From assembly GCF_947501405.1 (NCBI RefSeq), contig NZ_CANMVK010000002.1, positions 1,054,001 to 1,118,000 of the forward strand: a stretch of 64,000 nucleotides of DNA, given 5' to 3'. The notes below the pieces were generated by a model, which was given only the letters and a program-made list of their open reading frames with translations, made no database searches and was not told where the DNA came from. Origin of the DNA: an uncultured Hoeflea sp. GTDB lineage: Bacteria; Pseudomonadota; Alphaproteobacteria; Rhizobiales; Rhizobiaceae. The position numbers were made by a program, and so were the translations under genes. Below, in pieces: positions 1 to 64,000 of the stretch (position 1 is its first letter; every line of letters starts with the position of its first letter).

Positions 1-312
1 GCGCGTGTCGTTCAGGTTTCGCGCGGGGACCGGGAGGCTGAACCGTCGCCGCAAGCCGGCGGCGCGGCGCAACCGTCGGACCGCAACGCACAAAGTGATC
101 GCGGCGGTGACCGCGGGCGCGACAGTGGCCCTGGACGAGGCGGCGACCGCGAAGGGCGCAACGGCGGCGAGGGTGGACGAGGCGGCGGCAACGGAGGCGA
201 GGGCGGACGAGGCGACGGCAATGGTGGCGAGGGCGGCAGAGGCGGCGGTGGCAATGGCGGCGGCGGAAATGGTGGCAACGGCGGTGGCGGACAAGGTGGT
301 GACAGACGATGA
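1..312 (+). CDS. C-terminal end of a glycine-rich protein, probably PepSY-domain (5' end outside window)
   Basis: An open frame enters from the left edge and stops at 310-312. Its last four bases (ATGA) contain the start codon of the next gene, so the two are translationally coupled. The visible 103 residues start with a short segment (ARVVQVSRGDRE) that could be the end of a PepSY beta-strand unit, followed by about 70 residues of Gly-Asn/Glu/Arg repeats such as GGEGGRGGG. PepSY proteins are often encoded just ahead of OmpR/PhoQ-type two-component pairs in alphaproteobacteria, so that assignment rests mainly on context. The glycine-rich tail is low complexity and gives no functional clue. 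The start and any signal peptide lie outside the window. Confidence 0.6.
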   Translation, partial: ARVVQVSRGDREAEPSPQAGGAAQPSDRNAQSDRGGDRGRDSGPGRGGDREGRNGGEGGRGGGNGGEGGRGDGNGGEGGRGGGGNGGGGNGGNGGGGQGGDRR

Positions 313-983
313 AACTGCTTGTTGTTGAGGATGAGACCAGCCTGGCCGATCAGATCAGGACCGAGTTGATGCGTCAGGGCTTCACCACCGATGTCGCCCA
401 TGACGGAGAAACCGGCTGCCATTTGGGCCACACCGAACGCTACGACGCGGTGGTGCTGGATCTGGGGTTGCCGATCAAGGACGGGGTGACGATCATCCGC
501 GAATGGCGGGCAGGCGGGGTCAACACTCCGGTGCTGATCCTGACCGCGCGGGCGCAATGGCAGGATCGCGTCGACGGGCTCAATGCCGGGGGCGACGATT
601 ATCTGGTCAAGCCGTTCCATATGGAGGAACTGGTTGCGCGTCTGCGGGCGCTGGTCCGTCGTTCTGCCGGCGTCGGATCGTCTCTCATCAGCCACGGCGC
701 GGTTTCGGTGAACCCGGAGACCGGGCGGGTTACGGCCGGCGGTCAGAGCATAGAATTGACATCGAGCGAGTTGAAACTTCTCACAGCCTTTCTTTTAAGG
801 CCGGGCAAGGTGCATTCCAAACAGGACCTGGCGGAAAAAATGTACGGCTACAATGAGGAGCGCGATTCCAACACGGTCGAGGTCTATATCGCCCGCCTCA
901 GACAGCGGTTCGGCAAGGATTTCATCCGCACCATTCGCGGCCGCGGCTACACTTTGGAGAGTTCCGGTTGTTCAGGTCCCTGA
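309..983 (+). CDS. OmpR/PhoB-family response regulator
   Basis: A 224-residue two-domain regulator. The receiver domain (about 1-115) has the acidic pair E7/D8, the phospho-acceptor Asp51 in VVLDLGLP, Thr79 and Lys101 in LVKPFH. The C-terminal winged helix (about 125-220) has the family signature with DSNTVEVYIARLRQ and the IRGRGYTL ending. It is expected to bind DNA as a dimer once phosphorylated by the kinase encoded next, which overlaps it by 16 bases. It also overlaps the preceding gene by 4 bases, so the three genes form one operon. Sequence style is closest to QseB/PhoP-like regulators that sense envelope or cation stress; the actual signal cannot be read from the sequence. Confidence 0.93.
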   Translation: MKLLVVEDETSLADQIRTELMRQGFTTDVAHDGETGCHLGHTERYDAVVLDLGLPIKDGVTIIREWRAGGVNTPVLILTARAQWQDRVDGLNAGGDDYLVKPFHMEELVARLRALVRRSAGVGSSLISHGAVSVNPETGRVTAGGQSIELTSSELKLLTAFLLRPGKVHSKQDLAEKMYGYNEERDSNTVEVYIARLRQRFGKDFIRTIRGRGYTLESSGCSGP

Positions 984-2290
984 CCGCGCGGGCGATCCTG
1001 GCGAGCTTCATCTGGATCGCCGTCGCGCTGGGTCTTGGCGGCTGGGCGATTGCGGAACTGTTTCGCGATTCCACCACCCGCCAGTTCGATGCAAACTTGA
1101 AGGCGCATCTCGACCTGCTGTCGGCCGCTGTCGCTTCGTCGCCGGACGATCCTGAATCCCGTATGACCGACCCGGATTTCGAGCGGGTCTACTCGGGCGC
1201 CTATTGGCAGGTCAGCGCCGATGGCACCATCCTGTTTCGCTCCCGCTCGCTGTGGGACACCGAGCTCCCCGGATTTCAACCGTTGCCGGGCGGCGCCGAT
1301 ACGACCATTGATACCGCCGGGCCAGCCGGCGAGCCGGTGCGGATGTCGACCCGCATGCTCGCCTTGCCCGCGCGCGGCGAGGTCGATCTGTCGGTGGCCC
1401 TGGACGTGGAGAGCCTTCAGGCGGAAATCGACCAGTTTGGCCGCCGGCTGATCTATTTTGCGCTGGTCTTTGCAGGCCTCATGCTTGCCGCGGCGATGCT
1501 TTTGCTGCGCGCGGCTTTCGCGCCGCTCAAGACATTGCAGCAAGCAGTGGCCGACCGCCACGCCAACCACGCCCGCGAAATTGAAGGCGATTATCCGCAA
1601 GAACTTGCCGAACTTGTCGCGGATCTCAATTCGCTGCTGGCGCGCAATGAGCGGCTGCGTGACAAGGGGCGGGTGCAGGCGGCCAATCTCGCCCATGCAC
1701 TTAAAACTCCTGCCGCTATCCTGCGCAACGAGCTCACCAAGGCCCGCCGCGGCGATGCGATCGATCTGGATCTGGCCGACCAGGCGGTGGAGAATGTCTC
1801 CGCCTTTGCCGAGCGGCATTTGAGCCTCGCGGCTGCCGCTCCCGAGGACCTGGCGGCGCCGTCCTTCTCCGATCCGGCGACAGCGGCCCGGGATGTGGCC
1901 AGTGCCCTGCAACGGGTGTTCCCCGCAATTGCGTTCACGGTCGCGGCCGACACGCCGCAGCGATTGCCGATCGCCCGCTCGGAAACTGTGGAGCTGCTCG
2001 GCAATCTTGTCGAAAACGCTGCGAAATGGGCGCGATCCGAGGTTCGGATCGAGGTTAAGCGGTCTGGCCGGAGCGTTATCCTAAGCGTCGAGGACGATGG
2101 TCCGGGCGTGGCCCCGGAGCACCGCGAAGAAATCGTCAAGCAGGGGGTTCGGCTTGACACCAGCCGCGGCGGTTCCGGTCTGGGCCTGACCATTGTCTCC
2201 GATCTTCTCGAGCGGCATGGCGGCGAAATGCAATTGTCGCAATCAGCGCTTGGCGGGCTCGAAGTCAAACTGATGCTGCCTTCGGCCTGA
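968..2290 (+). CDS. PhoQ-like sensor histidine kinase
   Basis: A 440-residue inner-membrane kinase that should phosphorylate the preceding regulator. There is a transmembrane segment at about 8-30, a periplasmic sensor of about 130 residues, a second membrane helix at about 160-181, a HAMP-like linker, and an H-box with the phospho-acceptor His243 in NLAHALKTP. The ATPase domain has the N-box LLGNLVENAAKW, the G1 box VEDDGPGV and the G2 box GGSGLGLTIV. Translation appears to begin at a TTG codon inside the end of the regulator gene. The NLAHALKTP H-box is typical of the PhoQ branch. No stop-proximal hairpin is obvious. Confidence 0.92.
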   Translation: MFRSLTARAILASFIWIAVALGLGGWAIAELFRDSTTRQFDANLKAHLDLLSAAVASSPDDPESRMTDPDFERVYSGAYWQVSADGTILFRSRSLWDTELPGFQPLPGGADTTIDTAGPAGEPVRMSTRMLALPARGEVDLSVALDVESLQAEIDQFGRRLIYFALVFAGLMLAAAMLLLRAAFAPLKTLQQAVADRHANHAREIEGDYPQELAELVADLNSLLARNERLRDKGRVQAANLAHALKTPAAILRNELTKARRGDAIDLDLADQAVENVSAFAERHLSLAAAAPEDLAAPSFSDPATAARDVASALQRVFPAIAFTVAADTPQRLPIARSETVELLGNLVENAAKWARSEVRIEVKRSGRSVILSVEDDGPGVAPEHREEIVKQGVRLDTSRGGSGLGLTIVSDLLERHGGEMQLSQSALGGLEVKLMLPSA

Positions 2291-2459
2291 CCCGTCCGCT
2301 TCAAGACATCGCATCGATCGCTGCCCTACCGGAGCGATTCTCTGCCGACACGCTCAACACCCAAGCTTAAACCAAGCTGAAAACGCCCTTCAGGTCCATT
2401 TCATGCCGCTGGCCTACATCTTTGTCCGTGCGATTCACCTGATTGAGAATCCCGAATGC

Positions 2460-3989
2460 ATGAAGCGGAGACATGAATTGACATTGCCACGATTGAAATC
2501 CCTTTGCCCGGCCACGCTCGTCCTGCTGGCCTGTTCCGGCGGCGCTCAAGCCGAGGAACTTAATCCCGTAAACCAGCAGGAGCTCAACGATATCGTCATC
2601 AATCAGGGCGCCAACGCGGCCTTCAACCATGCCTTTGAAGCCGGTGACGAACTGACCGAATTCACCTTCACATCAGCCCATGGCGTCGGCGCGCATGTCG
2701 GCGAAGGACGCCGGTTCTCGCGTTTTCCCCGGGCTGATCTTGATGGCCGGCTTGAGTGGACCAAACATCTGCCCAAACGCGAGGGCGGACCCAACGCCAC
2801 ATCCTGCATCGCCTGTCACAACCTGCCCATCGCCAATGGCGCCGGCGACATTGCCCTCAATGTGCTGGTCGACCCGGGCCACACCGCTGACCCGGCAAAA
2901 TTTCTGGAGCGCAACACTCTGCCCCTGATGGCGCTTGGCGTGCCGCAGCGGCTGGCCGAGGAAATGAGCCAGGAGCTCTATGCCCAGCGCTCGGCAATGT
3001 TCATGACCACCTGCAAAGAAGGGACTGGCCGGATCGAGCTGTCCGCCAAGGGCGTGGCCTTCGGCTCGATTTCCGCGACCCGCCTCACCGAAGCGCCCTG
3101 CAAGATCGACGTAGATTACTCCGGCCTGTCCGGTGTCGACGAGGATCTGGTGATCAAGGCCTTTGGCTGGAAAGGCAACCAGCCCACCATCCGCGCCTTC
3201 ACGCGCAATGCGGCACACAATGAACTGGGGCTGCAGGCGGTCGAACTGATCGGCGACAAGGACGGCGATTTTGACGGCATCACCAATGAGCTGACCGTTG
3301 GCGATCTAACGGCGCTGACCGTTTACATGGCCGGCCTCGAACGGCCGGTCACCAAGGTCGAACTGGCCGATCTCGGGCTGCAGGAACTCGACAATGCCGA
3401 AAGAGCCAGGATCGAGCTCGGAGAGGTCCAGTTCGCGGTCGCGCAATGTGGCACCTGCCACATTCCCGAGATGCGGCTTAACACCCCGGTCTTCAGTGAA
3501 CCCAGCGCCACGCCGGGCTTTTACGATGAAATGTTCCCAAGCGGCGCCGATCCGCGCGAAGAGCATCTGGTCGCCGACGCCGCAATCTGGATGGACATGA
3601 CCATCGACCAGCCCAACAACCGCATCGAGACGTCAAGCGGTGAAACTAGGCACCTGGGCGCCTTGCGCAAGGCCTCGGATGGTGGCGCGCTGGCCAACTG
3701 GTTTACCGATTTCAAGCGCCACGACATGGGCCCGCATCTCGCCGATCCCGATGATCCGCTCGGCATCGGCGCAGAAATGTGGCTGACCCGTTCGCTGGCC
3801 GGTGTCGGTTCCACCGGGCCCTGGATGCATGATGGCAGCGCCACCACGCTTGACGAGGCAATCCGGATGCATGCCGGGGAGGGAGCCGCCAGCCGCGACG
3901 CCTATCTGGCGTTACCGGAAGCGGACCGTGCGGCGATAGTCGCCTTTCTCGACAATCTGGTGATCTACAAAAACGAAGAAGCCCACTAA
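2460..3989 (+). CDS. Di-haem c-type oxidoreductase (DUF1111/DHOR, peroxidase-like)
   Basis: A periplasmic protein of about 509 residues with two covalent haem motifs, CIACH at about 116-120 and CGTCH at about 330-334. The segment TGPWMHDGSATTLDEAI matches the LHDGR-type signature of the DHOR family, which is distantly related to cytochrome c and MauG peroxidases. Its substrate is unknown. The N-terminus is a signal peptide ending near GGAQA. I start it at ATG 2460; an in-frame TTG at 2478 with GGAG upstream would give a tidier signal peptide, and an in-frame ATG at 2403 would only add residues ahead of it. It stands alone on this strand and ends before a strong hairpin. Confidence 0.85.
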   Translation: MKRRHELTLPRLKSLCPATLVLLACSGGAQAEELNPVNQQELNDIVINQGANAAFNHAFEAGDELTEFTFTSAHGVGAHVGEGRRFSRFPRADLDGRLEWTKHLPKREGGPNATSCIACHNLPIANGAGDIALNVLVDPGHTADPAKFLERNTLPLMALGVPQRLAEEMSQELYAQRSAMFMTTCKEGTGRIELSAKGVAFGSISATRLTEAPCKIDVDYSGLSGVDEDLVIKAFGWKGNQPTIRAFTRNAAHNELGLQAVELIGDKDGDFDGITNELTVGDLTALTVYMAGLERPVTKVELADLGLQELDNAERARIELGEVQFAVAQCGTCHIPEMRLNTPVFSEPSATPGFYDEMFPSGADPREEHLVADAAIWMDMTIDQPNNRIETSSGETRHLGALRKASDGGALANWFTDFKRHDMGPHLADPDDPLGIGAEMWLTRSLAGVGSTGPWMHDGSATTLDEAIRMHAGEGAASRDAYLALPEADRAAIVAFLDNLVIYKNEEAH

Positions 3990-4003
3990 CGAAGATCACC
4001 ACC

Positions 4004-4030
4004 GGCCGGCTGCGACCCTCGCGGCCGGCC
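4004..4030. terminator. GC-rich hairpin between convergent genes
   Basis: GGCCGGC (4004-4010) pairs with GCCGGCC (4024-4030), and the stem continues inward through a T-G wobble and GCGA/TCGC to a tiny loop. It lies 15 bases after the di-haem gene and ahead of the convergent 3' end of the next gene. There is no long T run, so intrinsic termination is plausible but not certain. Confidence 0.45.
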
Positions 4031-4228
4031 TGAGTATCCAGAGCTCCGGTCCTCCTTCAACCTCGTAGCGGCTTTCCCTGTCCTGCGCCGCCGCATCGCA
4101 AGCGTGAAAGCCGTGGAGGAGGACCGGTCCCATCTTATATGACGGACATAATCTCCACAGGACGACGGATCAGTGATGCCCTCCGCCCGGAGAGATCGAG
4201 TTTCAGACGAGGCTGTGCCGGGACAATG

Positions 4229-5602
4229 CTAGAATTCGGTTCCATTGAGGTTCAGATAATCACCAATTCGCCATTGTTCGCCGTCCCGGACAAATCTGGC
4301 CCTCCCGGGTAGCTTGTCCTGGTCTCCGACAAACAAGCCGGCCAGGTTTGCGTGAGCGCCGGTCCTCTCGATATTGACGTGATAAACGATTTTTGCGGTA
4401 AACCCGCACTCAACCGCATCGGTTTCCACAAGTGTGCAATCCGGGCGGTCTCTTACGGCAAACCTGTATTGCGTCAGTCCCTGCATGAGCGTGACCCATT
4501 GCCCGTCACATGTTGAGGCGGCACCCGCAAGAGCAGCCAGTTCAGGAATGTCAAACGTGGCCACCGCGTTGCTGGCATTGAGCGCATCGCAATAGCGGGC
4601 ATTGAGCAGATTCTCGATCATGATGGGATTGGGCGGTGCCTGCGGGTCCAAGCCAAGATGGTGTTCTGAAACGACGACTCCGCGTTCGGCAAACTCATTT
4701 TCGTATGCTCTGAGTTGACCCACGCGCTGGGCCAGACCCAAAGTGTAGAGCCAACCGTTGCGATCGAAACTGGCATGGACCTCTGGTGTGAAGATCGGAT
4801 CAATTCCCTGGCCGGCGTTAAAGGAAATTCGGTGCAGTGCCTCAAACAGGCCGCGGGATCTCGCCAGTTCGAGCGTTCCGATGGGGTGCCCGAGATCGGA
4901 CGCCATCTCGAAATAGCGTTCCGCGTCCGGCCCCGTGTAGAACAGGTCCGCGCCCGCAGGACGTTCCACTTTGCCGTCTCTCAGGTCGCGATCATACTGG
5001 TACTTATGGAAATTGCCTTTGGTCAGGTAATAAGAAGCCCGGTCCTCTGCCGCGATTGCCGGTTCGGTTTCCGACAGCAACGCGATAATTCGTTCAAAAT
5101 CCCAGCTCTGGTCGCTGTTCATGAATTCGCCGGCGTAGATGCGATCGACCAGCGCCCCGAGTGTGCTGTTTTCGGCACCGGGAGTACCGAATTCATACTG
5201 GATGTTTTCCGGTCCGGATCTGTCATAGATATCGAATGAACCGGAGCCTACCGGTTCCCCACGATAGAAGGTGTCAAAGCTGACCCGGAAATCATCGCTA
5301 CCGACCCTGGCGAACCCGCAGAAGTTCCTACCGGGCCAGTAGTCGCGCAATTGCAATGCGGCCCTGGCAGCGGCTACTGCAAACTTCTCATCCTGAGCTG
5401 CGCTCGAAGAATGGAAGTGAATATCCAGAACGACATCGTCTTCGGCGCTCTCGGTACAAAATGGTGTCTCGGCATAGGTCGTCGCAAAGGCGCGCGCGGC
5501 AACCGCCACCATTTCCGCGGCAACGGCCGGTGGTGCGGATAATGCCAAGACCGGCGCTAGCAATACCGGGCCCCAGAACATGGCCGCCCGGCTGCGCCAC
5601 AT
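4229..5602 (-). CDS. Secreted protein of unknown function
   Basis: A 457-residue protein that I do not recognise. The start at 5602 is chosen because GGAG lies about 8 bases upstream and the product then begins with a clear Sec signal peptide (MWRSRAAMFW... ending near PPAVAA). The frame stays open further upstream, but that part is not signal-like. The mature protein is acidic with several cysteines. One stretch (YFEMASDLGHPIGTLELARS) resembles a single Sel1/TPR-type helical repeat. The last 100 residues look like a beta-rich domain ending in WRIGDYLNLNG. It is probably periplasmic. The gene stands alone, convergent with the di-haem oxidoreductase; no function can be assigned. Confidence 0.7.
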   Translation of the reverse strand: MWRSRAAMFWGPVLLAPVLALSAPPAVAAEMVAVAARAFATTYAETPFCTESAEDDVVLDIHFHSSSAAQDEKFAVAAARAALQLRDYWPGRNFCGFARVGSDDFRVSFDTFYRGEPVGSGSFDIYDRSGPENIQYEFGTPGAENSTLGALVDRIYAGEFMNSDQSWDFERIIALLSETEPAIAAEDRASYYLTKGNFHKYQYDRDLRDGKVERPAGADLFYTGPDAERYFEMASDLGHPIGTLELARSRGLFEALHRISFNAGQGIDPIFTPEVHASFDRNGWLYTLGLAQRVGQLRAYENEFAERGVVVSEHHLGLDPQAPPNPIMIENLLNARYCDALNASNAVATFDIPELAALAGAASTCDGQWVTLMQGLTQYRFAVRDRPDCTLVETDAVECGFTAKIVYHVNIERTGAHANLAGLFVGDQDKLPGRARFVRDGEQWRIGDYLNLNGTEF

Positions 5603-5705
5603 TCTGATCTCCGGACCATTGCTGGCATATTTACGGTCGGGATTGCACATACGGTGAATAGAAGGATGAAACCGGCTTTCGCGCAAGTTTTATCATCTGC
5701 CTGGC

Positions 5706-6326
5706 CTATGCAACCCCGAGCCGGACCAGGTCCGCGCGCAATTGTTCCGCGCCATTGAACCAGACCGCCTGCCAGCCTGCCGCAATCGCGCCGTCCACAT
5801 TTGCCTGGCTGTCATCGATGAACAGACAGGCGGCGGGCTCCAGATCGAAGCTTTTCACGTGGGTCTCGTAAATCGCCCGGTCGGGCTTGAGCAGCCCCAC
5901 TTCCCCCGAAACGGTCACCCCGCGCGGTGTCTTGAGAAAGGGATACATCTGCTGAGCCTGCTTGAAGGTGTCGGCGGCGAAATTGGTCAGCATGGTGACG
6001 TCGCGGCCCTGCTGGATCAGATCGAGCATGATGTCGACGCTGTTGTCATAGGCGTGGCTGACCATCTCATGCCAGTGGGTGCGGAAGGCGCGGATCAACT
6101 CCGTCTTTTCGGGATGCTCGGCGATCAACAGCGCTTCTGCTTCCGTCCAGTCGCGGCCACGATCCTGCTCAAGGTTCCACTCGGCGGTGCAGACCGTGTC
6201 GAAAAAGGCCGCGCGCTCCGAGGCGTCGGGGATCAGCCGGCTATAAGGAATGTTGGGATCGTAGTGAATCAGCACCTTGCCGATATCGAACACGATGTGA
6301 CGGATGGGGGGCTGGGCTTCGGTCAT
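5706..6326 (-). CDS. HAD-superfamily hydrolase (YihX-like)
   Basis: A 206-residue phosphatase-type protein. HAD motif I is FDIGKVLIHYDP (nucleophilic Asp; the second position is the Gly seen in YihX-type members), motif II is MLTNF, motif III is LLKPDRAIYE and motif IV is FIDDSQANVDGA. A helical cap of about 80 residues lies between motifs I and II. The start at 6326 (MTEAQPP) has GAGAAAG upstream; the open frame extends further but runs into the 15-base tandem repeats and the end of mutY. It is 41 bases downstream of mutY on the same strand and is probably co-transcribed. The substrate is not predictable beyond a small phosphorylated metabolite. Confidence 0.86.
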   Translation of the reverse strand: MTEAQPPIRHIVFDIGKVLIHYDPNIPYSRLIPDASERAAFFDTVCTAEWNLEQDRGRDWTEAEALLIAEHPEKTELIRAFRTHWHEMVSHAYDNSVDIMLDLIQQGRDVTMLTNFAADTFKQAQQMYPFLKTPRGVTVSGEVGLLKPDRAIYETHVKSFDLEPAACLFIDDSQANVDGAIAAGWQAVWFNGAEQLRADLVRLGVA

Positions 6327-6335
6327 GGCATTCTT

Positions 6336-6380
6336 TCTCAAAACGGGCCTTCTCAAAACAGGCCTTTTCAAAACAAGTCC
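6336..6380. repeat. Three 15-bp tandem repeats at the mutY 3' end
   Basis: Units TCTCAAAACGGGCCT (6336-6350), TCTCAAAACAGGCCT (6351-6365) and the more diverged TTTCAAAACAAGTCC (6366-6380) lie head to tail between mutY and the HAD gene. The third unit contains the mutY stop and last codons (6368-6380). The pattern looks like slippage-type expansion of the mutY 3' end. Confidence 0.85.
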
Positions 6381-7531
6381 GGCAGCGCCGCGGCCAGCGC
6401 CTTTTTCATCACCGTGGGAAGGGCTTCGCCGGCAATCGAATCGCGGGCGCTCCACCAGCCCGGATGATCGCTGTCGCCGGTGACAACCGCATGAAACACC
6501 TCAAGCCGCAATTCAAAATGCGTAAACACATGAGACACAACGCCCTTGGCGCGCCACGCCGCGGCAAACGGAGCAGCGCCGGGTCCCGTCGCGCCATCGC
6601 CGCGCACCGTCCAGTTGCTGGTGGGCAGGCCGGTCATGCCGCCGAGCAGGCCCTTGTCTTGGCGCTTGACCAGAAGCACCGCGCCGTCATCGCGCTCCGC
6701 CACGAAGGCAGCCCCCCGGCGCACCGGCTTGGCCTTTTTCGCGGGCTTGACCGGGAATTCTTCCTGCCGGCCCTCGGCCCGTGCCGCGCAGGGCCCATCC
6801 AGCGGGCAAAGGGCGCAAGCCGGGCGTTTGGGCGTGCAGATCGAAGAACCCAAATCCATCAGCGCCTGGGCGAAATCGCCCGGCCGCTCGCCGGGTGTGG
6901 CCCGCGCCACATGGGCTCGAATTTCGCCCTTGGCCGATGGCAGCGGCGTGCCGATCTCGTGAAGCCGGGTGAACACCCGCTCGATATTGCCATCGACCAC
7001 GGCCGCCGGCACATCAAAGGCGATCGCCGCAATCGCTGCCGCGGTGTAGGGGCCGATGCCGGGCAAGGCGCGCAACCCGTCCTCGGTCTGCGGAAACCGG
7101 CCGCCCAGTTCGTTCGCCACCGTATCGGCGCATTTTTTCAGATTGCGTGCCCGGGAGTAGTAGCCGAGCCCGGCCCAGGCCTTCATGACATCCTCGGTCT
7201 CGGCTGCCGCCAGCGCCTCGACCGTGGGCCAGCGCCGCGAGAAGGCCTCGAAATAGGTTTTGACCGCCTGCACTGTGGTCTGTTGCAGCATGATCTCCGA
7301 CAGCCACACCAGATAGGGATCCGGCTTTACGCCCGCAGCGCGGTCCGCCGGGCCCACGCGCCAGGGCAGCACCCGGGCGTGGCGGTCATACCAGGCAAGA
7401 AGCGCCGGTGCGATCTGACCGTCAGTCGGCCCATCCGGTAAAGCGGCGGAGGAACGAGACCGTGCGGCGGGAAGACGTGCAACCGCCTGAGCGGTGACCT
7501 GTGGATCGGGCTTTGGGCTGATGGGTGACAT
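6368..7531 (-). CDS. mutY: A/G-specific adenine DNA glycosylase MutY
   Basis: A 387-residue base-excision-repair enzyme that removes adenine mispaired with 8-oxoguanine. The catalytic domain has EIMLQQTTV, the helix-hairpin-helix LPGIGPYTAAAIAAIAF followed by catalytic Asp in AVVDGN, and the [4Fe-4S] pattern C-x6-C-x2-C-x5-C in CTPKRPACALCPLDGPC. The C-terminal MutT/NUDIX-like domain that reads 8-oxoG is present (from about residue 260). Start 7531 gives MSPISPKP after a GAAGAG ribosome site; about 45 residues precede the catalytic core. It is divergent from the DUF721 gene, as in many Rhizobiales chromosomes. Confidence 0.95.
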   Translation of the reverse strand: MSPISPKPDPQVTAQAVARLPAARSRSSAALPDGPTDGQIAPALLAWYDRHARVLPWRVGPADRAAGVKPDPYLVWLSEIMLQQTTVQAVKTYFEAFSRRWPTVEALAAAETEDVMKAWAGLGYYSRARNLKKCADTVANELGGRFPQTEDGLRALPGIGPYTAAAIAAIAFDVPAAVVDGNIERVFTRLHEIGTPLPSAKGEIRAHVARATPGERPGDFAQALMDLGSSICTPKRPACALCPLDGPCAARAEGRQEEFPVKPAKKAKPVRRGAAFVAERDDGAVLLVKRQDKGLLGGMTGLPTSNWTVRGDGATGPGAAPFAAAWRAKGVVSHVFTHFELRLEVFHAVVTGDSDHPGWWSARDSIAGEALPTVMKKALAAALPDLF

Positions 7532-7679
7532 CTCTTCTGCAGGGCGGTAAAACAAGCGGCGTCGCGCATTGGCGATGCACGCGATCATGTCGCGCTGCGC
7601 CTCGCCGCGCAATGTGATTGATCCGCTTATCCCCCGCCGCTGCCTTTGGCGGCCGCAACGCGTCAGGAGCAAGCTGCCG

Positions 7680-8192
7680 GTGGCAAAACCCTTTACCCGT
7701 CAGGCCAGCGTTCAGATCGCCGAAGTCGCCAACCGCCTGATCGATCCGATTCTGGCCAGGCGCGCCGGCATCAACACGCTGTTGCTGGCCTCCTGGGATG
7801 AGATTGCGGGTGAGCAGTTCGCCGGCTGCTCCCGCCCCGAAAAAATCCGCTGGCCGCGTCAGGACGGACCCAGCGAGACCGGTGGCGGTTTTTCGCCCGG
7901 GGTTTTGACCGTTGCCTGCGAGGGCGCACGGGCCCTGTTTTTGATGCATCAGGAAGCGGAGCTGATTTCCCGTGTGAACGGCTTCTTCGGCTTTTCCGCA
8001 ATCTCTCAGGTCCGCATAGTTCAAAAAGCCATCCACGAACCGTCCCAGAAGCCGGGCCTGCGTCCGCTCAATACAGGCGAAAAGCGCCGCCTGGCCGACA
8101 TGATCTCCGACGTTGAGGACCCCAAATTGCGTCAGGCGCTTGAACGTCTGGGAACCGGCGTCATCGGGCGGCGCGGCAAAGGCGGCACCTGA
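7680..8192 (+). CDS. DUF721/DciA-like protein
   Basis: A 170-residue protein of the DUF721 family. The bacterial family member DciA helps load the replicative helicase DnaB; in alphaproteobacteria a longer form is usually encoded between mutY and a DsbA-like gene, as here. The KH-like core is recognisable (SWDEIAGEQFA, LTVACEGARALFLMHQEAELISRVN), followed by a conserved helical tail. I place the start at GTG 7680, where AGGAG lies 10 bases upstream. An in-frame ATG at 7569 would add an arginine-rich, non-conserved stretch overlapping the mutY promoter region. The replication role is inferred from the family. Confidence 0.8.
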   Translation: MAKPFTRQASVQIAEVANRLIDPILARRAGINTLLLASWDEIAGEQFAGCSRPEKIRWPRQDGPSETGGGFSPGVLTVACEGARALFLMHQEAELISRVNGFFGFSAISQVRIVQKAIHEPSQKPGLRPLNTGEKRRLADMISDVEDPKLRQALERLGTGVIGRRGKGGT

Positions 8193-8399
8193 TTTTCGCC
8201 CTGGACCATTCCTGATCACATCTCCTTGAAGTTCTCCGACTTGGAAGTCCCCGTACTTGTTTGGCCACAATTGACGCTATAGGAGTTTGGGGTATGAACC
8301 GGCCTCCGCCGTCAATGAGCGGAAAACCGGGCGCCGGAGGCAAGGGTTCAAGATCCGCCGGGCGCATAGATGGTGAAATCTTCAAAGCAGGGGAATTGC

Positions 8400-9155
8400 A
8401 TGTTTCATAAGACCTTCCGGCTGACCGCCGCCGCCACCGTCTCGGTGCTTGCCCTGACGCTGGCCGGCTGTTCGGACTCCTCGGACGAGACCGCCAGCAC
8501 ACCGGCCCAGACCGAAACCGCAGCGCCCGCCGAGACCGCCTCGGCAACGCCGTCCCCTGAAACGACCGGTTCGACCGAGTCCGCCGTCGAGGCGCCGGCA
8601 CCGGCCGGTGAGGTCGACATGGCCGAGGTGCTCAAGCCCGGTCCGCTTAAAGAGATGACGCTCGGCGATCCCGATGCGCCGGTCACCATGGTCGAATACA
8701 TGTCGATGACCTGTCCGCATTGCGCCTCTTTCCACGAGCAGGGCTTCAAGCAGCTTGAGGAGAAATATATCAACACCGGCAAGGTGCATTTTATACTCCG
8801 CGAGTTTCCCTTCGATCCGCGCGCCGCGGCCGCCATCATGCTGGCGCGCTGTGCGCCCGAGAACCAGTTTTTCCCCATGGTTGATGTGCTGTTCAAGCAG
8901 CAGCGCGCCTGGGCAACCGCACCTGATGGGCGCGAAGCACTGCTCCAAATCGCCCGTTTGGCGGGTTTTACACAGGAGTCCTTCGAGGCTTGCTTGACGA
9001 ACCAGAAACTTCTGGACGATGTGAATGCTGTAAGAACCAAGGCCGCCAACGAATTTGGGATACAGTCCACGCCAAGCTTCATCATCAACGGCAAGCGGTA
9101 TCCGGGGAACATGTCGATTGAAACCATGTCGGCGATCATCGACCCGCTGCTCTAA
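8400..9155 (+). CDS. DsbA-family thiol-disulfide oxidoreductase (lipoprotein)
   Basis: A 251-residue envelope protein. A lipoprotein signal peptide ends in LTLAGC, making Cys24 the likely lipidated residue. About 60 residues of Ala/Thr/Glu/Ser/Pro-rich linker follow, then a thioredoxin/DsbA fold with the active site CPHC at about 105-108 and the cis-proline loop IQSTPSFIING. AGGGG lies just before ATG 8400. It probably oxidises or isomerises disulfides in periplasmic proteins while anchored to the membrane. Members of this family sit directly upstream of smc in many alphaproteobacteria, with 114 bases between them here. Confidence 0.9.
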   Translation: MFHKTFRLTAAATVSVLALTLAGCSDSSDETASTPAQTETAAPAETASATPSPETTGSTESAVEAPAPAGEVDMAEVLKPGPLKEMTLGDPDAPVTMVEYMSMTCPHCASFHEQGFKQLEEKYINTGKVHFILREFPFDPRAAAAIMLARCAPENQFFPMVDVLFKQQRAWATAPDGREALLQIARLAGFTQESFEACLTNQKLLDDVNAVRTKAANEFGIQSTPSFIINGKRYPGNMSIETMSAIIDPLL

Positions 9156-9269
9156 GCGGGACCAGCGCATCAAGCCCTGGCGATTTTGTTGCCGGGGCGG
9201 TGATGGTGCGTCAAGGATCGGCCACGGCCAGATAACCCGCATCGGCCGATATGACCGGGAGAGCCGGTC

Positions 9270-12200
9270 ATGAAATTCAACAAGCTCAGGGTTCTGGGAT
9301 TCAAATCCTTCGTTGAACCAACGGAATTTTTCATCGAGCGCGGGCTGACCGGCGTGGTCGGCCCCAATGGCTGCGGCAAGTCCAATCTTGTCGAAGCCAT
9401 GCGCTGGGTGATGGGCGAGAACTCCTACAAGAACATGCGCGCCTCGGGCATGGACGACGTGATCTTTTCGGGTTCGGGAAACCGGCCGGCGCGCAACACC
9501 GCCGAAGTCGGCCTTTATCTCGACAATTCCGACCGCACCGCGCCCGCCGCCTTCAACAATTCCGACGAGATCCAGGTCACCCGCCGCATCGAGCGCGAAT
9601 CCGGCTCCGTCTACCGTATCAACGGCAAGGAGGCTCGCGCCAAGGATGTGCAATTGCTTTTTGCCGACGCATCGACCGGTGCGCGCTCGCCCTCGATGGT
9701 CGGCCAGGGCCGCATCGGCGAGCTGATCCAGGCCAAGCCGCAGGCGCGGCGGCAGTTGCTCGAAGAGGCCGCCGGCATTTCCGGTCTGCATTCGCGCCGC
9801 CATGAGGCCGAGCTGAGGCTGCGCGCCGCCGAAACCAATCTTGAACGGCTCGACGACGTCACTTCCGAGCTCGAAAGCCAGGTTGAAAGCCTCAAGCGCC
9901 AGGCCAGGCAGGCCAACCGCTTCAAGATCCTTTCCGCCGAGGTGCGCCAGGCTGAGGCGACGCTGTTGCATTTGCGCTGGTCGCTCGCAAAAGGTCAGGA
10001 AGCCGAAGCCGAAAGCGCGCTGGCCCAGGCCACGTCAAAAGTCGCCGAACTGGCCCAGGCACAGATGGAGGCCGCCAAGGCCCAGGCTGTCGCCGCCCGC
10101 AAGCTGCCCGATCTGCGCGATGGAGAGGCAGCCGCCGCGGCCGCCCTGCAACGGCTGCAGATCGCCCGCACCCAGATCGACGAGGAAGCCGAACGGCTGG
10201 AGCGCCGGCGCGCCGAGCTTGACCGACGGCTGGTGCAGCTCAAGGCCGATATCGAGCGCGAGGAACGGCTCATTGCCGACAATGCCGGCATCATGGAACG
10301 GCTCTCCGCGGAAGAGACCGAACTTCGCGCGACACTCGATGGCAGCGGCGACCGCTCCGCCGAACTCAAATTCGTGTTCGAGGCGGCCGAAAAACGGCTC
10401 GCCGAATCCGAGACCTCGCTGGGCGTCGTAACCGCCGAACGCGCGGAAGCCGCCGCCGAGCGCACCCAACTTGAACGCATGATCGGCGAGGCCGGTGAAC
10501 GCAAGGCCCGGCTCGAGCGCCAGATCGCCACACAGGATGCCGATCTTGCCGGAATCGCCGAGCGCATCGCCGGCCTGCCCGACCCCGCCGCCAAACGCAG
10601 CGAAGCCGAGGTCGCCGAAAAAGCCCTCGCCGACGCCGAAGCGGCGCTGGCCCGCATCGAAACCGCGCTTGAAGCGGCCCGCGACGCCGAAGCCGGCGCC
10701 CGCCAACCGGTCACCGAGGCCAAGGCCCGGCTCAACGCCATCGAGACCGAGGCCAAGACCATTGCCCGCATGCTCAATGCCGGTCAGGGCTCGGACCTGT
10801 TTCCGCCGGTGGTCGAAAAGATCAAGGTCGATCGCGGTTATGAAACAGCGTTGGGTGCTGCAATCGGCGACGATCTCGATCTGCCGCTCGATCCCGCAGC
10901 ACCCGCCCACTGGGCCCGCGTCGAGGCATCGGCCGACGACCCGGCGCTGCCTGATGGGGTAACGCCGCTCTCCACCCATGTGCGCGCTCCCGCCGAACTT
11001 GAGCGCCGGTTGGCCCAGGTCGGGCTGGTCGCCGACGCCGATCATGGCCGGGCGCTGCACTTAGCGCTCAGACCCGGCCAGCGGCTGGTCACCCGTGATG
11101 GCGCGCTCTTCCGCTGGGACGGCTATGTGGCGTCTGCCGACGCGCCAACGCCCGCGGCCTTGCGGCTTGAGCAGAAGAACCGGCTTACCGAACTCGATGC
11201 TGAAGCCGTCGAAGCCACCAAGACGCTGCGCGCGGCCGAAGAGGCGCTGGCTCAAAGCGAGGCCGATGTGGCCGCTCGGGTCGGCGAGGGGCGCACAGCG
11301 CGCGATCTCATTCGCGACGCCAGCCGCAATCTTGGCCGCGCCCGCGATGAACTGGCAGCCGCCGAACGGGCCTCGGGCGAACTCTCCAACCGCCGCGCGG
11401 TGCTGAGCGAATCCCGCGCCCAGATTGGCGCGCAACTGGCAGAGACCGCGGAAGCTCTCGCCCAGGCCGAAACCGCGCTCAAGGCCTGTCCGGATCTGGC
11501 CGGGCTCGACGCGGCGCTCACAAAGGTCAATGCCGAAGTTGCCACCGATCGCGGCCGGCTGGCCGAGGCCCGCGCCGCCCATGAGGGGCTTGAGCGCGAA
11601 AACCGGGCAAGGGCGCAACGGCTCGAGGCGATCGCCGGAGAGCGGGCAAGCTGGAGCGACCGCGCCGCCAATGCCGAAACCCATCTGTCATCGCTGCGCG
11701 CCCGCGCCACGGAAACCGAGACCGAGGCCGGCGAAATTGCCGATGCGCCTGACGAGATGCTGCTGCGCCGCCGGCAGTTGATGCATCAGCTCAGCGAAGC
11801 CGAAAAGCGCCGCCAGGAAGCCGCCGATGCGCTGGCGCTGGCCGAAACCGCCTCCCGTGAGGCCGACAAGCTCGCGACTGAGTCAATCGGTCATCTCTCA
11901 CAGGGCCGGGAGGCCCGCGGCCGTGCCGAGGAGCGGCTGATGGCTGCCAGGGAACGCCGGGAAGAGGGCGAGGCCCGCATCCGCGAAGCGCTCAATTGTG
12001 AACCGCACGAGGCGATGCGCCAATCCGGGCTTGCAGCCGATACGCCAATGCCCGATCCGGCGCAGGTGGAGCGCAATCTCGAGCGGCTGAAGATCGAGCG
12101 CGAGCGGCTTGGCGCGGTCAATCTGCGCGCCGAGGAAGAACAGGGCGAATTGTCCGAACGGCTGGAAACCATCGTTACCGAGCGTGAGGACATAATCGAC

Positions 12201-12734
12201 GCGATCCGCAAATTGCGCGCCGGCATACAGAGCTTGAACAAGGAAGGCCGGGAGCGTCTGCTGGCTGCTTTCGACGTGGTCAACGACCAGTTCCAGCGGT
12301 TGTTCACGCATTTGTTCGGCGGCGGCACGGCGGAGCTGCAGCTTATCGAATCCGACGATCCGCTGGAGGCGGGACTGGAAATTCTCGCCCGTCCGCCGGG
12401 CAAGAAGCCGCAGACCATGACGCTGTTGTCGGGCGGCGAACAGGCGCTGACCGCCATGGCGCTGATCTTTGCGGTGTTCCTGACCAACCCGGCGCCGATC
12501 TGTGTCCTCGACGAGGTCGATGCGCCACTTGACGATCACAATGTCGAGCGTTTCTGCAATCTGATGGACGAGATGGCGGCCTCCACCGACACCCGTTTTG
12601 TCATCATCACCCACAACCCGATCACCATGGCGCGGATGAACCGTCTGTTCGGCGTCACCATGGCCGAGCAGGGCGTCAGCCAGCTTGTCTCCGTTGATCT
12701 CGAGACCGCCGAACAACTGCGCGACGCCAGTTAA
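9270..12734 (+). CDS. smc: Chromosome segregation protein SMC
   Basis: A 1154-residue condensin ATPase that organises and helps segregate the chromosome. The N-terminal Walker A is GPNGCGKSNL (about 30-40). Two long coiled coils rich in Ala, Glu and Arg flank a hinge at about 505-620. The C-terminal half-site has the signature LLSGGEQALTAMALIF (about 1053) and Walker B ICVLDEVDAPLDD. This is the usual length for alphaproteobacterial SMC. Its partners ScpA and ScpB are not in the window. The stop is only 3 bases from the stop of the convergent hydrolase gene, so the two transcripts may run into each other. Confidence 0.97.
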   Translation: MKFNKLRVLGFKSFVEPTEFFIERGLTGVVGPNGCGKSNLVEAMRWVMGENSYKNMRASGMDDVIFSGSGNRPARNTAEVGLYLDNSDRTAPAAFNNSDEIQVTRRIERESGSVYRINGKEARAKDVQLLFADASTGARSPSMVGQGRIGELIQAKPQARRQLLEEAAGISGLHSRRHEAELRLRAAETNLERLDDVTSELESQVESLKRQARQANRFKILSAEVRQAEATLLHLRWSLAKGQEAEAESALAQATSKVAELAQAQMEAAKAQAVAARKLPDLRDGEAAAAAALQRLQIARTQIDEEAERLERRRAELDRRLVQLKADIEREERLIADNAGIMERLSAEETELRATLDGSGDRSAELKFVFEAAEKRLAESETSLGVVTAERAEAAAERTQLERMIGEAGERKARLERQIATQDADLAGIAERIAGLPDPAAKRSEAEVAEKALADAEAALARIETALEAARDAEAGARQPVTEAKARLNAIETEAKTIARMLNAGQGSDLFPPVVEKIKVDRGYETALGAAIGDDLDLPLDPAAPAHWARVEASADDPALPDGVTPLSTHVRAPAELERRLAQVGLVADADHGRALHLALRPGQRLVTRDGALFRWDGYVASADAPTPAALRLEQKNRLTELDAEAVEATKTLRAAEEALAQSEADVAARVGEGRTARDLIRDASRNLGRARDELAAAERASGELSNRRAVLSESRAQIGAQLAETAEALAQAETALKACPDLAGLDAALTKVNAEVATDRGRLAEARAAHEGLERENRARAQRLEAIAGERASWSDRAANAETHLSSLRARATETETEAGEIADAPDEMLLRRRQLMHQLSEAEKRRQEAADALALAETASREADKLATESIGHLSQGREARGRAEERLMAARERREEGEARIREALNCEPHEAMRQSGLAADTPMPDPAQVERNLERLKIERERLGAVNLRAEEEQGELSERLETIVTEREDIIDAIRKLRAGIQSLNKEGRERLLAAFDVVNDQFQRLFTHLFGGGTAELQLIESDDPLEAGLEILARPPGKKPQTMTLLSGGEQALTAMALIFAVFLTNPAPICVLDEVDAPLDDHNVERFCNLMDEMAASTDTRFVIITHNPITMARMNRLFGVTMAEQGVSQLVSVDLETAEQLRDAS

Positions 12735-12737
12735 GGG

Positions 12738-14003
12738 CTAGTCCCGGTTGGCGGCCAGCCGATCAAGATAGTCTCCGACCAGCCCCTCCCAAAGAGGCGG
12801 TTTCGCCATCACCCAGTGGCCATTGTTCCTGCCGCGAACGGCGACTTCCTCGAAGCTGCCGGTTCCGCCGGCCTCGATAAATGCCAAAAAGTTATTCTGG
12901 CTGTGGTCGATCGAATAATACAGGTCATCAGCACCGTAGATCCAAAGCGTCGGCGTCTTGAGGCCCGCCCCCTGGCGCGCAAGCGTTTGGTTGATGACAG
13001 CAGCATTTTCGCACAACTCGCCCATCCAGCCGCCGACGAAGTTGATGACCCCAGTTATGTGTTTTGGATGGCGCCCGGCATAAGCGATGGAGAGCATTCC
13101 GCCGCGCGATTGCCCCGCCAGCAACACCGGCTGGTCGGTGACATCGGGCCGTTTGTGCAACGCGGTCACCGCTGCGTGCAGATCCTCCGCGGCGCGGTCG
13201 GCGCCATCGAGTGACGTTTTCGTGTCGCAACTGTAGCCCTTCCGCCGGTCGGCGGAGAACCCTTCACCATAGGTGCCGTCCGACTCGCCGCGGCCGCGCC
13301 TTTGGGGGAATGCGACCATCCACCCGCGCTGATTGAGCACATCGGCGAACCAGTCATTGCTCCATGTCTCACCGAACAGTGTGGGATCGGTCCCTGCGCC
13401 GGTGGAGCCGTGATTGACAATCGCGAGCGGAAACGGGCCTGTCCCCTCCGGTTTGAACACAAGCGTCTCGAGCTTTACCGGCCGGCCGTCCTCGGCCAGA
13501 TCGGTCGCAAGAAAGCTCTGTACGCCAGCACTCCAGCTGATATCCTCCCCGCCCGCGCGAAGATCGGCGAGACTTCGTCGGCTCAGGATTGCAAAGCTCA
13601 GCCCGTCGCCAAACACCGCGCGAAGCCGTCCGGTCGGCGATACATTCAGCGTCAGCGAAGATCCGGATCCGTGAACAATCATCTGGTCGCCCGATATCGT
13701 TGCATCGAGACGGAACCAGGCCCGCTTAAGGCCAAATCCGGGATTGTCTGCGACCGCATAGACGACTTTCGCCTGGCCGGATTGCGCAACTTTTTCAACG
13801 ATCAGCACGGTTTTCAGGAATCCGTCCCACTTGCCGATCCAGGTTCCGGCAAAGGCGGAGGACGCCGCTTCAGCCGCTGCGGCATCCGCGGGGATCGGCA
13901 CGCCGTCGATCTCGTCTGCGGTGGATTGGGCATGGCTCCGGATGGAGGTGAAACATACAAAAACAAAAATCGCGACGATGAGGGCCGGTCGGAGCCCGGA
14001 CAT
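12738..14003 (-). CDS. Exported alpha/beta-hydrolase
   Basis: A 421-residue protein with a signal peptide (MSGLRPALIVAIFVFVCF, cleavage near RSHAQ). A beta-rich N-terminal region of about 130 residues is followed by an alpha/beta-hydrolase domain with the oxyanion-loop element VNHGSTG, the nucleophile elbow GQSRGG (catalytic Ser), an acid in the YGADDLYY region and a C-terminal His in NNGHWVMA. It resembles dienelactone-hydrolase or acyl-peptidase-like esterases; the substrate is unknown. In-frame ATGs at 14030 and 14057 are alternative starts; none has a good ribosome site. The gene stands alone, convergent with smc. Confidence 0.8.
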   Translation of the reverse strand: MSGLRPALIVAIFVFVCFTSIRSHAQSTADEIDGVPIPADAAAAEAASSAFAGTWIGKWDGFLKTVLIVEKVAQSGQAKVVYAVADNPGFGLKRAWFRLDATISGDQMIVHGSGSSLTLNVSPTGRLRAVFGDGLSFAILSRRSLADLRAGGEDISWSAGVQSFLATDLAEDGRPVKLETLVFKPEGTGPFPLAIVNHGSTGAGTDPTLFGETWSNDWFADVLNQRGWMVAFPQRRGRGESDGTYGEGFSADRRKGYSCDTKTSLDGADRAAEDLHAAVTALHKRPDVTDQPVLLAGQSRGGMLSIAYAGRHPKHITGVINFVGGWMGELCENAAVINQTLARQGAGLKTPTLWIYGADDLYYSIDHSQNNFLAFIEAGGTGSFEEVAVRGRNNGHWVMAKPPLWEGLVGDYLDRLAANRD

Positions 14004-14392
14004 GTGTCGAAACGTGCAAACAGTGATCATCGGTACAATTGAGCCGCTACCCCGCATGAAATCAACCGGATGCGGATCAGTAAGTCTTCGAATACCCGAC
14101 CTGACAGCGCCATGGGACAATTGAGTTGCCACAGGTCTAAAACCGCGGAAGCTTTTGCACCGGACCCTACGGTATCCGACAGTCGCTTTGCCCAAAGGGT
14201 CCGGCGCCCGGTTGGCGCGGGCAGATGAGCTTGATGGGCTGGGCCCTGCATGGACCGTCAATGCAGGCGCATGGCCTGTTTTGTGAGGAATTGCCGGGCA
14301 GGGGCACATGATGCCGATCACCGCACCGGAAGACTGCGCGCCTTTCATCAATAAGAATACTGGTTTCAGCTCAGCTTAAATCAGGCCCGGCG
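14004..14392. other. Gap between hydrolase and cytochrome c' genes
   Basis: About 390 bases. It holds possible alternative starts of the hydrolase (14030, 14057) and presumably its promoter. I see no convincing small gene, RNA or terminator. Confidence 0.4.
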
Positions 14393-14845
14393 TCATTTCT
14401 TCTGGCGAAACGCCGCGTGGCAGTCCTTGCAGGTTGCGCCGAGGCCCGAAAACGCGTCGCGAATGTCCTGAGCGTCCTTGGCGGCCGCTGCCGCCTTGGT
14501 GAGCGCCATCGCCCGGGCGTTCATCTGTTCGGAAATGCCGACAAACCTGTCCCAATCGGCCCAGATTTCCGCCCGCGCTTCGCTTGGCGCGGCGTTTGTG
14601 CCTTCGGGAAACAGGCGCTCCATTCGGCTGGCATGGCCGGCCAGGCGGTTAGCTGTCTCTGCAACAGCGCCGGCGTCGAATGCGGTTTCGCCCTTTATCA
14701 TCGCCCCGATCGCCTTCATGCCCGCTGCGACGTCCATCATCGCCTCCATTCGCTCCTTGACGATTCCGGTGGCTCCCGTGTGCGCCAAAGCCGCGCCGCC
14801 GCCAATTATCAGGACAACCAGTCCGGTCCAGAGCAATGCCCGCAT
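14393..14845 (-). CDS. Cytochrome c'
   Basis: A 150-residue periplasmic haem protein. A signal peptide (MRALLWTGLVVLIIGG, cleavage near ALAH) precedes a four-helix bundle, and the single haem motif CKDCH sits at the very C-terminus (139-143), the hallmark of class II cytochromes c. Such proteins bind NO or CO at a five-coordinate haem and protect against nitrosative stress; in other lineages they transfer electrons. AGGGATG lies before the start. It stands alone, with no cytochrome b561 partner adjacent. Confidence 0.9.
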   Translation of the reverse strand: MRALLWTGLVVLIIGGGAALAHTGATGIVKERMEAMMDVAAGMKAIGAMIKGETAFDAGAVAETANRLAGHASRMERLFPEGTNAAPSEARAEIWADWDRFVGISEQMNARAMALTKAAAAAKDAQDIRDAFSGLGATCKDCHAAFRQKK

Positions 14846-14992
14846 AAGATCAACATCCCTGTTTGAGATCGAACCGGAATCCTAGCGCTTCCCCCCGGGG
14901 GAATGTCAACACACGGTCAAGACACCTGAACGGAGGCGTAAGCCAAGATCGTGATGCGCATGGCGCCAACTTGCTGCCGCCACGCGGCATAT

Positions 14993-16135
14993 TCACAACG
15001 CTGAAATCAGGGCTTCCGTGACGCGGTCCTGGGTGTCTTCATCGAGATAGGGGTGCATCGGCAGGCTGAGCACGCAATCTGCAAGCATATCGGTCACCGG
15101 CAGCTCTCCGCCGGCAATGCCATGGTGGCTGTAGGCGTCCTGCCGGTGCAGCGGCTTGGCGTAGTAGACGGCGCTCGGCACACCCTTTTCCTTCATGCTC
15201 GCCTGGATCGCGGCGCGATCTGTGCCCTGGGGCAGTTTGAGCGTGTATTGCGCCCACACCGATTGCAGGCCGTCAGGCACCGCCGGGGTGGCGACATGGC
15301 TTCCAAGCTGCGCCGAATAGCGCGCCGCAATGCGGTTCCGCGCCTCGATTTCGTCATCGAAGATCGCCAGCTTTTCGATCAGGATTGCCGCCTGCATGGT
15401 GTCGATGCGGCCGGTCATGCCGACGCGCACATTGTCATACTGGCTGGTGCCCTTGCCGTGAAACAGGATCGAGCGCAGCGTTTCTGCGAGGTCGGCATCG
15501 TCGGTAAAAATCGCGCCGCCATCGCCATAGGCGCCCAGCGGCTTGGCCGGGAAGAAGCTGGTGGCCGTCGCCATCGCCAGCGTACCGACCCGGCGATTGT
15601 GGTAGCGCGCGCCATAGGATTGGGCCGCGTCGCCCAGCACCCAGAGCCCTTCGCGCGCGGCGATCTTCGACACCGCATCATAGTCAGCCGGAATGCCGAA
15701 CAGATCGACCGGGATGACGCCAACCGGTTCGTGCCCGGCCTGGCGCGCGCCGGCAATGGCGGTTTCCAGCGATGCCGGATCGATATTGAAGGTCTCGGCG
15801 TCGACATCGACGAACCAGACATGGGCGCCAAGCCAGGCAACCACTTCGGCGGTGGCGACAAAGGTGAAGGCAGGGCAGAAGATCGCCTGTCCGGGCCGCA
15901 GGTTCCTGGCCATCAGAACCATTGCCAGCGCATCGGTGCCCGAGGAGCAGGCGACGGTGTGGGCCGCGCCGCTATGGGCCGACAATTGCGCCTCAAGTTC
16001 AGCCACTTCCGGTCCCATCACATATTGGCCGTGATCGAGCACCCGGGCGATCGCCGCATCGACGCGGGCGCGGATGCGCGCCTGCTGGGCTGCGAGATCG
16101 ACAAAGCGGACGGGTTCAAGGCTGCTGGCTGACAT
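14993..16135 (-). CDS. DegT/DnrJ/EryC1/StrS-family sugar aminotransferase
   Basis: A 380-residue PLP enzyme that aminates keto-sugar nucleotides for surface polysaccharide synthesis. It begins VRFVDLAAQQARIR and has the cofactor-region ACSSGTDALAM, the Asp-containing GDAAQSYGA and the Schiff-base Lys in FFPAKPLGAYGDGGA. Sequence style is closest to WbpE/WlbC-type enzymes that act on UDP-3-keto-GlcNAcA, but the exact sugar is not predictable. Start 16135 (MSASSLEP) is chosen because the upstream extension is Pro/Arg-rich and not family-like. No other sugar-nucleotide genes flank it, so it may serve a pathway encoded elsewhere. Confidence 0.88.
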   Translation of the reverse strand: MSASSLEPVRFVDLAAQQARIRARVDAAIARVLDHGQYVMGPEVAELEAQLSAHSGAAHTVACSSGTDALAMVLMARNLRPGQAIFCPAFTFVATAEVVAWLGAHVWFVDVDAETFNIDPASLETAIAGARQAGHEPVGVIPVDLFGIPADYDAVSKIAAREGLWVLGDAAQSYGARYHNRRVGTLAMATATSFFPAKPLGAYGDGGAIFTDDADLAETLRSILFHGKGTSQYDNVRVGMTGRIDTMQAAILIEKLAIFDDEIEARNRIAARYSAQLGSHVATPAVPDGLQSVWAQYTLKLPQGTDRAAIQASMKEKGVPSAVYYAKPLHRQDAYSHHGIAGGELPVTDMLADCVLSLPMHPYLDEDTQDRVTEALISAL

Positions 16136-16602
16136 GACGCGGACGGTCCTCGGTCTGAAGAAACAGGAATGGACCCCGGGTCGTGGCGCGAAAGCCGGAT
16201 GGGTGTCCGGAGTTTCTGTTACTTGGCTTGGCGGCCGTGGTCCATAACCCCTTGGACGGATTGGCGGGTCTGAATGGCGGCAGCCAATCACTTTGCGTTG
16301 CCGATGGTGACGCGACGTGACGGCGGGTCAACTGGAAGGGGCCAATCGGATTCGTCGCTGTCACTCGTTTGAGAACCGGATTTGGACCGATTGCGCAACA
16401 ATCCTGTCGATGGCTTGATCCTTTGGATCGATTTAGTCGCGGACTGAGCCAATTTGCGCATTGTCATTCCCTCATCATGCCGTTAGCACCCGGTGAAAAG
16501 CTTGGCGCGAGCCGGGGCTGATCGGGTTTGGTGAAAGCGGGATCTGCCGCTCAAACTCGGGATTGGCGAGCGTGCAGGCCACCACAGAGGGAAGATCGGG
16601 TG
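16136..16602. other. 467-bp divergent gap before ppdK
   Basis: This gap holds the promoters of the aminotransferase (leftward) and ppdK (rightward). The only structure noted is a small perfect hairpin, GATCC-TTT-GGATC, at 16417-16429. No convincing small gene or RNA is visible. Confidence 0.4.
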
Positions 16603-19269
<2,667 letters not shown>

Positions 19270-19549
19270 CGCTTCGATCCGCTGAACCGGTTGGACGGCT
19301 GGATTGCAAAGGCGCATATCGGAATTTTGGTGCTTGTCGGCAGCAAAGACGCACCGAACAAGCAGTCACGGCGGGAAAGGATTCTCCTCGGCTCTGGGCT
19401 TGCCGGCCCGTCGATGAAATCTGGTTCCACCGTAAAGCAATATCCTGGAACGAATTTCCAAGCTGTCGCTTGCGCCCACAAACCCGTGCCACGCCTGCCG
19501 CGCGTTTGACCGGTATGATCCGTCAGTTTTCGCAATGGAGCTGACTGCA

Positions 19550-20638
19550 ATGGATCTCGTGCCTCTGATTGACAGCATCGGTGAACCCCAAACTGCCCTT
19601 GTTGGTGGCACGGTTCTCGGTCTCGCCTTCGGCGTGTTCGCCCAACGCAGCAAGTTTTGCACCCGTTCGGCAGTGCTTTCGGCAATGGGCGAGGGTGATC
19701 TCAAGCCGCTTGCCACCTGGGCCGCTGGCTTTGCCGCGGCTATCCTGGCCGTGCAGCTTCTGCTTGGCGGCGGCCTCATCAATGTTGGGGAAACCCGTTT
19801 CTTCTCCACCGCGCAGAGTCTGTCGGGCGCAATTGTCGGCGGGCTGCTGTTCGGCATCGGCATGGTGCTGGCCCGCGGCTGCGTATCGCGGCTGATGGTG
19901 CTGGGCGCCTCGGGCAATCTGCGGGGCATCTTTTCCATTGCGATCGTCGCGCTGACCGCGCTTGCCACCTATAGCGGCCTTTTGGTGCCGTTACGCGATG
20001 GCATTGGCGCTGTCTGGAACTCCGCTGCCATCGGCGGCAATGACTTGCTGGTTCATGCCGGGCTTGATCGCAACGGCGGCATTGCGCTCGGTGCGATCCT
20101 CGCCGTCGCCGCAGTGGCGGTGGCTGTTCGCGCAAAGCTCTCGCCTTGGCGTCTGTTCGGCGGCGCGGCCATCGGCCTGACCGTGGCGGCCGGCTGGTAT
20201 TTCACCTGGCAATTGTCCACCCAGGTGTTCGAGCCGATCCAGGCCGAAAGCCTGTCTTTCATCCGCCCGCTCGCAACCAGCGGCGAACTGGCGCTTGGCA
20301 GCGGTCTGGCCGGCCTCGATCAGGGCATCCTTATTGGCGCCATCGTCGGTGCACTCCTGGCGGCGCTGCTCTCGGGCGAATTCCGTATCGCCACCTTCGC
20401 CGAACCCGGCACGCCCTCGATCTGGCGCTATGCCACCGGCTCGGTGCTGATGGGCTTTGGCGGCATCCTCGCAGTCGGCTGCACCATCGGTGCGGGCCTG
20501 ACCGGCGGTTCGGTCCTGGCGGTCTCGTCGCTTGTTGGACTGACGTCGATGATCCTCGGCGCGGCGTTCGCGCAACTGGCGCTCAAGGCGCTGAACGCCG
20601 AGCGTAGCGCTTCACCGGTTATCCAGCCGGCTGAGTGA
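19550..20638 (+). CDS. YeeE/YedE-family transporter
   Basis: A 362-residue inner-membrane protein with about nine to ten hydrophobic helices. The two-fold repeated YeeE/YedE (sulphur transport) unit is visible with its conserved cysteines: QRSKFCTRSA (first repeat), LARGCVSRLM, and VGCTIGAGLTGGSV in the second. Thiosulfate uptake (TsuA) is the known function of the best studied relative; the substrate here is inferred. Start ATG 19550 has GGAG 9 bases upstream, and another in-frame ATG lies at 19535. The last 20 bases overlap the end of the convergent aconitase-X small-subunit gene. Confidence 0.87.
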   Translation: MDLVPLIDSIGEPQTALVGGTVLGLAFGVFAQRSKFCTRSAVLSAMGEGDLKPLATWAAGFAAAILAVQLLLGGGLINVGETRFFSTAQSLSGAIVGGLLFGIGMVLARGCVSRLMVLGASGNLRGIFSIAIVALTALATYSGLLVPLRDGIGAVWNSAAIGGNDLLVHAGLDRNGGIALGAILAVAAVAVAVRAKLSPWRLFGGAAIGLTVAAGWYFTWQLSTQVFEPIQAESLSFIRPLATSGELALGSGLAGLDQGILIGAIVGALLAALLSGEFRIATFAEPGTPSIWRYATGSVLMGFGGILAVGCTIGAGLTGGSVLAVSSLVGLTSMILGAAFAQLALKALNAERSASPVIQPAE

Positions 20639-21041
20639 ATTTCACACCCTCTGCCCCGGCTTCGAGCGAAAGCCGGGGCAGGGTCGAAAGCCGCTGCCAG
20701 GCCTCCCGGTCGCCGAGCGCCACCACCGGGCAATCGATCTCGTAGAGCATCTGCGCCACCAGCGCCCCGGTGGCGATGATCGCATCATCATCGACCAGAA
20801 TGATGGCCGCAGGCGCGGTGCCGAGCCTCAGGGCCTCGGCCAGCACTGAAGCACCTGAAGACGATCCGCGCCCGCGCTCCACGAACAGTATTTTCCCGGT
20901 GAGACAGGCATGATGCTGGGGGTGAAACCGGTCGATCACGCAGCCGGTAGAGCTGTCGAAACCGCCCCAGAAACTCAAGGGTTCGCCAAGCCGCAGCACC
21001 TCGCCCTGCGCCTGGCCGTGTACCAGCGAGCGCACGCTCAT
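20619..21041 (-). CDS. Aconitase X swivel domain, small subunit of a dehydratase
   Basis: A 140-residue protein equivalent to the swivel (small) domain of aconitase X (old name DUF126). Typical elements are [32 protein letters not shown] and [14 protein letters not shown], the last being the Ser-rich substrate-binding loop. It pairs with the large subunit encoded immediately upstream, overlapping by 4 bases (ATGA), so the two are translationally coupled. In bacteria such two-gene aconitase X enzymes have been characterised as cis-3-hydroxy-L-proline dehydratases, and in archaea as mevalonate-5-phosphate dehydratase. A bacterial hydroxyproline role is likelier here but unproven. Confidence 0.88.
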
Positions 21042-22279
21042 GCCCGCACCACCCGCCCGGCCAGGGCCGATTGCATGGTGTCGGCCAGCGTGCCGAAGGC
21101 CACGTCGATGCCGAGATTGCCCGGCGCGTAATAGGCCCATTTGCCCGAATTGGTCATTACCGCGCCCGACAAATCACGGATAATGGCGGTGACATAGGTG
21201 CAGGTGTCGACCACCACGGTAACGCCCGCTTTCTCCAGCCGCTGCGCGCTGCCGTCAGCGACAAGCCGCTCCCATTCATGGCGGCCGGTGTTGACATAGA
21301 CCGGCACTGAAAATGGCGCCAGATCGAGCATCGGTATCAGCCGATCGAACTCCGTGAGCGAAAAATGCGGCGTTCCCAGCGCCACGGCAGTCAACGGCGC
21401 GCCGTCCTTCACGGTCCCCAATCCGGCAAGCACACTGGCGATCTCGGCCTTGCCGAGGCGGGCTAAGACCGGAACATCGATGCCGCCTGTGGCGCTTTCC
21501 AGGTCCGGCGCTTCCGGGGTGAGGCCGACCGCATGAAACATTGCCACGCTTCCCGAAGACGCCGCGGCTGCCCCCAAAGCCTTGAGATCGTCCTCGCCAG
21601 TGGCTGCCGGAAGCCCGGTGATCGCAGCGATGGCGTCGCCGCATTCGCGCCCGACAATCAGCCCCGCGGCCACGGCGATGCCGCCGGCCTCGTCAGCGCT
21701 GGCACCTTCGAGGCCGGTGATGTCGACCCGCACCTTGGCGCGGCGGTTGTCGGTACGGTGCAGGCCGTAGTCGGGCACCCGGCCGGCCAGCGCGCAGGCC
21801 AGATCGATGAAATCGCCATAACGGTTGGTGCGCGCGCCGATCACTGAATTGGCGAACACGATGGCGTTGGATTCCGCCCAGGCAAGCTGATCGCCGCGCT
21901 TCGGCCGCATCAGTGTCTGGTAAGGCGCGCATGTAAAGCTTGGCGTACAGCCGAGCTCGACATGGGCCTCCATCAATCGCTTGCCAGCCGCCCCGAGTGC
22001 CGGGTCGCCAACATAGAGCTCCGGATGGATCAGATCGACCGAACCGACATTGAGCGTGGTGGGAACCCTAACGCGCCCTCTTGAAGCGACGAAACGTTCA
22101 ACGAAATCGAGGCTTGCCTGGCCATGATAGAGGCAGCCGTCGACATGAGCTTGGTCGCAATCAATCAGCCGCTCGGCTCCCACGGCCCCGGCAAAGCGCA
22201 GCACCAGCCCCAGCGCATCGGCCGCTGCAGCACCATGGCGGCCGTCGAGCATCTCGCGATCCTGTTGCGTCAGTTCCAT
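21038..22279 (-). CDS. Aconitase X catalytic (large) subunit, probable cis-3-hydroxyproline dehydratase
   Basis: A 413-residue protein of the aconitase X family (old name DUF521). It carries the conserved segments [44 protein letters not shown] and, near the C-terminus, VDTCTYV and [12 protein letters not shown]; the cysteines in these should hold the iron-sulfur or metal centre. The start [11 protein letters not shown] matches the family. The reaction would be dehydration of a 3-hydroxy acid; for bacterial two-subunit forms this is cis-3-hydroxy-L-proline to delta-1-pyrroline-2-carboxylate. The expected reductase for that product is not adjacent. The only ornithine-cyclodeaminase-family gene in the window (43.7 kb) sits in another pathway. 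Confidence 0.87.
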
Positions 22280-22372
22280 GAATCGGGGCCCGTGCGACTG
22301 TTGATCGGCGGGACCCTAAACCTTGGGGACGGCGTACGAAAGACTGCGCAGGCCTATCTTCTGGTTTCGTAG

Positions 22373-22813
22373 CTAGAGTTTTTCCAGCACCGCGACAAAG
22401 GCCCTGGCGAATTGCACCAGATCGGCGGTCGCCTGATCCGGTTCAACGGTGCGGGCGCGGCTGCCGTCGCCATCAAGCAGCACCAGCCCGAAGCGGCCGC
22501 CACCGTCTCGGGACAGGCAGATGACCGCGATGCGCTGGGCATCGTCCACCAGTCCGGATGCCGGGAGATCGAACAGGAATTCGCCGCCGATGGCGGTCGC
22601 TGCGGCCCGAACAGTCGAGGAGAACCCGCGTTCGCCAACCGCATCGAGATCGAGCGCCAGTTCGAGTTCCATCATCTCGAGCGACATCGGCTGCTGGTGC
22701 GGCGTCTCCCGCGTTTGTCTTCCGGATTGTTGATCGGCGAGGGGCAATTGCGGCCCTATGAGCTTGGCGGCATCGCTCGTCTCGGTCTGAGGTATGGAAA
22801 GCTCATTCGGCAT
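22373..22813 (-). CDS. Hypothetical protein, 146 residues
   Basis: I do not recognise a family. The product is acidic and soluble, with no signal peptide or membrane helix. The first 45 residues are Gln/Pro/Ser-rich and look disordered. The rest alternates hydrophobic strands and helices (MELELALDLDAVGERGFSS, RIAVICLSRDGGGRFGLVLL), suggesting a small alpha/beta fold. The start CAT at 22813 is followed upstream by GGAGATC, a plausible ribosome site. It lies 93 bases upstream of the aconitase-X start on the same strand and could be co-transcribed with that pair. Confidence 0.6.
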   Translation of the reverse strand: MPNELSIPQTETSDAAKLIGPQLPLADQQSGRQTRETPHQQPMSLEMMELELALDLDAVGERGFSSTVRAAATAIGGEFLFDLPASGLVDDAQRIAVICLSRDGGGRFGLVLLDGDGSRARTVEPDQATADLVQFARAFVAVLEKL

Positions 22814-23010
22814 GGGGATCTCCTATTCGGCCCAACGCATCACACGGTCGGTATGTTCCCAAAGTCCCCCCAAAGGCCTTTTGGTCATGCTCACCGCCAA
22901 GCATGGCTGAAGTGTGGCGCTTGCCGCGCTGGTCGCGAGCGGCTAATGGACTTCGACTGTAGCTCTCGCGCGGCCAATGCACCGCGCATCCCGGAGATCC
23001 GGCCCCCGCC

Positions 23011-23928
23011 ATGCCGTTCCACTATCAACGACCGCAATCGATCGCCGCCACCTGGTCAAGACGGTTGGGCCGTTTCGCGTTGCTTTTGGCGTTCATGGCG
23101 GTGCTGCTGCACCGGATCGGCATGTTGACGCTGCCCAATGCGGTGGCTGTGATTGTGCTCGCCACCGGCCTGGCGATGCTTGTGTTCGGGCTGGCGCTGA
23201 TCGGGTTCACCATGCTCTGGTTGATCGGCGCCAAGGGCGGCCATGCCTCGTTCAGCGGTCTGGTGATGGCGCTCCTGGTGCTTGGCCCGGTGGGTGTGGC
23301 TGCCAGCCGCTATGTCACGCTGCCCACCATTCATGATGTGTCCACCGATGTCGACGATCCGCCCCAATGGTTGGAGCAGCCGGCGGTAAGCCCCTCCTGG
23401 CTGCACCGGTCTGATGGTGATGCGCCGGAGGCGCGCCAATCACAGAGCCTCGCCTATCCGCGCGTGACCGGCCGCCGCTATGACGGCGCCATCGACCGGG
23501 TATTGCTCGCCGTTCGCGCCGCCGCGGCTGAGTCCAAATGGAACGAGGTCGACAATGTCGGCGTCGAGGCTCTGGTCGACACACTGGAAATCCCGCAGGA
23601 GGCCGAAGTTGGGGGAGATCCCGAAGCGGCCGCCACCGGCGAGGCCGATCCCGCGCGGGCGCCGCTGCCGCAGCCGCGACCCGATGTGGAAGCCGGGTCG
23701 GCGGAGCCGCTGCCCACCTCGGCGCTGATTCAGTACCGCACCAGGACGCTGGTTCTGGGAATCCCCCAGGATGTGCTGATCCGCCTGTCGGAGGAAGAGG
23801 AGACAACTTTCGTGGATATGCGCGCCGCCACCCGCGATGGCGACCACGACCTTGGCCTCAACGCCGAACTGATTCAGCAATTCCTGCGCGATCTCGATAT
23901 GCGGCTGCTTGGCATCGCCGGCGGCTAA
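23011..23928 (+). CDS. DUF1499 membrane protein
   Basis: A 305-residue protein. Three membrane helices occupy about residues 20-110 (LLLAFMAVLL, AVIVLATGLAMLVFGLAL, GLVMALLVLGPVGV). The DUF1499 domain follows, opening with TDVDDPPQW, a signature of the family, and including YDGAIDRVLLAVRAA and a C-terminal VDMRAATRDGDHDLGLNA. An insertion of about 45 Pro/Ala/Glu-rich residues interrupts the domain. The function of DUF1499 is unknown. GGAGA lies about 12 bases ahead of ATG 23011. It is convergent with the MBL gene, 21 bases away. Confidence 0.8.
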   Translation: MPFHYQRPQSIAATWSRRLGRFALLLAFMAVLLHRIGMLTLPNAVAVIVLATGLAMLVFGLALIGFTMLWLIGAKGGHASFSGLVMALLVLGPVGVAASRYVTLPTIHDVSTDVDDPPQWLEQPAVSPSWLHRSDGDAPEARQSQSLAYPRVTGRRYDGAIDRVLLAVRAAAAESKWNEVDNVGVEALVDTLEIPQEAEVGGDPEAAATGEADPARAPLPQPRPDVEAGSAEPLPTSALIQYRTRTLVLGIPQDVLIRLSEEEETTFVDMRAATRDGDHDLGLNAELIQQFLRDLDMRLLGIAGG

Positions 23929-23949
23929 GCCGCGGTCAAAGGCCATTGC

Positions 23950-24858
23950 TCAGGCCGCGCGGTATTCTCCGGTGATTGAGGGCGGCCCGTCGGTGATCAC
24001 CGCGCCGCGACCCACCAGATCCTCCAGATGCGCCAGCACCGACAGCGCCGCCGCCCCGTGCAGCCGTGGATCGGTCTCGCGGTAGATTGCCTTGACCATG
24101 TCGCCAATCAGCCGGTCGCCCTTTTCAATCCGCGCCAGCACCGCGCGCTCGCGCATCCGCCGATGCGTCTTCAGCGCCCGGACGAACTGGCGCGGTTCCC
24201 TGACCGGACCGCCATGGCCGGGCAGATAGACGCGGTCGTCGCGCTCAAGCAGCATGTCGAGCGATGCCATGAAATCGCTCATCGCCCCATCCGGCGGCGC
24301 AATGATCGACGTCGCCCAGGCCATCACATGATCCCCGGAAAATACGGTGCCTGAACCCTTGAGCGCGTAGGCCGCGTGATTGGCGGTGTGACCCGGCGTA
24401 TGCAGCGTCTCGATGGCCCAGCCGTCGCCTGCAATCACCTCGCCATGGCCTGCGGTGACATCCGGCGCGAAAACCATGTCCGAGCTTTCCTTGAGCGGGT
24501 TGACCTCGCCGGTGTAGAGTGGCCGGGCGGCCCGGTGCGGGCCTTCGGCGACAATCGTCGCACCGGTTGCGGCCTTGAGCCGGGCAGCCAGCGGCGAATG
24601 GTCCTTGTGGGTGTGGGTGACGAAGATGTGGCTCACCGGCCGCCCGGCGATTGCCGCTTCGAGCGCGCGCCAATGGGCCTCGTCCTCAGGCCCCGGATCG
24701 ATCACAGCCAAGGTGTCGACCCCCACCACATAGCTGTTGGTGCCATGAAAGGTCAGCGGCCCGGAATTGGATGCTGTCACCCGCAAAATCTCGGGCGCAA
24801 CCGGCACCGCGGCGCCATGGGCCGGGTCAAACGCCCTGTCGAATTCGGGTTCGCTCAC
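23950..24858 (-). CDS. MBL-fold metallo-hydrolase (LACTB2/glyoxalase-II-like)
   Basis: A 302-residue metallo-beta-lactamase-fold hydrolase with the metal motif THTHKDHSP (H-x-H-x-D-H), a second His in TPGHTANH and the Asp-containing SGDHVMAW. A winged-helix-like C-terminal domain (about 220-290) is typical of LACTB2-type proteins, which include RNases and thioesterases; the substrate is not predictable. The likely start is GTG 24858, with GGAG about 6 bases upstream. The gene stands alone. Confidence 0.88.
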   Translation of the reverse strand: MSEPEFDRAFDPAHGAAVPVAPEILRVTASNSGPLTFHGTNSYVVGVDTLAVIDPGPEDEAHWRALEAAIAGRPVSHIFVTHTHKDHSPLAARLKAATGATIVAEGPHRAARPLYTGEVNPLKESSDMVFAPDVTAGHGEVIAGDGWAIETLHTPGHTANHAAYALKGSGTVFSGDHVMAWATSIIAPPDGAMSDFMASLDMLLERDDRVYLPGHGGPVREPRQFVRALKTHRRMRERAVLARIEKGDRLIGDMVKAIYRETDPRLHGAAALSVLAHLEDLVGRGAVITDGPPSITGEYRAA

Positions 24859-25218
24859 ATTATTCTCCAGTTCACGGCAGGGTAGGGGTGCATGGTCCGT
24901 GGGCGGCGGCGTCAGTCACCCACGGGTGCAAGGCTGCGCGGTGCCAAGTCCGCATCTGTCTAAACCAGCATGAGTTCGATTGAAACCATGATGCGTTCCC
25001 GTGCCATCGCCCGGCGCTTGCGCCACACGCCCGGTGCTGGCCATGCAGGCGCAGTCCCGGCCGAATGCGAGGCCACATAATCCCTGGCTGAAACTGCTCA
25101 TGTCATGCGCGCGCTAAAAATCAGCGCGCGGGCGTGTTTTCTGCGCTTGTGGTCGCGGGCCGCTTTTGCTATCCCCGCGATGCTCCGGGCTGGCTTTCAA
25201 GTCACCCGGCCGGCAGGT
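24859..25218. other. Gap between MBL-fold gene and tRNA-Gln
   Basis: About 360 bases with no convincing coding sequence. It includes the strong hairpin at 25108-25130. The promoters of the MBL gene and of the tRNA must lie here. Confidence 0.4.
25108..25130. terminator. Perfect 8-bp hairpin upstream of tRNA-Gln
   Basis: CGCGCGCT (25108-25115) and AGCGCGCG (25123-25130) pair perfectly around a 7-base A-rich loop, and GGCGTGTTTT follows. It could be a rightward terminator or a processing signal; no upstream rightward gene obviously needs it. Confidence 0.4.
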
Positions 25219-25292
<74 letters not shown>

Positions 25293-25511
25293 GTCACTGT
25301 TCATCCACAGCGCGGGTTCCGTAAACTGGTCCGACAGACCGGTGATGTCGCGCGTTGCTGCAACAGATCGAGTATGACCTTGCGCCTTCGCGCAAGTTGA
25401 CGCAGGCCGGGCCTCTGGGCTTGCAGGCATCCTGAACGCCGTATAACTCTGTCCAAACCTGCCGGATCGGCGGGAAAGGCGGGCGGCGCTTCTGCCGCCA
25501 GGCGACCAGGG

Positions 25512-25925
25512 ATGGTAATGACGGGGCAGTTGAAAGGCGGATTGGCCGGCACAAGGGGATGGGTGCGCATGCTGTGCGTGCTCTCGCTCGTGCTCGTCGC
25601 CTTTGCCCACAAACCGCTTGATGTTTCCCACCAGCTCGAAGCCTATGCCGGGGTCGATTTTACCGCCTATATCCTGCCGGACGGCACCTTGCCCGACCTT
25701 TGCCTGACCGGCGAGGGCGAAGACAGCCATCACGCCGGCAACAACCATTGCGAAGCCTGCCGCATCGCCTCATCGGTGGATCTGCCGCTCCCCTTCAGCG
25801 GCTTCGAGATCACCGGCACCGGCCACAGCGCCAATCCGACGTTCCCCCAGGGCGTCAGGATTTCGCGTCTGATGCTGCGGCCAGGCGCCTCGCCACGCGG
25901 CCCGCCAAGCTCCCCTTACGTCTGA
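25512..25925 (+). CDS. DUF2946-like small exported protein
   Basis: A 137-residue protein with an N-terminal hydrophobic segment (VRMLCVLSLVLVAFA, about 18-32), a short periplasmic region, and a cluster DSHHAGNNHCEACRI resembling the His/Cys motif of DUF2946-type proteins. This cluster could bind copper. It lies 180 bases upstream of a PCuAC copper chaperone and a SCO protein, and the combination points to copper handling. The start ATG 25512 is preceded by AGGG; ATG 25518 is equally possible. The copper role is inferred from motif and neighbours. Confidence 0.65.
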   Translation: MVMTGQLKGGLAGTRGWVRMLCVLSLVLVAFAHKPLDVSHQLEAYAGVDFTAYILPDGTLPDLCLTGEGEDSHHAGNNHCEACRIASSVDLPLPFSGFEITGTGHSANPTFPQGVRISRLMLRPGASPRGPPSSPYV

Positions 25926-26105
25926 GAATTGCCGCGCCCACGAGCGCCCGGCGGTTGTGATACCGCCATGATCAGGTCCGACTTCCCGCAGTCCGGGATA
26001 TTGGACGTCTTCTCCATCTCTTGTTCGGCCCGGGTCCGCCCGCAAACGGTTCCCCACGCCGTCCATCCGCGCGAAATCCGCGCAACATTCTGGAAAGCAC
26101 ACACC

Positions 26106-26639
26106 ATGAAACCCATCGCTCTCGCACTCACCGCAGCCCTGTTCGGCCTTTCGGTTTCCGCAAGTCTGGCTCATGAATTCAAACTTGGCGCGCTGGAAAT
26201 CGACCATCCCTATGCGCGCGCCACACCGCCCAACGCGCCGGTCTCGGGCGGCTACATGACCATCCGCAACACCGGCGACGAGGCCGACCGTCTGATCTCC
26301 GGAGAGGCTGCTTTTGCCAAGCGGGTGGAAATCCACGAAATGAGCATGGACGGCGACGTCATGAAGATGCGCGAGATCAAGGGCGGTCTCGAAATCCCAG
26401 CAGGCGGCGAAGTCACACTCAAGCCCGGCGGTTTCCACGTCATGTTCATCGGTCTTGATGGCCAGTTGATCGAAGGGGAAAGCCGGCCCGCGACGCTGAC
26501 CTTCCAAAAGGCCGGCTCGATCGAGCTCGAATTCTCCGTCGAGAACGTCATGAAGATGAAGCATGACATGAAAAGCCACGGTCATGGCGATATGGATCAT
26601 GGCGACATGAACAAAGACGCCATGAAAGACGATGGTTAG
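26106..26639 (+). CDS. PCu(A)C-type periplasmic copper chaperone
   Basis: A 177-residue periplasmic protein with a signal peptide (MKPIALALTAALFGLSVSAS, cleavage near LAHE). The PCuAC domain has the copper ligands in the pattern H-x-M: VEIHEMSMDGDVMKMREI, then GFHVMFIG. The C-terminus is a Met/His-rich tail (MKMKHDMKSHGHGDMDHG) that may hold more copper. It delivers Cu(I) to the CuA or CuB site of cytochrome c oxidase together with the SCO protein encoded 3 bases downstream. GGAAAG precedes ATG 26106. Confidence 0.93.
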   Translation: MKPIALALTAALFGLSVSASLAHEFKLGALEIDHPYARATPPNAPVSGGYMTIRNTGDEADRLISGEAAFAKRVEIHEMSMDGDVMKMREIKGGLEIPAGGEVTLKPGGFHVMFIGLDGQLIEGESRPATLTFQKAGSIELEFSVENVMKMKHDMKSHGHGDMDHGDMNKDAMKDDG

Positions 26640-26642
26640 GCC

Positions 26643-27251
26643 ATGATGCGCCTTGGTCGAACAAGGGAGATCTGGGCGGTGTTCGCCGCCCTTCTCCTGC
26701 TCACCATCGGTCTGCTCGGCTGGCAGTTTGCCGTTCAGGGCACCGACCGTTCACTCACCGCCAGCATGAAGCTGGGAACCGATTTCAACCTGATCGACCA
26801 CAATGGCGATCCGATCACCGAAGCCGCATTCGATGGTCAGCCGACCCTGGTGTTTTTCGGCTTCACCCGGTGTCCGGAGGTTTGCCCGACAACGCTTTAC
26901 GAAATGGCCGGCTGGCTCGATACGCTGGGTGAGGCGGGCAACGACCTTCAGGCCTTCTTCATATCCGTCGATCCCGAACGCGACACGCCCGAGATCATGA
27001 AAGGCTATGCCGAAGCCTTCACCGAGCGAGTGACCGGTATCACCGGCGATCCCGACGAGATCGCCCGGGTGGTGGCCGCCTGGCACGTCTATGCGGCGCG
27101 TATCCCCACCGAGGATGACGACTACACCATGGACCACACGGCCTCGGTGTTCCTGATGGATGCGAATGGCGACTTCAAGGGCACCATCGCCTATGGCGAG
27201 AATGCTGAAACCGCCGTCGCCAAGCTCCGCCAGCTAACCGGGAACAGCTAG
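26643..27251 (+). CDS. SCO1/SenC-family protein
   Basis: A 202-residue membrane-anchored thioredoxin-fold protein needed for CuA assembly of cytochrome c oxidase. One transmembrane helix (about 12-30) is followed by the metal/thiol motif CPEVC in FTRCPEVCPTTL and the third copper ligand His in MDHTASVFLMD, all present. It follows the PCuAC gene by 3 bases, so they form one operon. The stop is 1 base from the convergent adaptor gene end. Confidence 0.94.
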   Translation: MMRLGRTREIWAVFAALLLLTIGLLGWQFAVQGTDRSLTASMKLGTDFNLIDHNGDPITEAAFDGQPTLVFFGFTRCPEVCPTTLYEMAGWLDTLGEAGNDLQAFFISVDPERDTPEIMKGYAEAFTERVTGITGDPDEIARVVAAWHVYAARIPTEDDDYTMDHTASVFLMDANGDFKGTIAYGENAETAVAKLRQLTGNS

Positions 27252-27252
27252 C

Positions 27253-28464
27253 CTAGTCGGCGGCCGCACGGTCGCCGATCAGGCTGCCATCCTCGAGCGT
27301 ATCGCCCGGATACAGGATAATCCGGTCGCCCTCTTCAAGCCCATCGACAATCTCGGCGGTGCGGTCGGTCATATGGCCGATTGTCACCGCTGCGATCCGG
27401 GCCCGGTCGCCCTCAACCCGGAACACCGCCCAATCGCCTTTGTCACGGTAGAGCGCGCTGACGGGCACCTGCAGGGCCGCGTCGGACGACCAGGTGACCA
27501 GATTGGCCAGCACCCGGAAGCCGTGGCCCAGATCCGCGGGCGGCGGACCGCTGAGCGTCAGGACCGCATTGACCCTTTGTTCTGAAATCCCCAGAGCCGA
27601 TACTTTGGTGAAGGCCGAGGGTTCGATCCGCTCGACGGTGGCGTTGAGAACCTCGCTCCCGCCCCAATCGGTAATCAGCGCCTGGCCGCCGGACTTGACC
27701 TTCACGGCGTCGGCCGACAGCACATCGACGATAATCTCCAGATCCGCCGGGTCGCCAACCTCGGCGATTAACTGACCGATGCTGGCGGCCTGTTCGCTCT
27801 TGGCATTGAGCGACAGGATGATGCCGTCGATCGGCGAAACGATGTCGACACAGCACTGGCCATTGGCGGCGCCAATCGGTGTCTGGCCCGGCTGCGCCAG
27901 CCGCGCCTGGGCGCTCGCCAGCTCGGCGCGCCTGAGCGCAATCAACGCCTCGGCCGCCGCCACCTTGGCCTCGGCCAGATCAAGTTCCCCCACCATCCGT
28001 TCGAGTGCGCTTTCGGACACGATGTTGGTCTTGGCAAGTTCGATGGCGCGGTCCTGGCTGGCCTTGGCCAGATCGCGCCCGGTGCGCGCGCTGGTCAGTT
28101 CAACTTCGGCCAGCGCCACTCCCGAGCGTGCCGCGTCGATCGCAGCCATCAGTTCGGTCCGGGTGCGGGTGTCCAGAAACGGCGGGTCGAGCGGGTGGAT
28201 CCGGGTGATCGCTTCGCCCTCGCCGATTGCGTCCCCCTCCGAATACCTGACCCGGTCGATATGGCCCGCGATCGGCGAGGAGACGGCATAGACATTGCGG
28301 ATCCGGGTGATCCCGTCCTCTTCCACGCTCACCAGCATCGGGCCGGAACGCGCTGTGGCGAGATCGACAAGCACCGGTGTTTCCTTGAAGGCGATATAGA
28401 CGGCGCCGCCGATCAGCGCGGCGGCTGCCAGTCCGGTGAGGCTTTTGACGAGCGCAGAGGCCAT
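27253..28464 (-). CDS. HlyD/MacA-like periplasmic adaptor of an ABC exporter
   Basis: A 403-residue membrane-fusion protein with an N-terminal anchor (about 8-26), a split lipoyl/barrel-sandwich domain (YAVSSPIAGHIDRVRYSEGD and CVDIVSPIDGIILSLNA), a coiled-coil hairpin with Ala/Glu/Arg heptads (about 110-195), and a beta-barrel and membrane-proximal domain. It is encoded 4 bases downstream of an FtsX-type permease and its ATPase. The three form an efflux or lipid/peptide export system reminiscent of MacAB or DevBCA. No outer-membrane factor is nearby. Confidence 0.9.
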   Translation of the reverse strand: MASALVKSLTGLAAAALIGGAVYIAFKETPVLVDLATARSGPMLVSVEEDGITRIRNVYAVSSPIAGHIDRVRYSEGDAIGEGEAITRIHPLDPPFLDTRTRTELMAAIDAARSGVALAEVELTSARTGRDLAKASQDRAIELAKTNIVSESALERMVGELDLAEAKVAAAEALIALRRAELASAQARLAQPGQTPIGAANGQCCVDIVSPIDGIILSLNAKSEQAASIGQLIAEVGDPADLEIIVDVLSADAVKVKSGGQALITDWGGSEVLNATVERIEPSAFTKVSALGISEQRVNAVLTLSGPPPADLGHGFRVLANLVTWSSDAALQVPVSALYRDKGDWAVFRVEGDRARIAAVTIGHMTDRTAEIVDGLEEGDRIILYPGDTLEDGSLIGDRAAAD

Positions 28465-28468
28465 GACT

Positions 28469-30829
28469 TCAGTCCCTTGTTTTCAAGACGCGAATGAGAT
28501 CGAGCCGATCAATGCGCCGCCGCACGATCAGCGCGGAGACCAGGGCAGCGCCCAGCACCACCAGGCTTGCGATCGCATAGGTCGGCGGGTTGATGATCAG
28601 CGGAATGCGGAACAGATCGCTTTCGAAGCCCTGGGCGACGAGTTCTGAAAACCCGCGGCCGATCAGCCAGCCCAGCGGCTGCGCCAGCAGCACCATCACC
28701 GCGAGTTCGGTCAACAGCACGCTTGACACTTCGCCATTGGTAAAGCCGAACACCCGCAGGCTGGCAAGCTCCCGGGCGCGTTCGGAGAGTTGGATCCGCG
28801 CGGAATTGTAGATCACGCCGACGGTGATGATCAGCGCGAGCGAGACATAGATGGTGATGCTGATGCCGATGTTTTCCTCGACGGTGGCGCGGAACTTGTC
28901 ACGCGACACGCCCTGCAGCGCCACCGAGGCAATCGCCGGGGTCTGCTTGATCTCGCGGTAGAGTTCATCGAGCATGTTTTCGTCGACTATGATGCGCGCG
29001 CCCGATATCTGCACGCCCTGTCCCGAAAGCCGGTCCAGCGCGTTGCGGCTCATATAGGCGTTGAGGCCCACATAGCTGTTGGTCACGCCCACCAGCGGCG
29101 CAAAGGCGATGCGGCCCTGGCCGTCGCTGAGCTCGATCTCCACTTGGTCGCCTGGCGACAACGCCAGATGGTTGGCGAGCCGTTCGGAAAGCAACATCCC
29201 CTTGGGCGGCAGTTCGATGGCGCCGAAATCCTGGTCGAGTACCCGTCCGATATCGGTCACCGGATCGGATGCGATGATCTGAATGCGGCGCGAGCGATGG
29301 CCATTCCGGAGCGTTGCGGCCTCGCTCCGAAACGGTTCGGCGGCGATCACACCTGGCAGTTTTTCGACCGCGCGGATCGCTTCTTCCGACCGTTCGGCGG
29401 CAAAGGTCAGCGTCGCGTCCTGGCGGTCGGCGCGAAACCAGACGGTGTCGATCATGCTGTCGATGGAATCGAACGCAAACAGCGAGGTGATCAAGAGCGC
29501 CACCGGCAGCGCTGTCCCCAGCGTGGTCAGCGCGGTGCGCACCGGCCAGCGCACCAGATGTCTGAGCGCCATCACGGTCAACTGCGAGACCGGAAGCCTG
29601 AAACCGCCCGCCGGTCCGCCGAACAGGCTCCGGTATCCGGTCGGCGCCGGCGGCCGCATGGCCACAGCTGGCGGCAGAGCGACGGCGCTCCAGATCGCTT
29701 TCGCCGCCCCCGCAAGCGCTGCGGCGAAGGTGACCAGTGTGGCGATCACATAGAGATCGGGTTCCTGCGAAAACACCAGGAACGGAAACGAGAAGAACTC
29801 GCCGTATAGCGAGGCCATGCCGCGTCCCAGCCGGGTGCCGGCCACCGCGCCGATCGCCACCCCGACCAGCGAGATCGCAAGCGTCATCTTGGCGTAATGC
29901 CAGGCGATGGCCGCATTGGAGTATCCAACCGCCTTCAACAAACCGATCTGCTCGCGCTCGAGTGCGATCAGCCGCGTCAGGATCATGTTGATCAGAAAGG
30001 CGGAGATGAACAGGAAGATCGGCGGAATCACCTGCGCCATCGCCCTGAGCTGGGTCAATTCTGCATCCAGAAACGCGTCCGACGGATGGTCGGAGCGGTC
30101 ATAGGCGCCGGTTCCGCCATAGGGTTCCAGAATTATGTCGAGCCGCGCCATCACCTCGTCGGCATCAGCGTTGCGCGACAGCGTCAGTGCTACATCGTTG
30201 AATGCGCCTTCCATGTCAAAGGCGCCCTCGAGAGCTGCACGGCGCATATGCATGACGCCGAACCGGCGCTGGTCGGGCACCATGTCGCCCGGTCCGATGG
30301 CGTAGACATGCTCGGGCGACAGCGTGATCCCGGTGATTGAAAGCGTGCGCTTTTTGCCATTGATCAGCACATCGAAACGGTCGCCGGGTTTGAACCCGTG
30401 CGCTTCGGCGAAAGCCTCGATGATCGCCGTCTCGTTGGTGCGTCCCGGTTCGGGCAGCCGGCCGGAGCGCAGATAGAGCTGGTTGACCGCCGGTGCGCCG
30501 TGATCGGGAATTGAAATCAGCGTGCCCGTGGCCGGCTCCGCCATGCCGGCAATGTCAATGATCACCGGCTTGACCACGCGCGTGGCCACCGCCGACACTC
30601 CGTTGATCGACAGGATTGCGGATTTGAGGTTTTCGGGCGCACGCGTCGCCGAAGCGAAGATCTCCCCGAAACGGGTGCGGTCATAGAATGCCGAACGGGT
30701 GTCATCGAGCGCCCTTGTGGCTCCGAGCGCCAGGATCAGGGTCATCACCCCGCAGGCCATCACCAGCGCCACCGCCAGCGCCTGGGCCCAAAGCCGGCCG
30801 AGATCGCGCACCAGCTTGCGGTCGAGCAT
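28469..30829 (-). CDS. FtsX/MacB-type ABC transporter permease
   Basis: A 786-residue permease with two FtsX-type units. An N-terminal transmembrane helix (about 15-37) and a periplasmic MacB_PCD-like domain are followed by three helices at about 265-380 (IFLFISAFLINMILTRL and following). A second helix (LTTLGTALPVALLITSLFAF), a second periplasmic domain and three C-terminal helices follow, ending near IVRRRIDRLDLIRVL. The start ATG 30829 has GAGAGG 7 bases upstream; a GTG at 30844 overlapping the ATPase stop is the alternative. It works with the adaptor and ATPase encoded either side. Confidence 0.9.
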   Translation of the reverse strand: MLDRKLVRDLGRLWAQALAVALVMACGVMTLILALGATRALDDTRSAFYDRTRFGEIFASATRAPENLKSAILSINGVSAVATRVVKPVIIDIAGMAEPATGTLISIPDHGAPAVNQLYLRSGRLPEPGRTNETAIIEAFAEAHGFKPGDRFDVLINGKKRTLSITGITLSPEHVYAIGPGDMVPDQRRFGVMHMRRAALEGAFDMEGAFNDVALTLSRNADADEVMARLDIILEPYGGTGAYDRSDHPSDAFLDAELTQLRAMAQVIPPIFLFISAFLINMILTRLIALEREQIGLLKAVGYSNAAIAWHYAKMTLAISLVGVAIGAVAGTRLGRGMASLYGEFFSFPFLVFSQEPDLYVIATLVTFAAALAGAAKAIWSAVALPPAVAMRPPAPTGYRSLFGGPAGGFRLPVSQLTVMALRHLVRWPVRTALTTLGTALPVALLITSLFAFDSIDSMIDTVWFRADRQDATLTFAAERSEEAIRAVEKLPGVIAAEPFRSEAATLRNGHRSRRIQIIASDPVTDIGRVLDQDFGAIELPPKGMLLSERLANHLALSPGDQVEIELSDGQGRIAFAPLVGVTNSYVGLNAYMSRNALDRLSGQGVQISGARIIVDENMLDELYREIKQTPAIASVALQGVSRDKFRATVEENIGISITIYVSLALIITVGVIYNSARIQLSERARELASLRVFGFTNGEVSSVLLTELAVMVLLAQPLGWLIGRGFSELVAQGFESDLFRIPLIINPPTYAIASLVVLGAALVSALIVRRRIDRLDLIRVLKTRD

Positions 30830-30840
30830 GCTCAGGCCTC

Positions 30841-31569
30841 TCACCAGCTCACCTCCGAAGGCGGGATCCGGGTTTCGTTGACCACTTCAGATGCGATGCG
30901 GCCGTCGAGAAAGGAGAAAACCCGGTGCGCGATCTGCTGGATTCCCGCATTGTGGGTAATGATCGCTGTCGTGGCGCCGGTTTCCTCGTTCACCCGCGCC
31001 AGCGCCTCAAGCACGATCACTCCGGTGGCCGAATCGAGTGCGCCCGTTGGTTCGTCGCACAACAACACCTCCGGCCGCTTGGCAATCGCCCGGGCAATCG
31101 CCACGCGTTGCTGCTCGCCGCCTGACATCTGGGCCGGAAAGTGGCTCATCCGGTCTTCGAGCCCGACCAGCGCCAGCGCCTCGGATGGCGACATCGGTTG
31201 TCTGGCCACCTCGGTGATCAGCGCCACATTTTCCCAGGCCGTGAGACTGGGAATGAGATTGTAGAACTGGAACACAAAACCCACATGATCGCGCCGGTAG
31301 GCGGTCAGTTCCCGGTCGCTGGCGCCCGACAGCTCCCGGCCCCTGAACCTGACCGAGCCGCTGGTCGGCCGGTCGAGCCCGCCGACAATGTTGAGCAATG
31401 TCGATTTGCCGCTGCCCGAAGGCCCCAGCAGCACAGCCATCTCGCCCGCCGCCAGGCTGAGATCGACGCCGTTGAGCGCACGCACCTCGACCTCACCGGT
31501 CTGGTAGATTTTCGTCAGCCCGCGAACGTCGAAAACTGGCGTTGCGGCTTCATGGGAATCAAGCTTCAT
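30841..31569 (-). CDS. ABC transporter ATP-binding protein (MacB/LolD type)
   Basis: A 242-residue ATPase with Walker [11 protein letters not shown]-loop VFQFYNLIP, signature [14 protein letters not shown], Walker [13 protein letters not shown] and switch His in IITHN. It powers the permease that follows on the same strand. It is the first gene of an ATPase-permease-adaptor operon, with a 213-base divergent gap to the Fnr-type regulator. Start ATG 31569 gives MKLDSHEA; the frame stays open upstream but is not family-like. Confidence 0.93.
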
Positions 31570-31782
31570 GCGGCGACCATAGACCGCCTGAGACGCACGT
31601 CTTTGATTCTCGTCAACAGCCGGATTTCGAGCAGAAAGCTGCGCGCGACGGGCGGAGTTGAAGAAATATATGCGATTTTTGCGATAAAAGCCGCCGCTGG
31701 TCGCCCGTAGCGGCTTACTGCGACATCTTGCGGCTTGGATTCCGGTGCAGCTCAGATAAGGTGAGCGCCATCGGGGAGCGCC

Positions 31783-32508
31783 ATGGATATCCATCGAAAA
31801 GACGTTCACAATTCAAACACGCCGGCTCTGTGCCGTGCCTGTGAAAGCCGGCATCGCGGCGTGTGCGGAGCGCTGACCAGCGAGCAGCTTTTGCGATTGA
31901 GCAAGCATTCGAGCCGCCGCACCATTGAGGCGGGCACCGAGCTGGTGGGCGAAAGCACCAAGGTCAAGAGCTACTCCAACATCATTTCCGGCGTCGTCAA
32001 ATTGTCCAAGATGATGGCGGACGGACGCCAGCAGATCGTCGGCCTGCAATTCGCGCCGGATTTCCTGGGCCGGCCTTTCCGGTCGGAAAACGGCGTCAGC
32101 GCCGAAGCCGCCACCGAGGTCAAGGTTTGCTCCTTCCCCAAGGCAGTGATGGAGCGGATGATTTCGGAAATGCCCGAGCTCGAGCACAAGCTGCTTGACC
32201 AGACGCTCAACGAACTTGACGAAGCGCGTGACTGGATGCTCACCCTCGGCCGCAAGACCGCGGGCGAAAAGGTGGCAAGCTTCCTGCTGCTGATCGCCAC
32301 CCATGCCTATCCGGACAATGAAGCCGATTCGGTTGAGTTCGAGCTGCCGATGAGCCGGGTCGATATCGCCGATTTCCTGGGCCTGACCATGGAAACGGTG
32401 AGCCGCCAGCTTACCAAGCTGCGCAAGGACGACGTCATCCGCATCGTCAACAACCGCCAGGTCGACGTTCCTGACATCCCGCGCCTGTCCGAGCGCGCCG
32501 GCTTCTGA
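31783..32508 (+). CDS. Fnr-type oxygen-sensing transcriptional regulator (FnrL/FnrN-like)
   Basis: A 241-residue Crp/Fnr regulator. It carries the four cysteines of an oxygen-labile [4Fe-4S] cluster: Cys17, Cys20 and Cys28 in [13 protein letters not shown] and Cys116 in VKVCSF. A cyclic-nucleotide-binding-like barrel (about 30-145) is followed by a dimer helix and a helix-turn-helix ([20 protein letters not shown]) whose E-x-x-S-R recognition residues match Fnr. It should activate microaerobic and respiratory genes, and the copper/oxidase-assembly genes nearby would be reasonable targets. No perfect Fnr box was found in its own upstream region. It is divergent from the ABC export operon. Confidence 0.93.
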
Positions 32509-32662
32509 TCCGCCGGCCGGGCAGATTTTCGCCGGTTCGGGCAAGAAGCTTACGTTTTTTGATTTTACGTCAACTCCGGTTCCCAACCGCGCCGAGCTGC
32601 TTTACGCTTCCTATGAGTGCATTGGAGGGAGGCGTCGCGGTACAGCGGCGGCGGAGGCGGAT

Positions 32663-34276
32663 ATGGAATTTGATTATGTGATCGTCGGCGGCGGTTCGGG
32701 CGGTTCGGTGCTCGCGGCACGATTGAGCGAAGATCCCTCTGTCAGTGTCTGCCTGCTTGAAGCCGGCGGCGACGGCAAAGGCCTGTTGGTGCGCGCGCCG
32801 CTGGGCATCGTGGCGATGCTGCCGGGACGCCCGAAAATCAACAATTGGGCCTTTGAAACCGTGCCGCAGCCGGGGCTCAATGGCCGCAAGGGCTATCAGC
32901 CGCGCGGCAGGGCGCTTGGCGGCTCAAGCGCCATCAACGCGATGCTCTATGTTCGCGGCCATCCGTCCGACTATGACGATTGGGCGGCGCAGGGGTGCGA
33001 TGGCTGGAGCTGGCAGGATGTGCTGCCGGTGTTCCGCCGTTCCGAGGGCAACATCCGCGGCGCCGACGCCCTGCATGGCGGCGACGGTCCGCTGCAAATT
33101 GCCGAACAGCGCGATCCCAGACCGATCAGCCACGCCTTTGTCGATGCCGCCGAGGAAGTTCAGATCCGCCGCAACGAGGATTTCAACGGTCCCGAGCAGG
33201 AAGGCGCGGGGCTATACCAGGTCACCCAGTTCTGGCAGGACGGCCGGCAAGGTGAGCGTTGCTCGGCGGCGGCCGCCTATCTGCACCCGGTGATGGAGCG
33301 GCCCAATCTCCACATCATTACCGGTGCGCATGCCACCCGGGTGCTGCTGGACGGTCTCCGCGCCACCGGCGTGGCCTACCGCAAGGACAAGTCCGATCAG
33401 ACCGTGACCGCCCGCGCCGAGGTGATCCTGTGCGGTGGCGCCTTCAATTCTCCGCAATTGCTGATGCTGTCGGGCATCGGGCCGGGAGAGCATCTGCGCT
33501 CGCGCGGCATCGATGTGGTCAAGGAGCTGCCCGGCGTCGGCCAGAACCTTCAGGACCATCTCGATTTCATCTACACCGCCAAAACCCGCGACACCGATGT
33601 GCTCGGTCTTGGCCTGGTGGGCGGTTACAAGCTGCTGCGCCATATGCTCGCCTGGCGGCGCGATGGCTCCGGCCTGGTGGCCTCGCCGGGTGCGGAGGGC
33701 GGCGCATTTATCAAATCCGATCCGGCGCTCGACCGGCCCGATCTGCAACTGCATTTCGTCGCTGCCCTGGTCGACGACCATTCGCGTAAGCTGCATTTGG
33801 GCTATGGCTATTCCTGCCACGTCTGTGCGCTTCGTCCCCATTCCCGCGGCGAGGTCGGGCTCAACGGACCTGATCCAATGCTGCCGCCGCGCATCGACCC
33901 GAAATATCTCTCCGACGAGCGCGACGCCGAACTGACGCTCAAGGGCGCGAAGATCACTCGCAAGATCATGGATGCGCCCTCGCTGCGGGCCTACCGGCAC
34001 AAGGAGGTCTACACACGCGAAGGCATGGATGACGCCGAACTGATGGATCACATCCGCGCCCGCGCCGATACGATCTATCACCCGGTCGGCACCTGCAGGA
34101 TGGGCCGCGACGCTTTGGCGGTGACCGACCCGGCGCTCAAGGTTCATGGCATCGAGGGCCTCAGGGTGGTGGACGCCTCGGTGATGCCGACGCTGATCGG
34201 CGGCAACACCAATGCCCCGACCATCATGATCGCCGAACGCGCCGCCGACATGATAAAAGCCGATGCAAAGGGTTAA
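32663..34276 (+). CDS. GMC-family FAD oxidoreductase (choline/alcohol dehydrogenase-like)
   Basis: A 537-residue flavoenzyme. The N-terminal dinucleotide-binding motif is [16 protein letters not shown], with the FAD-region LLEAGG and the GMC signature [14 protein letters not shown]. The second GMC signature ([16 protein letters not shown]) and the active-site His (about 473) in HPVGTCRMG are present, as is the terminal [15 protein letters not shown]. The family oxidises choline or primary alcohols to aldehydes; the substrate is not predictable. No betaine-aldehyde dehydrogenase or BetI is next to it, which argues against a dedicated choline pathway. It sits 154 bases after the Fnr-type gene. 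Confidence 0.92.
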
Positions 34277-34378
34277 ACGGGAACTGGTCTGAAAGGTGCG
34301 GACATAGGCCCCATTGCCCGGTCGCGCCGGGCTTGTTAGGACCGGCAAGCTATTGCAATCGACAATCCGGAGCCCCTC

Positions 34379-34906
34379 ATGACCGTTCGCATCGCCGTCG
34401 TCACCGTGTCAGATCGCGCCAGCCGCGGCGAGTATGAGGATCTTGGCGGGCCTTCGGTCAAGGCCTGGCTGGAACGGGTGATGTCGAGCCCGGCTGAAAT
34501 CGACATCCATGTCATCCCCGACGGTCTCGACAGTGTGAGCGGCACGCTTGAGCGATTGTGCGATGCCGATGGCGTCGATCTGGTGCTCACCACCGGCGGC
34601 ACCGGCCCGAGCCCACGCGATCTCACGCCCGAGGCGATGAAGGCGGTGATGGAAAAGGAACTCCCCGGCTTTGGCGAATTGATGCGCAAGGTCAGCCTCG
34701 AATTCGTACCCACCGCCATCCTGTCGCGCCAGACCGCGGGAACCCGTGGCAAGACCCTGATCGTCAATCTGCCCGGCAAGCCCGGCTCGATCGACACCTG
34801 CCTGACCGCGGTGTTCCCGGCCATTCCCTTTTGCCTTGATTTGATCGGCGCCGGCCGCATCGAGACCCACGACCACATCCTCAAGGCTTTCCGGCCCTCC
34901 AAGTAA
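34379..34906 (+). CDS. mogA: Molybdopterin adenylyltransferase MogA
   Basis: A 175-residue enzyme that adenylates molybdopterin before molybdate insertion. It has the family motifs VVTVSDRASRGEYED, LVLTTGGTGPSPRDLTPEA and VNLPGKPGS, matching MogA rather than MoaB through the DLTPEA and FGELMR elements. It starts at ATG 34379. It lies 102 bases after the GMC gene and may be independently transcribed. No other molybdenum-cofactor genes are in the window. Confidence 0.93.
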   Translation: MTVRIAVVTVSDRASRGEYEDLGGPSVKAWLERVMSSPAEIDIHVIPDGLDSVSGTLERLCDADGVDLVLTTGGTGPSPRDLTPEAMKAVMEKELPGFGELMRKVSLEFVPTAILSRQTAGTRGKTLIVNLPGKPGSIDTCLTAVFPAIPFCLDLIGAGRIETHDHILKAFRPSK

Positions 34907-35037
34907 AGCCGGCCAGGGCCAGAGTACCGGGCCTCCGGACTCCTAAATATGGCGAAGCTTGCGGATTGTTTACACCCGCTCTCGCGAGGGGTTTGCAGCC
35001 TGTGCCATAGTGTGGGCCTCACCATGAAAGCGATTCC

Positions 35038-36900
35038 ATGCCAGCATCCGACACCCGCATCGAGCCGAGCTTTGACGACGCGGCACTGAACCATCCGCTG
35101 GCGATCCTCAAGCGCGTCTATGGTTACGATGCCTTTCGCGGCCGGCAGGCCGAGGTGGTGGACCATCTGATCGATGGCGGCGATGCGGTGGTGCTGTTTC
35201 CCACTGGAGCCGGCAAATCTCTTTGCTTTCAGATCCCGGCGCTGTGCCGCGAAGGCGTCGGCGTGGTGGTGTCGCCGCTGATTGCGCTGATGCGGGATCA
35301 GGTGGAGGCTCTCAAGCAACTGGGGGTGAGGGCGGCAGCGCTCAATTCCTCGCTGACCCGCGAGGAGTTCATCGCGGTCGCGAATGCCATTTCCGCCGGA
35401 GAGCTCGATCTGTTGTATGTCACGCCCGAACGCATTGTCACGCCGTCCTTCAGGGACCTGATCGGCAAAGCCAGGATCGCGCTGTTTGCCATCGACGAGG
35501 CCCATTGCGTATCCCAATGGGGCCATGATTTCAGGCCGGAGTATCGCGAACTTGGCCGTCTTGCAGAGCAATATCCGGGCGTGCCGCGCATCGCGCTGAC
35601 GGCGACTGCGGATCCGCACACCCGCGACGACATCATCGACAAGCTGGCGCTGAATTCGGCGGAGGTCTTCACCACCTCATTCGATCGTCCCAACATCGCC
35701 TATGAGATTGTCGAGCGCGACCAGCCGCGCCAGCAGCTCTTGCGGCTATTGTCGCGCCACAAGGGCTCGAGCGGCATCGTCTATTGCCTGTCGCGCGCCA
35801 AGGTGGACGACACCGCACAATGGTTGAACAAGCAGGGCGTGCGTGCGCTCGCCTATCATGCCGGCATGGACCGGGCGATGCGTGACGCCAACCAGGACGC
35901 CTTCCTGAAAGAAGAAGAGCTGTGTCTGGTGGCAACCGTGGCCTTCGGCATGGGCATCGACAAGCCCAATGTGCGCTACGTCGCCCATCTCGATCTGCCC
36001 GGTTCCGTGGAGGCCTATTATCAGGAAACCGGCCGCGCCGGACGTGACGGGCTGCCGTCTGATGTGTGGATGTCCTATGGCATGGCCGATGTGATCCAGC
36101 GCGGACGGATGATCGACAATGGGACCTCAGGCGATGATATCAAACGTGTCGAGCGCGCCAAACTCAATGCGCTTCTGGCGATCTGCGAGACTCCCGGCTG
36201 CCGCCGGCAGGCACTTCTCGCTCATTTCGGCGAGACATACCCTGGAAACTGCGGCAATTGCGACACCTGCTTGACTCCGGTGGAAACCTGGGACGGCACG
36301 GACGCCGCGATCAAGGCGCTGGCCGCTGTCTACCGTACCGGCGAGCGCTTCGGTACCGGGCATCTGGTTGATGTGTTGACCGGCAATGAAAACGAGAAAA
36401 CCAGACGCTTCGGCCATGTCGACATGCCGGTTTTCGGCGCGGGCAGCGATCTGCCGGCCAAGACCTGGCAATCGGTCTATCGCCAGCTTCTGGCCGCCGG
36501 TCTGGTTTCGGTCGACCATCAGGCCTTTGGCGCCCTGAAACTCGAACCCGAGGCTCGCGCGGTCTTCAAGCGTGAGCGCGAGGTCAAGTTTCGCAAGGAC
36601 CGGCCCACCAAAGGCAAGGCCGCGCGCAGCGGTGGATCAGCCAGTGCGGCGCGCGCCAAATCCTCTCTTGAGGGCGCCGATCTTGAACTGTTCGAAGCGT
36701 TGCGCGCCACCCGCACGGCCATCGCCAAGGCTCTTTCCGTGCCGCCCTATGTGATCTTTCCTGACACGACGCTTGTAGCCTTCGCCACGACGCGGCCGCT
36801 TGATCGCGACGCGCTTCTGGGGGTCTCCGGCGTCGGCCAATCCAAGCTTGATCGCTTCGGCGATGATTTCCTCGCGGTTATCACCGATCACACAAGATAG
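35038..36900 (+). CDS. recQ: ATP-dependent DNA helicase RecQ
   Basis: A 620-residue superfamily-2 helicase for recombination and fork repair. In order: Walker [12 protein letters not shown]; motif [17 protein letters not shown] with the RecQ-specific aromatic loop; helicase motifs through [13 protein letters not shown]; the zinc-binding RQC subdomain with its cysteines ([14 protein letters not shown]); a winged helix; and a C-terminal HRDC domain ([16 protein letters not shown] and following). The length and domains match E. coli RecQ. It stands alone, convergent with the RND operon. Confidence 0.97.
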
Positions 36901-36924
36901 GCCGAGTTCCGTTCATCTCCGCAT

Positions 36925-39900
36925 TCACGTCCGCATCACCCGGTAGATCGCGGGGATCACCAGCACGGTGAGCGCGGTTGAGGACGCCAATCCGAACAGG
37001 AGAGAAATCGCCAGCCCCTGGAAGATCGGATCGGTCAGGATCACCGCCGCCCCGATCATTGCGGCCAGCGCCGTCAGGATGATCGGCTTGAAGCGGATCG
37101 CCCCGGCCTCGATCAACACCGGCGTCAGCGGTGTGCCCGGCTCATGGGCATGGCGGATGAAATCCACCAGCAGGATCGAGTTGCGCACGATGATGCCGGC
37201 CAGTGCGATAAAGCCGATCATCGAGGTGGCAGAAAACGGCGCACCAAACAGCCAGTGACCGCCGAGGATGCCGATGAAGGTCAGCGGCACCGGCGTCAGG
37301 ATCACCAGCGGCGCCTTGAATGAGCCGAACTGCGCCACCACCAGAATGTAGATGCCAAGAAGCGCCACGCCGAAGGCCGCGCCCATGTCGCGGAATGTCA
37401 CCCAGGTGACTTCCCATTCGCCGTCCCACAACAAGGTCGAGACCTGTTCATCGGCGGGCTGACCGTTGAGCGCGATGACCGGTTTTTCGAGTTCGCTCCA
37501 GTCCATTGCATCCAGAGCCTCCTGAACCGCGAGCATGCCATAAAGCGGGGCTTCGTAATCGCCGGCCAGTTCGGCCATCACCATCTCGGCGGCGCGGCCA
37601 TTGTGCCGGAACACCGGAAATGAGGCGCGTTCCTCGGCGATTTCGACCACATCACCCAGTTCCACGATGCTGCGGTCGCCCGGAAGCACATTGGCGGGGA
37701 TCGGCGTGGTCAGAAACCGTTCGTCGAGAAGCCGGTCCGCGCGCGACCGTTCAAGCCGGATGGCGATTGGCGCACGGCCGTCGCCCCGGTGCGAGTAACC
37801 CACCGTCTGACCGGTGTTCAAAATGGCGATGGTGTCGAACACGTCGCGTTCCTCGACCCGGAAGAACTCCAGCTCGTCGGTGGAAATCGTGATCCGGGCG
37901 CGGGTTGCCGGCTGCCCCCAGGAATTGTCGATATCGACGATGTAGGAGGCCGAGCGGAAAGCTTCCTCGACCCGCGCTGCCACCGCGCGCCGGGTTTCGG
38001 AGTCCGGGCCGTAGATCTCGGCAAGCAGGGTCGCCATCACCGGGGGGCCGGGCGGCGGCTCCACCACTTTGAGGCTCGCACCCGGGGGCAGGGGGATTTC
38101 CAAGATCCGCTGGCGCAGATCGAGCGCGATATCGTGGCTGGTGCGTTCGCGCTCGTGCTTGGCGGTGAGGTTGAGCGCCACATCGCCCATCTCAGGTTCC
38201 GAGCGCAGGAAGGAGTGCCGCACCAGCCCGTTGAAATTGAAGGGCGCCGCCGTGCCCGCATGGGTCTGGGTCGAGTGCACTTCCTCAAGCTCGAGCGCCT
38301 CGCGCGCCACCGCTTGCACCACCGCGTCTGTGGCTTCCACGGAGGTGCCTTCGGGCATGTCGATCACCACCGAGAGCTCGGATTTGTTGTCGAACGGCAA
38401 CAGCTTCACCGTCACATCCCTGGTGTAAAACAGCGACAGCGATCCCAGCGTCAGAACGCCCACGGAAATCAGAAACAGCCACGAGCGGCCCTTGCTGGCA
38501 AGCACCGGCCCCGCCACGGCGCGATAGAGCCGGCCCAAAAGCCCGCCGGCTTCTGCGCCGGTTTCATCGCCGTGATGCATCGGTGCGCGGCCGGCCACCT
38601 TCAGCATCAGCCAGGGCGTGACCATCACCGCCACGAAGAACGAAAACACCATGGCCGCCGACGCATTGGCCGGAATCGGGCTCATATAGGGGCCCATCAT
38701 GCCCGAGACGAACAGCATCGGCAGCAGCGCCGCCACCACCGTCAGCGTGGCGACAATGGTCGGGTTTCCGACCTCGGCGACCGCCTCGATGGCCGCCTGA
38801 CGGCGTTCGCGGCCGTCTCCCATACCCCAGTGGCGGGCGATGTTCTCGATCACCACGATGGCGTCGTCGACCAGAATGCCGATCGAAAAGATCAGCGCAA
38901 ACAGCGACACACGGTTAAGCGTGTAGCCCATCACCCGCGAGGCAAATAGCGTCAGCAAGATGGTCACCGGAATCACCACCGCAACCACCAGCGCCTCGCG
39001 CCAGCCGATCGCCACCCAGACCAGCACGATGATCGAAACCGTGGCGAGGCCGAGATGGTAGAGCAGCTCATTGGCCTTCTCATTGGCAGTCTCGCCATAA
39101 TCGCGTGTCACTTCCACCGCCATGGATTGCGGGATCAGCGATCCCTTGAGGTGATCGGTGCGCTCAAGGATCTGCTCGGCCACCAGCACGGCATTGGCGC
39201 CGGCACGTTTGGCCAGCGCCAGCGTCACGGCGGGCGTGCGCTCAACGCCACCATCGTGCGAACGCTTCACCGTGGCCACGATCTCGGGCCTGTCGTCGGT
39301 GGCGAATGAGATATCTGCAAGATCGCGCACATAGACCGGGCGGCCATCACGGGTGGTGACCAGAAGATTGCCGATCTCGGCGGGCGCATACAGCGTTTCG
39401 CCGATCATCAGCTCGGCGGCCCGGCCTTCAACCATCACTTGGCCTGCGGGAAATGCGCGGTTGGCGCTCGAAACCTTGCCCGCCAGTTGCTGCAGCGTCA
39501 CCCCGTAGAGCGCCAGCCGTTCCGGATCGGGCGCAATGCGAATGATCTCGTCGGCGTCGCCCACCAGATAGGTCAGCCCGACATCGTCGATCTTGGCGAG
39601 CTCGGTGCGCAGTTCGCGCGCGACCCGGGTAAGGTCATTGGCGGTGGCGGTTTCGCCGCCCTCATCCGATGGCGTCAGCGTAAGGGAAACGATCGCCACA
39701 TCGTCAATACCGCGACCGACAATCAGCGGTTCCGGTACGCCCACCGGAATGCGGTCGATGTTGGCGCGCACCTTGTCGTGAACCCGCAGGATCGCGGTGT
39801 CGGTCCGGGTGCCGACAATGAAACGCGCGGTCACCAGCACGCTGTTGTCCGCGCTTTGCGAATAGACATGCTCGACCCCGTCGATGCTTTTGACGATGGT

Positions 39901-40134
39901 CTCCAGCGGTTCGGTCACCAGCTTGACCGCATCGTCGGCCTTCAGCCCCGGCGCGGAAAGCATGATGTCGACCATCGGCACCGAGATCTGCGGCTCTTCC
40001 TCGCGTGGCAGCGTCATCAGCGCCACCAGCCCGAAGGCAAACGCCGCCAGCAGAAACAGAGGTGTCAGCGGAGAGACGACAAAGGCGCGGGTCAGTTCAC
40101 CCGCGATGCCGAGCGAGGAGGTGTCGGGCTTCAT
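36925..40134 (-). CDS. RND efflux pump permease (first system)
   Basis: A 1069-residue inner-membrane proton antiporter of the RND superfamily with twelve predicted helices in the usual 1+5 / 1+5 arrangement. The charged relay on helix 4 is visible in ILVDDAIVVIENI. Two large periplasmic loops form the porter and funnel domains. The N-terminus contains TLPREEEPQISVP, a signature of a subgroup distinct from AcrB. It overlaps the upstream adaptor gene by 4 bases (ATGA). The substrate is unknown. No outer-membrane channel gene is present, so it probably uses one encoded elsewhere. Confidence 0.93.
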   Translation of the reverse strand: MKPDTSSLGIAGELTRAFVVSPLTPLFLLAAFAFGLVALMTLPREEEPQISVPMVDIMLSAPGLKADDAVKLVTEPLETIVKSIDGVEHVYSQSADNSVLVTARFIVGTRTDTAILRVHDKVRANIDRIPVGVPEPLIVGRGIDDVAIVSLTLTPSDEGGETATANDLTRVARELRTELAKIDDVGLTYLVGDADEIIRIAPDPERLALYGVTLQQLAGKVSSANRAFPAGQVMVEGRAAELMIGETLYAPAEIGNLLVTTRDGRPVYVRDLADISFATDDRPEIVATVKRSHDGGVERTPAVTLALAKRAGANAVLVAEQILERTDHLKGSLIPQSMAVEVTRDYGETANEKANELLYHLGLATVSIIVLVWVAIGWREALVVAVVIPVTILLTLFASRVMGYTLNRVSLFALIFSIGILVDDAIVVIENIARHWGMGDGRERRQAAIEAVAEVGNPTIVATLTVVAALLPMLFVSGMMGPYMSPIPANASAAMVFSFFVAVMVTPWLMLKVAGRAPMHHGDETGAEAGGLLGRLYRAVAGPVLASKGRSWLFLISVGVLTLGSLSLFYTRDVTVKLLPFDNKSELSVVIDMPEGTSVEATDAVVQAVAREALELEEVHSTQTHAGTAAPFNFNGLVRHSFLRSEPEMGDVALNLTAKHERERTSHDIALDLRQRILEIPLPPGASLKVVEPPPGPPVMATLLAEIYGPDSETRRAVAARVEEAFRSASYIVDIDNSWGQPATRARITISTDELEFFRVEERDVFDTIAILNTGQTVGYSHRGDGRAPIAIRLERSRADRLLDERFLTTPIPANVLPGDRSIVELGDVVEIAEERASFPVFRHNGRAAEMVMAELAGDYEAPLYGMLAVQEALDAMDWSELEKPVIALNGQPADEQVSTLLWDGEWEVTWVTFRDMGAAFGVALLGIYILVVAQFGSFKAPLVILTPVPLTFIGILGGHWLFGAPFSATSMIGFIALAGIIVRNSILLVDFIRHAHEPGTPLTPVLIEAGAIRFKPIILTALAAMIGAAVILTDPIFQGLAISLLFGLASSTALTVLVIPAIYRVMRT

Positions 40135-41093
40135 GGCAGCACCACCTTGTCGCCCGCTGAAAGGCCGCCGATGATTTCGATCCGTTCGCCGTCTGCCTGC
40201 GTGGCCCCAAGAATGACGGCGCGTTCGATTGCTTCGCCGCGATGATCTTCCACACGGACAAAATCAACCCCGTGGCGGGTGCTGACGGCGGCCGCGGGTA
40301 CCAGCAGCGCCTGACGCATGCCGACCGGCACCCTGACCAGAATGCGGGCATTGACGAAGGCGGTATCAAGCTGGTCGACCTCGACATCGGCAATCACCCG
40401 GCCATTGTCGATTTGCGGGTAGATCTTGGCGAGCCGTCCCTTGCTTTCAGAGCCCTGGGCGCCGATCCGCAGTTCCGCGCCTTCCACCAGATCTCCGGCG
40501 AAGCGCTCGGGAAGGGCAAGCCGCAGAAAGAACCCGCCCGAGCCGACGGTCGCTACCGGCTCGCCCGGCATGATCACAGCGCCTCGGGTGACCGGCACAG
40601 TCAGAACCCGGCCATCGGCAGGGGCAAGGATCGCGCCTTCCGTTTGTTGCTGGGTCAGCACCGCGCGGTTGGCTTGTGTGGAGGCGATCTGGTTGCGCGT
40701 CACCTCCACATCGGTGGAGAGTTGCGCCAGCCGTTGCCGGGTCACCACACCCCGGTCGACGAGTGTCTCGCCACGTATGAACTCGGCTTCCGCGGTTTCA
40801 AGCTGCGCCGCAAGGGCTGCCAGTTGGGCGTCGAGCGCGGCGATCTGGAAAGCTATTTTGTCGTCCCTGACCAGTCCGAGTTGCTGGTCGGCCGTCACCA
40901 GATCACCTTCGCTGATTGAAAGCTGTTCAATAATCCCGCCAATGCGCGCGCGGGCCGGAACCACATCGCGCGATTCTACCCGCGCCTGAACGGCCTTCCA
41001 TTCGGTGATTTCGCTCATGGACAGCGTCAGCGTCTCCGCCTGGGCCACGCTGGATAAAAGCATCGCAAGAGCTGCAAGGCTGAGCGTTTTCAT
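40131..41093 (-). CDS. RND efflux periplasmic adaptor (first system)
   Basis: A 320-residue membrane-fusion protein with a signal peptide (MKTLSLAALAMLLSSVAQAE). It is short for the family, with a compact coiled-coil hairpin (about 75-130), lipoyl halves RIGGIIEQLSISEGD and ILAPADGRVLTVPV, and a beta-barrel domain. AGAGG lies before ATG 41093. It couples the permease encoded immediately downstream to an outer-membrane channel. An AT-rich stretch about 100-140 bases upstream is a probable promoter/operator. Confidence 0.9.
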   Translation of the reverse strand: MKTLSLAALAMLLSSVAQAETLTLSMSEITEWKAVQARVESRDVVPARARIGGIIEQLSISEGDLVTADQQLGLVRDDKIAFQIAALDAQLAALAAQLETAEAEFIRGETLVDRGVVTRQRLAQLSTDVEVTRNQIASTQANRAVLTQQQTEGAILAPADGRVLTVPVTRGAVIMPGEPVATVGSGGFFLRLALPERFAGDLVEGAELRIGAQGSESKGRLAKIYPQIDNGRVIADVEVDQLDTAFVNARILVRVPVGMRQALLVPAAAVSTRHGVDFVRVEDHRGEAIERAVILGATQADGERIEIIGGLSAGDKVVLP

Positions 41094-41190
41094 GGGTTTG
41101 CCTCTTTGCATCAGATCGGGTGTGGACGGGGAACCGGGAGCAATGACGTTGTCCGGCATTGCCAAAGGCCAATCCCCCACAGGCGATTGT

Positions 41191-41230
41191 TGCTTATATA
41201 GGCGTTTATATATGAGATCGCAAATATAAA
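41191..41230 (-). promoter_or_regulatory. AT-rich promoter/operator candidate for the RND operon
   Basis: In a GC-rich genome this 40-base stretch is strikingly AT-rich. It contains an inverted repeat, TTTATAT (41205-41211) and ATATAAA (41224-41230), and two TATATA blocks. It lies about 100 bases upstream of the adaptor start. A repressor site overlapping a promoter is plausible, but no regulator gene is adjacent. Confidence 0.4.
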
Positions 41231-41277
41231 ATGAGTCAGATGTACGCCATCGCCGCCACAGAACGTGACGGACCGGC

Positions 41278-42396
41278 TCAGGCCAGTTTTTCGTCCAGCA
41301 AAGAGACCGGAAAGCTCATGGCATTGATCAGCCGGTAGAAGGCCGCGGCGTCGGTGCAAGTGTCCATCGCCATGTCGAAATGCAGAACCTGGTCCTTCAC
41401 GCCGTAAAATCGCGGCAGTTTGGGCTTGCGCCTGAATTCGGGCTTGAAGGCTGCGAGCGCCCGTTTGCCGCGCCAGGCGATGATCGTCCCGGCATAGGCC
41501 TGTTTTTGCGCATGAAAGACTTCACCGGTAGCAGCCGTCTCGCAGTCGCGGGCGCAGGCCTGAATGAACCCGTCTTCCCAGCCGTCGAGCTCGATGCCGT
41601 AACGCCGTTTGAATGTCTCGATGGCCAGCGCCTTGCGCGCAGCGCTGCCTTCATGTCCTGAAAACGGAAAGCCATTCACGGCGTCTGCGATCTCGACCAC
41701 CGGCCTGGGCGCGGGGAGGGCGCACTGCACCGACAAGGGCCGCTCCCACATCACCATGCGTTTGGCCAGCATTACCACCTTGCACAGATTGTCGGTTCCG
41801 GGCTGCGCCTGCTCGGCATACACCCCGGAGAAGGCATCGCGAATCCGGTCAAGCACGTCGCGCCGTACTGCTCCGTGCCAGGCGCTGAAATGACACTCCG
41901 GCTGGTCACCTGCAGACTGCCAGTAAAACAATTGCCGCATCATCTCCGTTTGTTCCGGCAACAGCAATTTGCTGCCGGTTGGAATGCGGGCGATTTCGCT
42001 CTGCTCGCGTGCGTCTGGCGGAATGAATTCGGCCCGGCCCCAGCACAGGGCGTCGGCATCGGGCGCCCGTTTCAGCGTCGCCCGCAGCACCTCGCAGATT
42101 GCCGGGTCGGCATAATCCGCGGCATCGATGATCGTGATCCAGCCGCCCCCCGCTTCGGCGATCAAAAGGTTCCAGGCGTCGCTTGGGTTGGCGGCACGGG
42201 ATTCCGGGGCGATCAGCCGCAGCCGCGGATCCCGGATGTCTGAGGCGAGGCCGCCTTGAGCCTTACCCGCGGCGCTGCGAAAATCTCCGATGACAATCTC
42301 GAAACCGGTGTCCGGATTTTCGAGCATTTGCGCAAGCGTCCGCTCGAGCTCCGGCTGGGATTTCAAAACCGGGATGCAGATCGACAACAGCGTCAC
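41278..42396 (-). CDS. Glycosyltransferase family 2-like protein with altered DXD motif
   Basis: A 372-residue protein with a GT-A nucleotide-sugar-binding fold at the N-terminus (LLSICIPVLKSQPELERTL ... FEIVIGDF). At the place where the neighbouring paralogue has the metal-binding Asp triplet (VIGDDDYLDP) this one reads IIDAADYADP, so metal binding or catalysis may be altered. The remaining 250 residues align in style with the paralogue (HGAVRRDVLDRI, CKVVMLAKRMVMWERPLSV). The two genes overlap by 4 bases. It probably modifies a surface polysaccharide or protein; donor and acceptor are unknown. Confidence 0.78.
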   Translation of the reverse strand: MTLLSICIPVLKSQPELERTLAQMLENPDTGFEIVIGDFRSAAGKAQGGLASDIRDPRLRLIAPESRAANPSDAWNLLIAEAGGGWITIIDAADYADPAICEVLRATLKRAPDADALCWGRAEFIPPDAREQSEIARIPTGSKLLLPEQTEMMRQLFYWQSAGDQPECHFSAWHGAVRRDVLDRIRDAFSGVYAEQAQPGTDNLCKVVMLAKRMVMWERPLSVQCALPAPRPVVEIADAVNGFPFSGHEGSAARKALAIETFKRRYGIELDGWEDGFIQACARDCETAATGEVFHAQKQAYAGTIIAWRGKRALAAFKPEFRRKPKLPRFYGVKDQVLHFDMAMDTCTDAAAFYRLINAMSFPVSLLDEKLA

Positions 42397-43595
42397 GGAG
42401 CAAACACCTTGGCACCTGATACCAGGCTCTTCACCGGCAGGATCGCGTGTTCGCCGAACCGGTAGAACTCCGCCGGGGTCTGTGCTCCGATATCGGCCTC
42501 GCGCACCATCAGCCGGTCTTCATTGAGCCCGGTGATGCGGTTGATTGAGCGCGGCGGGCTGAAGGGCGCGGGCTTGAAAAGCGCCGCCCATCTGCCACCC
42601 TCCCACAGGGCGAAGCCTTGCATGAAACAGGCGACCTTGGCGTCATACTCCGCCTCGGTCGCAGAGAATTTGCATTCGTCCATGGCGGCATGGGCGAAAT
42701 TGGCGCCAAAACCATTCAGATCAACGCCGTAGGTGTGGCAAAACCACGCTGTGGTGACCGCAATACTCAGGCACAGCGACCCTCCGCGCGCCTTGAGTTC
42801 AAACGGGAAATACGGCTGTTCCAGAGAGATGCAATCGCGTGTTTCGGCCTCGAATGTCGCCATTCGCGACGCCATGGCGCTGGCCGATAGATTGGCGGCC
42901 GAGTTCGACGCCGCACAGGCCCCCAGAACCGAGAATGGCCGCTCGGAATGAACGATCAACCGCGCCTGCGCCACCACCTTGCATGTGCTTTCCCAATCCA
43001 CATTGGGATGCTCGAAATAGCGCCCGCCATAGCTCGATTTGATCCGCTCCATCAGCGATCGCTTGACCGCGCCGTGATAGATGCCGACCCCGACGCCGGG
43101 GCGGCGCTTGCGCTCACTCCATTGGAAAAGCTGGTCGGCAAGCGCCTCGGCGGAAAGCAGACGCGTCGCGTGACCGGTCGGAATGCCCGCGAGCGTGGGC
43201 ACCGGCCGGTTGTCCGGCCACTGATAGCTCATGCATTCCCAGCTGATCGCATCAGCATCGCGATGCAGAACCTCGTAGCGCCGGATCAGTCCGGTTAGCC
43301 GTGGGTCGAGATAGTCATCATCGCCAATTACCGAGATCCAGCGGCCCCGCGCAGCCTCCACCGCCCGCTCCCAATTGTCGACCATCGGCAATACGGTGTT
43401 CTCCGGCGCGATCAGCCGGAAGCGGGGATCCTTTGGCTGCCGTGCGAAATGATCGGCCAGAACGGACGGGTCGTCGGAGTTGTCGGCGACCACGACCTCA
43501 AAATCGTTGCCGTCACTTTCCGCCAGCGCCGCGATGGTCTGGATACAATAGGCCTGACGATTGCGCGTCGGCAGGCAGATTGTCATATGAACCAT
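42393..43595 (-). CDS. Glycosyltransferase family 2 protein
   Basis: A 400-residue GT-A-fold transferase. It opens with the GT2 pattern TICLPTRNRQAYCIQTIAAL, followed by FEVVVADNSDD and the metal/nucleotide-sugar motif VIGDDDYLDPRL. The C-terminal 250 residues are shared with the next gene (IYHGAVKRSLMERI, CKVVAQARLIVHSERPFSV), indicating an old tandem duplication. The starts and stops overlap (ATGA), so the two are co-translated. No other polysaccharide genes are adjacent. Confidence 0.85.
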   Translation of the reverse strand: MVHMTICLPTRNRQAYCIQTIAALAESDGNDFEVVVADNSDDPSVLADHFARQPKDPRFRLIAPENTVLPMVDNWERAVEAARGRWISVIGDDDYLDPRLTGLIRRYEVLHRDADAISWECMSYQWPDNRPVPTLAGIPTGHATRLLSAEALADQLFQWSERKRRPGVGVGIYHGAVKRSLMERIKSSYGGRYFEHPNVDWESTCKVVAQARLIVHSERPFSVLGACAASNSAANLSASAMASRMATFEAETRDCISLEQPYFPFELKARGGSLCLSIAVTTAWFCHTYGVDLNGFGANFAHAAMDECKFSATEAEYDAKVACFMQGFALWEGGRWAALFKPAPFSPPRSINRITGLNEDRLMVREADIGAQTPAEFYRFGEHAILPVKSLVSGAKVFAP

Positions 43596-43670
43596 GAAGA
43601 GCTTTCAAAGCGCGGCGAGATCCGGATCGGCCTGATCCTGACAGGTCAAACTTGCGCCATGCTTGCAGTT

Positions 43671-43697
43671 GCCCGGCCGCGCCTGAAGAGGCCGGGC
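43671..43697 (-). terminator. Hairpin after bhcD
   Basis: GCCCGGCC (43671-43678) pairs with GGCCGGGC (43690-43697) eight bases downstream of the bhcD stop in the direction of transcription. There is no T run, so termination would be weak or Rho-assisted. Confidence 0.4.
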
Positions 43698-43705
43698 GAT
43701 CCGGC

Positions 43706-44671
43706 TCAGATCTCCACTTCGATGGCGCTGCCAGCGGCCTTGGCGCGGCTGACCGCCATCGCCGCCACCGCCAGATCCTGAAGCCCGACACCGGTGCCAT
43801 CAAACAGGGTAATCTCATCCTCACTCGTGCGTCCGGGATGCGAACCGTTGATCACATCGCCAATGGCTGTGATGTCGCTATCCGCGATCAGCCCGGCGCC
43901 AATGGCATGCTGGCACTCGCCCAGTGTCACGGACTGCGCCACCTCATCGGTGAATGCCGTTGCGGCGGCAACCAGCTCCGCCTCGACCTCCTGCTTGCCC
44001 ACCGTGTCGGTGCCCATGCACGACAGATGCGTACCGGGCCGGATCTGCGCGTGCTTGAGGATGGCGGCGAAACTCGAGGTGATGGTGATGATCACATCGG
44101 CCTGCGCCCCCAGCTCATCGAGACTGACCGCTTCGAACGGCAGGCCGATTTCCGCGCAGACATCAGCCAGCCGCGACAGCATCTCCGGATGCAGGTTCCA
44201 GCCGACCACCCGCTCAAAGGCGTGCGCCTTGACCGCTGCCCGCAGTTGAAACGCCGACTGATGACCGGCGCCAACCATGCCCAGCACCCTGGCGTTCTTG
44301 CGCGCCAGCCGCTTGATCGCCACAGCCGAGGCGGCTGCGGTGCGAAGCGCTGTCAGCAGATTGCCACCCACCATGGCGCTTGGCCGTCCGGTGTCCGGAT
44401 CGAACAGGAACACCGTTGACTGATGATTGGTCAGGCCCCTGTCCATATTGCCGGGCCAGTAGCCGCCGGATTTGAGACCCAGCGCCAGCCCGGCGCGGTC
44501 GAAGCCGGATTTGAACCCGTAGAGCGCGTCGGCATGGCCGAGCGCCTCGCGCACCACCGGAAAGTTCCGCGCGTCGCCCCGCGCCATTGCGGCAAACACG
44601 GCCTCAACCGCCTCATAGGCGGCCTCCGGCGTAACCAGATCGGCAATCAGTTTTTCAGGCACGATCAGCAT
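43706..44671 (-). CDS. bhcD: Iminosuccinate reductase BhcD (ornithine-cyclodeaminase family)
   Basis: A 321-residue NAD(P)H-dependent enzyme of the ornithine cyclodeaminase/mu-crystallin family. Visible are the substrate-side Arg/Lys segment YGFKSGFD, LGLKSGGYWPGN, the Rossmann motif LGMVGAGHQSAFQLRA and the conserved FDGTGVGLQDLAVAA. In the beta-hydroxyaspartate cycle this family member reduces iminosuccinate to L-aspartate. The assignment comes from its position downstream of the aldolase, dehydratase and aminotransferase genes of that cycle; on its own it could equally be another imine reductase. Start 44671 has AGGGAG upstream. An 81-base gap with a hairpin separates it from bhcC. Confidence 0.88.
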   Translation of the reverse strand: MLIVPEKLIADLVTPEAAYEAVEAVFAAMARGDARNFPVVREALGHADALYGFKSGFDRAGLALGLKSGGYWPGNMDRGLTNHQSTVFLFDPDTGRPSAMVGGNLLTALRTAAASAVAIKRLARKNARVLGMVGAGHQSAFQLRAAVKAHAFERVVGWNLHPEMLSRLADVCAEIGLPFEAVSLDELGAQADVIITITSSFAAILKHAQIRPGTHLSCMGTDTVGKQEVEAELVAAATAFTDEVAQSVTLGECQHAIGAGLIADSDITAIGDVINGSHPGRTSEDEITLFDGTGVGLQDLAVAAMAVSRAKAAGSAIEVEI

Positions 44672-44701
44672 GCCGCACTCCCTGTTGGATTGTCTCAATA
44701 A

Positions 44702-44729
44702 AGGCCCGGCCATGCTTGTGGCCGGGGCT
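44702..44729 (-). terminator. Intercistronic hairpin between bhcC and bhcD
   Basis: In the transcribed (minus) direction an 8-bp GC stem, extended by two more pairs past a mismatch, encloses the loop CAAGCA and is followed by CTTTATTG. It may be a partial terminator or mRNA-stabilising element that sets bhcD expression relative to the upstream genes. Confidence 0.5.
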
Positions 44730-44752
44730 CATTTTCGTTTGTGGATCTGGCG

Positions 44753-45916
44753 CTAGTAGGCTTTGCCGCGGGCTGACACCGGCCACAGGCTTTCAACCCG
44801 GCCATTGCGCACCCCGACATACCAGTCATGCACATTGCAGGTCGGATCGCAGTGCCCCGGCACCAGCTTGAGCTTGTCATTGACTTTGAGCACGCCGTCC
44901 GGATCGGCGATCACGCCATGTTCGTCGGAGCATTTGACGTAAGTCACGTCCGAACGCCCGAACACCACCGGCAATCCGCTGTCGACCGATTGCGCCTTAA
45001 GGCCCGCGTCGCAGATTGCCTTGTCGGCCTTGGCGTGGCTCATCACCGAGGTGAGCAGGAACAGTGCGTTTTCAAATTCGGTCTCGTCGATGCGTTTGCC
45101 GTCCTGATCGAGAATGCGGCCGTAATCGGCGTCCATGAAGGCGTATGAGCCGCATTGCAGCTCGTTGTAGACGCCGGAATTGCCCTCGAAATAGTAGCTG
45201 CCAGTGCCGCCGCCGCCGACAATGTCGCAATCGATGTCGTCGGCTTTGAGTGCGTCGACCGCGTCCTTGACCATCGCCACAGCGATGTCGATCTTGGCCT
45301 TGCGCTCATCATAGCTGTCAAGGTGCTGCATGGCGCCCTGATAGGCCTGAATGCCCGAGAACTTGAGCCCTGGAGCGGCCGCGATCGCCTTGGCCAGCGC
45401 CACCACTTCAGGCGTTGTTGTGACACCGCAGCGCCCGGCGCCGCAATCGATCTCCACCAGGCATTCGATCTCGGTCCCGTGGCGTGTGGCCGCCTCCGAC
45501 AGATCGTCGATATTGGCCAGATCATCGACACAGCAGATGGTGCGTGCGCCGAGTTTGGGCAGCCGCGCCAGCCGGTCGATCTTGGCGGGGTCGCGCACCT
45601 GATTGGACACCAGCACGTCCTTGATGCCGCCGCGCGCGAAGACCTCCGCCTCCGACACCTTCTGGCAGCACACGCCGACAGACCCGCCAAGCCGTTCCTG
45701 CAGTTTGGCCACGTCGACGGATTTGTGCATCTTGCCATGCACCCGGTGGCGCACGCCCATCTGTTTGGCATGCTCGCCCATCTTGATGATGTTGCGTTCA
45801 AGCGCGTCGAGATCGAGCACCAGGCACGGGGTCTGGATATCGGCCTCGGCCATGCCGGGCAGGGCGGGCACGTCATAGCCGACCTCAAGCCCGTCGAGTT
45901 TGTTCATTGCGTTCAT
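44753..45916 (-). CDS. bhcC: Beta-hydroxyaspartate aldolase BhcC
   Basis: A 387-residue PLP enzyme of the D-threonine aldolase/DSD1 (alanine-racemase-fold) family. The PLP Lys is in HGKMHKSVD. The C-terminal metal site typical of the family is visible in GHCDPTCNVHDW. In the cycle it joins glycine and glyoxylate to give erythro-beta-hydroxyaspartate. Relatives cleave D-threonine or 3-hydroxy-D-aspartate, so the specific activity is inferred from the operon. The start at 45916 has GAGGAGG 5 bases upstream. It follows bhcB by 10 bases. Confidence 0.9.
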   Translation of the reverse strand: MNAMNKLDGLEVGYDVPALPGMAEADIQTPCLVLDLDALERNIIKMGEHAKQMGVRHRVHGKMHKSVDVAKLQERLGGSVGVCCQKVSEAEVFARGGIKDVLVSNQVRDPAKIDRLARLPKLGARTICCVDDLANIDDLSEAATRHGTEIECLVEIDCGAGRCGVTTTPEVVALAKAIAAAPGLKFSGIQAYQGAMQHLDSYDERKAKIDIAVAMVKDAVDALKADDIDCDIVGGGGTGSYYFEGNSGVYNELQCGSYAFMDADYGRILDQDGKRIDETEFENALFLLTSVMSHAKADKAICDAGLKAQSVDSGLPVVFGRSDVTYVKCSDEHGVIADPDGVLKVNDKLKLVPGHCDPTCNVHDWYVGVRNGRVESLWPVSARGKAY

Positions 45917-45926
45917 GAATTCCTCC

Positions 45927-46907
45927 TCAGCCCTTCAACCAGGGCAAATGATCCAGATCGACGTTGCCGCCGGTGATGATGACGCCAATGCGTTTGCCGC
46001 GAAAGACCTCCGGGTTGCGCAGGATCGTTGCCAGCGGAACCGCGCAGGACGGCTCCATGACGATCTTCATGCGTTTCCAGGTGATTTTCATCGCCTCGAT
46101 GATTTCGTCCTCCGACGCGGTCAGCACATCGGTGACGTATGATTTGACAAAGTGCCAGGTAAGCTCCTTGAGCGGAACCTTGAGCCCGTCGGCCACTGTC
46201 ACCGGCGCATCGTCGGCGATGATATGGCCGGCCCGGAACGAACGCGCCGCGTCATCGGCCTGATCCGGTTCGGCGGCGTAGATCTTCATCTCCGGCGCCA
46301 GCCTCGACAGCGTCAGGCAGGTGCCAGAGATCATGCCGCCGCCGCCGATCGGCGCGATTACCGCATCGAGTCCATCGGTCTGCTCGAGCAGCTCACGCGA
46401 ACAGGTGGCCTGTCCGGCGATCACCCGGGGATCATTGTAGGGATGGACGAATTCTGCGCCGGTCTCTGCCACCACCTTGGCGAAGGTCGCCTCGCGGCTC
46501 GAGGTCGACGGTTCGCACTCGATGATCTTGCCGCCATAGCCGCGCACCGCGTCCTTCTTGGCCTGCGGTGCGGTGCGCGGCATCACCACGGTGCAGGGGA
46601 TGCCGCGTCGGCCGGCTGCATAAGACAGCGACAGCGCATGATTGCCCGATGAATGGGTAGCGACACCGCGCTGCAGCATGTCTTCTGACAGGCCGAACAC
46701 CGCATTGGAGGCGCCGCGCACCTTGAAAGCCCCGGCCTTCTGAAAATTCTCGCATTTGAAGAACAGTTCGGCACCGGTGAGCGCGTTGAGATAGCTCGAT
46801 GTCAGCACCGGCGTGCGGTGGATGTGGGGCATGATGCGCTCATGCGCGGCAATGACATCATCGAATGTGGGAATGGTCATCGCAACAGGGTCGGAATGAA
46901 CGGTCAT
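45927..46907 (-). CDS. bhcB: Beta-hydroxyaspartate dehydratase BhcB
   Basis: A 326-residue fold-type II PLP enzyme (threonine/serine dehydratase family). PLP Lys lies in FQKAGAFKVRGASNAV, substrate loop in HSSGNHALSLSYAA, and the phosphate-binding glycine loop in IGGGGMISG. It lacks the C-terminal ACT domain of biosynthetic threonine deaminase, as expected for hydroxyaspartate dehydratases. In the cycle it turns beta-hydroxyaspartate into iminosuccinate. Start 46907 is chosen for the GAGG upstream; ATG 46880 is an alternative. It is 8 bases from the bhcA stop. Confidence 0.9.
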   Translation of the reverse strand: MTVHSDPVAMTIPTFDDVIAAHERIMPHIHRTPVLTSSYLNALTGAELFFKCENFQKAGAFKVRGASNAVFGLSEDMLQRGVATHSSGNHALSLSYAAGRRGIPCTVVMPRTAPQAKKDAVRGYGGKIIECEPSTSSREATFAKVVAETGAEFVHPYNDPRVIAGQATCSRELLEQTDGLDAVIAPIGGGGMISGTCLTLSRLAPEMKIYAAEPDQADDAARSFRAGHIIADDAPVTVADGLKVPLKELTWHFVKSYVTDVLTASEDEIIEAMKITWKRMKIVMEPSCAVPLATILRNPEVFRGKRIGVIITGGNVDLDHLPWLKG

Positions 46908-46915
46908 GGCGGGCC

Positions 46916-48106
46916 TCACGCGGCTTTGGTTTGAACTGTGTTCTGGCTGGAGCGATAAAACTCCTGGGCGCTGGCGACACCCGAGCCGAGACGGACCGGC
47001 AGTCCCAGATCGACCATCGTCATTTCCGCCGTGGCGATACCCGACAGCGCCATCACATCGGTCAGACTGCCCAGATGGCCGATGCGGAACACCTTGCCCG
47101 CCACCTCACCCAGGCCGACACCAAAGGCGACGCCGTATTTCTGCGCGGCGTGGGTGACAATGCGGGTGCCGTCAAAGCCGGGCGGCGTGACGATGGCGCT
47201 GACCGTATCGGAGTAAATCGACGGCTTTTTCGCACACAGCGTCAGTCCCCAGGCCTGAACCGCACGGCGCACGCCCTCGGCCAGCCGGTAGTGCCGGGCA
47301 TAAACATTGTGCAGGCCTTCGGCTTCCAGCATGGAGATTGCATGGGCCAGGCCGGCGATCAGTCCGACCGGCGGCGTATAGGGAAAACCGCCACCGGCAT
47401 TGGCCTTGATCATGTCCTGGAAATCGAAAAAGCAACGCGGCGATTTCGCTCCCGTCATCGCCGCGATGGCTTTCTGGCTCAGCCCCAGGATCGAGAGCCC
47501 GGCCGGCAGCATGAAACCCTTTTGCGAACCGGTGATGGCGGCGTCGACGCCCCATTCATCCATCCGGAAATCCATCGAGGCGATCGAGCTCACGCCGTCG
47601 ACCAGCAGCAGTGCCGGGTGCGACGCGGCATCGAGCGCCCGGCGCACGGCGGCGACATCGGAGCGAACGCCGGTGGCCGTCTCGTTGTGAGTGACCAGAA
47701 CCGCGCGGATCTTGTGCGCCTTGTCAGCGCTAAGTGCCGCTTCGATCGCCTCCGTGGGCGCCCCCAGGCCCCATTCGGTTTCGATGATTTCGGCATTCAT
47801 GCCCTGGCGTTGACACAGATCTATCCAGCGATGCGAGAACATGCCATGCCGCGCAGCCAGGACCGTATCGCCCGGCGACAGGAGATTGGTGACCGCCGCT
47901 TCCCATGCGCCGGTGCCGGTGGCGGGAAAGATCACCACTTCACCCTCGCGGGTCTTGAGGATCCGTTTGATGCCCGCCAGCGCAGGATGCAGGATCTCGG
48001 CGAAGGCCGGCGAGCGGTGATCCATCGTCGGCAGGTCGATCGCCCGGCGCAACGCATCAGGAATGTTGGTGGGGCCGGGAATGAAAACCGGATTTTGTGA
48101 CGACAT
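46916..48106 (-). CDS. bhcA: L-aspartate:glyoxylate aminotransferase BhcA
   Basis: A 396-residue class V aminotransferase of the serine-glyoxylate aminotransferase type. It begins SSQNPVFIPGPTNIPDALR, has the PLP Lys in TGSQKGFMLPAGLS and the Asp of LLLVDGVSSIASMDF. In the cycle it transfers the amino group of aspartate to glyoxylate, giving glycine for the aldolase and releasing oxaloacetate. A methylotroph-style serine-glyoxylate aminotransferase would look similar, but the three downstream genes favour BhcA. GGGAGG lies 5 bases before ATG 48106. It is the first gene of the four-gene operon, divergent from an IclR regulator. Confidence 0.9.
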   Translation of the reverse strand: MSSQNPVFIPGPTNIPDALRRAIDLPTMDHRSPAFAEILHPALAGIKRILKTREGEVVIFPATGTGAWEAAVTNLLSPGDTVLAARHGMFSHRWIDLCQRQGMNAEIIETEWGLGAPTEAIEAALSADKAHKIRAVLVTHNETATGVRSDVAAVRRALDAASHPALLLVDGVSSIASMDFRMDEWGVDAAITGSQKGFMLPAGLSILGLSQKAIAAMTGAKSPRCFFDFQDMIKANAGGGFPYTPPVGLIAGLAHAISMLEAEGLHNVYARHYRLAEGVRRAVQAWGLTLCAKKPSIYSDTVSAIVTPPGFDGTRIVTHAAQKYGVAFGVGLGEVAGKVFRIGHLGSLTDVMALSGIATAEMTMVDLGLPVRLGSGVASAQEFYRSSQNTVQTKAA

Positions 48107-48188
48107 CGAAACCTCCCATCGCGGCCGGAGCCGCCTTGTCTTCGAGTGCTGACAAAATACGGGGCGGGCCGAATGCACGCAATTTTTT

Positions 48189-48203
48189 TGAAAAACTATT
48201 TCA
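48189..48203. promoter_or_regulatory. IclR-type palindrome 1 in the bhcA-bhcR gap
   Basis: TGAAA-AACTA-TTTCA, a perfect 5-bp inverted repeat with a 5-base spacer, lies 83 bases upstream of bhcA. IclR-family regulators (IclR, KdgR) bind palindromes of this TGAAA/TTTCA kind. It is about 73 bases, close to seven helical turns, from a second palindrome of the same layout. Confidence 0.5.
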
Positions 48204-48259
48204 TTATTGCGATTTGGTGCGTATATATCTGAAATATAAACCAAAACGGTTTTTTCATT

Positions 48260-48278
48260 GGTGGAACGGCGTTTCACC
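48260..48278. promoter_or_regulatory. IclR-type palindrome 2 next to bhcR
   Basis: A 19-base palindrome GGTGGAACGGCGTTTCACC with a single mismatched pair lies 18 bases before the IclR-type gene. Its core TGGAA-N5-TTTCA has the same layout as the palindrome at 48189. The position fits autorepression of the regulator. Confidence 0.55.
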
Positions 48279-48295
48279 GAAAATCGGAGGTAGCC

Positions 48296-49117
48296 ATGAA
48301 ACAGGCCCAGGCACGCAATCGCGGACGTCCCAAATCCTTCCACGACAAGTCCGAAAGCGCCGTTATCCAGTCGCTCGACCGGGCCATTGATGTGCTCAGG
48401 ACCGTGGCTGCCGCCGATGGCCTGTCATTGACCGAGATTGCCGAAGCCGGCGGCCAGTCACCAGCCACGGTCTACCGAATCCTCACCACCTTCTCCCGTC
48501 ACCGCTTTGCCGAGTTCGACGAGGTCAACCAGCTCTGGTTCGTCGGGCTCGAAGCCTTTCGCACCGGGATGGGATTTCTGGGCCGCACCCAGTTGAGCGA
48601 CCGGGCCCGGCCGATCATGCAGCGGATCATGGCCGAGACTGGCGAGACCGCAAATCTCGCCATTCTCGATGGCGGCGAGGTGATCTTTGTCGGCCAGATC
48701 GAGACCCATGAGCCGATCCGCGCCTTTTTCCGGCCCGGCACCCGCAGTCCCGGCCACGCCTCGGGCATCGGCAAGGCAATCATGGCGCATTTTGATGAAG
48801 AGGCCCTGGCCGCCCGGCTGCCATTGGAACTCACCGCGCATACACCCAGCACGATTACCGATCATGCGGCGCTCAAGCGTGAACTCGCGGAGATCCGCGC
48901 GCGCGGCTGGGCGGTCGACAATGAAGAGCGCACCCAGGGCATGCGCTGCATTGCCGCGCCGGTTTTCAATTCCTTTGGCGAGGCAGTGGCCGGCGTGTCG
49001 CTGTCCGGGCCATCGGTGCGGGTGCGGCCGGAGCGGGACGCCGAGTTCGGCGCACTGATCGCCCGGGCGGCTGACGAGATCACGCGCTCAACCGGCGGTA
49101 CGCCGCCCCGACCATGA
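48296..49117 (+). CDS. bhcR: IclR-family regulator BhcR
   Basis: A 273-residue regulator with an N-terminal winged helix (SLTEIAEAGGQSPATVYRILTT with its basic surroundings) and a C-terminal GAF-like effector domain (ETANLAILDGGEVIFVGQIE, GHASGIGKAIMAH, GWAVDNEERTQGMRCIAAPV). The equivalent gene in beta-hydroxyaspartate-cycle clusters controls bhcABCD and senses glyoxylate, which fits a small-acid-binding IclR domain. It is divergent from bhcA across a 189-base gap that carries two palindromes. GGAGG lies 7 bases before the start. Confidence 0.9.
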   Translation: MKQAQARNRGRPKSFHDKSESAVIQSLDRAIDVLRTVAAADGLSLTEIAEAGGQSPATVYRILTTFSRHRFAEFDEVNQLWFVGLEAFRTGMGFLGRTQLSDRARPIMQRIMAETGETANLAILDGGEVIFVGQIETHEPIRAFFRPGTRSPGHASGIGKAIMAHFDEEALAARLPLELTAHTPSTITDHAALKRELAEIRARGWAVDNEERTQGMRCIAAPVFNSFGEAVAGVSLSGPSVRVRPERDAEFGALIARAADEITRSTGGTPPRP

Positions 49118-49273
49118 GCCGGCATCGCCTGCAAGTCCACCCGGCGCTCCGCTTCGGCGCGGACGGCATTGACCTGGCTTTGCGGATCGGGTCTGCTGAA
49201 CCTTGGCTGTACTACCGTTTTCACAGAAAACGCGTTCCGGTGCGGCCGCTGGCTTAACTCTCTGGGAGCGCCC

Positions 49274-49528
49274 ATGCGACTGGTTCTGATCGATTTTCGC
49301 CACCCCTTCTTCCGCCCAGTGACACGCCGTGTTGTGATTTTCGCGCTGGTGGCGATCTGGACCGTGGTGGAGTTCTTTCAGGGCTCCACCGGTTGGCTGA
49401 TCTTTTTTTTAGCGCTCAGCGCCTATGTCGGCTGGGGTTTCTTTCTCTCGGGCCAGCCCGATGAACCACCGCCCCAAACCGCCGACAAGGAACCGCCACC
49501 GCCGCCCCCATCGCCTGACGCATCTTGA
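49274..49528 (+). CDS. Small membrane protein, DUF3329-like
   Basis: An 84-residue protein with two closely spaced hydrophobic helices (VVIFALVAIWTVVEFF and GWLIFFLALSAYVGWGFFL) and a proline-rich cytosolic tail. The opening LIDFRHPFFRPVTRR recalls short DUF3329-type proteins, but I am not sure. GGGAG lies 6 bases before ATG 49274. It ends 61 bases before a bidirectional terminator. Function unknown. Confidence 0.65.
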   Translation: MRLVLIDFRHPFFRPVTRRVVIFALVAIWTVVEFFQGSTGWLIFFLALSAYVGWGFFLSGQPDEPPPQTADKEPPPPPPSPDAS

Positions 49529-49588
49529 GAGCACGGGTGACGGAACGGGCCATCAATTCTGCGGTCAGCTATGGCCGTTTGAGCGATG

Positions 49589-49626
49589 AAAAACCGGATC
49601 GCATCCCGGGCCGCCGGGCGGTTTTT
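49589..49626. terminator. Bidirectional intrinsic terminator
   Basis: AAAAACCG (49589-49596) pairs with CGGTTTTT (49619-49626), with an inner stem CCCGG/CCGGG (49605-49609 and 49614-49618). A-run and T-run on opposite sides make it work in both directions. It closes the small membrane-protein gene at 49274. Confidence 0.75.
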
Positions 49627-49755
49627 GACCATCCAACCAAGTCTCCGGCGTGATCGTCGTCGGTGCCCCGAAAACAATTGGCTCCGGCCGCCGATTTCGA
49701 GGGCAAGGGGCTTGTGGCAAGCCATCCACCGGTCTATAAGCCAGCCCGCTGGTCA

Positions 49756-49832
49756 CGGAGTGTAGCGCAGCCTGGTAGCGCACGTCGTTCGGGACGACGG
49801 GGTCGCAGGTTCGAATCCTGCCACTCCGACCA
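49756..49832 (+). tRNA. tRNA-Pro (anticodon CGG)
   Basis: A 77-base cloverleaf with encoded CCA. Acceptor CGGAGTG pairs with CACTCCG (49822-49828). The anticodon stem CGTCG/CGACG closes the loop TTCGGGA with anticodon CGG. The T-arm is GCAGGTTCGAATCCTGC. It reads CCG codons. Its 3' end is repeated about 2.7 kb downstream. Confidence 0.97.
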
Positions 49833-49834
49833 GA
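49810..49834 (+). repeat. attL-like direct repeat (tRNA-Pro 3' end)
   Basis: The 25 bases from the T-loop to just past the CCA of tRNA-Pro (starting TTCGAATCCTGCCACTCCG) recur at 52549-52573 with one mismatch. Tyrosine integrases commonly use exactly this part of a tRNA gene as the chromosomal attachment site. Confidence 0.75.
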
Positions 49835-50136
49835 AATCCCCGATATCGTTGATCGATTCTGACCGGTGACCGGCCCAATGCGTCGTTGCTGGGCCGATAT
49901 TGAACCAATACGGTCAACAAGCATCCGCTGCGGCTTCCTGAAAAGCAGGATCGGCAACGGGGCAGGCGAAGGTTCACTTGGTGTCGCAGCAAGCAAGGTT
50001 CTTGCAACGACCCCGTAACTGAAAATCAGACAATGACCGTCTGCTTCGAATCCGTTCTTTCAAATTCTAGAGGTTACACCAATGGCTGCCTGGAATAATC
50101 GTATCTTTGTAACGTGATTGAGGGAGATGAATCAAA
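49833..50136. other. Gap after tRNA-Pro
   Basis: About 304 bases of lower-GC DNA with no gene I can support. It marks the left end of the proposed island. A probable promoter and the ribosome site (GAGGGAG, 50119-50125) for the next gene lie at its right end. Confidence 0.4.
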
Positions 50137-50490
50137 ATGGGAAGTCGTCGCAAGATGGTTTTGGGAGATTGGTTCAACAGCGCAGGGTTATGTTTTGTTG
50201 GTCTCTACATCGGGCTTTCGGCTCACGGTATGTCGCAGTTGGTTGGAACAGCCTTCTTTTGGCCAATGCTCATCTTCATCGTGATCATGTGGGGAGGCAT
50301 GTCTCTGTTTTACAATGTCTTCGAAAGGGTCTTCGATCGGATTTTCCCGGGTGGGATCAAACCAGCGAAGAACCCGCCAGCGAAAGAACGCAAGCCCTTT
50401 GTTGTTCTTCTGAGCCTTCCAATCGGAATCGCTCTCAGGGCGATCCTGGCAGAGCTTGGTTTGACTGATACCCTCCTGTTTTTTACCTGA
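50137..50490 (+). CDS. Hypothetical membrane protein in the tRNA-Pro island
   Basis: A 117-residue protein with three hydrophobic segments (about 14-34, 39-58 and 86-107), so probably an integral inner-membrane protein. No family is recognised. Base composition is clearly lower in GC than the flanking genes, and codon use includes TTG, TTT and ATT more freely, consistent with acquired DNA. GGGAG lies 11 bases upstream. It is one of only two genes I can support between the tRNA-Pro repeats. Confidence 0.6.
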   Translation: MGSRRKMVLGDWFNSAGLCFVGLYIGLSAHGMSQLVGTAFFWPMLIFIVIMWGGMSLFYNVFERVFDRIFPGGIKPAKNPPAKERKPFVVLLSLPIGIALRAILAELGLTDTLLFFT

Positions 50491-50804
50491 TCGCTATGGT
50501 TCATCTCTTCGATCGCAGACACAACGGCTGTGGATCAGTTCTTGGTTGACCAGAGAGAAAATTCCTTGCGCAATGTTTGGCGGCTGGAACCAGAGGGCCT
50601 TGGAGGGTGGCTTCGGTCGATGGCTTTTCACATTGGCGACGCGTAACTCGGTTCCGGCGCAAACAGCAAAACCCTAGAAGCGGACATTTGTTCTGAGAAG
50701 GTGAAGGCCAGCATTGTTCGCATAGCTGACGACCGCTTCAAGCCCATATTGCCCAATGCTCCAAAGCGGCTGAATGGCGGTTTTGGGGCGTTTTCGCTGA
50801 ACCA
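50491..50804. other. Non-coding stretch inside the island
   Basis: About 314 bases between the small membrane protein and the 3' end of the ABC-F gene. Short open stretches exist in several frames but none looks like a protein family. It may hold degraded genes; nothing is identifiable. Confidence 0.35.
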
Positions 50805-52382
50805 TCAAAGTGAAAAGCTGCGCTCCACACCAATTCGGTTCAAAAAGGCTTTGTCGTGGCTGACGACGAGGATCGCGCCGTCATATGCGTTGAGCGCCAT
50901 CTCCAACATCTCTACGGAATCGATATCGAGGTGGTTGCTCGGCTCGTCCAGAATGAGGAGCTGTTTTGGCTGACTGTGGCCGAGGGTGCAGGCCAATCCC
51001 GCACGCAAACGCTGTCCCCCGCTGAGCGTCCCGACCTGTTGCAAGGCGGCATCTCCCCGGAAAAGGAAGCGCGCGAGTATGGCACGCCTGTCGTTTTCGC
51101 AGGCATCTGGATCGAGACGGGCGAAGGCATCGCTCACCGTTTCATTGGGGTCGAACATGCTCATGTCTTGGTCCAACCGCGCTGCGGGAACATGCAATGC
51201 CACCTGGCCAGCCTGAGCTTCAAGATCACCGGTCATACATGCAAGAAGCGTCGATTTGCCCGATCCGTTCGGCCCCTCAATCACGATGCGCTCGGGACCA
51301 CGTATTAAAAACGAGACATTTTGAAAAACGGGCTGATCGTCTCTGTAACCAAAGGTCAGGTTTTCGACCTGCAACACATTTCGGCCACGCGCCAATCCGG
51401 ATCTGGGTATGTCCATTGCGAGAGGCTGGAGAATTTCAACCGCTTCGCGTGCAGTGTCCAGCTCAGTCTGCGCTTCGCCCATTTTCCGGGCGCGCAACCT
51501 TGCACCGGATCCGCCCGATCCTTCGCTTCGCTCCTTGGCGGCATCAAGTAGAATCTTCGGTTGGCTGCCAGAGGCTCGTAGCTGGCGGCCCTGCCGGTCA
51601 GTCCGCGCTTTGCGATCAGCTGCAATTCGCGCTCGGGCGCTGGTCTCCGCCAATGCCCGCTCTGCCCGCGCCAGTTCGCCTCCCGCCGAGGCAAGTTCGG
51701 CCAGCTTCATATCCTGGTAGGCGTCGTAATTCCCGCCATACAGCCGTGCGCCCAGCGTAGTCAGTTCAACTATCGCATCCATGGCGCCAAGCAGGGAGCG
51801 GTCGTGGCTCGCAACTATAACGCATCCTTGCCATGCTCGAACGGCGTCAATGACCTGCAGACGCCCTTTTTGATCCAGATGGTTCGTCGGCTCGTCCAGA
51901 AGAAGCGCATCTGGCGCGGTGAACAGGAGAGCAGCGAGGCCAGCGCATGTGCGCTGGCCACCCGACAGGGAACCGAGCGGCGCGTCCAGTGGCAGGTGGT
52001 CGAGGCCCATACTGGTCAGCGCTGCTTTCAGTCTTGCCTCTAACGTCCAGTCAGCATCCGCGAGATCTTCCGCAGTGGCGTCTCCCGCCTCGGCGCGAGC
52101 GAGGATTGCAAGTTGATCCCGCACACCGAACAGGTCGGCAAGAGTATCACCCGTTTGCTGCTCAGGATTCTGGCGCAGGTAGCCGATTGAACCAGGCAGG
52201 GTGACTGCGCCGGACGCAGGTGCGATCTCACCGGCGATCAGACGTAGCAGCGTGGTTTTGCCAGTCCCGTTTCGACCGACAAGGCCGGTACGCCTCGGTC
52301 CAAACGTTAGGTTGAGATTATCGAAAAGGCAGGTGCCGTCAGGGGTATGCCAGCTCAAGCCGGCGAGAACGATGGAAGACAT
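50805..52382 (-). CDS. ABC-F family ATPase
   Basis: A 525-residue soluble protein with two ABC domains and no membrane segments. Domain 1 has Walker A GRNGTGKTT, signature LSGGQRT and Walker B LLLDEPTNHLD. Domain 2 has GPNGSGKST, LSGGQRL and LLILDEPSNHLD. Both catalytic glutamates are present. The linker (about 220-320) is long and basic, rich in Ala, Arg and Lys, as in ribosome-acting ABC-F proteins. Family members either regulate translation or protect ribosomes from antibiotics; which applies here cannot be told from sequence. GC content is below the flanks, and it lies between the tRNA-Pro repeats. Confidence 0.9.
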   Translation of the reverse strand: MSSIVLAGLSWHTPDGTCLFDNLNLTFGPRRTGLVGRNGTGKTTLLRLIAGEIAPASGAVTLPGSIGYLRQNPEQQTGDTLADLFGVRDQLAILARAEAGDATAEDLADADWTLEARLKAALTSMGLDHLPLDAPLGSLSGGQRTCAGLAALLFTAPDALLLDEPTNHLDQKGRLQVIDAVRAWQGCVIVASHDRSLLGAMDAIVELTTLGARLYGGNYDAYQDMKLAELASAGGELARAERALAETSARARIAADRKARTDRQGRQLRASGSQPKILLDAAKERSEGSGGSGARLRARKMGEAQTELDTAREAVEILQPLAMDIPRSGLARGRNVLQVENLTFGYRDDQPVFQNVSFLIRGPERIVIEGPNGSGKSTLLACMTGDLEAQAGQVALHVPAARLDQDMSMFDPNETVSDAFARLDPDACENDRRAILARFLFRGDAALQQVGTLSGGQRLRAGLACTLGHSQPKQLLILDEPSNHLDIDSVEMLEMALNAYDGAILVVSHDKAFLNRIGVERSFSL

Positions 52383-52548
52383 GACTGATGCTCGCTGTAA
52401 GGAAGTCTTGGGGTAGTCAGGCGGCGAGCGAGCGATCCATGTTCTTGATCCTGTGTTGATTCCTATCGGACAATATAGTTCTGGACCGGCTAGGATTCAA
52501 CGCGGACGGTTCTCTTGCCTATCCGTCCATCCCCCAACAAATGCGGAA

Positions 52549-52573
52549 TTCGAATCCTGCCTCTCCGACCAGA
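52549..52573 (+). repeat. attR-like direct repeat of the tRNA-Pro 3' end
   Basis: Repeats 49810-49834 with 24 of 25 bases identical (the mismatch is the third base of the 3' acceptor strand). It lacks the D- and anticodon arms, so it is not a tRNA gene. It marks the right end of the proposed island. Confidence 0.75.
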
Positions 52574-52620
52574 TGTCTCACGATCTCAAGTCACGCCTGT
52601 CCCCGTCACGCCTGTCCTCG

Positions 52621-53547
52621 TTATGCCGGGCCGGGGCGGGCATTTGGCGCGGGTTCGCGGGCCTGCTCCACCAGGAAATCCACAAAGGCGCGGACCCTCG
52701 GCAGGTTCTGCCGTCCCGGCGGCATCAGCGCGGTGATCGGCACCGCCTCCGACACGTGACAATCCACCAGCAGTGGTTTGAGCCGTCCGTCGGCCAGCGC
52801 ATCATCGATGACGAACCCCCCCAGCCGCACAATCCCCAGTCCGGCCAGGGCCATTTCGGCCAGAATATCGGCATTGTCGCAGGTTACCGCCGGTTTGACC
52901 GAGACCGGCGTTACCTTTCCGTCGACCTTGAGCGGCCATTCCGACAACCGTGCAAAACCGGTCACCACCAAACAGGCATGATGCTTCAAATCGGAGGGAT
53001 CCTTGGGCTCTCCGTACCGCGCCAGGTAAGAGGGGCTCGCGGCGATCACCCGTTTAGCCTCGCCCAGGCGTCGCGCCACCAGGCTTGAATCAGTCAACGG
53101 ACCGGTGCGGATCGCCACATCGAGCTGTTCGCCGATCACATCCACCCGGCGATCAGCCACCGAGAGATTGAGATCGATCTCCGGATATCGTTCGCGAAAT
53201 GCCGGCAAAACCGGCGCCAACCGGTGCTTGGCATAGGCCGTGCCCATATTGATCTTGATGGTTCCCTTGGGCTTGCCGCGCGCCGCCATCACCTCGGCCT
53301 CGGTCGCCTCGATCTCGGCCAGAATGTCGCGGCCGCGCGCCAGCAGCAATTCGCCTTCCGCCGTCATCATCAGCCGCCGCGTGGTGCGTTGCAGGAGCTT
53401 GACCCCGAGCCGGTCCTCAAGCCGGGTTATCGCCTTGGAGACGCCCGATGGCGTCAATCCGGCCTCCTCGGCCGCTGCGGCAAACCCGCCGCGCTCAACA
53501 ACCTGAACAAACATGGCGATTTCATCGGATGCTGCGGTTCTATTCAT
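52621..53547 (-). CDS. LysR-family transcriptional regulator
   Basis: A 308-residue regulator. The N-terminal helix-turn-helix includes GFAAAAEEAGLTPSGVSKAI followed by LEDRLGVKLLQRTTRR, the usual LysR pattern. The C-terminal effector-binding domain (about 90-295) is of the periplasmic-binding type found in the DsdC/CrgA-like subgroup. It is divergent from a 53-residue gene across a 125-base AT-rich gap, which makes that gene its most likely target. The ligand is unknown. Confidence 0.92.
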   Translation of the reverse strand: MNRTAASDEIAMFVQVVERGGFAAAAEEAGLTPSGVSKAITRLEDRLGVKLLQRTTRRLMMTAEGELLLARGRDILAEIEATEAEVMAARGKPKGTIKINMGTAYAKHRLAPVLPAFRERYPEIDLNLSVADRRVDVIGEQLDVAIRTGPLTDSSLVARRLGEAKRVIAASPSYLARYGEPKDPSDLKHHACLVVTGFARLSEWPLKVDGKVTPVSVKPAVTCDNADILAEMALAGLGIVRLGGFVIDDALADGRLKPLLVDCHVSEAVPITALMPPGRQNLPRVRAFVDFLVEQAREPAPNARPGPA

Positions 53548-53672
53548 GACTGAAATTCCGTAGTGAATGTTGTATTTCGGTAATTATAGAATTTTGAAAA
53601 TATAATACACCTGTTTTTGCACTTGCCACGCCAACCGGCCCCGACCCGGCCGCGACATCCAAGGAGACCGCC
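53548..53672. promoter_or_regulatory. Divergent AT-rich promoter region (LysR / 53-residue gene)
   Basis: About 125 bases, the first half of which is AT-rich (TTATAGAATTTTGAAAATAT, 53583-53602). It separates the LysR gene from the small gene and probably contains both promoters and the LysR site. Confidence 0.45.
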
Positions 53673-53834
53673 ATGACTGCTCCGATCATCGCTTCCCGAG
53701 GCCCCGGCCGCGACCACGTCCGCTGGCCCGACAGCACGCCTGACTTTCTGCAGTTGCGCGACCATGCCAAGCGCCAGCGCAGCCAGGCCATCAATGCCGC
53801 GCTGGCGGCACTCTGGGGCCGGCTGTCGGTCTGA
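53673..53834 (+). CDS. 53-residue protein divergent from the LysR gene
   Basis: A short reading frame with a perfect ribosome site (AAGGAG, 7 bases before ATG 53673) and an intrinsic terminator 58 bases after its stop. The product begins MTAPIIASRGPGRDHVRW and continues PDSTPDFLQLRDHAKRQR, ending LAALWGRLSV: a disordered, Pro-rich start and a basic, amphipathic helical C-terminal half. It resembles short proteins of the DUF1127/YjiS type in size and Arg-rich helix but lacks a firm match. It has no membrane helix. Function unknown. Confidence 0.6.
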   Translation: MTAPIIASRGPGRDHVRWPDSTPDFLQLRDHAKRQRSQAINAALAALWGRLSV

Positions 53835-54136
53835 CCCGCCACAAACTGCAAAGGCCTGATCAGGGCCTGTGACACCGCCTCCCAAGGCAGATACGCCGTG
53901 CGCCCGCATTCCGGGTGCGCGGCGTTTTGCATGAAAGCGGGTAAACGGTGCCGGCGGTGAACTGCGCCCGCCCGCTGATTTCCAACAAAACGTCACGCCC
54001 TTCAGTTTTGGGGATGTACCGGCGGCAGCCTGCGCTATGTTGCATCTCACGGGGATCGCGATGACGATGCCCTCCCGGAATTCGCTGCGGGTGCGGTGTC
54101 ACTCGCAAGCAGCAAGAGTTTTGAAAGACCCCGGCC
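53835..54136. other. Gap between the 53-residue gene and the RND operon
   Basis: About 300 bases, containing the intrinsic terminator at 53893-53929 and presumably the promoter of the second RND operon. No further gene is visible. Confidence 0.4.
53893..53929 (+). terminator. Intrinsic terminator after the 53-residue gene
   Basis: A 14-bp stem with two G-T pairs (53893-53906 with 53912-53925), loop CATTC, and TTTT directly at the 3' side. It fits rightward termination of the 53-residue gene. Confidence 0.75.
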
Positions 54137-55327
54137 GTGAAACTTTGGAAACAATTGCTTGTCTCGCTGCTGCTGCTGGTCGCCGCTTTCGCGGCCTGGT
54201 CCTGGCTGTATCCCGGGGCGCGGGATGTTCTGGCCCGCAGCGGACTGGATTCGCTAGCGCTGCTCACGCCCCAACCGGCGCAACCTGAGGCCGGGCAAGG
54301 CCAGCGTCCCGCCGGGCAGGGCAGGTCCCGCGGCCGTCGCGACGCGCTGGTGGTGGTGGCTGCGGTGAGCGAGGGCCTGGTCAATGACCGGCTCACGGCG
54401 ATTGGTACCGGTCAGGCGGTGCGCTCGGTCTCGGTGCGCGCGCTGGTGGCGGGTCAGATTGACGAAATCCCGGTGCGGCCCGGCAGCCGGGTCGAGCGCG
54501 GCGACGTGCTCTTGCAGCTCGATGCCGCCGAGGAGGAGCTGGCCGTCGAACGCGCCCGGCTCGCCGTCGAGGACGCCCGCGGGCGGGTGGACCGGCTCGA
54601 AAGCCTGGTGGCCAGCCGCGCTGCTTCCAGCGTCGAAGCCGATCAGGCCCGCAACGCCTATCAGACCGCACGGGTGGCGCTCGGCCAGGCCGAACTGGAG
54701 CTGGCGCGCCGCACCGTGACCGCGCCGATTGGCGGTTCGCTGGGCATTCTGTCCGCCAATGCCGGTGATTACATCACCAGCCAGACCGAAATTGCCTCGA
54801 TTGACGATCGCAGCGAGATCCTGATCGAATTCTTCGTGCCCGAACGCTTCGCCTCGGGCATGGCGGTGGGCAAAGATGTTTCCGCATTCGCCATCTCGAG
54901 GCCGGGCAAGACCTTCTCGGGTCAGATCTCGGCGGTCGACAACCGGGTCGATGAGCAAAGCCGCACCCTACGGGTGCGCGCTCGCATCCCCAATCCCGAC
55001 GACAGCCTGCGCGCCGGCATGTCTTTTGAGGTTCGCGTCGGTTTTGAAGGCCAGAGATGGCCCTCGGTCGATCCGTTGGCCGTGCAATGGGATTCCGCTG
55101 GCGCCTATGTCTGGCGCATCGCCGGGGCCAAGGCCGAGCGCGTCGATGTCGCCATCATACAGCGCAATTCCGATAGCGTGCTGGTCCGCGCTGATCTTGC
55201 ACCGGGCGAGGAGGTGGTGATCGAGGGCGTGCAAAGCGTGCGCCAGGGTGGCGCGGTCAGGGTGCTGGGGGAAGATGAGGCCGGCAACGCGGCGCCCGGT
55301 CAAGCCCGATCCGGCGGTGACGCATGA
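54137..55327 (+). CDS. RND efflux periplasmic adaptor (second system)
   Basis: A 396-residue membrane-fusion protein with an N-terminal anchor (MKLWKQLLVSLLLLVAAFAAW), a Gly/Arg-rich linker, lipoyl halves (VSVRALVAGQIDEIPVRPG and RTVTAPIGGSLGILSANAG), a short coiled-coil hairpin (about 130-185) and a beta-barrel domain. The start is a GTG at 54137. It overlaps the permease gene by 4 bases (ATGA). The type is that paired with HAE-1 pumps (MdtA/MexA-like). Confidence 0.9.
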   Translation: MKLWKQLLVSLLLLVAAFAAWSWLYPGARDVLARSGLDSLALLTPQPAQPEAGQGQRPAGQGRSRGRRDALVVVAAVSEGLVNDRLTAIGTGQAVRSVSVRALVAGQIDEIPVRPGSRVERGDVLLQLDAAEEELAVERARLAVEDARGRVDRLESLVASRAASSVEADQARNAYQTARVALGQAELELARRTVTAPIGGSLGILSANAGDYITSQTEIASIDDRSEILIEFFVPERFASGMAVGKDVSAFAISRPGKTFSGQISAVDNRVDEQSRTLRVRARIPNPDDSLRAGMSFEVRVGFEGQRWPSVDPLAVQWDSAGAYVWRIAGAKAERVDVAIIQRNSDSVLVRADLAPGEEVVIEGVQSVRQGGAVRVLGEDEAGNAAPGQARSGGDA

Positions 55328-58300
55328 GTGGCCCGCCAGACGATCAGCCCGACAAGCCGAACAGCCCCGAGATCCGCGCCTCGGCCGCGCAGGACGGCGC
55401 GAACGCCGCGCGAGATGCCGCGTCGAATGAGCTGGCGTCAAAGCCCGCGGTCGGTTCCGTGGCGCCGGATATGTCCAGTTCCACTGACGAGACCGATCAC
55501 GCCCTGACCGGTGGCGGCACTGCGCTGATGGTGCGCCGGCCGGTGCTGGCCATGGTCATCAGCTTGCTGATCGTTGTCGCGGGCCTGGCGGGTCTTTACG
55601 GCGCGGAAATCCGCGAACTCCCCGATGTCGACCGGCCGGTGATCACCGTCACCACCACCTTTTCCGGCGCTGCGCCCGAAACTGTCGATCGCGAACTCAC
55701 TGCCATCATCGAGGGTGCGGTGGCGCGGGTGTCCGGCGTTGCCTCGATCTCGTCGACCTCGACCCTGGGCCGCAGCCGGGTCACCATCGAATTCACCGAC
55801 AGCTCAGACCTCAATGTCGCGGCCTCCGACGTGCGCGATTCGCTGGGACGCATCACCAACAACCTGCCCGACGGGGCGGATGAGCCGCGTATCGTCAAGG
55901 CCGACGCCAATTCCGATCCGGTCATGCGCCTGGCGGTGACCTCTGACCGGCTCTCGGTGCAGGACATGACCATCGTGGTCGAGGATCTGGTGGTCGACCG
56001 GCTGGCCGCGGTTCCCGGTGTGGCCGATGTCGCAGTCTACGGCGACCGTGAAAAAATCTTCCGGATCGACATCAACCAGTCCCGGCTCGCAGCCTTCGGC
56101 CTGACGCTCGCGGATCTGCGAACCGCACTGCGCAACGCCGCCCTTGATGTGCCGGCCGGCTCGCTCACCGCGCGCTCGTCCGACATCGTGGTCCGCGCCA
56201 CCGCCGACATCACCACGCCCGACGGGTTTGCCAATCTCTACATCAATGACCGGGTCCGCTTCCGCGATGTCGCCAGTGTCACGCTCGGCGCCGATCCCGG
56301 AGACACGGTGCTGCGCGCCAATGGCCGCACCGGCATCGGCATGGGCATCATCCGGCAATCGGCCTCCAACACGCTGGAGATCTCGCAAGGCGTGCGCGCC
56401 GCCGCGGAAGCGATTTCGCAGATTCTGCCCGAGGGCGTCGACATCCGGGTAACCAGCGACGACGCCACCTTCATCAGCGGCGCCATTGAAGAGGTGCGCT
56501 CGACGCTGATGCTCGCCGTCGCCATCGTGATCGCCATCATCTTTTTGTTCCTGCGCGACTGGCGCGCCACCATCATTCCCGCGGTGACCCTGCCGGTCGC
56601 GCTGGTCGGGTCTTTCGCGGCGATCTGGCTCGCCGGATTTTCGGTCAATATCCTCACGTTGCTGGCGCTGGTGCTTGCCACCGGCATGGTGGTCGATGAC
56701 GCCATCGTGGTGCTCGAAAACATCGTGCGAAAACGCAATGAGGGAATGGGCGTGCGCGCCGCCGCTGTGATCGGCACCAGGGAGGTATTCTTCGCCGTCG
56801 TGACGACGACGGCCACGCTGGCTGCGGTGTTCATCCCGATCTCGTTCCTGCCGGGGCAGGCGGGCGGGCTGTTTACCGAATTCGGTTTCGTGCTGGCCTT
56901 CACCGTGATGATCTCCAGCGTCGTCGCACTCACCCTGTGCCCGATGTTGGCCTCGCGGCTGATCAAGCGGCAGAGCGTGGCTTCCCCGGAAGCCAGACCG
57001 GGCAGCCTGTCGGCGCTCGGCACCGGGCTTTCGGGCGCCTATGCGCGACTGCTGCACAAGGCGCTCGATGCGCCGCTGGTGGTGATTGTGATTGCCGTTC
57101 TGGTCGCCGCCTCGGCCTTGGCGCTGGCGCGCACGATCCCGCAAGAGCTGACCCCGCCCGAGGACCGCGCGGTGGCACTGATGCGGATTTCCGCGCCGCA
57201 GGGCGTAAGCCTCGATTACACCCGCGCCCGTATGGGCGAGATCGAGCGGCTGGTGGCGCCGCTGCAGCAATCGGGCGAGGTGACGAATGTGTTCGCCATC
57301 GCCGGCATTCGCGGCTCGGCCAACAGCGGCTTCATGGTCCTCACACTTGCGCCCTGGGGCGAACGCGAGCGCTCGCAAGGCGAGATCGTGGGCCAGGTCA
57401 ATGGCATGCTGGCTGGCGTTCCGGGCCTGCGCGCCTTCGCCATCCAGCCCAACAGCCTCGGCATCCGCGGCGCGGGGAACGGGCTGCAGTTTGCTTTTGT
57501 CGGCAACAGCTATGACGAACTCGCGGGCGTCGCCCAGGCCATGGTCGACCAGCTTGAGCAGGAGCCGCGCTTTCGTCAGATCCGGCTCTCCTACGAGACC
57601 ACCCAGCCGCAGATCTCGGTGCGGATCGACCGCGAGCGCGCCTCCGATCTGGGCGTCGACATTGATGGTTTGGCCGAGGCATTGCAGGCGCTGCTTGATG
57701 GCCGCGAAGTGGCCGAGGTGTTCATCGAGGACCGGGCCTACCCGGTCAAGCTGATGTCGACCACCAATCCGATCAACGATCCGACAGATTTGGAATCGAT
57801 CTACCTGCAGGCCCGCGATGGCCGCATCGTGCCGATGTCGACGATTGCCACATTGTCCGAAAAAGCCGTGGCGCCGGATCTGAGACGCGAGGGCCAGATG
57901 CGCTCGGTGTCGATCACCGCCGGGCTGACACCGGGCTTCGCGCTTGGCGAGGCCTGGGCAACGGCGGTCGAAATGGCCGAACCGTTGATGCCGGAGGCGG
58001 TGCGGATCATTCCACTCGCTGAAGCGGCCACGCTCGACCAGTCGTCCCGCGACATGCTGATCACCTTCGGCATCGCCATCATCGTGGTGCTTTTGGTGCT
58101 GGCGGCGCAGTTTGAAAGCTTTGTGAGTGCACTGATCATCATCTCGACGGTGCCGCTGGGGTTGGCCTGTGCGGTCTTCGCCATCGTCATGACCGGTGGC
58201 TCGCTCAATGTCTACAGCCAGATCGGACTGGTGCTGCTTGTCGGCGTCATGGCCAAGAACGGTATTCTCATTGTCGAATTCGCCAACCAGTTGCGCAATC

Positions 58301-58632
58301 GCGGCATGGATGTGCGCGAGGCCATCGAACAGGCCTGCAATATCCGCCTTCGGCCGGTGTTGATGACCATGATCTCCACCGTGCTCGGCTCGGTGCCGCT
58401 GGTGCTCGCCTTCGGCGCGGGGGCTGAGGCCCGGGTGGCGCTCGGTTGGGTGATCGTCGGCGGCCTCGGCCTTGCGATGATCGCCACGCTGTTTTTAACG
58501 CCAGTGGCCTATCTGCTGATCGCCCGTTTCACCTCACCCTCCGCCGAAGCCGAGCGGCGGCTCGATGCGGAACTGCGCGAGGCGGCGAGCGCGAGCCATA
58601 CTGGTAAACCCGGTGTGGCGCCGGGCGAATAG
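55324..58632 (+). CDS. RND efflux pump permease (second system, HAE-1 type)
   Basis: A 1102-residue proton-driven multidrug or metabolite exporter. Twelve helices are arranged around two periplasmic porter loops, with the helix-4 relay in GMVVDDAIVVLENIVRKRNEG and a DRPVITVTTTFSGAAPE porter start. The first 65 residues are a polar, Ala/Asp/Pro-rich extension before helix 1 (LMVRRPVLAMVISLL), unusual for the family. No outer-membrane channel or regulator is adjacent; the LysR gene at 52.6 kb is about 1.5 kb away. Confidence 0.94.
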   Translation: MSGPPDDQPDKPNSPEIRASAAQDGANAARDAASNELASKPAVGSVAPDMSSSTDETDHALTGGGTALMVRRPVLAMVISLLIVVAGLAGLYGAEIRELPDVDRPVITVTTTFSGAAPETVDRELTAIIEGAVARVSGVASISSTSTLGRSRVTIEFTDSSDLNVAASDVRDSLGRITNNLPDGADEPRIVKADANSDPVMRLAVTSDRLSVQDMTIVVEDLVVDRLAAVPGVADVAVYGDREKIFRIDINQSRLAAFGLTLADLRTALRNAALDVPAGSLTARSSDIVVRATADITTPDGFANLYINDRVRFRDVASVTLGADPGDTVLRANGRTGIGMGIIRQSASNTLEISQGVRAAAEAISQILPEGVDIRVTSDDATFISGAIEEVRSTLMLAVAIVIAIIFLFLRDWRATIIPAVTLPVALVGSFAAIWLAGFSVNILTLLALVLATGMVVDDAIVVLENIVRKRNEGMGVRAAAVIGTREVFFAVVTTTATLAAVFIPISFLPGQAGGLFTEFGFVLAFTVMISSVVALTLCPMLASRLIKRQSVASPEARPGSLSALGTGLSGAYARLLHKALDAPLVVIVIAVLVAASALALARTIPQELTPPEDRAVALMRISAPQGVSLDYTRARMGEIERLVAPLQQSGEVTNVFAIAGIRGSANSGFMVLTLAPWGERERSQGEIVGQVNGMLAGVPGLRAFAIQPNSLGIRGAGNGLQFAFVGNSYDELAGVAQAMVDQLEQEPRFRQIRLSYETTQPQISVRIDRERASDLGVDIDGLAEALQALLDGREVAEVFIEDRAYPVKLMSTTNPINDPTDLESIYLQARDGRIVPMSTIATLSEKAVAPDLRREGQMRSVSITAGLTPGFALGEAWATAVEMAEPLMPEAVRIIPLAEAATLDQSSRDMLITFGIAIIVVLLVLAAQFESFVSALIIISTVPLGLACAVFAIVMTGGSLNVYSQIGLVLLVGVMAKNGILIVEFANQLRNRGMDVREAIEQACNIRLRPVLMTMISTVLGSVPLVLAFGAGAEARVALGWVIVGGLGLAMIATLFLTPVAYLLIARFTSPSAEAERRLDAELREAASASHTGKPGVAPGE

Positions 58633-58911
58633 GCCGGCCGCAGCTCCTGCACTGAAAGCAATCTCATCGCAGCCGATAGGGTCCACGCAAATCTGCCGGG
58701 AAGGAAAGCAGTGCGTGAACTCAGCCGCGTGCGCCGACGCGACCATGCACCCCGGTGTGATCACGAAGCCGTGATGACGATCTTGCGTGCGCCGCCACAT
58801 CCCGGCCTTGGGGCTCGTTCAAACTGCACTATGTTTGAGTTTGACGCGCGGCCGCGGCTGCGCAGCCACCGACCGCGATCCGGAATCGCGCCAGCCGATG
58901 GGAGCCAGCCG

Positions 58912-59415
58912 ATGGATGACCGACGCATGAAGAACTTGCTTACCACCCGCCGGACCCTTTTGAGCGCCGCAGGCGTTACCGCAGCCGCCGGGCTGACCGG
59001 ACTCGTTGTGCCCGCCGCTGCGCAGGGCGTCGCGCCAACCCGCACGATGCGCGGCGGGTCGAACAACTATCTTCCCGGCGCCCCCATCGTTAGACGCATC
59101 GGCGGCGGCGGCTTCTGGATGACAGGCACCATCCGCCGCGCCAGCGACGGCATGCCGCTTGGCGGGCAGCGCATCCAGATATGGGCGCATACCACCGAAG
59201 GCCATGAGCGCGATCCCCACAGTCATGGCGCGACGCTCAGCGATGCCAATGGCGAGTTCCGGCTCGAAATGCCGCAGATCGTCCCGGCTTTCGGCCAGCC
59301 TCACGGTCATCTTGCCTATGACAGCGGCGAGTTCGAGACCGTGTTCCTGCGCCCGGTCATGGCCAGCGCCAGCGACAAAAGCCTCCACGTCGATTTCGTG
59401 CTCAAGCCGGCCTGA
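58912..59415 (+). CDS. Tat-exported intradiol-dioxygenase-like protein
   Basis: A 167-residue periplasmic protein with a twin-arginine signal (TTRRTLLSAAGVTAAAGLTG) cut near AAAQ. The mature part is a beta-sandwich of the intradiol dioxygenase type: LGGQRIQIWAHTTEG, then TLSDANGEFRLEMP. Compared with true dioxygenases, the two His of the iron site appear kept in QPHGHLAY, but both Tyr ligands seem absent (GHE where GRY is usual; no PGPYP). A His-rich segment GHERDPHSHG is present instead. It may bind another metal or be non-catalytic. Start 58912 has GGGAG upstream. It is encoded 5 bases before a ferric-reductase-like gene. Confidence 0.75.
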   Translation: MDDRRMKNLLTTRRTLLSAAGVTAAAGLTGLVVPAAAQGVAPTRTMRGGSNNYLPGAPIVRRIGGGGFWMTGTIRRASDGMPLGGQRIQIWAHTTEGHERDPHSHGATLSDANGEFRLEMPQIVPAFGQPHGHLAYDSGEFETVFLRPVMASASDKSLHVDFVLKPA

Positions 59416-59420
59416 GGCCA

Positions 59421-60092
59421 ATGGAGCCCTCGGGTTCGGTGAAACTCAACAGACCCGCAAAAACCGCACGCCATGCGCATCCGGGCAGACGCCTGTGGAC
59501 CCGGGCGGCGCTGATCTGGGCTATCGTTGCGACGGTGATCATTGTGACGGTCGCTTTGGCGGCGGCAAGTCCGCTGCTGGCCTGGCGGCAACCGGTCTAC
59601 ATCCTGGCCGGTTTCGCGGGCATCTTCGGCATGGCGCTGCTGCTGGTCCAGCCATTGCTGGCCGCAGGCTATCTGCCCGGCATCTCCGCGCGGCGCGGAC
59701 GCCGGATCCACCGCTGGACCGGAGCGCTGCTGGTGCTGGCCGTCGTGATCCATGTCGCAGGCCTCTGGATCACCAGCCCGCCCGATGTGGTCGACGCGCT
59801 TCTGTTCAGATCACCCACGCCGTTCTCCGCCTGGGGCGTGATCGCCATGTGGGCGGTCTTTGCGGCGGGGCTGTTGGCGGCTCTTCGCGTGCGGCTGCGG
59901 CTAAGGCCACGCATCTGGCGTCGCGCCCACACCGCGCTCGCGCTGATCATTGTCACCGGCACTGTTGTCCACGCGCTGCTGATCGAAGGCACCATGGAGA
60001 CCGTGTCCAAAGCCGTCCTCGCCGCCCTGGTGCTCGCGGTGACGGCAAAGGCGGTGCTTGACCTCAAAGCTTGGTCAGGCCGGACGCGCTGA
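59421..60092 (+). CDS. Ferric-reductase-like transmembrane protein
   Basis: A 223-residue inner-membrane protein with about six helices. Histidines that could bind haem lie in RIHRWTGALLVLAVVIHVAG, RAHTALALIIV and GTVVHALLI, matching the ferric-reductase-like transmembrane domain (MsrQ/YedZ-like) without its cytosolic FAD/NAD domain. It is encoded 5 bases after the Tat-exported protein, so the pair may form a membrane-plus-periplasm redox unit. The start ATG 59421 has GAGG close by. It is convergent with cysN. Confidence 0.8.
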   Translation: MEPSGSVKLNRPAKTARHAHPGRRLWTRAALIWAIVATVIIVTVALAAASPLLAWRQPVYILAGFAGIFGMALLLVQPLLAAGYLPGISARRGRRIHRWTGALLVLAVVIHVAGLWITSPPDVVDALLFRSPTPFSAWGVIAMWAVFAAGLLAALRVRLRLRPRIWRRAHTALALIIVTGTVVHALLIEGTMETVSKAVLAALVLAVTAKAVLDLKAWSGRTR

Positions 60093-60118
60093 AGCTGCCG
60101 GAGCGCAGCTGAGCAGGA

Positions 60119-61579
60119 TCACTCTCCCTCAATCCGAATCTCGCCGCGATGCGCTTTCGCAAAGTCGGTGTTTAAAAACGCTTCAACCAGCCGGGCAGGC
60201 AGGGTAATGCTGGCGTGATCGGCACCGGGCAGGGTGCGGAGCCGGTCACCCGGCGCGCGTTTGCGGTCGATCATGCCGCCCGCCACGGTGTTCAAACTGT
60301 CAGGATCGATCAGGATGAAAGCCCCGGTTTCGCGGTTGCTCTCATAGGAATCAAAAATGGCCGCCTCTTCGAAATCCAGTTCCGCCTGGCCGATCCCGTT
60401 GACCGGCAGCGTGGTCGCGTCTTCCCATTTGCCGGTCGCCAGATCGAGCACTGTCACCGGCCGTACCGTCACCCGTTGACGCCGCGCCCCGGCCTTCAAC
60501 CAATAGCGCTTGCCGGGCACGATGCCATCGGGCGACAGTGCCACCAGCCGGGCTGAATAACCCCGCCCCACCTGCGGGCGCTGGTCGATCGCCGCGATCA
60601 TGTCGCCGCGCGCTACATCCACCGGGCGGTCGAGCACCAGCGTGATCGCATCACCGCTGACTGCCGCGTTGCGCACCAGGTCATAGGTGACGATCGCCTT
60701 GACATTGGCCTCGACGCCCGAGGGCAGCACCACCACACTGTCGCCGGGTTTGATAGAGCCGCCGGCAACCGTGCCCTGATAGCCGCGAAAGCCTTCACCG
60801 GGCCGCGACACCCGCTGCACCGGCAGCCTGAAACCGGTGGTCTGGCCGGTACGTTGCGTAGCTTTTTCCAGAACCTCGACCAGCGTCGGGCCGTCATACC
60901 AGGGCATCTGCTCGTCGCCGCGCCGGACAATGTTTTCGCCCTTGAGTGCCGAGACCGGAATTGCCGTGACCTGCCGCACACCGAGCGACAGCGCCAGCTC
61001 GCGGAATTCGCGGGCAATCGCCTCGAAGCCGGCTTCGTCGTAGTTGCTCAGGTCGATCTTGTTGACCGCCAGCACGAATTGCCTGATGCCCATGAGGCTC
61101 GCGATGGTGGCGTGCCGCCGGGTCTGTTCGAGAAGTCCGGCGCGCGCATCGACTAGCAGCACCGCCAGATCGGCGGTCGAGGCGCCGGTCGCCATGTTGC
61201 GGGTGTATTGCACATGACCGGGCGTGTCGGCGACGATGAATGAGCGGCGCCCGGTGGAGAAGTACCGGTAGGCGACATCAATGGTGATGCCCTGTTCACG
61301 CTCGGCCTGCAATCCATCGAGAAGCAGCGCGAAATCGGGCAGGCCGAGTTCGTTGTGCTGGCCGGTCGATTGCCGCTCCAGCGTCGCCGCCTGATCCTCC
61401 ATTATTGCCTTGGTGTCCCACAGCAACCGCCCGATCAGGGTCGATTTGCCATCATCCACCGAGCCGCAGGTAATGAACCTCAGCGGCCGCGCCTGGCGGC
61501 CGGCGATTTCCGGCCGGGGCAGGGCGTCTTCACTTGAATCAAGAGTTTCGCCGATGCGTGAAACTGATTGAGATTGCAT
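60119..61579 (-). CDS. cysN: Sulfate adenylyltransferase subunit 1 (CysN)
   Basis: A 486-residue GTPase subunit of ATP sulfurylase, first step of sulfate assimilation. GTP motifs GSVDDGKSTL, DTPGHVQYTRNM and NKIDL are present, then two beta-barrel domains. There is no C-terminal APS-kinase domain (the fused CysNC form would be about 630 residues). That agrees with the FeS-type APS reductase CysH encoded upstream, which needs no PAPS. It overlaps the cysD stop by 1 base. Confidence 0.95.
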   Translation of the reverse strand: MQSQSVSRIGETLDSSEDALPRPEIAGRQARPLRFITCGSVDDGKSTLIGRLLWDTKAIMEDQAATLERQSTGQHNELGLPDFALLLDGLQAEREQGITIDVAYRYFSTGRRSFIVADTPGHVQYTRNMATGASTADLAVLLVDARAGLLEQTRRHATIASLMGIRQFVLAVNKIDLSNYDEAGFEAIAREFRELALSLGVRQVTAIPVSALKGENIVRRGDEQMPWYDGPTLVEVLEKATQRTGQTTGFRLPVQRVSRPGEGFRGYQGTVAGGSIKPGDSVVVLPSGVEANVKAIVTYDLVRNAAVSGDAITLVLDRPVDVARGDMIAAIDQRPQVGRGYSARLVALSPDGIVPGKRYWLKAGARRQRVTVRPVTVLDLATGKWEDATTLPVNGIGQAELDFEEAAIFDSYESNRETGAFILIDPDSLNTVAGGMIDRKRAPGDRLRTLPGADHASITLPARLVEAFLNTDFAKAHRGEIRIEGE

Positions 61580-62511
61580 CAGAAATACCCTTCGCGTTTT
61601 TTCTTTTCCATGGAGCCCGACTGGTCGCGGTCAATCGCCCGGCCCTGCCGTTCGGAGACCGTTGCGATCTCCAGTTCGGCAATCACCTGGTCGAGTGTCG
61701 TCGCTTGTGAGCGCACCGCGCCGGTGAGCGGAATGCAGCCGAGTGTGCGAAACCGCACCATCTCCTCGCGCACCTGTTCTTCGGGCAGCAGTTGCATGCG
61801 CGGATCATCGGCCGCAACCAGCATGCCGTCGCGTTCCACCACCTTGCGGCGCTGTGCGAAATAGAGCGGCACCAGCTCGATGCCTTCGGCCTGGATGTAG
61901 CGCCAGATGTCAACTTCGGTCCAGTTCGACAGCGGGAAGGCGCGCACGCTCTCGCCCGAGTGGATCATGCCGTTGTAGATCGACCAGAGTTCGGGCCGCT
62001 GGTTGCGCGGATCCCAGGCATGGTCAGGCGTCCGGAACGAATAGATCCGCTCCTTGGCGCGGCTGGCTTCCTCGTCGCGCCGCGCGCCGCCGAAGGCCGC
62101 ATCATAGCGGCCCAGATCCAGCGCCTGCTTGAGCGCCTGGGTCTTCATGATGTCGGTGTAGCGCGCCGACCCGTGCGAAAATGGCGTGACGTGATCGCGC
62201 AGGCCGTCGGGATTGGTGTGCGTGATCAGGTCGAGCCCGTGCCTGGCTGCGACCCGATCCCGAAAGGTGATCATTTCCGAAAATTTCCATCCGGTGTCGA
62301 TGTGCAGCAGCGGAAAAGGCAGCTTGCCCGGATGAAAGGCCTTGAGCGCCAGATGCAACAGCACCGAGGAATCCTTGCCGATGGAATAGAGCATCACCGG
62401 ACGCTCGAACTCCGCCGCCACCTCGCGAAAGATGTGGATTGCCTCGTTTTCAAGCGCCTTCAAGTGCGGGTCGAGCGGCGGCTTGCCGCGCCCGTGTTCA
62501 ATCACGTCCAT
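61579..62511 (-). CDS. cysD: Sulfate adenylyltransferase subunit 2 (CysD)
   Basis: A 310-residue PP-loop enzyme that forms APS from ATP and sulfate with CysN. The PP-loop is [19 protein letters not shown]. The conserved KERIYSFR and [11 protein letters not shown] follow. It lies between cysH and cysN in one operon, 21 bases from the cysH stop. Confidence 0.95.
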
Positions 62512-62532
62512 GGATGTCGTCCTTGCGGTGGG

Positions 62533-63381
62533 TCAGGAGGCCGAAGCGGGAGCGGAGTGGGCGCGCGGACCCTGCATGGTGACCTTGGGTTGGCCGGCTC
62601 CGGGGGGTGTTGCCCGTGAGCCCGAAACCGAAGCCGAAAGGTGGAGCCCGCATTCGCGTCGTTCGTCCTGCTCCCACCACCAGCGCCCCGCGCGTTCCGG
62701 CTCGCCCGGCTTGATCGCCCGGGTGCAGGGCTCGCAGCCGATCGACGGGTAGCCTTTCGCATGCAGCGGATTGAGGGGCACTTGGTCGGAACTGGCGCGG
62801 GCGCGCAGCGTATCCAGCGACTGGTCGGCCAGCGGATTGACCTTGAGCAGGCCGCGATCGGCGTCCCATTCCGCCAGCGGCGCATTGGCGCGGTTGCCGG
62901 ACTGGCCCCGGCGCAGGCCGGTCACCCAGATTTCGGCTTTGTCCAGCGCCCGCGCCAGCGGCCTGAGTTTGCGCGCATGACAGCACGCATGCCGCGCCTC
63001 GACGCTGTCGTAAAACCCGTTCAGGCCGTAAAGCGCGACATAGCCATCGACCTCTTCCTTCCAGGGCCGGAAGATCTCGATATCGATCCCGTAGCGCTGT
63101 TGGGTTTCCTCGATCAACGCCACGGTTTTGGCAAACAGGCGGCCGGTATCGAGCGTGACGATGCGAAGCTCCGCCCCCGTGGTTGCGATCAGCGATGTGA
63201 GAACCTGATCTTCCAGCCCCAGCGATGTGGTGAACACCGCGCGTCCCAGCCCGGCGATGCGCCTGATGCGCGCGGGCAGGGTCATGGGGCGAAGCTCTTC
63301 GCTAAGCTTTGCGGCAAATCCCGGCCCGCTGTCCGGGGTATAGGCGGAAAGGGCCGGTGGCGGGGGCGTGTGCAGGGTCAT
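62533..63381 (-). CDS. cysH: Adenylyl-sulfate (APS) reductase CysH
   Basis: A 282-residue enzyme reducing APS to sulfite. The substrate loop is TTSLGLEDQVL. The two cysteine pairs CCHARK and GCEPC that hold a [4Fe-4S] cluster mark it as the APS-type (not PAPS-type) reductase, and the redox Cys is in ECGLHL. About 34 residues of Ser/Pro/Ala-rich tail follow ECGLH, beyond where the family usually ends. Start 63381 (MTLHTPPPP) is chosen; the frame stays open upstream but is not family-like. It is first in the cysHDN operon. Confidence 0.93.
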   Translation of the reverse strand: MTLHTPPPPALSAYTPDSGPGFAAKLSEELRPMTLPARIRRIAGLGRAVFTTSLGLEDQVLTSLIATTGAELRIVTLDTGRLFAKTVALIEETQQRYGIDIEIFRPWKEEVDGYVALYGLNGFYDSVEARHACCHARKLRPLARALDKAEIWVTGLRRGQSGNRANAPLAEWDADRGLLKVNPLADQSLDTLRARASSDQVPLNPLHAKGYPSIGCEPCTRAIKPGEPERAGRWWWEQDERRECGLHLSASVSGSRATPPGAGQPKVTMQGPRAHSAPASAS

Positions 63382-63610
63382 GGCTCGGGCTCCGGTTGTG
63401 GCTGATATCATCGCCGGGCCAGGCCGGCCAAACCAGGCATGGCAGTCTGTTTCAGGCCGCAGGCAAAGGCCCCGCGTTTCGATGAAAGCGCTTCCATCGG
63501 CAAATTCTGCCCTTTGCGGCGTCAACCATCGGTCCCTATGGCGCATTGACCGCGCCCCATAAACATGTCACGCCAGATGAACCCAAAACAGAGCATTCCG
63601 GAGCCCGCCA

Positions 63611-64000
63611 ATGGGCGCGCCTGACATGTCGACCCCCGCTCCGCTGCCGCTGGCGGACCTGACCGAGACGCTCGAGCGCGCCGCGATTGCCGCCGGTGAT
63701 GAGATTCTCGCCGCGCGCAATGCCGGTGCGCGGGTGTCGATCAAATCCGATTCCACCCCTGTCACCCAGGCCGACCGGGCCGCCGAGTCGCTCATTCTCG
63801 AGCGGCTTAGGGCGAGTTTCCCCGATGTGCCCGTGGTCGCCGAAGAGATGGCCGAAGACGGCAAATGCCCGAGCTGCGCGCAGGCGTCCTATTTTCTGGT
63901 CGACGCGCTTGATGGCACCGGTGATTTCATTGCCGGCCGCAATGATTTTACCGTCAACATCGCCCTGATCCGAGATTTCAAGCCGGTGGCAGGCGTGGTC
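63611..64000 (+). CDS. cysQ: 3'(2'),5'-bisphosphate nucleotidase CysQ-like (inositol monophosphatase family), 3' end outside window
   Basis: An open frame from ATG 63611 (GGAG 7 bases upstream) runs to the window end with 130 residues visible. The N-terminal helix and metal site of the inositol-monophosphatase fold are present: SDSTPVTQADRAAE, VVAEEM (metal Glu) and VDALDGTGDFIAG. The family normally reads DPLDGTKEF; here Gly replaces the Lys. CysQ removes the PAP/PAPS by-product of sulfate assimilation; its divergence from cysHDN across 229 bases supports that. Another inositol-phosphatase function cannot be excluded. Confidence 0.85.
   Translation, partial: MGAPDMSTPAPLPLADLTETLERAAIAAGDEILAARNAGARVSIKSDSTPVTQADRAAESLILERLRASFPDVPVVAEEMAEDGKCPSCAQASYFLVDALDGTGDFIAGRNDFTVNIALIRDFKPVAGVV

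Follow-up and report, generated by a model that had tools for sequence, protein, structure and literature searches.

Does the group of five genes at positions 43,706 to 49,117 of a 64,000-nucleotide contig stretch from an uncultured Hoeflea sp. (the window) encode a complete beta-hydroxyaspartate cycle (BHAC), and how did it come to lie where eight relatives from the same genus carry only a lone bhcC-like gene? The BHAC was reportedly discovered in Paracoccus denitrificans, in a paper of 2019, and its reactions are established for the Paracoccus pathway. By these reactions, BhcA of the window would convert glyoxylate to glycine with aspartate as the amino donor, BhcC would join glycine to a second glyoxylate to give beta-hydroxyaspartate, BhcB would dehydrate the latter to iminosuccinate, and BhcD would reduce iminosuccinate to aspartate, which would again serve as amino donor and leave as oxaloacetate. 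The net outcome would be the conversion of two glyoxylate to oxaloacetate without loss of carbon.

Gene content and identity of the cluster

The first-pass annotation described four one-strand genes of the aminotransferase, threonine dehydratase, D-threonine aldolase and ornithine cyclodeaminase families with a divergent IclR gene, and both the open reading frames and the Pfam matches bear this out. From bhcD to bhcR, the Pfam matches were OCD/mu-crystallin, alanine-racemase-N plus D-serine-dehydratase domain, PALP, aminotransferase class V, and IclR. The frames as first listed spanned 43706-44713, 44753-45916, 45927-46919 and 46916-48343 on the minus strand and 48296-49117 on the plus strand, so that the long GTG frame of bhcA ran into bhcR. 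Because the profile match begins only at residue 80 of that frame, we model bhcA as 46916-48106 with an ATG start, which leaves a 189-bp divergent promoter region (48107-48295) between bhcA and bhcR. The start of bhcD is probably the ATG at 44671, the profile match beginning at residue 15 of the longer frame, and that of bhcB is probably Met14 of its GTG frame (46880), with the match beginning at residue 16.

As the first-pass annotation had proposed on family membership and gene order, the cluster is of the BHAC type: all five proteins exceeded the NCBI curated equivalog cut-offs for exactly these names. They are the L-aspartate-glyoxylate aminotransferase BhcA (46916-48106, minus strand, 396 aa; NF045640, 720.5 bits, cut-off 650), the beta-hydroxyaspartate dehydratase BhcB (45927-46880, minus strand; NF045641, 605.8 bits, cut-off 550), the D-3-hydroxyaspartate aldolase BhcC (44753-45916, minus strand, 387 aa; NF045642, 756.2 bits, cut-off 690), the iminosuccinate reductase BhcD (43706-44671, minus strand, 321 aa; NF045643, 585.7 bits, cut-off 500) and the IclR-type regulator BhcR (48296-49117, plus strand, 273 aa; NF045644, 375.8 bits, cut-off 350). 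Five adjacent matches at equivalog level, in the canonical order A-B-C-D with divergent bhcR, are far above chance. The best PDB matches of BhcC and BhcD were the BHAC enzymes 6qkb (677 bits) and 6rqa (464 bits), and no BHAC structure appeared for BhcA or BhcB among the PDB matches listed. Each rival family listed stayed below its own cut-off for every cluster protein (for BhcB, 25 of 40 families were listed).

In rooted trees with 48 BHAC rows each, BhcA, BhcB and BhcD of the window fell among the BHAC rows and apart from the outgroups of related enzymes; an ABD tree drew on 57 of 97 loci. BhcA and BhcB were nested within these rows, and the BhcD tree has a very long outgroup branch. The window BhcC lay inside the BhcC rows from full clusters in our careful tree, described below, and also fell inside in two quick trees, but in a first tree it stood close to the base. 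By cut-offs and trees alike, the proteins thus did not cluster with D-threonine aldolases, serine-glyoxylate aminotransferases or ornithine cyclodeaminases, the outcome that had been named as a refutation. The nearest kin outside the genus differ between the A, B, C and D gene trees.

His57, Lys62, His355 and Asp357 of the window BhcC are the same in all 59 other rows in which bhcB and bhcD adjoin, and Lys62, His355 and Asp357 are found in every row of the residue table. The D-threonine aldolases 4v15 and 7dib belong to the same family and share the positions of what we take to be the PLP lysine and the metal-ligand His and Asp, whereas they have Leu at position 57 and reach half the bit score of 6qkb or less. 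Since non-BHAC relatives exist for each enzyme family, the enzymes could instead break down 3-hydroxyaspartate or another hydroxy amino acid rather than assimilate glyoxylate. We regard this as very improbable, because the four enzymes and the regulator stand in canonical order above the BHAC cut-offs and the glyoxylate-site residues are kept.

BhcR, its putative operator and the supply of glyoxylate

In Paracoccus, BhcR regulates the bhc genes in response to glyoxylate, according to the published account (PMC11323563). By hand numbering of an IclR alignment, eight of the nine effector-site residues in Table 1 of that account are identical between the window BhcR and the P. denitrificans protein, the exception being position 143 (Pro versus Thr). 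The P. denitrificans cluster is also alike in the five genes, their order and the divergent IclR regulator, as well as in a palindrome-like box upstream of bhcA. In the window, a putative BhcR box, TGAAATAGTTTTTCAAAAAAATTGC in minus-strand reading (48179-48203), starts 97 bp upstream of the start codon of bhcA (ATG) and matches TGAAANNNNTTTTCANAAAAATTGC with no mismatches. Boxes with three mismatches or fewer occurred in 84 of 95 bhcR-bhcA gaps, compared with 0.15 per 95 in the shuffled control. The conserved box is operator-like and a candidate BhcR site, and BhcR would sense glyoxylate and control bhcABCD, perhaps through it. A scan for promoters and terminators gave no clear excess.

The first-pass annotation placed the genes that supply glyoxylate outside the window, and a glcDEF-like set indeed lies on the same contig (G000:C2:706571-711226), about 343 kb before the first base of the window. 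GlcE and GlcF exceeded their cut-offs in this genome, and the GlcD-like protein fell below both curated GlcD cut-offs (526 versus 897 and 462 versus 568). Compared with P. denitrificans (PMC11323563), the glcDEF-like genes are hundreds of kb away from the cluster, and no GntR-type glcR was found among the three glc neighbors scanned. The ppdK gene that had been noted near 16.6 kb is real (16528-19269, plus strand; pyruvate phosphate dikinase, TIGR01828, 1374 bits, cut-off 843). The dikinase could perhaps move the product of the cycle toward PEP, the four cluster enzymes would be active as proposed, and the organism may grow on glycolate.

Between the window and G201, the only other genome of the genus with a full cluster, dN/dS was 0.10-0.13 over the five genes. 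That the sequence is intact but the cluster dying in this strain might be suspected from its absence or reduction in 16 of 18 genus genomes. The purifying selection on all five genes, the perfect box and the open frames make such decay a very slim prospect. The genes of the window thus very probably form a complete BHAC gene set that would work as a glyoxylate-to-oxaloacetate cycle under BhcR control, fed with glycolate-derived glyoxylate through GlcDEF-like proteins coded elsewhere on the contig. As such, the cluster is complete and ordinary and adds to a known system; the new part is its genomic context.

Distribution and neighborhood of bhcC in the genus

Among 18 genomes of the genus, two (the window genome and G201) carry the full cluster, eight (G205, G139, G199, G203, G204, G206, G209 and G212) only a lone bhcC-like gene, and eight gave no match at 1e-100. 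The lone gene products are 70-83% identical to the window BhcC, and five of the eight pass the BhcC cut-off. Unlike the window, the lone genes lack the partners and the box: none of bhcA, B, D or R was found beside the eight genes in the stretches read, nor did the 300 bp upstream of them contain a BhcR box. Apart from bhcC itself, a search for relics of bhcA, B, D and R beside them gave nothing more than DNA matches of 24-49 bases and a single BhcA match of 43 residues (30%, E 0.013); we ascribe these to chance or to short homology of the flanks. In our literature search, with subscription journals thinly covered, no report on lone bhcC genes was found.

All eight lone genes have the same neighborhood, beside the same RND efflux pump, whose permease and adaptor flank the cluster in the window (36925-41180, minus strand) and mark the bhcC neighborhood in relatives. 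The gene pair next to the cluster (41278-42396 and the family-2 glycosyltransferase at 42393-43595, minus strand) also stands between the pump and the lone gene in five of eight genus relatives, and a homologue of the small frame beyond bhcR (49169-49528, plus strand, no Pfam match) adjoins the lone bhcC in seven of eight. We rejected the pump as a BHAC component, as none of 80 named BHAC loci carries it at the thresholds used.

Outside the genus, the same gene order occurs on plasmids of Sinorhizobium, Rhizobium, Methylobacterium, Ruegeria, Aminobacter and, under generic names, Rhizorhabdus, and 71 of the 80 named loci have A, B, C and D. In family and order searches, both bhcB and bhcD were missing within 1.5 kb at five of 47 short loci, one of the five from the genus; the search of relatives' contigs covered the best 80 of 589 relatives. 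A related pump (permease 71%) does adjoin one full cluster, L265, which comes from a different family.

History of the locus

We considered two histories. In the one that we favor, with somewhat better than even confidence, the locus ancestrally held a full cluster, from which bhcR, A, B and D disappeared in the relatives while bhcC stayed and became stand-alone (Leu57, Thr251), G205 being an early stage that keeps His57. In the careful BhcC tree (41 of 86 rows, with the long rows L242 and L243 left out), the lone genes were nested inside the full-cluster BhcC rows next to the window, branching in the order G201, window, G205 and other lone genes (100/95, 98/86, 98/92, 100/98). An AU test rejected a topology that unites all 28 rows having bhcB and bhcD in a single clade and excludes the lone genes from it (p 0.0114, 35.5 log units), and the nesting also appears in quick trees of 86 and 50 rows. 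Purifying selection acts on the lone genes (0.19-0.32 in lone-lone pairs). Against breakup, our first tree, with a distant outgroup, had the lone genes outside, and placing them there was not rejected when an AU test was first run on a quick tree (p 0.459); a better tree, however, exceeded that quick tree by 28 log units. The first tree, in which all BHAC genes stood above the lone ones, pointed to birth of the cluster within the genus. Its outgroup branches were very long, and we rejected this reading; the denser and careful BhcC trees, the AU test and the nesting of BhcA and BhcB in their own trees oppose it.

Breakup also finds support at residue 57, which is Leu in seven of eight lone genes and His in all 62 clustered BhcC rows; Thr251 is likewise present in seven of eight. 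G205 is lone, yet keeps His57. Lone genes outside the genus (L264, L285, L286 and L287) have it as well, and His57 therefore does not prove that the cluster is complete. The outgroup count at this residue left out L124, L235, L242, L243 and L264, the first four with Leu and L264 with His. Over ten diagnostic positions, the lone state equals the commonest outgroup state at four (Leu57, 171, 348 and 362), which breakup would have to explain as reversals, and the full-cluster state does so at four others (156, 251, 308 and 335).

The former four positions suit the other history, which we consider the less likely of the two but a serious one: a lone bhcC-like gene resided by the pump first, and a foreign cluster took the spot, its bhcC replacing the resident. 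Lone genes stand by the pump in the eight genus genomes and in two of three examined genomes of genus g14, the nearest of ten outgroups on rpoB (87/98), and BHAC clusters have been found on predicted conjugative plasmids. The bhcC of G205 may be a mosaic: its residues side with the window and G201 at 12 of 14 positions before residue 290 and two of seven after (Fisher p 0.017), and a breakpoint was placed at codon 280-281 in four of eight tests (p 0.0005-0.003) and at codon 350 in one (p 0.0065). The other three tests were null, including that with G201 and lone genes as parents of G205 (p 0.75). The AU result (p 0.011), positions 156, 251, 308 and 335, and the third g14 genome (G186), with a full cluster but without the pump in 20 kb, also speak against replacement. 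Breakup in turn has to accommodate the lack of relics beside any of the eight lone genes and the unrooted rpoB tree, in which G205 is sister of the window genome (100/99) and G203 groups with G000, G205 and G201, requiring at least two losses or lone-gene exchange between species.

If breakup is correct, its stages would be seen side by side in the window, in G201, in G205 and in the remaining lone genes. A further reading, to which we give a little under even chances, makes the lone BhcC-like genes a new family of stand-alone aldolases derived from the breakup: the aldolase would have survived its pathway at the same spot, stayed under purifying selection, lost the His57 of the cycle enzyme and come to act on another hydroxy amino acid.

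Implications

Five of the eight partnerless genes of the genus pass the BhcC cut-off, so a BhcC label is not in itself evidence that the cycle is present; where bhcC is counted in surveys of glycolate assimilation, bhcA, B and D should be demanded too. The conserved box offers a simple marker for testing BhcR control. What our analysis adds is a BHAC cluster on a chromosome, or at least on a contig of megabase size, in a genus with the cluster in two of 18 genomes, and the genus provides a natural series for studying how one pathway enzyme lives on alone.

Identity and control of the window cluster

The first-pass annotation had placed a complete beta-hydroxyaspartate cycle (BHAC) cluster at window positions 43706-49117, and the open reading frames together with Pfam matches to the five expected families bore out all five genes at these positions, bhcD, bhcC, bhcB and bhcA on the minus strand and bhcR divergent. 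The start of bhcA must be shifted to 48106. All five proteins exceeded the cut-offs of their NCBIfam models, namely BhcD (585.7 bits against 500), BhcC (756.2 against 690), BhcB (605.8 against 550), BhcA (720.5 against 650) and BhcR (375.8 against 350), and no rival family reached its own cut-off among the matches listed. Among solved structures, the best matches were the iminosuccinate reductase 6rqa for BhcD (464 bits) and, for BhcC, the D-3-hydroxyaspartate aldolase 6qkb, whose 677 bits exceed the 334 of the top-scoring D-threonine aldolase. No BHAC structure appeared for BhcA among the 36 matches listed, nor for BhcB among the best 60 of 126. The G+C content of the cluster (0.62-0.63) is similar to that of most of its surroundings. 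The window cluster is a typical representative of a type already described. Between bhcC and bhcD is a hairpin (44705-44726) accompanied by a weak run of T on each strand; terminator-like sites in the region (5 observed, 3.8 expected) showed no clear excess over chance.

The 189-bp gap between bhcR and bhcA contains a putative BhcR box, TGAAATAGTTTTTCAAAAAAATTGC, at 48203-48179. With up to three mismatches, the pattern TGAAANNNNTTTTCANAAAAATTGC was found in 84 of 95 bhcR-bhcA gaps, related ones among them not being independent, as opposed to 0.15 per 95 in first-order shuffles, a contrast somewhat overstated by the control because the pattern was derived from the gaps on which it was scored. 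Its direction relative to bhcA was identical in all 84. A 2024 mBio paper (PMC11323563) describes a possible palindromic element upstream of bhcA, weaker binding with glyoxylate, and bhcR mutants that did not grow on glycolate or glyoxylate. In an IclR alignment hand-numbered against Table 1 of that paper, the window BhcR shared 8 of 9 effector-site residues with P. denitrificans BhcR.

Elsewhere in the same genome, outside the window, genes for a GlcD-like protein, GlcE and GlcF are located at G000:C2:706571-711226, near a LysR-type gene. GlcE (309.7 bits against 284) and GlcF (478.4 against 333) passed their cut-offs; the GlcD-like protein scored 526 bits to one GlcD model and 462 to another, under the cut-off in both. 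The annotated ppdK is indeed present in the window; moving the cycle's product toward PEP, the role suggested for it, is a guess only.

Distribution in the family, in the order and on plasmids

The BhcC cut-off was passed in 19 of 199 genomes of the family, presumably Rhizobiaceae, at 20 places, and in 51 of 397 genomes of the order, both counts including lone genes, that is, bhcC-like genes without bhcA, bhcB, bhcD or bhcR beside them. At 71 of 80 named genome loci bhcA, B, C and D were all found, with bhcR at 65 of these. The stretch ends near the cluster in eight of the remaining nine, and the ninth, L020, has bhcB, C and D with no bhcA or bhcR match over 7 kb upstream. Plasmids gave matches in 119 records, 21 of them predicted conjugative; the named plasmids carry the order bhcR-A-B-C-D, which glycolate oxidase genes directly adjoin on Sinorhizobium and Rhizobium plasmids.

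In another family, a full cluster (L265, genome G219) adjoins a resistance-nodulation-division (RND) pump in an orientation differing from the window, and this pump's permease shares 71% identity with that beside the window cluster. Partnerless BhcC-like genes in other families of the order (L285, L286, L288) lie near peptide-type ABC transporter genes, with a UxuA-like gene also nearby in L286; residue 57 is His in L285 and L286, and Leu in L288.

Lone bhcC genes at a shared locus

With a BhcC threshold of E 1e-100, ten of the 18 genus genomes gave a match, and two of the eight that did not are just 75-77% complete. The BhcA, BhcB and BhcD cut-offs were passed only in the window genome and G201; the remaining eight have a lone gene each (70-83% identity). 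All eight lone genes and both full clusters have the same RND pump genes (window 36925-41180) in their neighbourhood, at a distance that varies: a BCCT transporter gene and one other gene intervene in G203, and bhcC of G212 is about 6 kb away from the glycosyltransferases. On the far side of bhcR the window has a small gene (49169-49528), and its counterparts adjoin seven of the eight lone genes. Genome G046 has the pump, the glycosyltransferases and the small gene, with no bhcC at that spot. The pattern TGAAANNNNTTTTCANAAAAATTGC was absent within 300 bp upstream of all eight lone genes (best match, 8 mismatches).

Genus g14 was nearest among ten outgroups on rpoB (87/98). Three of its genomes were examined: the lone genes of G013 and of G116 sit next to the pump, and G186 has a full cluster and no pump in 20 kb.

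The window also carries a tandem pair of family-2 glycosyltransferases (41278-43595), with similar pairs in many genus genomes and a paralogous pair at G000:C2:509207-511560. An ABC-F type protein (50805-52382), in the lowest-G+C part of the 2-kb profile (0.56), matched, at a limit of E 1e-150 and among no more than 82 scored candidates per genome, just 2 of the 18 genus genomes. An ice-binding-like domain fused with an autotransporter domain (L120, 10897-12879) adjoins the G203 lone gene.

Two kinds of bhcC

His57 was present in 62 of 62 rows, comprising the window, G201, the 6qkb chain and 59 loci where bhcC has bhcB and bhcD next to it, not all of which showed bhcA. Seven of the eight genus lone genes have Leu57, and the same seven have Thr251 for Asn; Lys62, His355 and Asp357 are conserved in BhcC. 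Outgroup residue 57 is Leu in 11 of 14, His in two and Val in one. Ten positions, at the limits used, set the seven apart: the commonest outgroup state is the lone one at four (57, 171, 348, 362) and the full-cluster one at four (156, 251, 308, 335), with two ambiguous. Purifying selection was indicated by dN/dS between lone genes (0.19-0.32) and in three lone-full pairs (0.13-0.18), with dS often near saturation.

The eighth lone gene, in G205, has His57, and its residues appear mixed. It matches one side at 21 positions: 12 of the 14 that precede residue 290 go with the window and G201, as do 2 of the 7 that follow (Fisher p 0.017, cut point post hoc). Eight DNA breakpoint tests placed a break at codon 280-281 in four (p 0.0005-0.003; one with G201 as second parent) and at codon 350 in one (p 0.0065), and three were null, one of these with G201 and lone genes as parents. 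The G205 gene is thus a possible rather than a demonstrated mosaic.

History of the locus

For both the window and G201, BhcA and BhcB branch within the BHAC rows, and therefore the cluster was not born in this genus. When the outgroup was distant, the lone genes branched off below the BHAC clade. Quick trees with less distant outgroups and additional BHAC rows placed them within that clade, grouped with the window and G201 (98-99), where lone genes from g14 and from one or two further groups clustered as well. In the careful tree of 41 rows, with no long branch flagged, G201, the window, G205 and the other lone genes branch in that order (supports 100/95, 98/86, 98/92, 100/98). Forcing all 28 rows that have bhcB and bhcD into one clade, which leaves the lone genes outside, cost 35.5 log units (AU p 0.0114). 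An earlier AU p of 0.459 came from a quick tree that a constrained search beat by 28 units. In the light of the careful tree and the AU p of 0.0114, we consider that an older cluster probably broke up, leaving lone genes; replacement of a resident gene is less likely.

On an unrooted rpoB tree G205 is sister to the window genome (100/99), and adding outgroups did not resolve the base of the genus; the pump permease tree groups G205 weakly with the window (84/79) and G203 with g14 (94/92). The branching of BhcC therefore matches that of the species only in part, which requires that losses recurred or that lone genes were exchanged. For specialists, the interest lies in the history of this locus and in the partnerless BhcC family.
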